A stretch of 39,540 bases of DNA from Collimonas silvisoli (GTDB taxonomy: Bacteria > Pseudomonadota > Gammaproteobacteria > Burkholderiales > Burkholderiaceae_D): positions 1-39,540 of the forward strand of contig NZ_JAGQEG010000050.1 in the NCBI RefSeq assembly GCF_018305005.1, read 5' to 3'. The notes under the pieces were generated by a model, which searched no databases, had not been told where the DNA came from, and worked only from the letters and a program-made list of their open reading frames with translations. Shown one piece after another: positions 1 through 39,540 of the stretch. The position numbers and the translations under genes were made by a program. Each line of letters starts with the position of its first letter. Within the stretch, counting starts at the first letter, position 1.

Positions 1-537
1 CAAACCGATCGAAACGCCACCTTCTTCTCCATGGTCCAGCAACCAGCGCAGTAGCTGGAGCACGAGCACTTCAAACAGGCGATCCGCCATCAGCCGGTGA
101 CCGCATCGCACCTGATCAGCCTCCTGAAACAGCAAGTCCAGCACACCTGACAGGCCTGGCACTCTGGCCAAAGGCAAAACGATCAACGGCGGCAAAGCCC
201 GCACCAGCGGGTGACTGGCGCCGCCTTCAAAGTGGACCGAGGCGCATGTGAAGTCGGAACCATTCTGAGGCGCATTGTGAAACTGATGAGCCAACGGCTG
301 CGGGTAAAAAAAAAGTGTCGGTTCGCTCGCCTCAATGCGGCGCGCCACACCTGCACCTTGTTGATGGGTGACCACCATGTCGCCCTTGCGCAGTACATGA
401 AAAAAACCCCTGCCCGGTTGTGCATCGAAGGTACTCACACCGCACAGCGCGCCAGTGTGAAAAAGACGCGCAGACACCTGAAACCGCTCCAATAGCGAAG
501 AAAGTCGGTCCAAGGCTTGGTTGGGTTCAGCGCTCAT
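1..537 (-). CDS. AraC-family transcriptional regulator, cupin-type sensor domain (partial, 3' end outside window)
   Basis: The minus-strand frame is open from an ATG at 535-537 to the left edge, giving 179 codons without a stop. It begins MSAEPNQALDRLSSLLERF. The visible part resembles the cupin-like N-terminal sensor of AraC-family activators: beta-strand-rich stretches such as GFFHVLRKGDMVV, then FFYPQPLAHQFHNAP, then a Leu-rich helical stretch before the edge (LFEVLVLQLLRWLLDHG). The C-terminal double helix-turn-helix DNA-binding domain would lie beyond base 1 and is not seen, so the family call rests on the sensor domain alone. The gene is divergent from the secreted-protein/AhpD-like pair and shares a 112-bp gap with it, which suggests it controls that pair. 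The effector is unknown. Confidence 0.75.
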   Translation of the reverse strand, partial: MSAEPNQALDRLSSLLERFQVSARLFHTGALCGVSTFDAQPGRGFFHVLRKGDMVVTHQQGAGVARRIEASEPTLFFYPQPLAHQFHNAPQNGSDFTCASVHFEGGASHPLVRALPPLIVLPLARVPGLSGVLDLLFQEADQVRCGHRLMADRLFEVLVLQLLRWLLDHGEEGGVSIGL

Positions 538-649
538 ATTGTACGAATGGGTATGTTATATGGATAAATGGATACCAATTGTACGCACATAGAGCGCAAA
601 CTTCTCTTTGTGCAGATTTGCACCAACTCCAACCCACAGAGGTATCTCA
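538..649. promoter_or_regulatory. Divergent promoter region with direct and inverted repeats (candidate AraC-type operator)
   Basis: This gap separates the AraC-type gene from the secreted-protein gene. ATTGTACG occurs at 538-545 and again at 578-585, exactly 40 bp apart, about four helical turns. Between the copies, ATGGATA is repeated at 60-bp scale positions 560-566 and 568-574. GGTAT at 550-554 is inverted as ATACC at 572-576. AraC-family proteins commonly bind direct repeats, so these are candidate operator sites. This assignment is inference. Confidence 0.4.
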
Positions 650-1384
650 ATGAAATTGCATTCAACACTCAAGCGGATCACGATGGCCATGGCGTGTGCC
701 GGCCTGGGCCACCTCGCCGTGGCTCATGACGGCAAGCACACTGTTGGCATTCAAAGCCCGCCGACCGCCAAGGTGGAAGCACCGTTTGATATTTTTCATA
801 CGCGCATTACCACCGAGGGCAACATCGCCACCTTCCATATCGCGGTGTCTGGCAAAGCGGGGGACAACAAACCCGGCAAGACCGGCAAACTGGCCGGCAG
901 CACCGTATTTTCTTATGTCTGGCCGACCACCATGGACCCATCCGTGGTTGGGTTTGAAGCCAAAAGCGGCATCCTGGCCTTTGCGGTGACCAGCCATCCC
1001 GATTTCAACGACACACCGCTGTTTGCCGGCGGCGGCGGGGAATGGCACTCGCACTGGGTGGTGCTGCGGCCCGACGACACCTGTGGCAAGGGTGCCCTGA
1101 AGGTGGTTGACATTCCCGAGGGTAGCAAGCCCAAGTTGCCCAAGACATGGCCTGGCCTGCCTATCTTGATCGACAGCCCCGGCTGGAACCCTGTCTTCAA
1201 AGGTAAATCGCTGGAAGTGAAAGTGCCGTTCGACGACATCGGCGTGGTGCAGACCGCCGGATTTGATGGCGTCACTGCCGCGTTGCGCGTAAACGCCAGC
1301 GTGCACAACCCACTGCTGTGTGTAGCCGATGTATTCAAGGTGGCCTCCGGCAATTTGTCTTTGCCAGGCAAAGTCAATCAGTAA
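650..1384 (+). CDS. Secreted protein of unknown function
   Basis: Encodes 244 residues from the ATG at 650, preceded by an AGAGG ribosome site about eight bases upstream; a further in-frame start at 608 lacks this support. The N-terminus is a typical Sec signal peptide (charged start, hydrophobic MAMACAGLGHLAVA, likely cleavage before HDGKH). The mature part has a His-rich start, a Lys/Gly-rich segment (GKAGDNKPGKTGKLAG), a Gly run followed by EWHSHW that could bind metal, and two cysteines (in DDTCGKG and NPLLCVAD) that could form a disulfide in the periplasm. I do not recognise a family. It lies 46 bp before the AhpD-like gene and is probably co-transcribed with it, which hints at a redox or stress role, but that is inference only. 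Confidence 0.8.
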   Translation: MKLHSTLKRITMAMACAGLGHLAVAHDGKHTVGIQSPPTAKVEAPFDIFHTRITTEGNIATFHIAVSGKAGDNKPGKTGKLAGSTVFSYVWPTTMDPSVVGFEAKSGILAFAVTSHPDFNDTPLFAGGGGEWHSHWVVLRPDDTCGKGALKVVDIPEGSKPKLPKTWPGLPILIDSPGWNPVFKGKSLEVKVPFDDIGVVQTAGFDGVTAALRVNASVHNPLLCVADVFKVASGNLSLPGKVNQ

Positions 1385-1430
1385 TCCCTGTTCCCCCTGT
1401 TATCCCCCAATTTTTTTAAAGGAAATCAGC

Positions 1431-1976
1431 ATGTCACGCGTACAACTTATCAACCAAGCCGACACCAGCCCCAACCGTCAAGCCCTGCTCGCGCAAATTC
1501 ACAAGGCGTTCGGCGCCACACCCAATATGTTCAAGGCCGTGGCCAACTCCTCCGCTGCTCTAGAAAGCATGTGGGGCTCCTTCGGCGCGCTGAGCTCGGG
1601 CGTTCTGGGTGCCAAGCTGGGTGAGCAGATCGCCGTCGCCATCGCCGACCGCAACCGCTGCGAATATTGCCTGGCCGCCCACACGGTGCTGGGCCAGGGC
1701 GCCGGCGCCGGCGCAGAGGAAATGTCCGCTGCGCAAGCTGGTCGCTCCACTGACCCGAAGACGGCTGCCGCCTTGGCATTTGCATTGAAGGTCGTCAGCA
1801 ATCGCGCTCAGCTATCCGACGAAGATGTGTCTGAATTGCGGGCCGCAGGTTTTAACGACGAACACATCGTTGAAATCTTGGCCCACGTGGCCTTGAATAT
1901 CTTCACCAACTATATCAACGTGGCCTTTGATGTGCCCGTGGACTTTCCCAAAGTGGCGCTGAACCCGGTCAGGTAA
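1431..1976 (+). CDS. AhpD-fold / carboxymuconolactone decarboxylase family protein (peroxidase-related)
   Basis: Encodes 181 residues. The ATG at 1431 follows an AAAGGAA ribosome site at 1418-1424. The protein carries the AhpD redox motif: Glu65, Cys77, Cys80 and His84 fit the spacing E-x11-C-x2-C-x3-H, within NRCEYCLAAH. In AhpD-fold proteins this site reduces peroxides or accepts electrons through a CxxC thiol pair. The length and single motif match the uncharacterised peroxidase-related group rather than true gamma-carboxymuconolactone decarboxylase, which lacks the CxxC pair. It is probably cytoplasmic, since no signal peptide is visible. It follows the secreted-protein gene and is likely under the divergent AraC-type regulator. 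The electron donor and true substrate cannot be read from the sequence. Confidence 0.88.
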   Translation: MSRVQLINQADTSPNRQALLAQIHKAFGATPNMFKAVANSSAALESMWGSFGALSSGVLGAKLGEQIAVAIADRNRCEYCLAAHTVLGQGAGAGAEEMSAAQAGRSTDPKTAAALAFALKVVSNRAQLSDEDVSELRAAGFNDEHIVEILAHVALNIFTNYINVAFDVPVDFPKVALNPVR

Positions 1977-2077
1977 CGCTCATCGGCACAAACCATGCCC
2001 GCAAGGCGCCTGAATCGACATTGCAGTCCGGCTGCGATGACCTTCAGTGCGCCATCCACAGCTAAAGGGAAGCATCC

Positions 2078-2776
2078 ATGAAGTGCATCGCCATACGGCA
2101 TCTGAAGTTTGAAGACCTCGGCATATTCGAAGAGACTTTGGTCGAACACGGTATTGAGATCGAGTACGTTGAAGCCGGGCTGCAGAACCTTGACTCCTGC
2201 AACTGGGACAACACTGACCTGGTGGTCGTGCTGGGTGGCCCGATTGGCGTGTATGAGGCTGCGGACTATCCTTGGCTCAGGCAAGAGATCGAAATCGTGA
2301 GGCAGCGCCTGCGCCAGGACCTGCCAACCTTGGGCATTTGCCTGGGGGCACAAATCATGGCAACGGCGTTGGGTGCTGCTGTCTATCCGGGCCGGGCCAA
2401 GGAAATCGGGTGGTCTGCCCTGCAACTCTCACCTTCGGGCAAGAACGCTGGCCTGCAAGCGATGGACAAGATCGATGTCCTGCACTGGCACGGCGACACC
2501 TTTGACCTGCCAGAGGGTGCAACCTTACTGGCATCCACCGAACTGACGCCGAACCAGGCGTTCCCCTACGGCCGCAATGCCCTGGCGCTGCAGTTTCACG
2601 CCGAAGTTCACGGCGCCCGGATGGAGCTCTGGCTCATTGGCCACACCCTGGAACTTCGCACGGCCGGTATAGGTCTCGCGCAACTGCGGCAAGCCGGGCT
2701 GCGGGGTGCCGTTATCAAGGCCGCGGCAGGACAAAAAATGCTTCATCAGTGGCTGATGCAAACCGGTCTGGCCTAG
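2078..2776 (+). CDS. Class I glutamine amidotransferase-like protein
   Basis: Encodes 232 residues; the ATG at 2078 follows AAAGGGAAG. The class I amidotransferase triad is intact: Cys88 in the nucleophile elbow GICLGAQ, and His174 and Glu176 in LQFHAEV. The oxyanion-region sequence VVLGGPIGVYE and the conserved LHWHGD segment (about 135-140) are also present. The protein is a stand-alone glutaminase-type domain with no synthetase domain, like the GMP-synthase-like group that includes gamma-glutamyl hydrolases of amines. The partner or acceptor is unknown. It lies 101 bp after the AhpD-like gene on the same strand and is followed by an intrinsic terminator, so it probably closes this transcription unit. 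Confidence 0.85.
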   Translation: MKCIAIRHLKFEDLGIFEETLVEHGIEIEYVEAGLQNLDSCNWDNTDLVVVLGGPIGVYEAADYPWLRQEIEIVRQRLRQDLPTLGICLGAQIMATALGAAVYPGRAKEIGWSALQLSPSGKNAGLQAMDKIDVLHWHGDTFDLPEGATLLASTELTPNQAFPYGRNALALQFHAEVHGARMELWLIGHTLELRTAGIGLAQLRQAGLRGAVIKAAAGQKMLHQWLMQTGLA

Positions 2777-2908
2777 TTCGCGATCGAAAACACATCCTCC
2801 AACATGATGCCTTCCTCTGCCGATCGCCTGTTTTTTAGTATCGCGGCGCATTTCGACCCACAGAAAATAAAATCCGCCAAAAATTGGTGGGTCCGTCAGC
2901 AACCTGAA

Positions 2909-2934
2909 GGTTACGTGTGAACGTAACCTTTTTT
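2909..2934 (+). terminator. Rho-independent terminator after the amidotransferase gene
   Basis: GGTTACGT at 2909-2916 pairs perfectly with ACGTAACC at 2921-2928 around a GTGA loop, followed by six T residues at 2929-2934. An AACC at 2901-2904 could compete for GGTT at 2909-2912, giving a weak alternative fold. Confidence 0.85.
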
Positions 2935-3041
2935 GTATGGCGGCCCTGACCTGTCCCTAAGAAAACTGGACTCCGGAACGTTCAATAGATCGCATGCGAT
3001 GGCCGCGGGAATGTCAGGATTTGTGGGTATTCGTCTATTTG

Positions 3042-3070
3042 CTGACAGGTTTTTCCGGAAAAATTCTGAT
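3042..3070 (+). promoter_or_regulatory. Candidate sigma-70 promoter of the EPS operon with palindromic operator
   Basis: CTGACA at 3042-3047 (five of six bases match the -35 consensus) is separated by 17 bp from TCTGAT at 3065-3070 (four of six match the -10 consensus). The spacer contains the perfect 14-bp palindrome TTTTTCCGGAAAAA at 3050-3063, placed where a bound protein would block or control RNA polymerase. The site lies about 85 bp before the first EPS gene. This is prediction only. Confidence 0.35.
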
Positions 3071-3155
3071 CGACAAGAATATATTTTTCCACCAACGATT
3101 GCATTGCAGTACTTCCATTAAGGAAATCAGCATCGGCTAATTGAAATGAAATCTC

Positions 3156-4574
3156 ATGACCAGATCCAACGCGCGCACTTTCAAACGTCCCCAGGAATTC
3201 GGGGCGCTGATGCGACTGATGGATGTTGCAATTCTAGCGGCGGCAGCTCAGCTTGCCAGCTATTTGCGTTTCGGCAGCCTGCTCGATACGGCAGATCACA
3301 TTTACACGGTCATGCTCTGTCTATGCTGCACGCTGGCATTTTTCATGTTTCCGCAATCTGGTGTGTATGTCTCGTGGCGCGGCCGGTTTGTGTCATCCAT
3401 GCTGGGTCGCCTAGCTGCTTCATGGGCTGCGGTCCTGCTGATCGGCCTTCTCTTCAGCTTCCTGTTTCATTATGCGGGCCAGGTATCCCGGCTCTGGCTT
3501 TGCTACTGGTACGTGATGGGGGCCGTGTTGTTGACTGGGTACCGGGCTGCACATTATTTGTTGCTTCGCCGTTTGCGCAGTTACGGATTCAATACCAAAC
3601 GAGTGGTCATTGTAGGTTACGGCCAGACCGGACAGGAAATGCATAAGCGCGCCCGGCAGCAGGAACAATCCGGTTATCACGTCGCAGCCATCTACGTCGA
3701 CGGCCACGACACGCCCGATCTATCTCTCCTCTCCGCTGTTGATCGCATCAAGACGTTGGATGACATCCATGGCTATGCCATGTCAAACCGGATCGACGAG
3801 ATCTGGATTACCTTGCCTGTCAGCGCGTCGTCCCAGCTGCACGAATTGCAGTACATGCTGCGCAACGCCTTGGTGGATATACGCTGGGTGCCTGATATGC
3901 TGGGGCTGCAAATGTTTAGCAGCGGCATGGTCGAATTTCTTGGTTTACCCACGGTAGATTTGAATCGACCGGTCTCCGACGGCCTGGGCGGCATGTTCAA
4001 GCATCTGCTTGACAAACTGTTTGCGGCCGCGGTGTTGGTCGTGCTGTCGCCATTGTTTCTGATCATTGCGGCGGGCATCAAATATGCATCGCCCGGGCCG
4101 GTGTTTTTCAAGCAGGCGAGGCTTGGCCTCAACGGTAAGAAATTCATGGTCTACAAGTTCAGAAGCATGAAAGTGCACCAGGAACATCAGCACGTTACGC
4201 AAGCGACGCAACACGACCTGCGCATCACTCGTATCGGACAATTTCTGCGTCGTACCAGCCTGGATGAACTGCCGCAGTTCATCAATGTTCTGATCGGCGA
4301 CATGTCGGTTGTCGGGCCACGGCCGCACGCAATCCAGCACAACCAGATGTACGAGGAAATCCTGGAGCTGTACATGGCGCGGCACCGGGTTAAGCCAGGT
4401 ATCACCGGATGGGCCCAAATCCACGGCCTGCGCGGGGAAACCGATACCGTCGACAAGATGGAAAGACGGATTGAGTTCGATCTGCATTACATCCGCAACT
4501 GGTCGCTCCTGATGGATCTGCGCATTGTGGTCTGGACTGCTTTCAGGGGATGGACGGGTAAAAATGCGTATTAA
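3156..4574 (+). CDS. Undecaprenyl-phosphate sugar phosphotransferase, WcaJ type (initiates the EPS repeat unit)
   Basis: Encodes 472 residues, the normal length for the WcaJ/PssY polyisoprenyl-phosphate hexose-1-phosphotransferase family. It is predicted to transfer a hexose-1-phosphate, usually glucose, from a UDP-sugar to undecaprenyl phosphate at the inner membrane. The N-terminal half has four membrane segments (about 18-125), followed by a nucleotide-binding-like domain ([14 protein letters not shown], about 150). The C-terminal catalytic sugar-transferase domain starts near 285, with a membrane-associated hydrophobic segment ([20 protein letters not shown]). It contains the conserved motifs [22 protein letters not shown] and the late KPGITGWAQ. 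The start at 3156 has no strong ribosome site; an earlier one lies about 30 bases upstream. It is the first gene of the polysaccharide operon and overlaps the next gene by 11 bp. Confidence 0.92.
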
Positions 4575-5034
4575 CGAAACCCGTCACCGACACTGCATGG
4601 CAGTTGCATCGATTTTCTTTGTATTGCTGCTGAGCGTCGGATCCGTGCCCGGTTATGCCAGGGCGGCCTCCGCCGTGGTTGATCATCGAATACTGCATTT
4701 TGTCGCGTATGGTTTTCTTAGCGCCCTGATCTACAGTTGCTTGGGCGGAGCGCCGGCTCGTCGCGCTCGATGCACCCTGTTAGCGATTGCAGTACTGGGC
4801 GGCCTCGATGAATCGCTACAGAGTTTCCTGCCTTACCGCAATGGCGATTTCAGCGATTGGGGCTGTGACATGCTGGCCGTGCTGTCATGCGTGGCAGTGC
4901 TGGCCTTTTTTCAGGCCAGGAGTGCAGGCAGGAAGGTCGCGCAATCCCGCACACTCATGCTGGCGCCTGATCACCAGGAAGAACCCGGGTATATCCAGCC
5001 AGCGGAAGGAAAGTGTCAACATGCCGCGTCTTGA
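4564..5034 (+). CDS. VanZ-like membrane protein
   Basis: Encodes 156 residues from the ATG at 4564, which overlaps the end of the preceding gene; a GGGGA sequence lies about 15 bases upstream. VanZ-family features are visible: DHRILHFVAYGFLSALIYS (about 42-60), DESLQSFLPYRNGDFSDWGCDMLAVL (split by the conserved Asp-Trp and Asn/Gly positions), and four hydrophobic segments. VanZ proteins are small inner-membrane proteins; the founding member gives low-level teicoplanin resistance in enterococci. VanZ-like genes also occur often in polysaccharide loci, where their role is not established. Its position between the initiating transferase and the flippase suggests a part in lipid-linked intermediate handling, but this is inference. 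It overlaps the next gene by 14 bp. Confidence 0.85.
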   Translation: MRINETRHRHCMAVASIFFVLLLSVGSVPGYARAASAVVDHRILHFVAYGFLSALIYSCLGGAPARRARCTLLAIAVLGGLDESLQSFLPYRNGDFSDWGCDMLAVLSCVAVLAFFQARSAGRKVAQSRTLMLAPDHQEEPGYIQPAEGKCQHAAS

Positions 5035-6238
5035 TATGAAAAAATCCAAGGCGCTGCTGCAAATTATCTTTGAACAGGCAGTCTTCACTCTGACGTTTTT
5101 CGTAACCCAGGCTCTGCTCGCACGCCATCTGAGTGTGGCAACGTTCGCCTCGTTTTCCGCGATTTATTCGGCCGTGATTCTGCTGAACATCGTTCACGGC
5201 AGTACGGTCATGGAGCCATTGCTGGTGTTCGCTAAAGCGAACCGTGCGATCGACCGCAAGTTGCTGCTGATAATGCATCTGCTGATTACGGTATCGAGCA
5301 TATTGGCGGTGATCTATCTGGCGTGGATCATCCCCGGCACGTCGCCGTATTTCGTGTGCGCATTGATTCTTGCGATGACGGGTTTTGTGGCGTACTGGAC
5401 GGTGCGGGCGATATCCATTTTGGACAATGCCAGCCTCAAATCGATCCTGCCTGCACTGGCGCAGCTAGCTGTCGTATGCACAGCAATTGGCTTGATGCCT
5501 GACGACGGCCCCTATCGGTTGAGTGCACTGCTGGTAGCCATCGGCTTGCCGCTGCTATTGACGAGCGCGCTGATCATTGTCATGACTAAGAAGAAAGACG
5601 GTCATCCGGCGCAAGCAGTTGGCGAAAAAATCTCCTGGCTGAGTTTCGGCTTGAACAACTCCCTGAGCCAGATCACGGTCTGGGCCATGACTCATGGCCT
5701 GGTGATTTATTACATGTCCATGCAGGAGTCCGATCTGGCCGCCAGTTTCCGGGTGGTGATGACCTTGGTGCTGCCGGCACAATATCTGAATATCGCGATA
5801 TCGAACTTCGGTTTGCCGCGGCTGGCACGGCTGGCAGATGAAAAATCTGCAAAGTTTGCAGCGATGGCGCGCATGCTGCTTATGGCTACGCTGGCTTCCG
5901 GCCTGGTCTACAGCCTGGTGCTGTGGTTCTGGGGGCAGTCACTGGCAGGGCTGTTGTTCGGCGATAAATACAGTGGCCTGGATATGCATGACTATTTTCT
6001 GTTGCCGGTAATACTGGCGGCGATTCAAGGCATGCGTACCGTACTGAAGGCGCTCAAGCTGACCCGTTACGCCAGCTGGGCGATGGCAGGCGGCTTCCTT
6101 TGTTTCATGCTGGTGTTTGTCGCTAACCCGGTGGCGTCGGTCAGCACGATGTTCGTTCCGACCGTGTTCGGCCTTGGGCTGGCCGCCGTGATCATGTTGC
6201 ACCAGCTCGGAAAAGGGCTAAAGGTGGCGGCATTATGA
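5021..6238 (+). CDS. Polysaccharide flippase (Wzx-like, MOP superfamily)
   Basis: Encodes 405 residues from the ATG at 5021, chosen because AAGGAAAG precedes it by about eight bases; upstream in-frame starts lie inside the VanZ-like gene. The protein is almost entirely hydrophobic, with about 12 predicted membrane helices. It begins with a short basic N-terminus (MKKSKALLQIIFEQAVFTLTFFVTQALLARHLS) typical of oligosaccharide flippases; that motif is quoted in two parts, residues 5-24 and 25 onward. Wzx proteins move lipid-linked repeat units from the cytoplasmic to the periplasmic face. The family has low sequence conservation, so the call rests on topology, length and its place among a WcaJ-type enzyme, a polymerase-like protein and glycosyltransferases. 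It ends in an ATGA overlap with the next gene. Confidence 0.8.
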   Translation: MPRLDMKKSKALLQIIFEQAVFTLTFFVTQALLARHLSVATFASFSAIYSAVILLNIVHGSTVMEPLLVFAKANRAIDRKLLLIMHLLITVSSILAVIYLAWIIPGTSPYFVCALILAMTGFVAYWTVRAISILDNASLKSILPALAQLAVVCTAIGLMPDDGPYRLSALLVAIGLPLLLTSALIIVMTKKKDGHPAQAVGEKISWLSFGLNNSLSQITVWAMTHGLVIYYMSMQESDLAASFRVVMTLVLPAQYLNIAISNFGLPRLARLADEKSAKFAAMARMLLMATLASGLVYSLVLWFWGQSLAGLLFGDKYSGLDMHDYFLLPVILAAIQGMRTVLKALKLTRYASWAMAGGFLCFMLVFVANPVASVSTMFVPTVFGLGLAAVIMLHQLGKGLKVAAL

Positions 6239-7446
6239 AAATCGTGATTTGCGCGGTTCCCTTTAGCGCCAACCTGGGCGATGGCGTCATTTATGAAAAT
6301 ATCCGGGAATTGCTGCTGGAACGCTTGCCGAACGCACACATCAGCGCACTCGATATCGCCGGCCGCGACGATTTTTCCGTGGCTGCCGTCTCCAGGAAAT
6401 CGTTGATTCATAAAGTACCCAAGCTGCTGTTGCCGTCCGCAGTCTGTTTGTATTTCGCCCTGCAATATGTGTTGCGCTGGCGCCGTAAGTGGACGGAGCG
6501 GTTGGCGGGCGCAGACCTGGTGATGATCGGTGGCGGCCAGCTGTTGCTGGATGTTCACCTTAATTTCCCGGTTAAATTATTCCTGCTGTCGTGCATTCTG
6601 AAAACCGTGGGCAAATCCGGCAAGGTCGCTGTTTTCGGCGTTGGCGTTTCGCCATCCATGTCGACTGCGGGAACCTGGCTGCTACGGCGGACGTGGCGCA
6701 ACCTGGCGCCGGTGTACGTCAGCACCCGGGACAGTGCTTCAGCCGAAAACCTGCAACGCATTTTAGCGAGGCCGCTGGACGTCAGCGTTACGCCAGATCC
6801 TGGCGTCTATTCACAACAAACGTTTGCGGCTTTCCTGCCGCAGCGCGGTCCGGGTAACATCCTGGGCATCTGTATTTCCAGTCCGCTTGAGCTGAATCAG
6901 TCCGACCTGGAAAAGCAGGACTACGGCCGGCGGATCGGCGCCTATTTCCTGGAGCTGGCGCGACAAGCCTCTGCATCAGGGTATCAGGTGCATCTGTTTA
7001 CCAACGGCGCGCCGGAAGACGAGGTGTTCAAGAATATGCTGGCGGCTGATCTGAGCCCAGGGCAAGTGCTCAATCTGCCGCGCCCGGCGTTGCCGGCGCA
7101 ACTGGTTGCCAATATCAGCCGCTGCGGTGGTGTCATTGCCCATAGGCTGCACGCCAATATCGTCGCCTATTCGTTGGACATCCCCAGTATCGGCTTAAGC
7201 TGGGACAGCAAGGTACAGTCCTTTTTTTCGCTGACCGGCCGTGACGATTTTTTTATACGAGAGTCCATACCCGACGTAGCCGGCACGCTCAAGCTGCTGC
7301 AACACGCGCTGCAAACTGGCGCAGGCAAGGAAAAGAGCCGCTTGACGCAACAGCTGATGGCGGAAATCTCGACCTTGTTGAACGACTCCGGACTGGCCGC
7401 TACGATGCTGCCGCTGGATTCGATCGCCGGTGCTGCCGTTACCTAG
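6235..7446 (+). CDS. Polysaccharide pyruvyl transferase family protein
   Basis: Encodes 403 residues and starts in an ATGA overlap with the flippase gene. It has the two-domain pattern of the WcaK/AmsJ/CsaB family: an N-terminal LGDGVIYENI loop, a GGGQLLLD turn (about 99-106), FGVGVSPS, the VSTRDSASAENL segment (about 161-172), PDPGVY, and the late HRLHANIVAYSLDIPSIGLSWDSK region (split here at residues about 302 and 312) that typifies the active site. Family members add pyruvate ketals from phosphoenolpyruvate to sugars, giving the polymer negative charge. Its place in the operon predicts a pyruvylated exopolysaccharide. Some relatives have other activities, so the chemistry needs product analysis. 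Confidence 0.85.
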   Translation: MKIVICAVPFSANLGDGVIYENIRELLLERLPNAHISALDIAGRDDFSVAAVSRKSLIHKVPKLLLPSAVCLYFALQYVLRWRRKWTERLAGADLVMIGGGQLLLDVHLNFPVKLFLLSCILKTVGKSGKVAVFGVGVSPSMSTAGTWLLRRTWRNLAPVYVSTRDSASAENLQRILARPLDVSVTPDPGVYSQQTFAAFLPQRGPGNILGICISSPLELNQSDLEKQDYGRRIGAYFLELARQASASGYQVHLFTNGAPEDEVFKNMLAADLSPGQVLNLPRPALPAQLVANISRCGGVIAHRLHANIVAYSLDIPSIGLSWDSKVQSFFSLTGRDDFFIRESIPDVAGTLKLLQHALQTGAGKEKSRLTQQLMAEISTLLNDSGLAATMLPLDSIAGAAVT

Positions 7447-7452
7447 CCCGTC

Positions 7453-8508
7453 ATGCATAAATTATTCGACAGGCGGATTGCGTCGGAAATCAGGCTCATC
7501 GGCTGCGTGCTGATGCTGGCGCTCGCCGCGCTCGTTTATCTGTATCAGCGGGTGTTTTTGCCGAGTTATTTCTTTACCGACGAAACCACGATTCTCAACC
7601 TGATGCGGTATTCCGATCTGGGTTTGCTGGAGCAGAATTCCTTTGTCAGCACCGCCACGGTCTTTTCCGTGTTCGGACCGGTCGGGTCGCAACTGCTGTT
7701 GCTGGCTTCTACCTGCCTGGTGATTTTTTATATCAGCAGGAAATCGCTACGCCTGGTCGATCTGGCGTTTTCTTTTGTCCTGATGCTGTCGTTCGCCATG
7801 TTCAACCTGAAACTGTCGAAAGAAGTGGTGGTTATCCTGATGAACTTGCTGGCGTGCCTGGCCTGCAGCTGGCGTATCTCGAATCATCGCAAGGTGATGC
7901 TGGTAAGCGCGATCTATTTAATCTACGCGTGGCAATTCCGCAGCTATTACGTGCTGATCGTAGCGGCGATGATGGCCATGCACATCGTGTTCAGTACCCA
8001 GGGCAAGCTGCGCGCCACGATTGTGCTGGCTGTTCTGGTTGGCTGCCTGGCGCTGCCGGGAGATTTCTGGAATCAGTTGCAGCAGGCGCGCGATATCGTC
8101 AACCTGGACCGGGACGGCTTGTCGGACTCCAAGACCATCTTCTCGAATCCGTTTTCTCCGAATGGGGTAGCGACGGCTCTTCCGAACGCCGGCTTTGCCG
8201 CGCTGCGCTTTTATTTTGCGCCTGTCTTTTCGCTGCGTGTGCAGGAGGTATTTCTTTCTTTTACCTTGTGTTTCTTGACCTTCGTTTTGTTCCGGCGCCG
8301 CAACTGCAAACATCCGCTGGCCTTGCTGCTGATCGCCAATTTTTCGATCCAGACTTTCTTCGAACCAGACCTGGGATCGTTTTTCCGGCATCTGAGCGCC
8401 TATGCTTTTTGCGTTTTCGGTATTCACTACCTGCAGCCGGTGCATCAAGAAAAATTGCACCGCGCCGTAGCGGTATTTGGATCCCCCAATTTTTACCGAA
8501 AGGCCTGA
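7453..8508 (+). CDS. Polysaccharide polymerase-like membrane protein (candidate Wzy)
   Basis: Encodes 351 residues, starting six bases after the previous stop and ending directly against the next ATG. About nine or ten membrane helices are visible, with a larger periplasmic-type loop in the second half (around 195-245, containing NQLQQARDIVNLDRDGLSDS). This topology suits O-antigen/EPS polymerases, which join lipid-linked repeat units in the periplasm. Wzy proteins share little primary sequence and no diagnostic motif is readable here, so the call rests on topology and on being the only otherwise unassigned polytopic protein in an operon that needs a polymerase. The stretch FFEPDLGSFFRHLSAYAF near the C-terminus is consistent with such proteins but not proof. 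Confidence 0.65.
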   Translation: MHKLFDRRIASEIRLIGCVLMLALAALVYLYQRVFLPSYFFTDETTILNLMRYSDLGLLEQNSFVSTATVFSVFGPVGSQLLLLASTCLVIFYISRKSLRLVDLAFSFVLMLSFAMFNLKLSKEVVVILMNLLACLACSWRISNHRKVMLVSAIYLIYAWQFRSYYVLIVAAMMAMHIVFSTQGKLRATIVLAVLVGCLALPGDFWNQLQQARDIVNLDRDGLSDSKTIFSNPFSPNGVATALPNAGFAALRFYFAPVFSLRVQEVFLSFTLCFLTFVLFRRRNCKHPLALLLIANFSIQTFFEPDLGSFFRHLSAYAFCVFGIHYLQPVHQEKLHRAVAVFGSPNFYRKA

Positions 8509-9615
8509 ATGCCTGACAGTCTGCTGCAAGGCCGCCCGTTAAACGTATTGAACGTTGCGGAAACCATTAAAGGCGGCGTCGCCACCTATCTCGACATGCT
8601 GGAGCATCTCAGCGACAATTTCAATTGCCGCTTCACGCATCTGGTGCCAGCTTCGCAAGCTGAGCAACTCAATGCAGAGCGGGTTCATTGCCATCCGTAT
8701 TCGCGCGGCGGACTGGGACCGTTCAAGCTGGCGCTTGCCATCGTGCGTCAGGTGCGTCTGCAGCGTCCCGATATCGTCTATGCCCACAGCACTTTCGCAG
8801 GCATCGCTCTATGCCTGGCTATACCTTGGCTCGGGCGTAACACAAGAACCATTTATTGCGCACACGGCTGGGCCAGTTTCCGTGATCGGAGCAAGGCGGT
8901 GACCCTGCTCACCAGGGCAATTGAAAAGGTCATGTCTTACATTCCGGATGTGGTCATCGATATTTCTGGCTACGAGCATGAGAATAATCGCAAATTCGGT
9001 TTCTCCGGCAATTGCATTCTGATCCAGAGCACCGTGCTGGACCGGCTGGATCCGCCGCGCAGGAAAAAAAGAGACGATGAGCATTTGCACATGCTGTTTG
9101 TAGGCAGGCTGGACCGTGTGAAGGGTTACGATATTTTGCTGGAAGCCATTCGCAGCCTGCAAAAGAGCCGGCCTGACTACGTTTATCACATTGTCGGTGC
9201 GCCTGTGTCGGCTGATCTGCAGCTTGAAAAGCTGGACGCGCCGAACGTGCATTACTACGGCTGGATAGACCAGGAGGATATCAATACCTACTACGATCTT
9301 GCCGACGTACTGGTGATGCCTTCGCGTTCCGAAGGTTTTGGCCTTACCGCGCTGGAGGCCATGCGCAGCCACGTTCCTGTGATTGCCAGCAATCGCGGAG
9401 CGCTGCCGGATATCGTGGAACATACGGTCAATGGCCTGATCTTCAATTGCACTTCCGCCGACCTGGTAGAGAAGCTTGAAAACCTGAGCCGCCACAGCGT
9501 GGATCGCTACGCGCAAGCTGCAAGGGCCTCTTATCGGGGGCGTTTTTCTCCAAGTCAGTTCATTACCAGCTACCGGAAATTATTCTCCCGCATGCGGGAA
9601 TCGCGTTCCCCGTGA
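8509..9615 (+). CDS. Glycosyltransferase family 4 protein
   Basis: Encodes 368 residues, starting immediately after the stop of the polymerase-like gene, which implies translational coupling since no ribosome site is evident. It has the GT-B fold pattern of GT4 retaining glycosyltransferases: an N-terminal acceptor domain with ETIKGGVATYL, then FVGRLDRVKGYDILLEAI (about 198-215), an HYYGWIDQEDINTYY segment, and the E-x7-E motif in RSEGFGLTALEAM (about 274-286). These enzymes move a sugar from a nucleotide sugar to the lipid-linked acceptor on the cytoplasmic face. It is the only glycosyltransferase here besides the initiating enzyme. Donor and linkage cannot be predicted. Confidence 0.9.
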   Translation: MPDSLLQGRPLNVLNVAETIKGGVATYLDMLEHLSDNFNCRFTHLVPASQAEQLNAERVHCHPYSRGGLGPFKLALAIVRQVRLQRPDIVYAHSTFAGIALCLAIPWLGRNTRTIYCAHGWASFRDRSKAVTLLTRAIEKVMSYIPDVVIDISGYEHENNRKFGFSGNCILIQSTVLDRLDPPRRKKRDDEHLHMLFVGRLDRVKGYDILLEAIRSLQKSRPDYVYHIVGAPVSADLQLEKLDAPNVHYYGWIDQEDINTYYDLADVLVMPSRSEGFGLTALEAMRSHVPVIASNRGALPDIVEHTVNGLIFNCTSADLVEKLENLSRHSVDRYAQAARASYRGRFSPSQFITSYRKLFSRMRESRSP

Positions 9616-9638
9616 CTTCTGCTTAGGGCGTGGATATG

Positions 9639-9665
9639 CAGGTCTCACTTGAAGTGATGCACCTG
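9639..9665 (+). terminator. Possible hairpin terminator after the GT4 gene
   Basis: CAGGT at 9639-9643 pairs with ACCTG at 9661-9665, and an inner TCACT at 9645-9649 pairs with AGTGA at 9653-9657. It is followed by TAATTTTG, a poor U-tract, so termination strength is doubtful. The position, 24 bp past the stop codon, fits the end of the first EPS operon. Confidence 0.4.
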
Positions 9666-9864
9666 TAATTTTGATAAACATCGGTTTTCATGCGGCGCTG
9701 CTGCCAATCGTGCGGACCGAGAGATTGGCGCTGCACAGTCTGCGGATTTTTCTTCGTTTTACGTCAGATCCGGAAACGGGAAAAATGTACTCAGCTGACT
9801 TACAGAAAGCCAAGTCTGGTTCTTGACCGCAAGCCTCCGGAGTGGTGAGGATATTTTCGCTCTG

Positions 9865-9930
9865 TATTTTAAGAGGTTTCCTTCAGTATTTTAAGAGATT
9901 TCCTTAGGTATTCTAAGAGATGTCCTAAGG
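9865..9930 (+). repeat. Three 22-bp tandem repeats, each two 11-bp half-sites (candidate response-regulator binding array)
   Basis: Units lie at 9865-9886, 9887-9908 and 9909-9930 with no spacer. Adjacent units match at 19 of 22 positions. Each unit splits into two 11-mers: TATTTTAAGAG then GTTTCCTTCAG; TATTTTAAGAG then ATTTCCTTAGG; TATTCTAAGAG then ATGTCCTAAGG. OmpR/PhoB-type regulators bind head-to-tail 11-bp direct repeats, and the next gene encodes such a regulator. Binding is inferred. Confidence 0.6.
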
Positions 9931-10150
9931 ACTATTGCAACGATCTGCTTCACACTTCGCATTGTCGTATTTTGACTTTTTTAAGTGCATCAGAGTCCTC
10001 CCTTTTTCGCATCATTTTCAGGTAAGTAATCGCTGGAAATTCGGTAATGCCTGATTTGCCGGCCTATGACAGGCTTCACGAAGAGTTATCTTTAACGATT
10101 CTTCTGATTCTTAAATACTATTTTGAAACCTGTCAGGTCGTTGGGGAGTA

Positions 10151-10168
10151 TTGACATCTTTGACATCT
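10151..10168 (+). repeat. 9-bp tandem duplication TTGACATCT
   Basis: Two exact adjacent copies of TTGACATCT lie at 10151-10159 and 10160-10168, about 60 bp before the response-regulator ATG. Each begins with TTGACA, a perfect -35 hexamer, but no good -10 lies 16-18 bp downstream of either copy. The copies may be a regulator site or a promoter that depends on an activator. Confidence 0.5.
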
Positions 10169-10228
10169 GATTAACGTGCATCGCAAATTGCCAATTGCTT
10201 GCCGCGTGCATAAGGCGATTGGAGGCAT

Positions 10229-10960
10229 ATGGATATTCCGATTAAAGACAACTGTTCAAGCAAAGCTCGCATTGTTGTGATGGACGCCGACGATGCGTTT
10301 CGAAACGCGATCGTTGCCGGCCTGCTCCAGCAGAGGTGCGAGGTGTCGGGGGTGCACGATAGTGCAGCCTTGTATCGAGAGTTAATCGAACGTTCGGTGG
10401 ATATCGTGATTCTCGATGCCGACAGCGCTGACGGCAGCGGCCTCGCTATTGCATCTCAGCTGCGCGCCATGCAGCGTACCTGTCGTCTCGGCATCGTCAT
10501 GCTCGCTTCACAGGACAATATGCATATGTGCGTCGAAGGTCTGCAATGTGGCGCAGACATGTTCCTTGCCAAGCAATCCGATCATCAGGAAATCCAGGCA
10601 AACATACATAGCCTGCATCGCAGGTTGATTTTGAGCTTACCGCCCCAGCAGCGCACGCCATGGCGTTTCAGCCGCAGCGAATGGAAACTGTTTGCGCCGT
10701 CAGGCGCCGAAATCCTGTTGACGCACCTTGAAACGCTGCTGATCGATATTCTTGCAGACAGCCGGGGGCAACCGGTACGCCGCAAAGACATCATATCGAC
10801 CGCGCTTGATCAAAATCCTCTGGTCTACGACGAACGCAGGCTTGAGGCGGTAGTCAGTCGCTTGCGAAAGAAGATTACGAAGATTTACCGGGCATCGCAA
10901 CCGATCAAGGTAGCGCACTCCATTGGCTACATATTCGCCGAGTCTATCGAACGGGCATAG
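10229..10960 (+). CDS. OmpR/PhoB-type response regulator (orphan, EPS-linked)
   Basis: Encodes 243 residues; GGAGG lies six bases before the ATG at 10229. The receiver domain (about 13-130) has the acidic pocket (Asp19, Asp21, Asp22), the phospho-acceptor Asp63 in VILDADSADGSG, Ser94 at the conserved Thr/Ser position, and Lys115 in FLAKQSD. All residues needed for phosphorylation are present. The C-terminal winged helix (about 143-240) includes LTHLETLLIDIL, RRLEAVVSRLRKKI and the hairpin IGYIF. No histidine kinase is encoded nearby, so the partner is elsewhere. It sits between the EPS assembly genes and wza-wzb-wzc, directly after the 22-bp repeat array, and is a strong candidate to control the locus and itself. 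Confidence 0.9.
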   Translation: MDIPIKDNCSSKARIVVMDADDAFRNAIVAGLLQQRCEVSGVHDSAALYRELIERSVDIVILDADSADGSGLAIASQLRAMQRTCRLGIVMLASQDNMHMCVEGLQCGADMFLAKQSDHQEIQANIHSLHRRLILSLPPQQRTPWRFSRSEWKLFAPSGAEILLTHLETLLIDILADSRGQPVRRKDIISTALDQNPLVYDERRLEAVVSRLRKKITKIYRASQPIKVAHSIGYIFAESIERA

Positions 10961-11011
10961 CCGGCATCGGCTGGCCGAAAAAATAGCTTAACCAGCATAC
11001 AGAATCCGGGT

Positions 11012-11038
11012 GCATGCCCTGTTTTTCCTTGGGCATGC
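11012..11038 (+). promoter_or_regulatory. Perfect inverted repeat in the wza leader
   Basis: GCATGCCC at 11012-11019 pairs with GGGCATGC at 11031-11038 around an 11-base loop containing TTTTT. It lies between the regulator and the export gene, about 60 bp before the chosen wza start. It could be an operator or an RNA hairpin; no U-tract follows the stem, so it is not a standard terminator. Confidence 0.45.
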
Positions 11039-11099
11039 GTTCTTGGTACTTGTGCAATACAACGCCATGACAGGCTTACTTTATCAAGTTAGAAATTCC

Positions 11100-12239
11100 A
11101 TGCTTTTTTTTTCAAGAATCCATTTATTGAAGATGGTGATACTGGCGGGATTGATTCCCGCAATTGCGGCCTGTGCGGTTGCCCCTGGCATGCATATGGA
11201 CAATCTGCGTGCGGCAGGCGAAACTGAATCTGGCGCCATGGCCGCGAATTTGAAGCAGATCACGCCGGAATTGCTGCAATCTGAAAAAACAATGCGTGAA
11301 CAGCAATCCAGCCAGGACATCAGCGGATTGCTAGCCGACCCGGAGCCTTACCGCATCGGCAGCGGCGATGTTCTTTCCATCCAGGTGTGGGCCCATCCTG
11401 AGCTTTCTACTCCTGCGATGTCCGGGCAGGCAGCAATCTCCCAGCCTGGCGCTGATAGCGGCAATATTCCAGGCTTTGTAGTCGATCACAGCGGCCTGGT
11501 GCAATTCCCTTTTGTCGGCCCTGTCAAACTAGCGGGCCTGACAGCGTTGCAGGCGCGCGGCTTGCTGACCGACAAGCTTGCCCGCTACGTCAAAGCGCCG
11601 GATCTTACCTTGCGTGTGCAGGCGTACCGCAGCAAGCACGTCTATCTTAATGGCGAAGTCAGGGCGCCAGGGATTGGGGTGATCAACGATATCCCGATGA
11701 CATTGCCGGAGGCGATGGATCGCGCCGGCGGCATCTTGCCGAGCGGCGACCAAAGCCAGATCAGCATTTATCGTGCCGGCGTAACTTATCAGATCAGCTT
11801 GCCGCTGCTTATAAAAAAAGGCATCAATCCAAGTAAGATTTTGCTGGAAAGCGGCGATATCGTCCACGTGCTTTCACGTGAGGAGAGCAAGGTTTTTGTA
11901 CTGGGCGAGGTAACGCGCCCGAGCACACTGACATTGCGCAACGGCCGTTTGACGCTGAACGAGGCGCTCGGCGAGGCCGGCGGCCTCAATCCGCTGACCA
12001 GCAACGGACGCCAGGTCTATGTGGTGCGCAATGCGGGCAACGCAGGGAACATGAAGCCTGTTGTGTACCACCTGGACGCACGCTCTCCCACTGCCTTTGC
12101 CCTGGCAGAGAATTTCGAGCTGTCGGCCAGAGACGTGGTCTATGTCGACGCCGCGCCGCTTGCCACATGGTCTCGCGTCATCAGCCTGATACTGCCAAGT
12201 GCACAGTCGGTCACGAGCGCGGTGCAGGCGGGAAAATGA
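11100..12239 (+). CDS. wza: Outer-membrane polysaccharide export lipoprotein (Wza family)
   Basis: Encodes 379 residues from the ATG at 11100. This start gives a classic lipoprotein signal peptide: basic n-region (Arg6, Lys11), hydrophobic core, and lipobox ending at Cys25 (IAAC). Starts at 11010 and 11067 would place extra hydrophobic sequence in front and have no better ribosome site. The polysaccharide export domain begins near residue 83 (YRIGSGDVLSIQVW), followed by SLBB-type beta-grasp repeats (VYLNGEVRAPG, VFVLGEVTRPS). The C-terminus (WSRVISLILPSAQSV) resembles the amphipathic helix that forms the Wza pore in the outer membrane. Wza octamers export capsule or EPS and dock with Wzc. 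It overlaps wzb by ATGA. Confidence 0.92.
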   Translation: MLFFSRIHLLKMVILAGLIPAIAACAVAPGMHMDNLRAAGETESGAMAANLKQITPELLQSEKTMREQQSSQDISGLLADPEPYRIGSGDVLSIQVWAHPELSTPAMSGQAAISQPGADSGNIPGFVVDHSGLVQFPFVGPVKLAGLTALQARGLLTDKLARYVKAPDLTLRVQAYRSKHVYLNGEVRAPGIGVINDIPMTLPEAMDRAGGILPSGDQSQISIYRAGVTYQISLPLLIKKGINPSKILLESGDIVHVLSREESKVFVLGEVTRPSTLTLRNGRLTLNEALGEAGGLNPLTSNGRQVYVVRNAGNAGNMKPVVYHLDARSPTAFALAENFELSARDVVYVDAAPLATWSRVISLILPSAQSVTSAVQAGK

Positions 12240-12673
12240 TAGCTAACATTCTGGTCGTTTGCATCGGCAACATTTGCCGCAGCCCTATGGCAGAAGGTTT
12301 GTTCAAGCAGGCTCTGCCTGGAATCACGGTGCGCTCCGCCGGGCTGGACGCAATGACAGGCTATCCTGCCGATCCGTTTGCGGTTCAGCTCATGCAAGAG
12401 TTGGGCATCGACATCAGCGGCCATCGCGCGCAGGGTCTAGCGTCCTGGATGATCAGAGAGGCAGATATCGTGGTAACGATGGATCTGGCGCAAAAGCATT
12501 TCATCGAGCAGACGTATCCGACCGCCAGAGGCAAGGTATTCCGGCTTTGCGAATCCGGCAATGGCGATATTCCCGACCCGTACCGGCAGGACCGGGCGAT
12601 ATTCCGCCAGACCTGCAACCTGATTGTCCAAGGGGTAGGCATGCTGGTCGAACGTATCGATCGCGTCAAATAA
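12236..12673 (+). CDS. wzb: Low-molecular-weight protein-tyrosine phosphatase (Wzb family)
   Basis: Encodes 145 residues, starting in an ATGA overlap with wza. The phosphatase P-loop C-x5-R is present at Cys9-Arg15 (VCIGNICRS), and the catalytic acid Asp114 lies in DIPDPY. Length and motifs are standard for bacterial LMW-PTPs. In group 1 EPS/capsule systems this enzyme dephosphorylates the tyrosine-rich tail of Wzc, and the cycle of phosphorylation and dephosphorylation controls polymer assembly. All catalytic residues are intact here, which contrasts with the damaged kinase downstream. The gene ends 26 bp before wzc. Confidence 0.94.
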   Translation: MIANILVVCIGNICRSPMAEGLFKQALPGITVRSAGLDAMTGYPADPFAVQLMQELGIDISGHRAQGLASWMIREADIVVTMDLAQKHFIEQTYPTARGKVFRLCESGNGDIPDPYRQDRAIFRQTCNLIVQGVGMLVERIDRVK

Positions 12674-12699
12674 GAGAATCAGTTTAAATAAACACCGCT

Positions 12700-14817
12700 A
12701 TGAGCCAATACATTCCACCGCCAGCCTCCACCGGCACGCCAGATGACGATAAGATCGACCTGGCAACTTGCCTCGACATCTTGTTCGACCACCGCTGGCT
12801 GATCGTCAACGTTGCTCTGGCTATCACCCTGTTGGGCAGCGCCTATGCGTTTCTGGCCAAACCGGTTTACCGAGCCAATATCCTGATCCAGGTTGAAGAC
12901 AGCCCGGGCTCGTCAAAAAACATATTGGGGGAAATGGGTTCTCTGTTCGATCTTAAGACAGCCGCGATAACGGAGATAGAGATTATCCGCTCGCGTTTTT
13001 TAGTGTCGCATGCAGTGGACAGCCTGCGGCTGTATATCAGTGCCGTTCCAAAATATTTTCCCTTCGTTGGCGCATGGTTCGCAGGCCGCAATGATGAATT
13101 GTCTACCCCTGGGTTATTCGGCTACGGGGGTTATGCTTGGGGTGCGGAACAGATCGATGTTGCGGTCTTCAACGTGCCGGAAGCATTGGAGGATCGCGAA
13201 TTCACCTTGACAGTGGGAAGCGACGGCCGATTCCGCGTAAATCAAAATTCCGAAGGGATCGAGTTCCATGGCGAAACCGGGGTCTTGTTGCATAGCAAGA
13301 CAGCGAAGGGTGATATAGAACTCCGTATTACAAGCCTGGAGGCCCGGCCGGGCGCGCAGTTCTTGCTGAGCCGGACGTCACGGCTTGCTACCATCGAAAA
13401 ATTGCAGCGGGATATGGTGGTCGTTGAAAAAGGCAGGCAGTCCGATATCATCAACGCTGAGCTTGAGGGGACCAAGCCTAAACTGATCAGCGCTATTCTC
13501 AATCAGATCGGCGTGGAATACGTACGCCAGAATCTGGCGCGGAAGTCGGAAGAAGCGGAAAAATCCCTGGTATTTTTAGATCAGCAGCTGCCAGACATCA
13601 AACAGCAGCTGGAACGCTCAGAGACCAAATACAACCAGTTCCGTAACAGTACCGGCATCATCGACTTGGGTGAGGAAGCTAAAGTGCTGCTGCAGCAATC
13701 TGTCGCCGCTCAGCTCAAACGTAGTGAGCTGACGCAAAAAAAAGAAGAACTGTCGATCCGTTTCACCAGCGTGCATCCGGATATGATAGGACTCGAAAAA
13801 CAGCTGCAAGAGATCAACAGAGAAATACAGGCAGTTACGACGCAGATAAAAAAGCTGCCCCTGGTAGAACAAGATGTGGTGCGCTTGATGCGCGATGTCA
13901 AGGTTAATACTGATCTTTACACGTCTCTTTTGAACGTTACGCAGCAGCTGCGCCTGCTGAAAGCCGGCAAGGTTGGCACCGTTCGCCTGGTGGATACAGC
14001 CGCAGTGCCGGAAGAACCAATCAAGCCCAGGCGCACCATCGTGATCGCGGTTGCATTGCTGTTGGGCCTGTTCCTCGGCGTGGTCAGCGCATGGATCAAG
14101 AAATCGCTGTTTGGCGGTATCGATAATGCGCATGAAATTGAGCAAACGCTCGGCCTGCCGGTCTATGCATCTATCCCGCACAGCAGAAAGCAAGAGGAGT
14201 TGTATGCGCGGGTCCGTGCGAAGCTGCCGTTCTCATTGATGCTAGCTAAAAGCGCGCCGACTGACAGCGCTATAGAAGGCCTGCGTAGTCTCCGTACCGC
14301 GCTGCATTTTTCGATGCTGGAGGCAAAGAACAACGTCATATTGATCACCGGTGCAACGCCAAACCTGGGGAAGTATTTCGGTTTGGATCGGGGGAACGGT
14401 TTGTCGGATTTGATTGCGGGGGCCATGTCTTTTGAGCAGGTGGTACATAAAGGAGTGACGGAGAACGTCGATTTTATTTCCACCGGAAACCTGCCGCCCA
14501 ATGCGTCTGAACTGCTGCTGCATGCGAATCTCGGCAAATTGCTCGCAACCCTCAAGGACAGTTATGACTGTGTGTTGATCGACACGCCACCGATACTCGC
14601 GGTATCCGATACGTTGACCGTCGGGCCGCATGCCGGGACTATCTTGATGATTGCACGTTCAGGTATCAGTACTGCCTGCGACATCAGAGAGTCGATGAAG
14701 CGTCTCGATCAGGCCGGCATGTCAGTTAAAGGTATCGTGCTCAATGATGTGAAAGCCCGGCCGGGCGGCTATAACTCCAAATTCGGCAGATATCGGCATA
14801 CAGAATACGCCTATTAA
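12700..14817 (+). CDS. wzc: Wzc-type polysaccharide co-polymerase / BY-kinase with internal in-frame loss of nucleotide-binding motifs
   Basis: Encodes 705 residues with no frameshift. The Wzz-like part is normal: a first membrane helix (about 33-53), a long periplasmic region with coiled coil (about 280-420), and a second helix (about 446-466). The cytoplasmic kinase domain is abnormal. Residues 548-562 read LITGATPNLGKYFGL: the P-loop runs up to Gly557-Lys558, but the next residue is Tyr559 instead of Ser/Thr. The text then continues as YFGLDRGNGLSDLI, which in relatives lies after the Walker A' motif. About 30 residues, including the helix after Walker A and the DxD of Walker A', are absent. 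Walker B (VLIDTPP, about 625) and a short C-terminal tail with four tyrosines are kept. ATP binding and autophosphorylation are therefore predicted to fail. Confidence 0.88.
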   Translation: MSQYIPPPASTGTPDDDKIDLATCLDILFDHRWLIVNVALAITLLGSAYAFLAKPVYRANILIQVEDSPGSSKNILGEMGSLFDLKTAAITEIEIIRSRFLVSHAVDSLRLYISAVPKYFPFVGAWFAGRNDELSTPGLFGYGGYAWGAEQIDVAVFNVPEALEDREFTLTVGSDGRFRVNQNSEGIEFHGETGVLLHSKTAKGDIELRITSLEARPGAQFLLSRTSRLATIEKLQRDMVVVEKGRQSDIINAELEGTKPKLISAILNQIGVEYVRQNLARKSEEAEKSLVFLDQQLPDIKQQLERSETKYNQFRNSTGIIDLGEEAKVLLQQSVAAQLKRSELTQKKEELSIRFTSVHPDMIGLEKQLQEINREIQAVTTQIKKLPLVEQDVVRLMRDVKVNTDLYTSLLNVTQQLRLLKAGKVGTVRLVDTAAVPEEPIKPRRTIVIAVALLLGLFLGVVSAWIKKSLFGGIDNAHEIEQTLGLPVYASIPHSRKQEELYARVRAKLPFSLMLAKSAPTDSAIEGLRSLRTALHFSMLEAKNNVILITGATPNLGKYFGLDRGNGLSDLIAGAMSFEQVVHKGVTENVDFISTGNLPPNASELLLHANLGKLLATLKDSYDCVLIDTPPILAVSDTLTVGPHAGTILMIARSGISTACDIRESMKRLDQAGMSVKGIVLNDVKARPGGYNSKFGRYRHTEYAY

Positions 14818-15251
14818 AAACGATTGAAGAAGGAATGATCTGCTCTCAACAATACAAAACCAAGTGATAGCGCTCGCTCAGTTTCATCAATAATTGAGTG
14901 GTAAAAATGGTTCAGAGTGTTGTAGCGCATTGTGTGTTGATTGCTGCGTGCAATGCTCACAGAAAATCTAGAACCAAACATAAATCGGTCCGACCATACA
15001 AAGTAATGCTGTGCTTGCCCGACTCTTTGAGTTTAGTTACTACACGAGAGCGTAGGGGAGGGCGATTGAGCTTGTTGTGGCCGGTGTGCTTAGTGTATCT
15101 CGGAGGCCAAGCGCTGAATTGCATTTGATATCATTGTTGCAACTTTATGCATCGTTACTTTGTATCGCTGTCGATGTGTCATGCCATGCGTCACGCTAAA
15201 ATACAAAAACAAAAAGGATTACATGCATAGCATGTAATCCTTTGTTTTATT
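14818..15251. other. Non-coding gap between wzc and the tRNA
   Basis: No supported gene. A 76-codon frame at 14898-15128 shows no ribosome site or known domain and is probably chance. The right end holds the tRNA terminator hairpin (15202-15243). No clear terminator for wzc is visible. Confidence 0.6.
15202..15243 (-). terminator. Strong terminator downstream of tRNA-Ile
   Basis: Bases 15213-15226 and 15230-15243 form a perfect 14-bp stem with a three-base ATA loop (core GGATTACATGC / GCATGTAATCC). On the minus strand it is followed by TTTTTGTTTTTG, a good U-tract, so it terminates the tRNA transcript and perhaps read-through from rpoD. It also has T-rich sequence on the plus-strand side, so it may act in both directions. 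Confidence 0.85.
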
Positions 15252-15330
<79 letters not shown>

Positions 15331-15422
15331 AATTCCTTAGGGCACTGTAGTTGTCGTGCTTGCAGTGTCTGCAGAAGACATATCCGCTTAACCGCACTAC
15401 AGCATCTTAAAATCAATCCCGT

Positions 15423-15428
15423 ATTATA
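15423..15428 (-). promoter_or_regulatory. Possible -10 element for the tRNA gene
   Basis: The minus strand reads TATAAT here, followed by a G-rich discriminator (ACGGGAT), about 93 bp upstream of the tRNA 5' end. No good -35 is visible 17 bp upstream. It may let the tRNA be transcribed independently of rpoD. Confidence 0.35.
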
Positions 15429-15456
15429 GAAAAATACCTGGATGAAAGGTAGGTGA

Positions 15457-15502
15457 ATTATCGTGAATCGTTCAAAAAACTCCGAATGATTCACGGATAA
15501 TC
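15457..15502 (-). other. Long hairpin directly after the rpoD stop codon
   Basis: ATTATC plus GTGAATC (15458-15469 region, left arm) pairs with GATTCAC plus GATAAT (right arm, 15488-15501) with one bulge, enclosing a loop with an AAAAAA/TTTTTT run. It begins next to the rpoD stop. No U-tract follows on the minus strand, so it looks more like an mRNA 3'-end stabilising structure than a standard terminator. Confidence 0.5.
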
Positions 15503-17989
<2,487 letters not shown>

Positions 17990-18307
17990 GGAATCAAATA
18001 CCAATTGGTTACACTGATTTGCGCGCTGCAGCTGCCTGTACTCTGTCCGTTTGAATTTTGATAAGCCTAAATCGCTGACAGAATTACCTGAGCGCCTGTT
18101 CTTACTACTATCCTCACTTCGTTCCTATCCGTCTAAATCAATCTGGTGCTACTATCAATTCAACGCCCAATTTGGCCAAGCCTAAGGTGTTGAATCTAAA
18201 GCCTTTAATTATAGCATATGGAGGGGCTTTCCTCCAATGCGGACGGCCCTGTTGTGCCGCCCGATTCACATCTCTTGCGCCGGCTTGCCTGTATTTTAAG
18301 CAGTTTT
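17990..18307. other. dnaG-rpoD gap with an internal promoter
   Basis: No gene is seen in these 318 bp. They contain the extended -10 promoter at 18208-18216 and a short hairpin on the minus strand, GGAGG / CCTCC (18220-18235 region), just upstream of it. The remaining roughly 200 bp would be the rpoD 5' leader. Confidence 0.6.
18208..18216 (-). promoter_or_regulatory. Extended -10 promoter for rpoD
   Basis: On the minus strand the sequence is TGC followed by TATAAT (-10 hexamer at 18208-18213, TGn at 18214-18216), a consensus extended -10 element. A weak TTGGAG lies 18 bp upstream. Transcription would start near 18201, giving a leader of about 210 bases. It would let rpoD be expressed separately from rpsU and dnaG, as in E. 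coli, where rpoD has its own internal promoters. Confidence 0.6.
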
Positions 18308-20104
18308 TCAGCGTAAATTCGTTTCTGCTTCTGCTTCGCGCCGCAGTTGTTCCTGTTTTTGCATCAGTTCCCGATAGCGATTGCGCGCTTCTTCATTGCC
18401 AAGTCCGGTCGCCGCCAATTGATCAAGTTCGTCTTTCAATATCTTCATTTTAGTCTGGCGAATTGCGCCCGCCAGTTCTAATCGCGCCGCTTCGGTTTCG
18501 GATTCGGATTCTGCTGCAATTTCCGCTATCAATGATTCAAAATCCTCGCCGCCTTCACGCAAATGCTCGGCCAATGTTGCAAAGTTGGCTTGTTCGCCCA
18601 TCGCCTGGCTGGCGCCGATCAGGCGTGCCAGCATTTCGGCGCGATCAGGTGCAAAGTGCGCGACGGCATCCAGCGCAGCGTCATCCAGTTCCGAGGCGAA
18701 AGCCGGATGGGCCACCAGCAAACGGATGATTTGCCGTTCCAACCCGACTGGCGCCTGCCGATTGCTGCGCGGCGGCGCGCGGCGCGCGCTGGCAATCGGG
18801 TTGGCCAGTTCAAACAAGGATTCGATTTCGTTAGGCGTCGATTGCGTCAACTGTGCCAGGCCGCGCACGATTTGCAGCCGTAATGACGATGGCGGCATCA
18901 ACTGCAATAAGGGCTTGGCGTCGTATTGCGCCCGCGCACGTCCTTCGGATGTGCTCAAATCGGCTTCGCTCGTGACCTCGTTCAGTAAAAATTGCGATAG
19001 CGGCATGGCGTCATGAATCTGCCGCTCAAATGCCTCTGCTCCCAGTTCTCGTACAAAGCTGTCCGGATCATGTTCCTGCGGGAGAAACAGGAATTTGATG
19101 ACTTTGTTGTCGGTCGCATGCGGCAGGCAGGCATCCAATGCGCGCCGTGCGGCCTTGCGGCCAGCGCGGTCGCCGTCGAAGCTGAAGACAACATGATCGG
19201 TCTGGCGCAGCAATTTATGCACATGGGTTGGCGTGCAAGCGGTTCCCAATGTGGCTACCGCCTGCGGGAATCCCAGCTGTGCCAACGCCACCACATCCAT
19301 ATAACCTTCGGTTACCAGCACATATCCAGCATCCCGGATTGCCTGCCGCGCTTCGAACAAGCCATATAGCTCGCTGCCCTTTTGAAATAGGGGTGTTTCC
19401 GGAGAATTCAAGTACTTCGGTTCGCCGCCATCGAGTACGCGCCCGCCAAAGCCGATAACCTGGCCCTTTGTATTGCGAATTGGAAACATGATGCGATCGC
19501 GAAAACGATCGTAGCGCTTGCGATTATTGCCTTCTTCGTCCGTGCGGTCGATCACCAGGCCGGATTCGACCAGGGCGGTGGCTTCATAATCAGGGAAGAC
19601 CTGGCGTAGGCTATCCCAGTTGTCGGGCGAGTAGCCCAGTCCGAACCTGGCGGCAACCTCGCCAGTCAAGCCGCGCCGTTTCAAATAGTCGACCGCATTC
19701 GATGCGCTGCGCAAATGTTGCCGGTAAAAATCGCAAGCGGCGCTCATGGCGTCCGACAGGGCCAGGCTCTTTGCCTGATATTCGGCTCGTTGTGCCGGCG
19801 GAATCTTGTCGTCGTTATCCGGCACCGTCATGCCGACGCCTTGCGCCAGATCTTTCACTGCTTCAACAAAGCCGAGGCCTGAATATTCGATCAAAAAACC
19901 GATCGCCGTGCCATGGGCGCCACAACCAAAGCAGTGATAAAACTGTTTGGTCGGGCTGACTGTGAAGCTAGGGGATTTTTCGTTGTGGAAGGGGCACAAG
20001 CCCATCAGGTTCGCGCCGCCTTTTTTCAACTGCACGTACTTGCCCACCACATCGACAATATCGACACGGTTGAGCAGGTCCTGAATAAAGGATTGCGGGA
20101 TCAC
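18308..20104 (-). CDS. dnaG: DNA primase DnaG
   Basis: Encodes 598 residues with a GTG start at 20104; the N-terminus (IPQSFIQDLLNRVDIVDVV) matches the usual start of primases, supporting GTG over later ATGs. DnaG makes RNA primers at the replication fork and works with the DnaB helicase. The CHC2-type zinc site is Cys37, His40, Cys58 and Cys61 (GLCPFH; YHCFGCGAHG). The catalytic core follows, with GFGGRVLDGGEPKYLNSPET (about 220-239) and the TOPRIM segment (VTEGYMDVVAL; FSFDGDRAGRKAA). The last 150 residues are the helicase-binding domain, which ends in a Gln/Glu/Arg-rich helix. It lies between yqeY and rpoD on the same strand. Confidence 0.97.
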   Translation of the reverse strand: MIPQSFIQDLLNRVDIVDVVGKYVQLKKGGANLMGLCPFHNEKSPSFTVSPTKQFYHCFGCGAHGTAIGFLIEYSGLGFVEAVKDLAQGVGMTVPDNDDKIPPAQRAEYQAKSLALSDAMSAACDFYRQHLRSASNAVDYLKRRGLTGEVAARFGLGYSPDNWDSLRQVFPDYEATALVESGLVIDRTDEEGNNRKRYDRFRDRIMFPIRNTKGQVIGFGGRVLDGGEPKYLNSPETPLFQKGSELYGLFEARQAIRDAGYVLVTEGYMDVVALAQLGFPQAVATLGTACTPTHVHKLLRQTDHVVFSFDGDRAGRKAARRALDACLPHATDNKVIKFLFLPQEHDPDSFVRELGAEAFERQIHDAMPLSQFLLNEVTSEADLSTSEGRARAQYDAKPLLQLMPPSSLRLQIVRGLAQLTQSTPNEIESLFELANPIASARRAPPRSNRQAPVGLERQIIRLLVAHPAFASELDDAALDAVAHFAPDRAEMLARLIGASQAMGEQANFATLAEHLREGGEDFESLIAEIAAESESETEAARLELAGAIRQTKMKILKDELDQLAATGLGNEEARNRYRELMQKQEQLRREAEAETNLR

Positions 20105-20147
20105 TTAGACTCGACGGCGGGTGGTGTTTTATCAGGCAATCAAGTAA

Positions 20148-20597
20148 TCAAGCTTTGGTCAGTGCGGCTTTCACCAGCGCAGAAACCGCGGTCATGTCGG
20201 CGCGGCCGGCAAGCTTGGGTTTCAATATGGCCATGACCTTGCCCATGTCTTGCGGACCGCTTGCACCGCTGGCAGCAACCGCCGCGGCTACTTCGGACTG
20301 GATTTCTGCATCCGTCAGGCCTGCCGGCATGTAGGCGGAGAGAATGACTAGCTCGGCTTTTTCAATGTCGGCCAGATCCTGGCGGCCGCCGGCTTCAAAC
20401 TGGCTGATGGAGTCTTTGCGTTGCTTGATCATCTTTTCGATGATGGCAAGCACATGGGCGTCGCCCAACTCAATGCGTTCATCCACTTCTTTTTGTTTGA
20501 TGGCTGCGGTGATCAGCCGGATGGCGCTCAGTTTCGCAGTCTCTTTGGCGCGCATCGCGGCCTTCATGTCTTCGGTGATCTGTTCTTTCAAGCCCAT
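20148..20597 (-). CDS. yqeY: GatB/YqeY domain protein
   Basis: Encodes 149 residues from the ATG at 20597, since a GGAG lies six bases upstream inside an alternative start at 20609. The whole protein is a YqeY domain: MGLKEQITEDMKAAMRAKE, a helical region with AIRLITAAIKQKEVDERI, and the C-terminal QDMGKVMAILKPKLAGRADM (about 117-136), which is the tRNA-binding-like motif shared with the tail of GatB. The function of free-standing YqeY is not established; a tRNA or tRNA-amidotransferase link is suspected from the domain. Its position between rpsU and dnaG is frequent in beta- and alphaproteobacteria. It ends 43 bp before dnaG. Confidence 0.92.
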   Translation of the reverse strand: MGLKEQITEDMKAAMRAKETAKLSAIRLITAAIKQKEVDERIELGDAHVLAIIEKMIKQRKDSISQFEAGGRQDLADIEKAELVILSAYMPAGLTDAEIQSEVAAAVAASGASGPQDMGKVMAILKPKLAGRADMTAVSALVKAALTKA

Positions 20598-20702
20598 GCA
20601 GTTCTCCATTCGGTGGTGTTTTTCATCTGGAATCGGAAAAACAAAAATGCTGGATTATGGTGGTGGCCGCAAGAGGCCGCCCTTGATGATGTTGAAACGG
20701 CA

Positions 20703-20735
20703 AAACCCGCTGCGGAGCAACACCGGAGCGGGTTT
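20703..20735 (-). terminator. Attenuator-type terminator between rpsU and yqeY
   Basis: AAACCCGCT at 20703-20711 pairs perfectly with AGCGGGTTT at 20727-20735, with further CGG/CCG pairing inside. On the minus strand the stem is followed by only TTTTG, so it should be partly leaky. This matches the known layout of the E. coli rpsU-dnaG-rpoD operon, in which a terminator after rpsU lowers downstream expression. Confidence 0.65.
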
Positions 20736-20787
20736 GTAACGCAATTCAGTCAGCCGCACTAAGTGCGATGAAGAATTAGTGCAAATA

Positions 20788-21000
20788 TTAGTACAGTTTT
20801 TTCGGCAATTGCTGGCTGCGAATGCGTTTGTAATGACGTTTCACAGCAGCTGCCAGCTTGCGCTTACGCTCGGCAGTTGGCTTTTCGTAAAATTCACGTG
20901 CACGCAACTCAGTCAGCAGACCTGTTTTTTCAATAGTGCGCTTGAAGCGACGCATCGCAACTTCGAAGGGCTCGTTTTCTTTAAGACGAATTGTGGTCAT
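20788..21000 (-). CDS. rpsU: 30S ribosomal protein S21
   Basis: Encodes 70 residues, the normal S21 length. The sequence is highly basic and matches the family across its length: [40 protein letters not shown] (about 20-40), and a Lys/Arg-rich tail ([19 protein letters not shown]). S21 is a late-assembling 30S protein near the anti-Shine-Dalgarno end of 16S rRNA and takes part in initiation. It is the first gene of the macromolecular synthesis operon and has its own promoter upstream and a leaky terminator downstream, so it is expected to be made in excess over DnaG and RpoD. Confidence 0.98.
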
Positions 21001-21036
21001 GTAAATTCAAACCAAGTTTGTGTAGGGAAGAGCGAG

Positions 21037-21042
21037 ATTATA
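21037..21042 (-). promoter_or_regulatory. -10 element of the rpsU promoter
   Basis: The minus strand has a perfect TATAAT 36 bp upstream of the rpsU ATG, within the 153-bp gap after the YhiN-type gene. The -35 (TTCCAT at 17 bp) is poor. The predicted leader is about 30 bases. Confidence 0.5.
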
Positions 21043-21153
21043 GCTGGGAAAACGGATAAATGGAAGTGTTATCCCAGGCGGTGTAAATATTGCCGTTTAT
21101 TTGCAACATTCCTGTTTGAGTCGCAGGATAGACGATTGCCGTTTAATTTGTTG

Positions 21154-22350
21154 TCAAATGGCAAGCCCAGTTGCCGTCGCCGACGCCCAGGCCCATTGAA
21201 AATTATAGCCGCCGAGCCAACCTGTAACGTCGACCGCCTCGCCGACAAAATACAAGCCGGCCACGCGATTGGACATCATGCTCTGTTGTGAAAGTTCCCT
21301 GGTATCGATCCCGCCCAGGGTAACTTCTGCTTTGCGATAACCCTCGGAGCCGTTGGGCCGGATCGCCCAGCGATTGACGGCGGCGCCAAGGTCTTTCAGC
21401 AAGCGGTCGGGAGTGTCTGCCAGGCGGGCCATTGCGTCAAGCTTGTTTGCCTCAATGATGCCGTGCGCCAGACGCGCTGGAAGCCATTGGGCGAATACGT
21501 TTCCCAGGTTTTTCTTGATTGATGTTTTGCCGTCGATCAGTGTCTGGGCGACATCAATTTCGGGTAAGAGATTTAAGAGCAGAGGAGAACCGCTTTTCCA
21601 GAAGCTGGAAATCTGCAGGATCGCAGGTCCGGACAATCCGCGATGGGTGAACAGCAGGTCTTCCTTGAATTCGCCACGATTTTTTTTGTCGCCGGTTTCC
21701 ACTTCGACCGGCAAGGCAATCCCGGCCAGCGGCAAAAATGGCTGCCACGCCGTGCTATCGAAAGTCAGGGGCACCAAGCCTGGCTGCGGCTCTATCATGC
21801 GCAGATCAAATTGACGGGCGATGCGATAAGCAAAGTCGGTGGCGCCGATTTTCGGGATGGACAAACCGCCGGTGGCGATGACGACATTGCTGGCAAGGAT
21901 TTCTCCGGCGCTGCTGTCTATCCGAAACAGATCGCCGCTCTTGCCTACATTGGCAACGCTGCAAGGCATGCGCCAGCTGACATTGCCCAGATCGCACTCG
22001 GCTTTTAGCATGGCGATGACTTGTTCCGAGGAGTCGTCGCAAAACAATTGCCCCTTGTGCTTTTCGTGATAACCGATCCGATAGCGTTTCATCAGGCTGA
22101 GGAAATCCTGCGGGGTGTAGCGCGACAGGGCGCTTTTGCAGAAATGCGGGTTCTGCGACAGGAAATTCTGCGGGCCGGCGTTGATATTGGTGAAGTTGCA
22201 GCGGCCGCCGCCCGAGATGCGGATTTTTTCCGCCAGCTTGGTGGCGTGATCAATCAAAACAACCTTTTTCCCACGTTGACCGGCTACTGCGGCGCACATC
22301 ATGCCCGCAGCCCCGGCGCCGATGACGGCGACATCAAATTGTTTTTGCAT
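21154..22350 (-). CDS. NAD(P)/FAD-dependent oxidoreductase, HI0933/YhiN (BaiN-like) family
   Basis: Encodes 398 residues, standard for the family. The FAD-binding Rossmann motif G11-x-G13-x2-G16 lies in VAVIGAGAAGMMCA. It is followed by KIRISGGGRCNFTN (about 42-55), a family signature, VVIATGGLSIPKIGATDFAY (about 155-174), the TFDSTAWQPF and LLFTHRGLSGPAILQIS regions (about 225-241), and the C-terminal FVGEAVDVTGWLGGYNFQWA, which closes the FAD site. Members are flavoproteins of mostly unknown substrate; E. coli YhiN and relatives are uncharacterised, and bacterial BaiN acts on bile acid intermediates, which should not be assumed here. It is downstream of the YbdK-type gene on the same strand with a 36-bp gap. 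Confidence 0.92.
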   Translation of the reverse strand: MQKQFDVAVIGAGAAGMMCAAVAGQRGKKVVLIDHATKLAEKIRISGGGRCNFTNINAGPQNFLSQNPHFCKSALSRYTPQDFLSLMKRYRIGYHEKHKGQLFCDDSSEQVIAMLKAECDLGNVSWRMPCSVANVGKSGDLFRIDSSAGEILASNVVIATGGLSIPKIGATDFAYRIARQFDLRMIEPQPGLVPLTFDSTAWQPFLPLAGIALPVEVETGDKKNRGEFKEDLLFTHRGLSGPAILQISSFWKSGSPLLLNLLPEIDVAQTLIDGKTSIKKNLGNVFAQWLPARLAHGIIEANKLDAMARLADTPDRLLKDLGAAVNRWAIRPNGSEGYRKAEVTLGGIDTRELSQQSMMSNRVAGLYFVGEAVDVTGWLGGYNFQWAWASATATGLAI

Positions 22351-22386
22351 CGATCTTTGTTAAATAGATATTTAAATACTGTAGTG

Positions 22387-23586
22387 CTATTGGAAATACG
22401 GTGGCGGATCCTGTCCCATCCATAGTTCCGAAGATAGCCGCATCATGTCGTTGAGCGAACCGCGCTGGGTGAATGTCTGCCTGAGCCAGCCGGCATCGCT
22501 GAGACGCTCGTCCGCCATATGGCGCAAGCGCTTTATTGTCAATTGCTCGGCTTCGTTTTGAGTATACCGCTGTAAGTCCTGCAGATGGTCGAGCAGATGT
22601 TGGTAGATCGGTAATTTGAACGAGTCGGCCGGGGTGTTGCCATGTAACGCCATAGAGCCGTTCAGGCCGTAACGGCTGGCTTCGAAGCGATTGTACTGGT
22701 ATAGCAAATAAAAGTCGTTGGTGATGACAAATGGTCTTTCCGTCAAAATCCAGCGCGCCAGCAATTGCGCGTAGCATCCCAGATGCGCTGCGTGTTCGAT
22801 CGTCAGGGGGGTGTCGCAGACACGGATTTCAACTGTACCGTATTCCGGTTTGGGGCGGATGTCCCAGTAAAAATCCTTCATGCTGGCAACGATCCCCATG
22901 CGCAGCAACTCATCGTAATACGATTCGAAATCGGCCCATCGGGTCAGCGTGGGTGCGGTTCCTGACAGAGGAAATGCGCGCACCACGTTGCTGCGCGAGG
23001 ATTCGAATTTGGTGTCCGCACCTTGATAAAACGGCGAGGCGGCCGAGAGCGCAATGAAGTGCGGTACGAAACGCGAAAACGCATGCGTCAGATATAGCGC
23101 GTCGTCGCCGTTTGGCACGCCGATATGGATATGCTGGCCGAAGACCGTGAATGTCTTTGCCAGATAACCGTATTTTTCATGCAGATGATGGAAGCGTTCG
23201 CTGGGCGTAATCCGCTGTTCGTTCCAATGCTGGAAGGGATGTGCGCCGCCGCCGGAGACATCGATATTCAGATAGTGCGCGCCCCGGTTCAGCGCCGCGC
23301 GCAAACTTTTTAATTCCTCGATCAGATGGTCGACCCGGGTGTGCACGTCGGAATTCAACTCGATCATGCCTTGTGTCATTTCCAGCTTGATCTGTTTTTG
23401 CAAGTCGCGCGGCTCGATCCAGGTGAGCAGGTCAACCGCATCGCTGGCCAGGTTGTAGTTGCGGCGATTCACCAGTTGCAATTCCAGCTCAATTCCCATC
23501 GTAAACGGGGTCGAACTGGTGAAAGGCAAGATATCCGTTTTTGCTGCATCGGTCTGGATCTTGCCGGCTTGCGTATTCTCAGTCAT
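22387..23586 (-). CDS. YbdK-type carboxylate-amine ligase (glutamate-cysteine ligase 2 family)
   Basis: Encodes 399 residues from the ATG at 23586, chosen for the AAAGGTGA ribosome site; an upstream ATG at 23625 overlaps the antiporter stop in an ATGA arrangement and remains possible. The family signature FTMGIELELQLVN opens the domain, followed by a His-rich ligand region (GGGAHPFQHW, about 120), FGQHIHIGVPNGDDALYL and the late RPKPEYGTVEIRVCDTP (about 253-269). YbdK-like enzymes have the glutamine-synthetase-like fold and show weak ATP-dependent glutamate-cysteine ligase activity; the natural substrate is not settled. It is probably co-transcribed with the antiporter upstream. Confidence 0.9.
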   Translation of the reverse strand: MTENTQAGKIQTDAAKTDILPFTSSTPFTMGIELELQLVNRRNYNLASDAVDLLTWIEPRDLQKQIKLEMTQGMIELNSDVHTRVDHLIEELKSLRAALNRGAHYLNIDVSGGGAHPFQHWNEQRITPSERFHHLHEKYGYLAKTFTVFGQHIHIGVPNGDDALYLTHAFSRFVPHFIALSAASPFYQGADTKFESSRSNVVRAFPLSGTAPTLTRWADFESYYDELLRMGIVASMKDFYWDIRPKPEYGTVEIRVCDTPLTIEHAAHLGCYAQLLARWILTERPFVITNDFYLLYQYNRFEASRYGLNGSMALHGNTPADSFKLPIYQHLLDHLQDLQRYTQNEAEQLTIKRLRHMADERLSDAGWLRQTFTQRGSLNDMMRLSSELWMGQDPPPYFQ

Positions 23587-23621
23587 AGATTCACCTTTGC
23601 ATCCTTCTTGATCCGCATCCT

Positions 23622-24830
23622 TCATTCGCGTCCGCTTTCACCCGATTTGATCAGGGCAAACTGGGTTGCTATCGGCCCCAGCAATTCCAGCACAATCAGG
23701 CAGCCGGCCAGCAATGGCAAGACATCGGCGGTGGTGTTGGGGTAGAGAAAGGCGGTGGTTTGCATCAATCCCAATCCAGCCTCGGTCATCGGCAAGGTTC
23801 CCAAGGTGATCAGCGCCGCCTGTTTCCATTTCATCTTGGCAAAATGCGCAAATGAAAAGACGCCGCAAGCCATGGCGAGAAAGCGTGCCGCGATGAGTAC
23901 CGCAACCGATGCGCCCACCATCGACAGGTCGGACAAGCGGATCGAAGCGCCTATGGTGATAAACAGCATCACGATGAACAATTCGTTGGCGACACCGAAC
24001 TCGAGTTCCATCAGATCATACTGATGATCGAGGTTCTTCGACATGATCGCGAAGATCAGCATGGTAAGCAATATCGGCAGCTGCAACGCGTGAGCGGCGC
24101 CGATCGCCAGGGTGATGACGGCGATCACCAGCACAAACTGGCGGCTCGGCTGACGGCCCAGCAAGCGCGCCAGCGGGATCATCAAGCGATAAGTCAGATA
24201 CGCCAATACCAGCGAGCCGCACAGCGAATAGAATGTATGCGCCAACAGCGTGCCGAAGGAAGTGGCGCTTTCATGCGCGACGACCGGCAGCAAGGCATAC
24301 GCCGCCAACATGGCAACAAAATTATTCAACGCCGTCATGGCGGCCAAGCGGCGCGTCACCTGGCCCTCTGCCTTGACGTCGCGCAGTACCACCATCACCA
24401 CTGCCGGCGCGGTGGCGATAGCCAGTACGCCGCCCAGCAATGCGAGCACACGAGAAGTGCCGAACCACATCAGTGCACCGCTGACAAACGCGAAGCACAA
24501 TACCGCGCTCAGGACCACCGTCGCCAGCAACCATTTTTCCCGTCGCAGCCAGCCGATATCGACATAGCGGCCCAGTTGATATACAACCAGCGCCATCGCG
24601 ATGTCGGCAAAAATATTCGCCAGTTTGAGCACGTCGCCCGACAATAAGTCCAATCCGCCCACGCCTAGCAAGAAGCCGACTATCAAGTAGCCGGTGATGC
24701 GTGGAAACCAGGGGCTTTTCGTTACTATATGGCCGCCCACTAGCCCGAACAGCAGCAAGCTGCCGAACAGTAACAGCGCATTCCATTGAATGGGCTGTGC
24801 TAGTGCAAAGGGCGGAAGAGTCCAATCCAT
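23622..24830 (-). CDS. Cation:proton antiporter, CPA2 (KefB/Nha-type) family
   Basis: Encodes 402 residues from the ATG at 24830, where GGAGG lies five bases upstream; a further upstream start at 24860 lacks a ribosome site. The protein is a Na+/H+-exchanger domain with about 12 membrane helices: an N-terminal helix pair with GHIVTKSPWFPRITGYLIVG, a helix with LANIFADIAMALVVYQLG, the buried VLAIATAPAVVMVVLRDVKA stretch (about 134-153), and a C-terminal half ending with LLAGCLIVLELLGPIATQFA. There is no C-terminal RCK/TrkA-N domain, so it is not a full KefB/KefC channel and is probably not glutathione-gated. The transported ion (Na+ or K+) is not predictable. It heads the antiporter-YbdK-YhiN run. 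Confidence 0.9.
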   Translation of the reverse strand: MDWTLPPFALAQPIQWNALLLFGSLLLFGLVGGHIVTKSPWFPRITGYLIVGFLLGVGGLDLLSGDVLKLANIFADIAMALVVYQLGRYVDIGWLRREKWLLATVVLSAVLCFAFVSGALMWFGTSRVLALLGGVLAIATAPAVVMVVLRDVKAEGQVTRRLAAMTALNNFVAMLAAYALLPVVAHESATSFGTLLAHTFYSLCGSLVLAYLTYRLMIPLARLLGRQPSRQFVLVIAVITLAIGAAHALQLPILLTMLIFAIMSKNLDHQYDLMELEFGVANELFIVMLFITIGASIRLSDLSMVGASVAVLIAARFLAMACGVFSFAHFAKMKWKQAALITLGTLPMTEAGLGLMQTTAFLYPNTTADVLPLLAGCLIVLELLGPIATQFALIKSGESGRE

Positions 24831-25124
24831 GGATCCTCCAGAAAGTTGGTTTTGCAGCAAAAGACGCTACGCTGGACAAGATGCCGTATGAGCATATAAA
24901 TGGGGTATTGCTGAAATCACGACTACATGGTTTTAAGCACACTCTCCTTGCATTGATTGTAATTGCGTTGCGCTATCGGGGCTGCTTAAGCTCTTTGTTC
25001 TCAAGTTAGTTGCCTATTCCTATAGGCAATATTGGGGGGCGGCTGCCACATAGTACATGTTTCCTGTTTTTTGCTAGATCAGTCTGGTTTGTTCCCCACT
25101 GCAAAAATTAGTTCCATCGGGAAA
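24831..25124. other. Gap between the YbiB-type and antiporter genes
   Basis: No gene seen in 294 bp. A hairpin TTGCCTAT (25010-25017) / ATAGGCAA (25022-25029) with loop TCCT lies in the middle; it has no U-tract on either strand, so its role is unclear. The left part should hold the antiporter promoter, but no convincing consensus is visible. Confidence 0.5.
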
Positions 25125-26141
25125 TTACTGCTGTTTGGCGATATCGGCCGCATTGTATTGCAGGTGGAGCGCCCGGCAAACTTTCAGGCATTGCTCAACC
25201 TGCTCGGAAATCGGTTTTGGGATCAATTCCTTTTGCACCAATGCCTGCTGTATCCAGTTAGCGGTACTGACGGCGTCGCGCTGGCCCGGCAGGGCGGGCA
25301 TGTCGTCGGCGATGCTTTGTTTCTCTACCAGCGTAGTTTGTGTGCCGGCATGCAGCCAGTCGATTTTTTGCGCCTTCCTGGCATTGGCCACCGTTTCGCC
25401 TTCGGTGCCGCGCATCAGAAACACATCCCCGCGCTTAGCCGCGGCGGTAGTCGTGAAATAAGCCGTCAGCATGGTCAAGTATTCCGGATGCGTGTATGAG
25501 CTCAGGCGCAAGGCTGGGGCCACAAACGGCTGCATGATTTTGACCAGGGTATGGGTTGAGTTGCGCACCCCGAGAATCCGCCGCATAGCAAGCAATCTGG
25601 CCATTTTCGGCGCCAGCGCATCGATTGGCATGAAAGCCGGTAAGTGTTGTGCAAAACATCGTTGTGCCTGTTCGATGCTGGTGCAGATCGGTTGGCCCAA
25701 TGCTTGAAAAATTTCGGCGCTGGTGACACGGCCGGGATCTGTCAAAACTCCGTGCAACAATACCGGCACACCCTCACGCGCCAGCAACATGGCCAGCAAA
25801 GGGGTCAGGTTGGCCATATGGCGTGCACCGTTATAGCTGGGGATGACGACCGGCGCATACGTGCTGCTGCCTGTATCGGCAGTGTCGAGCAGCGGTATCT
25901 GCGTAAACGACGCTTCCGCTGCCTCCAGGAAGCCGGCGATTTCCTCTACCGATTCACCTTTGATCCGCATCGCCAGCAGGATGCCGCCCAGCTCCAGATC
26001 CGAGACGCGGCCGTCCAGCATGGCCGCGTATAAATCATGGGCATCGCTGCGTGACAGGCTACGCGCGCCGTCTTTTCCGCGCCCGATCTCCTTGATGAAG
26101 CGAGCAGCTGCGAATGGTTCCGCCGGCGGAATATTTTTCAT
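25125..26141 (-). CDS. ybiB: YbiB (TrpD2) family DNA/RNA-binding protein
   Basis: Encodes 338 residues. It has the fold of anthranilate phosphoribosyltransferase: an N-terminal helical domain with LSRSDAHDLYAAMLDGRVSD and LGGILLAMRIKGES, then a glycosyltransferase-3-type domain (TPLLAMLLAREGVPVLLHGV, NSTHTLVKIMQPF). The catalytic glycine motif GTGGD of true TrpD is replaced by DTADTGSSTYAP (about 85-96), so tryptophan-pathway activity is not expected. The E. coli homologue YbiB (TrpD2) binds nucleic acids and is linked to the LexA/SOS response. It is divergent from the ECF sigma gene, with 147 bp between them. Confidence 0.88.
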   Translation of the reverse strand: MKNIPPAEPFAAARFIKEIGRGKDGARSLSRSDAHDLYAAMLDGRVSDLELGGILLAMRIKGESVEEIAGFLEAAEASFTQIPLLDTADTGSSTYAPVVIPSYNGARHMANLTPLLAMLLAREGVPVLLHGVLTDPGRVTSAEIFQALGQPICTSIEQAQRCFAQHLPAFMPIDALAPKMARLLAMRRILGVRNSTHTLVKIMQPFVAPALRLSSYTHPEYLTMLTAYFTTTAAAKRGDVFLMRGTEGETVANARKAQKIDWLHAGTQTTLVEKQSIADDMPALPGQRDAVSTANWIQQALVQKELIPKPISEQVEQCLKVCRALHLQYNAADIAKQQ

Positions 26142-26288
26142 GTGTAGATAACGATCAAGGTTGACAAGTAATGAATGGAACGGGACGTATTCGCCAGGAT
26201 TTTACTTTACCAGCCTCGGCCCATGGCCATCGGGTAAAATCGTCGCCACTCAACCAGCTTGTTCTAGTTTTCTCTTACCCGGGCTTAT

Positions 26289-26870
26289 ATGGCATTTGAT
26301 CCCCGCCAGCTTGAAACATTGCGGCCGCAGCTAGTGCGTTTTGCCGCGCTGCAGTTGCGCAATGACGCCCTGGCTGAAGATGCTGTCTCGGAAACCATAC
26401 TCGCGGTCCTGGAACATCCGGACCGCTTCCAGCAGCAGTCTTCGTTTAAAACCTATGTCATTGGCATACTGAAGCACAAGCTGCTGGACCAGCTGCGGCG
26501 CGGCAAGCGCGAAGTGCAGCTCGAAGGGCAGCTGAATATCGGCGATGACGAGGCAGATCGCAGCGACGCCGACATGATCGATGCATTATTTACGTCCGCT
26601 GGGCACGCGGTGGAAGCGGCGCCCAGCTGGGGCAATCCGGACCAGACGCTGGAGCGCAAGGAGTTTTTCGATATTTTGCAAATATGCATCGATAATTTGC
26701 CGGCCAAAACCGGGCGCATTTTCATGATGCGGGAATGGCTGGAACTGGATACCGAGGCGATTTGCAAGGAGCTGGATATTACCGCCGCGAACGCCTGGGT
26801 ATTGCTGTATCGGGCGCGCGCACGGCTGCGCGAATGTCTGCAATTAAACTGGTTTGGCACGCAGGCTTGA
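26289..26870 (+). CDS. ECF-type sigma-70 family RNA polymerase sigma factor
   Basis: Encodes 193 residues. Region 2 is present (QLVRFAALQLRNDALAEDAV, then a -10-recognition stretch SSFKTYVIGILKHKLLDQLRR), as is region 4 with a helix-turn-helix (LELDTEAICKELDITAANAWVLLYRARARL, about 150-180, quoted here only by position and ends). Regions 1 and 3 are absent, the hallmark of extracytoplasmic-function sigma factors. The linker between regions 2 and 4 is longer than usual (about 78-120). It is followed after 119 bp by a small zinc-binding anti-sigma candidate, so the pair is likely a stress-response switch. The start at 26289 has no strong ribosome site. The regulon is unknown; no convincing autoregulated promoter was recognised. 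Confidence 0.9.
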   Translation: MAFDPRQLETLRPQLVRFAALQLRNDALAEDAVSETILAVLEHPDRFQQQSSFKTYVIGILKHKLLDQLRRGKREVQLEGQLNIGDDEADRSDADMIDALFTSAGHAVEAAPSWGNPDQTLERKEFFDILQICIDNLPAKTGRIFMMREWLELDTEAICKELDITAANAWVLLYRARARLRECLQLNWFGTQA

Positions 26871-26887
26871 ACTTCCGGCCATCATGC

Positions 26888-26920
26888 ACAATGTAAGGGC
26901 AAGACACCTCGCTACATTGT
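26888..26920 (+). promoter_or_regulatory. Inverted repeat between the ECF sigma and anti-sigma genes
   Basis: ACAATGTA at 26888-26895 pairs with TACATTGT at 26913-26920 across a 17-base spacer. It could be an mRNA hairpin that lowers anti-sigma expression relative to sigma, or an operator. Its core ACAATG/CATTGT recurs in the palindrome before tsaD. Confidence 0.4.
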
Positions 26921-26989
26921 AAGTATTGCCTCTGTAACACGACTAATCATAGATACCGAAGTGCTCGTCTAGTCAGTTAATTTATTTCT

Positions 26990-27181
26990 ATGTCCTATAA
27001 ACGCTTGATTCCACACTGCCGCGATACGCAATTGCTCCTGTCCCAGGCACAGGACAGCAATCTGTCGCCGTTAACCCGGGTCCGGGTGCGCATACATCTG
27101 TGGACCTGCACGGCTTGCACCAGGTTTTCGCAGCAGCTGGCGTTCATGCGGCAGGCCATGCAGCAGCTCGGCAAGGATTAA
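26990..27181 (+). CDS. Small zinc-finger anti-sigma factor candidate
   Basis: Encodes 63 residues. It carries the zinc-binding anti-sigma motif H-x3-C-x2-C at His36, Cys40 and Cys43 ([12 protein letters not shown]) plus an upstream His9-Cys10 pair, forming an incomplete copy of the ZAS domain that in RsrA-like proteins holds Zn and releases sigma on oxidation. There is no membrane segment, so it is predicted to be soluble and cytoplasmic. Its position directly after the ECF sigma gene supports the role. The short length is typical for the soluble zf-HC2 partners of this sigma type. Function is inferred from motif and neighbourhood. Confidence 0.75.
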
Positions 27182-27217
27182 TCGTCGCTTGCTGCGAGTA
27201 CCGGCCGCGCTTTCCTT

Positions 27218-27238
27218 TACAATGCCGCATTGTATAAA
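27218..27238 (+). promoter_or_regulatory. Palindrome overlapping a -10-like element before tsaD
   Basis: TACAATGC at 27218-27225 and GCATTGTA at 27227-27234 form a perfect 17-bp palindrome centred on C27226. Its right arm overlaps TATAAA at 27233-27238, 14 bp before the tsaD ATG. If TATAAA is the -10, the palindrome would be an operator, although the leader would be very short. This is inference. Confidence 0.35.
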
Positions 27239-27251
27239 TATTGCCCTACCC

Positions 27252-28277
27252 ATGATTGTTCTCGGCGTTGAATCTTCCTGTGACGAAACCGGCTTGGCGC
27301 TATACGACACCGAGCGCGGCTTGCTGGCCCATGCCTTGTATTCGCAAGTGGCGATGCATGAGCAATACGGCGGCGTGGTGCCGGAGCTGGCTTCGCGCGA
27401 CCATATCCGGCGCGCCATTCCTTTGCTGCAACAAGTATTGACCGACAGCGGCATCGCCCGGCACGACATCGACGCCATCGCCTATACCCAAGGGCCGGGC
27501 CTGGCCGGTGCGCTGCTGGTCGGCGCATCGATTGCTTGCGGTCTCGGACTGGCATTGGATAAGCCGATGCTCGGCGTACATCATCTGGAAGGGCACTTGT
27601 TATCGCCGCTGCTGGCTAGCGATCCGCCCAGCTTTCCGTTCGTCGCCTTGCTGGTGTCCGGCGGCCATACGCAATTGATGCGGGTCGACGGCGTTGGCCA
27701 ATACAGTTTGCTGGGCGAAACGTTGGATGACGCCGCCGGCGAAGCGTTCGACAAATCGGCAAAACTGCTTGGCCTTGGCTATCCGGGCGGCCCGGCGATT
27801 TCACGCCTGGCTGAATTTGGCGATCCATCGGTGTATCAGCTGCCACGGCCGATGTTGCATTCGAAAAATCTGGATTTCAGCTTTTCCGGCTTGAAAACAG
27901 CGGTATTGACTCTCGTCAAAAACCACACGGCCAATATTTGCGATCAAGACAAGGCCAATATCGCACGTGCCTTTGTCGATGCGCTGGTTGAAGTGCTGCT
28001 GGCCAAATGCCTGGCGGCATTGAAACAGACCGGTCTCAAGCGCCTGGTGATCGCAGGCGGAGTGGGCGCCAACCAGCAATTGCGCAGCGCCCTCAACGCT
28101 GCAGCCGACAAGCGGCGGTTCCGGGTGTATTACCCGGAACTGGAGTTTTGCACCGATAACGGCGCAATGATCGCCTTTGCCGGCGCCATGCGCTTGCAGA
28201 TCAATCCGCAGGCAGCGCAGCGCACATATGCTTTCAATGTACGGCCACGCTGGCCGCTGAATGAACTTAAGGCCTAA
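27252..28277 (+). CDS. tsaD: tRNA N6-threonylcarbamoyladenosine transferase TsaD
   Basis: Encodes 341 residues from the ATG at 27252; the N-terminus [17 protein letters not shown] is the conserved family start. TsaD, with TsaB and TsaE, transfers threonylcarbamoyl from its adenylate to A37 of tRNAs that read ANN codons. The metal site His111 and His115 is in VHHLEGH; the ASKHA-fold nucleotide site includes [11 protein letters not shown] and the late [11 protein letters not shown] and [11 protein letters not shown] (about 303-313). Length and motifs are complete. It follows the anti-sigma gene by 70 bp; its nearness to the ECF gene may be incidental. In many betaproteobacteria tsaD lies near rpsU/dnaG, and here it is about 6 kb away. 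Confidence 0.97.
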
Positions 28278-28301
28278 TCTAAGCAAATTCCCAGCTAGGC
28301 G

Positions 28302-28307
28302 TATAAT
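28302..28307 (+). promoter_or_regulatory. -10 element of the rhlE promoter
   Basis: A perfect TATAAT lies 227 bp upstream of the helicase ATG, followed by a GC-rich discriminator (GCGCGACT). The -35 region is poor. The implied 5' leader of about 220 bases contains a stable hairpin TGCTTGC (28416-28422) / GCAAGCA (28427-28433). Confidence 0.5.
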
Positions 28308-28533
28308 GCGCGACTGTGGTACAAAACATGTCGGTAATGATGTCAAGGTAGTAACCCGGCTTGCGGTGCTTGTAATGGCGCTGCCACAATCATTTGGCTC
28401 GAATGGTGGCGCGGTTGCTTGCCCCGGCAAGCACTGGTCGTCATCGATGGGCTGACACGAAATTCACGAATTCAATTGAAAGCAAATAGTGCCTTTGTTT
28501 GAGTGCATCCTGCACCGAAGGCCGCCAACTACC

Positions 28534-30021
28534 ATGTCCGACATACAGTCCGAGATTCAAGCCGATCCAGCAGTGCCAACCACACCCTCCGTCCGTTTTG
28601 CCGACTTCGGGCTGTCCCCGGATATTCTGCGCGCGTTGAGCGATCAGGGTTATGTCCATCCAACCCCGATTCAGGCGGAAGCGATTCCGGTGGTATTGCA
28701 AGGACGCGACGTAATGGGTGCGGCACAAACAGGAACCGGCAAAACTGCCGGTTTTTCCTTGCCTATCATTCAGTTGCTGCTGGCGCATGCCAACACCAGC
28801 GCCTCGCCAGCACGGCATCCGGTACGCGCTCTGATTCTGACGCCTACGCGCGAGCTGGCCGATCAGGTGGCAGAGAATGTCCGGGCCTATTGCCGCCATA
28901 CCGCCTTGCGTTCGACCGTGGTGTTTGGCGGTGTCGATATCGCACCGCAAACTGCCGCTTTACGTTCAGGCATAGAAATCGTGATTGCCACTCCAGGCCG
29001 CCTGCTGGACCATGTGCAGCAAAAGACGCTGAACCTGTCGCAGACGCAAATTCTGGTGATGGACGAAGCCGATCGCATGCTGGACATGGGTTTCCTGCCT
29101 GATTTGCAGCGCATTATCAATCTGTTGCCGAAAGAGCGGCAGAATCTGATGTTTTCCGCCACGTTTTCGGGCGAGATCAAAAAGCTGGCGGCCACTTTCC
29201 TCAAGAATCCGGTGACGATCGAGGTGGCGCGCAGCAATGCAACCGCGGATAACGTGACGCAGACCATGTATCACGTCAATGAGCAAACCAAGGCAGAGGC
29301 GGTGTCGTACATCATTCGCGAACGCAATCTGAAGCAGGTGATCGTTTTTTCCAATACGAAAATCGGCGCCTCGAAACTGTCTCGTCATCTGGAAAGCGAA
29401 GGCGTCAAGGCATCGGCGATTCACGGCGACAAAACGCAGAATGAGCGCATGGCGGCGCTGGAAGCATTCAAGCAGGGCGAGATCGAAGTGCTGGTGGCGA
29501 CCGATGTCGCTGCGCGCGGCCTGGATATCGCCGAACTGCCATGCGTGATCAATTTTGATTTGCCTTACAACGCCGAGGACTATGTGCACCGGATTGGCCG
29601 TACCGGCCGCGCCGGCGCGTCAGGCGATGCGATTTCCCTGTATGCCGACAAGGATGAACGCTTGCTGGTCGATATCGAAAAGATGATCAAGCATAAATTT
29701 GTACGGGCTGAGCTGACCGGGTTTGTCGCCAAGCCGGCAAGTGCTGAGCGCGAGCGTTCCGGACGCGGCGCCGATGCGCGTGGCGACCGAAGCAGCGACG
29801 GCCGTGGCGCTGCATCTGGCCGCAGCACGCAGCACACGCGTAGCGCCTATACCTCGACGCCAACCACGCGCAAGGAAAAAATCGATCCTTGGTTCCTCAA
29901 ACCTTATGAACCGACGCTTGCGGCCGATGTGACAGCATCCAGCGTGGCGCCGGCAGGCGTCGCCATCAAACCGCCAAAGGTGAAGCTGGCGGCCTTGCTG
30001 GGTGGCTTGCCAAAGCGGTAG
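28534..30021 (+). CDS. rhlE: DEAD-box RNA helicase, RhlE type
   Basis: Encodes 495 residues from the ATG at 28534. All DEAD-box motifs are present: Q-motif region (FGLSPDILRALSDQGY then PTPIQ), motif I AQTGTGKT, Ia PTRELA, II DEAD in VMDEADRMLDMGF, III SAT, V TDVAARGLDI, VI HRIGRTGR. After the core (about 20-385) is a basic, low-complexity Arg/Gly/Ser tail (about 395-440), as in RhlE helicases that act in ribosome assembly and mRNA turnover, often at low temperature. The tail differs from the longer RNA-binding domains of CsdA/DeaD and DbpA. The long 5' leader suggests post-transcriptional control. Its stop is three bases from that of the convergent gluQRS, with no terminator between them. 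Confidence 0.93.
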   Translation: MSDIQSEIQADPAVPTTPSVRFADFGLSPDILRALSDQGYVHPTPIQAEAIPVVLQGRDVMGAAQTGTGKTAGFSLPIIQLLLAHANTSASPARHPVRALILTPTRELADQVAENVRAYCRHTALRSTVVFGGVDIAPQTAALRSGIEIVIATPGRLLDHVQQKTLNLSQTQILVMDEADRMLDMGFLPDLQRIINLLPKERQNLMFSATFSGEIKKLAATFLKNPVTIEVARSNATADNVTQTMYHVNEQTKAEAVSYIIRERNLKQVIVFSNTKIGASKLSRHLESEGVKASAIHGDKTQNERMAALEAFKQGEIEVLVATDVAARGLDIAELPCVINFDLPYNAEDYVHRIGRTGRAGASGDAISLYADKDERLLVDIEKMIKHKFVRAELTGFVAKPASAERERSGRGADARGDRSSDGRGAASGRSTQHTRSAYTSTPTTRKEKIDPWFLKPYEPTLAADVTASSVAPAGVAIKPPKVKLAALLGGLPKR

Positions 30022-30024
30022 TGT

Positions 30025-30918
30025 CTAGCCGTGGCGACTCATGTCGAGATTCGCCCATGCTGTCGTAGCCAGTGGCCAGAACGTGGCTACGCTATCGACT
30101 TGGCCGATATCCAATCCCAGGAACCAGGCAGCCTTGCTCAGCGCAAGCAGTGGCTGTTTGATATCGATCGCTTGAGCGCCATTCTGTTTGGATAGTTTTT
30201 CGCCATCCGCATTGGTGATGACAGGTACGTGCAGGTATCGAGGCGTCGGCAGTTTCAGCTGGCGCTGCAGATAAATCTGACGCCCAGTCGAATCCAGCAA
30301 ATCGGCGCCTCGCACCACATGCGTAACGCCTTGATCGGCATCGTCGACCACCACCGCCAGTTGGTAGGCCCAGAAACCATCCGCGCGTTTCAGCACGAAA
30401 TCCCCCACTTCTATCGCCAGATGCTGCTGCACGCGGCCAAGCCAGCGATCGTCGAAAATAATCAGTTCATCGACATGCCCGGGATCCGGCACGCGCAGAC
30501 GGTAGGCGCGGGCCGGCTTGCCGACCGGTAAGCCGGTGCGGCAAGTGCCGGGATAGACCGCTGCGCCGTCGGCGGCCACGCAGATGCGGGAATCGACAAT
30601 TTCGCGCCGCGTGCAACCGCATGGATAAGCTAATCGTCCGAGGCGATCGAACGCGGCTTCATACAATGCCGTACGCTGGCTTTGAAACACCACTTCGCCA
30701 TCCCAATGCATGCCAAGTGCTCTCAGATCCGCCAGGATAGACTCCGCCGCGCCGGCCGCGGTGCGAGCTTCGTCGACATCTTCCATCCGCAGCAGCCAGC
30801 GGCCGTGATTGGCTTTCGCATCCAGATAACTGGCCATCGCCGCCACCAGTGAGCCGGCGTGCAAAGGCCCGGTGGGAGAGGGGGCGAAGCGGCCGATATA
30901 GCTTGCTTGATTAGACAT
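30025..30918 (-). CDS. gluQRS: Glutamyl-Q tRNA(Asp) synthetase
   Basis: Encodes 297 residues, a truncated glutamyl-tRNA synthetase lacking the anticodon-binding domain. GluQRS activates glutamate and attaches it to queuosine at position 34 of tRNA-Asp. Visible motifs are the HIGH-type signature [15 protein letters not shown] (about 10-24), the zinc-site cysteines in YPCGCTRRE with a later Cys in YPGTCRTG, the glutamate-site segment [30 protein letters not shown] (about 211-231), and the KMSKS variant EKLSKQNGA. It overlaps the upstream LysR gene by 8 bp and is likely co-transcribed with it. The first codon is ATG at 30918. Confidence 0.95.
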
Positions 30919-31876
30919 TGTTGATCGATTCGTGATGATGTGGCATTACCGCAGGCGCCGATGATCCAAGCAGCGCGCGTTGCGTCGCGGGCTCATTGAG
31001 TTGCGCAATGAACCATTTGAGAGATTTTCCCACGACTGGCGTGCGCCAGGCGATTTGCGTCTTGTCGCTGGGTTTGGCTTCGATGGTTTGCTTTTCGATC
31101 AATGCGCCCGAGGCAATATAAGGGGCCGCCAGCCAGCGCGGCAAATGGCCGCAGCCGAGGCCGCTGAGCTGGGCTTGCAACTTCGCGGGAATCGACGGCA
31201 CGGTCAGAATGTCTTGTCCGCTCAATAGTCCTGAAGTAATGCTGGGCAAGGTGCGGCCGGTGTCGCCGACCGCTACCGCGCGATATTGTTGTATCAGGTT
31301 GGCAGTGAGCGGTTCTGGCGCGTTTGCCAAGGGATGGCCGGGAGCAACAGCGAAGACCCAGTCAATCACGCCCAGCTGGCGGATCTGAAAAGCGCTGCTC
31401 ATGCTAATGCTATCGGGGCCGCTATGCGGCGCGCCAATTGCCAGATCAGCGCGGTCCGATAACAAGGCCTCCCACACTCCTGATAATGCCTCGTGCGAAA
31501 TGCGCAGGCGGGTGCCGGCATTTTCACGATCGAAGGCATCGATCAGCGGCAGCAGGCTGTCGAACGGGATGATGCTGTCGAGGACGATGCGCAGTTCCAC
31601 TTCCCAGCCGGTCGCTGCACGCTTGACGCGTCGTTCCAGCTCTTGCGCCGCCAGTAATAGATGCCGGCCTTCGGTCAGCAATTCCAGGCCGGCGCTGGTC
31701 AGTTTTGCGCGATGGCCGCGGCGGTCGAACAGCAGCACGTCCAAGTCTTCTTCCAGCTTGCGCACACTGTAGGTGAGTGCTGACGGAACGCGATCCAGTT
31801 CGACAGCGGCGGCGGCAAAACTGCCTTTGCGGGCGATCGTATCGAGAACTTGTAAAGCTTCCAGCGTCAGATTCAT
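30911..31876 (-). CDS. LysR-family transcriptional regulator
   Basis: Encodes 321 residues. The N-terminal winged helix-turn-helix (1-60) is typical: [53 protein letters not shown]. The rest is a periplasmic-binding-protein-like effector domain (about 90-295) with [33 protein letters not shown] and [11 protein letters not shown]. It is divergent from the flavodoxin-type oxidoreductase gene, the usual arrangement for a LysR regulator and its target, and the gap contains a 17-bp inverted-repeat pair and an ATTCA-N7-TGAAT site. The inducer is unknown; a quinone or other electrophile would suit the neighbour. Its 3' end overlaps gluQRS. Confidence 0.92.
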
Positions 31877-32262
31877 CGGGGCTCGGCGAGTGGGAATATT
31901 GCAAAAATTTCATTCAGATAAATTGAATGATATATCGAAAATTAAGGTCTGTCTTACGCAATTCCTTCAGTCTATAGTGCCGAGTAATGTAGTGGATTAA
32001 TGTAGCTGATTCATATAGCGTATTTCTATAGTGAAATAAATTTTCGGATATATCATGATCGAATCATGGGGAGTCGAGATCGAAATCCATGCTTCGCTTG
32101 ACCCTCATTTTAGTTTTTCGTTCGCTGGCTTGGCTGATCCTTAGCGAATAGGAACCGAAGATTAATAGCGGAAAACTGGCCGAACCATTGTTGTTTGATT
32201 TGCCCCTGTTAGTAGTTGTTATTTATTTTTTTTTCGAATTCTTACGTCTGAAGGACATTGTC
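31877..32262. promoter_or_regulatory. Divergent LysR / flavodoxin-type control region
   Basis: The 386-bp gap holds no gene. ATTCA (31912-31916) and TGAAT (31924-31928) form a LysR-type T-N11-A palindrome. ATGATATATCGAAAATT (31927-31943) recurs inverted at 32039-32056 as AATTTTCGGATATATCAT, with one extra G, about 95 bp away. CTATAGTG is repeated directly at 31972-31979 and 32026-32033. These are candidate sites for the LysR protein at the two promoters. Confidence 0.5.
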
Positions 32263-32838
32263 ATGACTAAAGTTGCTGTCGTTTATCACTCCGGCTACGG
32301 CCATACCAAAAAACAGGCCGAGGCAGTACACGCTGGCGTGTTGCGGACTCCAGGCGCGGTTCCTGAACTGATCGCGATTGATGCCGAAGGCAATCTCAGC
32401 GATGCTGCCTGGGCTTCGCTGGAGGCGGCCGACGCCATTGTTTTTGGCACACCAACGTACATGGGGATGGCTTCCTGGCAGTTCAAGAAATTTGCCGATA
32501 CCTCATCGAAGCAATGGTTCGGTCAAAAATGGAAAGACAAGATTGCAGCGGGTTTCACCAATTCGGCCACGATGAATGGCGACAAGGGCTCGACCATGAG
32601 TTACCTGATCACTTTCGCAATGCAGCACAGCATGGTTTGGGTTGGCACCGGTTTGATGCCATCGAACAGCAAGGCGGCGCAACGCAATGATGTGAATTTC
32701 GTTGGCGGTTTCTCTGGCGCGTTGGCGCAGAGCCCATCCGATTCGTCGCCGGAAGAAAGCCCGTCGGCAGGCGATCTCGAAACAGCCAAATTGTTTGGCA
32801 AACGGGTTGCAGAGACGGCGCAGAAATTCAAGAAATAA
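32263..32838 (+). CDS. Flavodoxin family NAD(P)H:quinone oxidoreductase (WrbA-like)
   Basis: Encodes 191 residues from the ATG at 32263, with AAGGA eight bases upstream; a longer frame from 32188 is preceded by non-coding T-rich sequence. The flavodoxin-like fold is clear: FMN phosphate-binding loop VVYHSGYGHTKKQAEAV (about 5-21), the GTPTYMGMASWQFKKF segment (about 63-78), and AAGFTNSATMNGDKGSTMSYL (about 92-112, quoted by span). These enzymes transfer two electrons from NAD(P)H to quinones and protect from redox cycling. Divergent LysR control fits a quinone-stress response. It ends at a bidirectional terminator shared with trhO. Confidence 0.88.
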   Translation: MTKVAVVYHSGYGHTKKQAEAVHAGVLRTPGAVPELIAIDAEGNLSDAAWASLEAADAIVFGTPTYMGMASWQFKKFADTSSKQWFGQKWKDKIAAGFTNSATMNGDKGSTMSYLITFAMQHSMVWVGTGLMPSNSKAAQRNDVNFVGGFSGALAQSPSDSSPEESPSAGDLETAKLFGKRVAETAQKFKK

Positions 32839-32898
32839 TCGAAGGGGAGGGGCGAGGATTGAAATTGGCCTCTCCACTGAGCTTATCCAGTCAGAAAA

Positions 32899-32930
32899 AA
32901 AAGCCCGCTTGAAATTTCAAGCGGGCTTTT
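32899..32930. terminator. Bidirectional intrinsic terminator
   Basis: A perfect 32-bp palindrome with arms AAAAGCCCGCTTGAAA and TTTCAAGCGGGCTTTT, flanked by A and T runs on both sides. It ends both the flavodoxin-type gene (+) and trhO (-). Confidence 0.92.
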
Positions 32931-32949
32931 TATTGCATTTTTACTACGT

Positions 32950-33828
32950 TTAATACGCAGTCGAAGCTTCTGCTGGCGCCGCCGCTGCTTCCGGCAGGCA
33001 ATGCGGGCAGGATTTGCCGGCCACGTACTGCGGCGACAATTGCTGGCGCGGCGTCACCACTGCGCGGCAAGCGTAGCATTGCACGGTAGCGGTCTCCTGC
33101 AGTTGCGGATTGAGTGCGGTGCGATAATCGAACACGAAACAATCGCCGTCATAGTGGGCGCCGCCGCATTCTTCGAAATATTTCAGAATCCCGCCTTCCA
33201 GCTGATAGACGCTGTCGTAGCCGATGTTTTGCATGTGAATCGCGGCTTTTTCGCAGCGGATGCCACCGGTGCAGAAAGTGACAACCGTCTTGTCGGCCAG
33301 TTCGTCCTTGTGTGCGGCGACTACCGCCGGAAATTCGCTGAACTTCTCGATGCGGTAATCAATCGTGTTTGCAAAGGTGCCGACATCGACTTCAAATGCA
33401 TTGCGGGTGTCAAGCATCACCACCGGCCGGCCGTTGTCGTCGTAACCTTGGTCCAGCCAACGCTTCAAGGTCTGGGCTTGCACCGCAGGGGCGCGGCCCA
33501 GTTCCGGCTTGATCAACGGGTGTTTCATCGTGATGATTTCGGCTTTCAGCTTGACCAGCATGCGGGTGAAAGGCTGCTTTTCCGAATAACTTTCTTTCAC
33601 TTCCAGATCGGCAAACCGTTCATCGGCGCGCAGCCAGGCCAGAAACTGATCGATTTGCTCACGCATGCCGGCCAGGAACAGGTTGATTCCTTCCGGAGTA
33701 AGCAAGATCGTGCCTTTTAGTTGTAATTGCTTACAAATTGCAAGAAATTCAGGACGTTTCTGTTCCGTGTCTATGAAAGTGACGAATTTATAGGCGGCGA
33801 TATTGACGTAAGGATGGCTGGACTGCAT
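32950..33828 (-). CDS. trhO: tRNA uridine(34) hydroxylase TrhO (rhodanese family, YceA-like)
   Basis: Encodes 292 residues. TrhO performs oxygen-dependent hydroxylation of U34 in some tRNAs, the first step towards cmo5U/mo5U. An N-terminal ferredoxin-like part includes [10 protein letters not shown] and [18 protein letters not shown] (about 38-55). The rhodanese domain includes [17 protein letters not shown] and the active loop [11 protein letters not shown], with catalytic Cys186 and conserved Cys192. The C-terminal tail has two further Cys pairs (CYAC, CPHC) that could bind zinc. It is divergent from dnaE (106-bp gap) and convergent with the flavodoxin-type gene. Confidence 0.94.
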
Positions 33829-33934
33829 GGCTTGCTTCTCGGTAAGTCGTTGATTTCTCAGTATTATAAACGCCGACAGCAGGATTGCCCAATTTTGCCC
33901 GTAGTCGGCAGGGCCTCAGGGTAAAATACCGGCC

Positions 33935-36900
33935 ATGACGACACCGCAATTTATTCATCTCCGCCTCCACTCCGAGTATTCCATTGTCGACGGCTTGGTA
34001 CGCATCGACGATGTAGTGAAAGCCGCAGCCAAGGATCAGCAGGCCGCACTTGGCATCTCCGACCTGGCCAATTTGTTTGGCATGGTCAAATTTTATAAGG
34101 CCGCGCGTGGCAAAGGCATCAAGCCGATTATCGGTTGCGATGTCTGGATTACCAACGACGACGATCGCGACAAGCCGTCGCGCTTGCTGCTGCTGGTCAA
34201 GAACCGCGGCGGCTATTTGCAATTATGCGAGCTGCTGTCACGCGCCTGGCTGGAAAACCTGCATCGCGGCCGCGCTGAAATTCGCGCCGAATGGCTCGCC
34301 GACCTGAATAGCCAGGACGGCGGCAACGGCTTGATTGCCTTGTCCGGCGCCCACTTCGGCGACATCGGGATTGCTATCGACAACGGCAATCTGGGTTTGG
34401 CGGAGCGTTGCATCGAACGCTGGGCGACTATTTTCCCCGACAATTTCTATGTCGAGATTCAGCGTGCCGACCAGCCCAATATGGAAGCGCATGTGCGGCA
34501 GGCGGTGGCGCTGGCGGCCAAATTCGACGTGCCGGTAGTGGCGACCCATCCGATCCAGTTCCTGGACAAAGAAGAATTCATTGCGCACGAAGCGCGCACC
34601 TGTATCGCCGAAGGTGAAATGCTGGCCAATGCGCGCCGTGTGCGTCGTTTCAATGACCAGCAATCGTTCAAGACCCAGGCCGAGATGGCCGAGCTGTTCG
34701 CCGACATGCCGGCGGCGCTGCAAAATTCGATTGAAATTGCCAAGCGTTGCAACCTGACGCTGCAACTGGGCAAGCCCAAGCTGCCGGATTTCCCGACGCC
34801 GGACGGCATGACGATCGGCGATTTCCTGGTGCGGGAGTCGCAAGATGGATTGGAACTGCGCCTGGTGCATCTGTTCCCGGACGAGGTCAAGCGTGAGCAG
34901 CAACGTCAGCGCTATCAGGACCGCTTGAAATTCGAAACCGACACCATCATCAAGATGGGTTTCCCCGGTTACTTCCTGATCGTTGCCGAATTTATCCGCT
35001 GGGCCAAGCAGAACGGCGTGCCGGTTGGACCGGGACGGGGTTCGGGCGCCGGTTCGCTGGTCGCGTATTCGCTGCAGATCACCGATCTGGATCCGCTCAA
35101 ATACAATTTGCTGTTCGAACGTTTCTTGAATCCTGAGCGGGTATCGATGCCTGACTTCGATATCGACTTTTGCCAGGAAGGCCGCGATCGCGTTATCCAG
35201 CACGTCAAGGATTTGTACGGCAAGGATGCGGTATCGCAGATTGCCACCTTCGGCACCATGGCGGCCAAGGGCGCTATCCGCGACGTTGGCCGGGTGCTCG
35301 ATTTTGGCTACAATTTTTGCGACGGCATCTCCAAGCTGATACCCTTCAAGCCGGGCAAGCATGTGACGATTGCCGACGCCATCCAGGAAGAGCCGATGCT
35401 GGCCGAACGCCTGGAGAACGAAGAAGAGGTCAAGCAGCTGCTTAACCTGGCGCAGCAAGTCGAAGGCATAGCGCGCAACATCGGCATGCATGCCGGTGGT
35501 GTCTTGATCGCGCCTGGCAAGCTGACCGATTTCTGTCCGCTGTATACCCAGGGCGGCGATGCCGGTGTGGTCTCGCAATATGATAAGGACGACGTCGAAG
35601 CGGTCGGCCTGGTCAAGTTCGACTTCTTGGGTTTGACCACGCTCACGATTCTTGATCGCGCAGTGCGCTACATCAAGCAGCTCGATCCTGCGATGGCCGA
35701 TTTCAGCCTGGAAAAATTGCCGCTCAACGACCGCGCATCGTATGAACTGCTGACCGCCGCCAAAACGGTCGCCGTGTTCCAGCTGGAAAGCCGCGGCATG
35801 CAAGGCATGCTGAAAGATGCGCGGCCCGACCGCTTTGAAGACATTATCGCGCTGGTGGCCTTGTATCGTCCGGGCCCGATGGACCTGATCCCGGATTTCT
35901 GTAAGCGCAAGCACGGCGAGCGCTTCGATTATCCAGATCCGCGCACTGAAGGCATCTTGTCGGAAACCTACGGCATCATGGTGTATCAGGAGCAGGTGAT
36001 GCAGATGGCGCAGGTGGTCGGCGGCTACTCGCTCGGCGGCGCGGATTTGCTGCGGCGGGCAATGGGTAAAAAGAAGGCGGAAGAGATGGCCGAGCATCGC
36101 CAGATTTTCCGCGACGGCGCCGCCAAGGATGGCTTGTCCGAGGCCAAGGCCGACGAGATTTTCGACTTGATGGAAAAGTTTGCGGGCTACGGTTTCAACA
36201 AGTCGCACGCTGCCGCTTACGCGCTGCTGTCCTATCACACCGCCTACCTGAAAGCACATCACCCTGCCGCGTTCATGGCCGCCAACTTGTCGCTGGCGAT
36301 GGACGACACCGAAAAGATCAAGATTCTGGTGGAAGACTCGCTGGTTGTGTGCAAGCTGACCTTGCTGCCGCCCGACATCAATCTATCGGATTACCGTTTT
36401 ACGCCTGAAGGCGAGCCGGGTAAAAAAGCTACTTCCATCCGTTATGGACTGGGTGCGGTAAAAGGCTCGGGGCAGAATGCGATTGAAGCCATCATCGCCG
36501 CGCGCCAGGAAAAACCTTTCGTCGATTTGTTCGATTTCTGCCTGCGCGTGGATAAACGTCAGATCAATCGCCGCACCATCGAATCGCTGATACGCGCCGG
36601 TGCGTTCGACTGTTTCAAGGTTGACCGCGGGATTCTGCTGGCTTCGGTGGCGCGCGCCATGGAAGCCGCCGACCAGAAACTGGCGTCTGCCAACCAGGTC
36701 AGCCTGTTTGGCGGCGACGACAGCGACCTTGAAGCGCCTATCGAGTATGTACAGGCGGCGCCGTGGACTGACAAGCAAAAGCTGACAGAAGAAAAAAGCG
36801 CCCTGGGTTTCTATCTCTCAGGTCATTTATTCCATGCTTATGCTGCCGAAGCACGCCGCTTTGCACGTACTCCGCTGGGCAGCCTGGAGCCGTCGCGCGA

Positions 36901-37402
36901 GCCGCGGACCTTGGCGGGAATCATCTCCGGCTTGCGGGCGCAAATGACGCAGCGAGGAAAAATGATGATTGTCACGCTGGACGATGGCAGCGCTACTGTC
37001 GACGTCACCGTCTACAACGAGCAGTTCGAACCGAACAAGGCGTTTTTCAAGGAAGACGAATTCCTGGTGGTGCAGGGCAAGGTCTCGGAAGATCGCTTTA
37101 ACGGCGGCTTGCGGGTGTCGGCCGAAAAAGTGATGGATATTGCCACTGCGCGGATTCACTACGGGCGGCAAATTGTGCTGTCGCTAGCGTCGCCGGCGCA
37201 GAAAATCGATGCCGCACAGCTTAGGGAAATGCTGTCGCCGCATCGGTCGGACAGCGGTTTGCCGATGACGCTGCGCTACACCGGCGACGGGGTAGCTTGC
37301 GAAATATTGTTTGGCGACGAATGGAGAGTGTCTCCCAGTGACGGCCTGCAGCTGGCTCTGGTGGAAAAAATAGGGAAGGAAGCGGTCGCCGTGGAGTACT
37401 AA
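33935..37402 (+). CDS. dnaE: DNA polymerase III alpha subunit DnaE
   Basis: Encodes 1155 residues, the usual length of the replicative polymerase. The N-terminal PHP domain begins FIHLRLHSEYSIVDG (about 6-20) and includes GISDLANLFGMVKFYKAA. The palm active site has Asp407 and Asp409 in MPDFDIDF, and the third acidic site lies in VKFDFLGL (about 557-564). The stretch GPGRGSGAGSLVAY (about 366-379) is a family signature. The later helix-hairpin-helix and OB-fold parts are present (EPRTLAGIISGLRAQMTQRG, about 989-1008). It catalyses chromosomal replication with the epsilon and theta subunits and the beta clamp. No ribosome site is obvious before the ATG. Confidence 0.98.
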   Translation: MTTPQFIHLRLHSEYSIVDGLVRIDDVVKAAAKDQQAALGISDLANLFGMVKFYKAARGKGIKPIIGCDVWITNDDDRDKPSRLLLLVKNRGGYLQLCELLSRAWLENLHRGRAEIRAEWLADLNSQDGGNGLIALSGAHFGDIGIAIDNGNLGLAERCIERWATIFPDNFYVEIQRADQPNMEAHVRQAVALAAKFDVPVVATHPIQFLDKEEFIAHEARTCIAEGEMLANARRVRRFNDQQSFKTQAEMAELFADMPAALQNSIEIAKRCNLTLQLGKPKLPDFPTPDGMTIGDFLVRESQDGLELRLVHLFPDEVKREQQRQRYQDRLKFETDTIIKMGFPGYFLIVAEFIRWAKQNGVPVGPGRGSGAGSLVAYSLQITDLDPLKYNLLFERFLNPERVSMPDFDIDFCQEGRDRVIQHVKDLYGKDAVSQIATFGTMAAKGAIRDVGRVLDFGYNFCDGISKLIPFKPGKHVTIADAIQEEPMLAERLENEEEVKQLLNLAQQVEGIARNIGMHAGGVLIAPGKLTDFCPLYTQGGDAGVVSQYDKDDVEAVGLVKFDFLGLTTLTILDRAVRYIKQLDPAMADFSLEKLPLNDRASYELLTAAKTVAVFQLESRGMQGMLKDARPDRFEDIIALVALYRPGPMDLIPDFCKRKHGERFDYPDPRTEGILSETYGIMVYQEQVMQMAQVVGGYSLGGADLLRRAMGKKKAEEMAEHRQIFRDGAAKDGLSEAKADEIFDLMEKFAGYGFNKSHAAAYALLSYHTAYLKAHHPAAFMAANLSLAMDDTEKIKILVEDSLVVCKLTLLPPDINLSDYRFTPEGEPGKKATSIRYGLGAVKGSGQNAIEAIIAARQEKPFVDLFDFCLRVDKRQINRRTIESLIRAGAFDCFKVDRGILLASVARAMEAADQKLASANQVSLFGGDDSDLEAPIEYVQAAPWTDKQKLTEEKSALGFYLSGHLFHAYAAEARRFARTPLGSLEPSREPRTLAGIISGLRAQMTQRGKMMIVTLDDGSATVDVTVYNEQFEPNKAFFKEDEFLVVQGKVSEDRFNGGLRVSAEKVMDIATARIHYGRQIVLSLASPAQKIDAAQLREMLSPHRSDSGLPMTLRYTGDGVACEILFGDEWRVSPSDGLQLALVEKIGKEAVAVEY

Positions 37403-37452
37403 GGTACAGCTTAGTCGCGCTTTGCCAATTGACTCTGCCTCTGTATCACTTA

Positions 37453-37519
37453 GCTTTACTTCCTTAAAGGAGATTTTTCCTTGATAGTAAAGCGTAAAAA
37501 AGAACTTAAACCAGACTGA
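37453..37519 (+). promoter_or_regulatory. Structured msbA leader with possible 12-codon TTG-start peptide
   Basis: GCTTTACT (37453-37460) pairs with AGTAAAGC (37486-37493). Inside, AAGGA (37467-37471) can pair either with TCCTT at 37461-37465 or with TCCTT at 37478-37482, two exclusive folds. The same region is a strong Shine-Dalgarno sequence, AAAGGAG, followed by TTG at 37481, which opens a frame of 12 codons (MIVKRKKELKPD) to a TGA at 37517-37519, four bases before msbA. Confidence 0.4.
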
Positions 37520-37522
37520 CTT

Positions 37523-39280
37523 ATGAGTGCATTTTCCTATACAACAATTTTCAAGCGCCTTGCATTATTGCATCGGCCATACAAAAAGCGATTGATCCTA
37601 GGTCTTCTTGGAATGGTTGTGACTGCGGCAACCGAACCGCTGGTAGCTTACATTTTCAAAATCCTGTTGGATAACGGCTTTGTGGAAAAACCTACGTTTC
37701 CGCTGTGGCTGGTGCCGCTTGCCGTGATTGGCGCATTCGTCGTCCGCGGCGCTTCGACTTTTTTGACAAGCTACATGACTAACTGGGTCTCTACCCGGGT
37801 GCTGACGACGTTGCGGCAGCAAATGTTCAATCGCATCTTGCATGTGTCGATTGATTTCCACGCTACCCATACGGTAGGGCGGGTGATCAATTCGATCATG
37901 TTTGAAGTACAGCAAATCATAGAAATGATCAGCAAGTTGTTTACGTCGATTGTGCGTTGCGTGCTGACAGTAGCGGGTTTGTTGGGCTACATGCTGTTTA
38001 TCAGCTGGAAATTGACGATTGTCGCCCTGGTGCTGATGCCTCTGATGATCATGGTGGTGCGCACTACCGCCAAGCGTCTGAAAAAACTGAATAAGGATTC
38101 CCTCGACGTCAACGCACAATTGACGCAGGTAATTGAAGAAACCACGCGCGCCCAGCAGGTCATCAAGGTGTTTGGCGGCGAGACTTATGAGCGGAAGCGA
38201 TTCGAAGAATCAGCCGAGCATATACGCCACTACAGCATGCGTATGACCAGCACCTTTGCCGCCACCGTGCCGGTCACCCAAATCATGATGGCTTGCGCGA
38301 TGTCGGCGATGATCACGATGGGGTTGGTGCAAGCAAGTCATGCACAGCTTACCGCAGGCGATTTCGTGTCATTTCTGGCGGCGATGATCGCCTTGCAAGT
38401 ACCCCTCAAGCAGCTGGCAGAAGTGAATGGCCCGCTGCAGCGCGGCATGGCTGCGGCAGAAGCAGTGTTTAAGTTGATCGATAGCCCGGTCGAGCGCACC
38501 GGCGGCGTACAACTGGACCATCGTGCAAGCGGGAAAATCGAATTTTCCGATGTCGGTTTTTCATATCCGGGGCAGGACAAGCCTGCGTTAAAAGGCATCA
38601 ACCTGGACGTCAAGCCCGGTGAAACCATTGCCTTTGTGGGGATGTCGGGCGGCGGGAAATCCACTCTGGTGAATTTGATTCCCGGATTTTATTCGGTGAC
38701 CGAAGGCCGTATTCTGCTGGATGACTTGCCTATCGAGGACATATCCTTGAATAGCTTGCGGGCCCAGATAGCCATGGTCAGCCAGAATGTCGTGCTATTC
38801 AACGACACGATCGCTGCCAATATCGCCTATGGCGACAGCACGCCGGATCGCAAGCGGATTGAAGCTGCTGCCAAGGCAGCTCATCTGAGCGAGATGATCG
38901 CCGCTTTGCCTGCGGGGTATGAAACGCAAATCGGCGATAACGGTTCGCGTTTGTCTGGTGGGCAGCGACAGCGGCTGGCAATGGCACGCGCTATCTACAA
39001 GGATGCGCCTATCCTGATTCTGGACGAGGCGACTTCGGCACTCGATACCGAGTCGGAACGGGCGGTGCAGGCAGCGCTCGACCAGCTGATGCAGGGCCGC
39101 ACCACTTTCGTGATCGCGCACAGACTGTCAACCATCGAGCGCGCCAGCCGCATCGTCGTGCTCTCGAATGGCAGCATTGTTGAAATCGGCAGCCACGATG
39201 AATTGCTGTGCAAGCAGGGCGCATACGCAAATTTATATCACCTCCAGTTTTCCAAGGACGCGGTGAATGTAGAGATGTAG
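37523..39280 (+). CDS. msbA: Lipid A export ABC transporter MsbA (half-transporter, permease + ATPase)
   Basis: Encodes 585 residues. The N-terminal half has six membrane helices (about 20-310), including LILGLLGMVVTAATEPLVAY and LLGYMLFISWKLTIVALVLM. The ATPase has Walker A GMSGGGKST at 373-381, Q-loop MVSQNVVLFNDTI, the signature LSGGQRQRLAMARA, Walker B ILILDEATSALD, and the H-loop IAHR. It is predicted to flip lipid A-core across the inner membrane as a homodimer. It is 120 bp after dnaE. The gene has no good ribosome site of its own, but a leader peptide with a strong one ends four bases upstream. A GT9-like gene follows, which fits an LPS role. Confidence 0.95.
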   Translation: MSAFSYTTIFKRLALLHRPYKKRLILGLLGMVVTAATEPLVAYIFKILLDNGFVEKPTFPLWLVPLAVIGAFVVRGASTFLTSYMTNWVSTRVLTTLRQQMFNRILHVSIDFHATHTVGRVINSIMFEVQQIIEMISKLFTSIVRCVLTVAGLLGYMLFISWKLTIVALVLMPLMIMVVRTTAKRLKKLNKDSLDVNAQLTQVIEETTRAQQVIKVFGGETYERKRFEESAEHIRHYSMRMTSTFAATVPVTQIMMACAMSAMITMGLVQASHAQLTAGDFVSFLAAMIALQVPLKQLAEVNGPLQRGMAAAEAVFKLIDSPVERTGGVQLDHRASGKIEFSDVGFSYPGQDKPALKGINLDVKPGETIAFVGMSGGGKSTLVNLIPGFYSVTEGRILLDDLPIEDISLNSLRAQIAMVSQNVVLFNDTIAANIAYGDSTPDRKRIEAAAKAAHLSEMIAALPAGYETQIGDNGSRLSGGQRQRLAMARAIYKDAPILILDEATSALDTESERAVQAALDQLMQGRTTFVIAHRLSTIERASRIVVLSNGSIVEIGSHDELLCKQGAYANLYHLQFSKDAVNVEM

Positions 39281-39289
39281 TGCGAGGGA

Positions 39290-39314
39290 GATCTTGGGCC
39301 CCGTACCCGAGATC
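39290..39314 (+). other. Hairpin after msbA
   Basis: GATCTTGGG (39290-39298) and CCCGAGATC (39306-39314) form a 9-bp stem with one G-T pair around a 7-base loop. There is no U-tract, so it is probably not a full terminator and the next gene may be read through. Confidence 0.4.
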
Positions 39315-39356
39315 GCCGTCTACCTCATCTGAAAATATCATCTATAAGCAAATCCC

Positions 39357-39540
39357 ATGACCGCACAACTCGTTCCGGCCGAAATATTAAAAAAAGCAGA
39401 TAAAGTCTTGTTCATCGCGCATCTTGCTCTCGGCGATTTTACCTATCTGCAAAATTGTTTCCAGGCGTTTGCACAAGCCTTTCCGCATATCAAAATCCAT
39501 ATTTGGGTGGATGAAGTGCGTCGAACCAAAAAAACTGCAG
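39357..39540 (+). CDS. Glycosyltransferase family 9-like protein (partial, 5' end only)
   Basis: The open frame from the ATG at 39357 runs off the right edge after 61 codons. It begins MTAQLVPAEILKKADKVLF and continues IAHLALGDFTYLQNCFQAFA. The pattern of a short beta-strand followed by a GDF/GDx loop and a helix resembles the N-terminus of LPS heptosyltransferases and other GT9 enzymes, whose first domain binds the acceptor. Placement after msbA supports an LPS or surface glycan role. No ribosome site is clear. The C-terminal donor-binding domain lies outside the window, so the substrate is unknown. Confidence 0.65.
   Translation, partial: MTAQLVPAEILKKADKVLFIAHLALGDFTYLQNCFQAFAQAFPHIKIHIWVDEVRRTKKTA

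Follow-up and report, generated by a model that had tools for sequence, protein, structure and literature searches.

The wzc gene of an EPS locus in Collimonas silvisoli has lost 96 bp, in frame, from the part that encodes the core of its kinase domain. We put the probability at about 60% that this is a young deletion confined to one lineage, in an accessory Wzx/Wzy EPS locus, that normal export from this locus is most likely impaired or abolished, and that the loss is tolerated by way of a second locus, on contig C144 of the same genome.

The window analysed is the whole of contig C187 (39,540 nucleotides), from a genome of 5.66 Mb in 241 contigs. The wzc gene is the open reading frame at 12700-14817 on the forward strand, and encodes 705 amino acids. 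The start of the P-loop, GATPNLGK, occupies residues 551-558 and is followed directly by Tyr559; the AAG codon of the P-loop lysine is at 14371-14373. The wzc gene of Collimonas antrihumi DSM 104040 has exactly 96 bp (32 codons) more at this point, while the DNA on either side aligns free of gaps, with 92% identity upstream and 93% downstream. The two proteins are 92% identical outside the gap and 88% over the whole alignment. An earlier note, made from the sequence, had described an intact frame, the same P-loop residues with Tyr559 after them, and a gap of about 90-100 bp or some 30 residues; the frame and both positions hold, and the measured gap falls within that range. At the junction there is a 3-bp direct repeat, AGT (14372-14374, forward strand), and the precise cut within it is undefined because these bases are common to both edges. 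The repeat fits a deletion between short repeats, but is weak evidence by itself, since, when a 96-bp deletion is placed at 1611 starts along C. antrihumi wzc, at least three bases of repeat are found for 61 of them (3.8%).

Because the genome is a draft in many contigs, an error of assembly or sequencing was considered as the source of the gap. At the junction the two sides join cleanly and in frame, and gaps of 96 bp are atypical of short-read errors. Moreover, a search of the C. silvisoli assembly with the kinase region of C. antrihumi did not find the missing 96 bp elsewhere: it returned the two pieces of wzc, one weak match to a second wzc, and short chance matches. An artefact is thus very improbable, and the loss of the kinase core appears to be real in the assembled sequence, unless the reads contradict it.

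The 32 missing residues are the equivalents of T541-K572 in E. coli Wzc (7nhr; numbering read off the alignment). They take in the Ser/Thr of Walker A (Ser in C. antrihumi), the P-loop helix and the whole of Walker A' (LLIDADFR). An active BY-kinase has a Walker A of the form GxxxxGK[ST], which in C. silvisoli is cut short by the tyrosine, and a Walker A' with DxD, which is absent. Walker B (VLIDTPP) is present, as is a tyrosine-rich C-terminal tail, with four tyrosines between LNDVK and the end of the protein. Both Collimonas proteins have four tail tyrosines and their tails differ by one residue; among homologues, the locus L012 also has four, and L037-L040 have seven or eight. The domain order (Wzz, WZC_N, GNVR, kinase), Walker B and the tyrosine tail are as in E. 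coli Wzc, a PCP-2a BY-kinase (7nhr, 3la6), from which the C. silvisoli protein differs in lacking the equivalents of T541-K572, and therefore in having an incomplete Walker A and no Walker A'.

The profile scores follow the same division. The PCP-2a part is recognised, with PF02706, PF23607 and PF13807 (Wzz, WZC_N and GNVR) above their cut-offs and TIGR01005 at 476.3 bits (cut-off 411.7), and the cytoplasmic domain is fused to it in shortened form. The BY-kinase family TIGR01007 scores 81.6 in C. silvisoli Wzc, below its cut-off of 108.05, compared with 135.8 in C. antrihumi Wzc and 127.6 in the Wzc encoded on C144; AAA_31 scores 21.8 bits (cut-off 27), compared with 46.3 in C. antrihumi. AlphaFold models of the kinase domain have a mean pLDDT of 86.8 and a pTM of 0.84 for C. 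antrihumi, and 71.4 and 0.68 for C. silvisoli, such confidence values not being an assay of stability. The C. silvisoli model has neither the P-loop helix nor the A' strand, because both lie inside the missing stretch. The earlier note had read the lesion as loss of the rest of Walker A and all of Walker A', with Walker B, the tail and the membrane parts retained, which is what is observed, and had expected ATP binding and autophosphorylation to be abolished. The lost motifs argue strongly that ATP binding and autophosphorylation are gone, the drop in model confidence agrees with this, and kinase activity has almost certainly been lost.

The lesion is not shared by the other Wzc proteins compared. 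Comparison was made with 44 Wzc proteins from fetched loci, these being the best matches to C. silvisoli Wzc after duplicates (L003, L035, L036 and L058) were left out, and the kinase region is included in 42 of them. GK[ST] and the DxD-R of Walker A' are both present in 41 of these 42, the exception being C. silvisoli wzc; one of the 41 is the second Wzc of the same genome. Among 33 aligned sequences (C. antrihumi and 32 others), 12 of the missing 32 columns show no variation. Since both motifs are kept in every one of the other 41 readable homologues, the deletion is a derived state, of which C. silvisoli is the only case seen. In the alignment to the Wzc of relatives, which the earlier note had proposed as a check, the gap is absent even from the nearest relative, and this is not the pattern of a pseudokinase conserved across a lineage. 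A stable clade of Wzc proteins without a P-loop was looked for among the 42 readable proteins, in a search that was not exhaustive, and none was seen.

A wider family search of 392 genomes (that of C. silvisoli included) gave a match at E<=1e-100 in 144. Among the matches listed, all except the query's own stop between query residues 556 and 563, at the start of the insert, apart from one (G031) that stops at 438; such alignment ends are no more than indirect evidence. In a search of 60 genomes (again including C. silvisoli), distant matches span the junction inside gapped alignments, and these were left out of the evidence. Two short frames were considered as further cases and rejected. One, in genome G388, is truncated where its contig stops, and it carries the A' motif. 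In the other (L073, G238:C83:24500-28899) the Wzc frame breaks near the P-loop, which may reflect either a genuine frameshift or an error in the draft; GKS and A' remain in the DNA but in a different frame from the N-terminal part, and so this gene is broken in a different way.

The age of the deletion was approached through pairwise ω values between C. silvisoli and C. antrihumi, calculated by the Nei-Gojobori method for eight genes of the locus. The value for wzc is 0.142, the lowest of the eight (which range up to 0.293), and that for its kinase part (residues 501-705) is 0.131; the seven other comparable genes, all open and conserved, have values of 0.16-0.29. The deletion looks recent, because wzc is otherwise so well conserved. 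Of 14 differing sites in the kinase domain, polarised with five outgroups, four changed on the C. silvisoli side, four on the C. antrihumi side and six are ambiguous; the corresponding numbers for the rest of Wzc are 10, 14 and 17, and the end branches of the protein tree are 0.048 for C. silvisoli and 0.032 for C. antrihumi. There is thus no excess of changes on the C. silvisoli lineage that would indicate relaxed selection in this low-power test, and an old deletion followed by decay is not supported. The suggestion in the earlier note that the deletion is recent is well supported, by these counts, by the exact in-frame length, by the short direct repeat and by the absence of the gap from the 41 other readable homologues. 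The ω values and site counts by themselves fit both a young deletion and a remnant that is still under constraint, and do not tell the one from the other.

The EPS locus begins at 3156, with all genes on the forward strand. In order, there is a WcaJ-like initiating sugar-phosphate transferase (3156-4574; TIGR03023, 526 bits against a cut-off of 410.75), a putative Wzx-like flippase (5021-6238), a polysaccharide pyruvyl transferase (6235-7446; PF04230), a putative Wzy-like polymerase (7453-8508), a GT4 glycosyltransferase (8509-9615; PF00534), an OmpR-type response regulator (10229-10960), wza, wzb and wzc. The identification of the flippase and polymerase rests on position and on inspection of their hydrophobic sequence by eye, neither having a family match above cut-off, and the 25 NCBIfam matches shown for the response regulator are all below their cut-offs. 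The wza gene, for the outer-membrane polysaccharide export protein, is at 11010-12239 (Pfam Poly_export, SLBB_2 and Wza_C); its listed start is GTG, and the true start may be further downstream. The wzb gene, for the low-molecular-weight tyrosine phosphatase, is at 12236-12673 (Pfam LMWPc, 2.8e-32). Both look intact, as the earlier note had it, and the Pfam and NCBIfam matches agree. The gene order wza-wzb-wzc is that of E. coli. The wzc product itself, at the end of the locus, is recognised as a PCP-2a co-polymerase (Pfam Wzz, WZC_N and GNVR; NCBIfam TIGR01005) whose kinase domain is without the P-loop helix and Walker A'.

It is worth adding that C. antrihumi lacks about 432 bp (4596-5027), which lie between the WcaJ-like gene and the opening codons of the flippase. 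This was considered as possible damage to the flippase there and rejected, since the gap ends within those codons and the frame is open from an upstream ATG. In addition, between wzc and tRNA-Met C. antrihumi carries a further stretch of about 3.4 kb (L035, reverse complement, 13134-16626), with a 48-bp repeat of the end of tRNA-Met and open reading frames that by eye resemble a transposase, an integrase and a regulator. It is probably an element integrated at the tRNA. By eye it holds no EPS genes, and loss of downstream EPS genes from C. silvisoli was rejected on this ground.

The locus is accessory within the genus. It lies beside tRNA-Met and rpoD in two of 15 Collimonas genomes (C. silvisoli included); for 12 of the 13 others the rpoD side is matched and Wzc matches, if any, are located elsewhere, and for the draft Collimonas genome G004 there is no match on the rpoD side. 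In the GTDB r220 contig collection, from which records near the C. silvisoli genome may be excluded, one such locus was found, that of C. antrihumi DSM 104040. Between the two species, dS is 0.21-0.30 for eight genes of the locus (3156-14817) and 0.30-1.14 for 15 flanking genes (15503-37402; 15 of the 17 open reading frames on that side, one overlapping frame and the last one being left out). The ranges overlap only at rpoD (0.296), the next lowest flanking gene being at 0.449. Values of ω are higher in the locus (0.14-0.29) than in the flanking genes (0.02-0.10). The dS values point to a probable exchange of the EPS locus after the two species had separated.

The C. antrihumi locus has a lesion of its own. 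There, Wzc has intact kinase motifs and is 92% identical outside the gap, as noted above, while wzb has an in-frame deletion of 393 bp (131 codons) that leaves an in-frame remnant of 14 codons (L058:5930-5974). In C. silvisoli the corresponding stretch (12247-12659, forward strand) lies between imperfect 20-nt direct repeats (12247-12266 and 12640-12659), which are 393 bp apart, 75% alike and both contain CTGGTCG; C. antrihumi has a single repeat site, with TTGGTCG. On the side of the midpoint-rooted tree of fetched loci that holds both Collimonas, 20 of the 21 entries have a wzb open reading frame, and the loss is therefore derived in C. antrihumi. The lesion is complementary to that of C. 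silvisoli: the phosphatase is lost in the one and the kinase core in the other. Each species lacks the other's deletion, and both deletions would thus have arisen after the two locus copies last shared an ancestor. A supported branch of nine entries (L041, L042, L044, L045, L050, L052, L053, L054 and L056) has intact kinase motifs and no wzb detected beside wzc, nor was one detected in that position in L014, L015, L023, L024 or L026, some of which are cut short; loss of the adjacent wzb is therefore not rare in itself.

The allele could in principle still work. The frame has been kept and the neighbouring genes are conserved, as would be expected of a working protein, although a recent event would look the same. 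On such a reading, Wzc would be a functional PCP-2 of pseudokinase type, in which the periplasmic part and a remodelled cytoplasmic domain support polymerisation and export independent of phosphorylation, with an altered amount or chain length of polymer. The conserved tail is in its favour, as is the fact that C. antrihumi broke the same phosphorylation cycle at the phosphatase end, and it has precedents. In Myxococcus (EcpK/EpsV) and Caulobacter (HfsB/HfsA), a BY-kinase-like domain acts independently of phosphorylation in a polysaccharide pathway. EcpK is described as a pseudokinase without Walker motifs that is important for EPS (PMC12004946). In those systems, however, the pseudokinase is encoded as a protein of its own, and EcpK is without a tyrosine tail, whereas the C. 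silvisoli case is a fresh deletion within a fused kinase, which retains both Walker B and the tail. An EcpK-like pseudokinase would keep the BYK fold, have no functional Walker motifs and matter for EPS; in the C. silvisoli domain Walker A and A' are lost, Walker B is kept and the model confidence of the fold is lowered.

Catalytic mutants also bear on this reading. The V. cholerae pair VpsO/VpsU is likewise a BY-kinase with a cognate low-molecular-weight phosphatase, for which loss of either activity has been measured: catalytically inactive VpsO (K551A) is reported to give more polysaccharide (VPS), and loss of phosphatase activity less (PMC7485978). Kinase loss therefore need not silence a locus. 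In E. coli, kinase-inactive Wzc K540M is reported to form octamers, and cycling of phosphorylation is proposed to be required (PMC8285477). But the published mutants change one residue in a domain that is otherwise whole, whereas C. silvisoli Wzc has lost a helix and a core strand, with lowered AlphaFold confidence, and EcpK-type proteins are kept within a lineage, whereas here there is a single genome and no sign of long persistence. A functional pseudokinase is accordingly possible but a good deal less probable than the simple loss of function, which is most likely what the allele represents. Disruption of wzc by insertion sequences has been described in capsule-loss isolates (PMC12077207). 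Among the open-licence PMC papers listed, no title or abstract opening dealt with this deletion or with a Collimonas wzc.

The second EPS locus of C. silvisoli, on C144 (G000:C144:22923-33998), has its own wza-wzb-wzc with Walker A and A' intact, followed by homologues of the assembly genes of the C187 locus: flippase (70% identity), pyruvyl transferase (67%), polymerase (69%) and GT4 (74%). A WcaJ homologue (63%) is on the opposite strand and is truncated where the fetched stretch ends. The export proteins are 41-51% identical between the two loci. Another machine may thus export a polymer of a similar kind, and loss of the wzc kinase may be tolerated for this reason. The sequence of events that we favour would be that the 96-bp deletion arose recently in an accessory and recently exchanged locus, that it most likely impairs or abolishes normal export of polymer from the C187 locus, and that the C144 locus, with its homologous WcaJ, flippase (Wzx), pyruvyl transferase, polymerase (Wzy) and GT4, makes the loss bearable. 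The second locus of C. antrihumi (C27) is a different one: the motifs of its Wzc are intact and wzb is present, and the 12.6 kb fetched contains no matching assembly genes except a distant GT4 (26%).

The presence of two loci raises a further alternative, that the deleted Wzc forms mixed complexes with the C144 Wzc, being phosphorylated in trans or modulating its partner. An intact second Wzc in the same genome, the homology of the assembly genes and the four retained tail tyrosines are consistent with this, but the two Wzc proteins are just 47% identical, and there is only a slim chance that it is correct.

Of greater interest than the deletion by itself is its pairing with the loss of wzb in the sister lineage; neither that loss nor the second EPS locus features in the earlier note. 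Two sister lineages may independently, and in frame, have cut the phosphorylation cycle out of the same, otherwise intact Wzx/Wzy locus, as a step towards a pseudokinase-type PCP-2 and export without phosphorylation; we consider this improbable. If it were true, the two loci would be locked in opposite states, with the C. silvisoli protein never phosphorylated and the C. antrihumi protein having no phosphatase of its own to dephosphorylate it. The states would be opposite on the V. cholerae pattern, while on the E. coli pattern both loci would be off. If the allele is simply dead, it represents ordinary decay of an EPS locus under redundancy. The need of Wzc for the phosphorylation cycle, and the effect of locking it, differ among E. 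coli, V. cholerae and Myxococcus, and a natural pair of loci, one without the kinase core, the other without the phosphatase and otherwise alike in their genes, would allow this to be tested outside engineered mutants.
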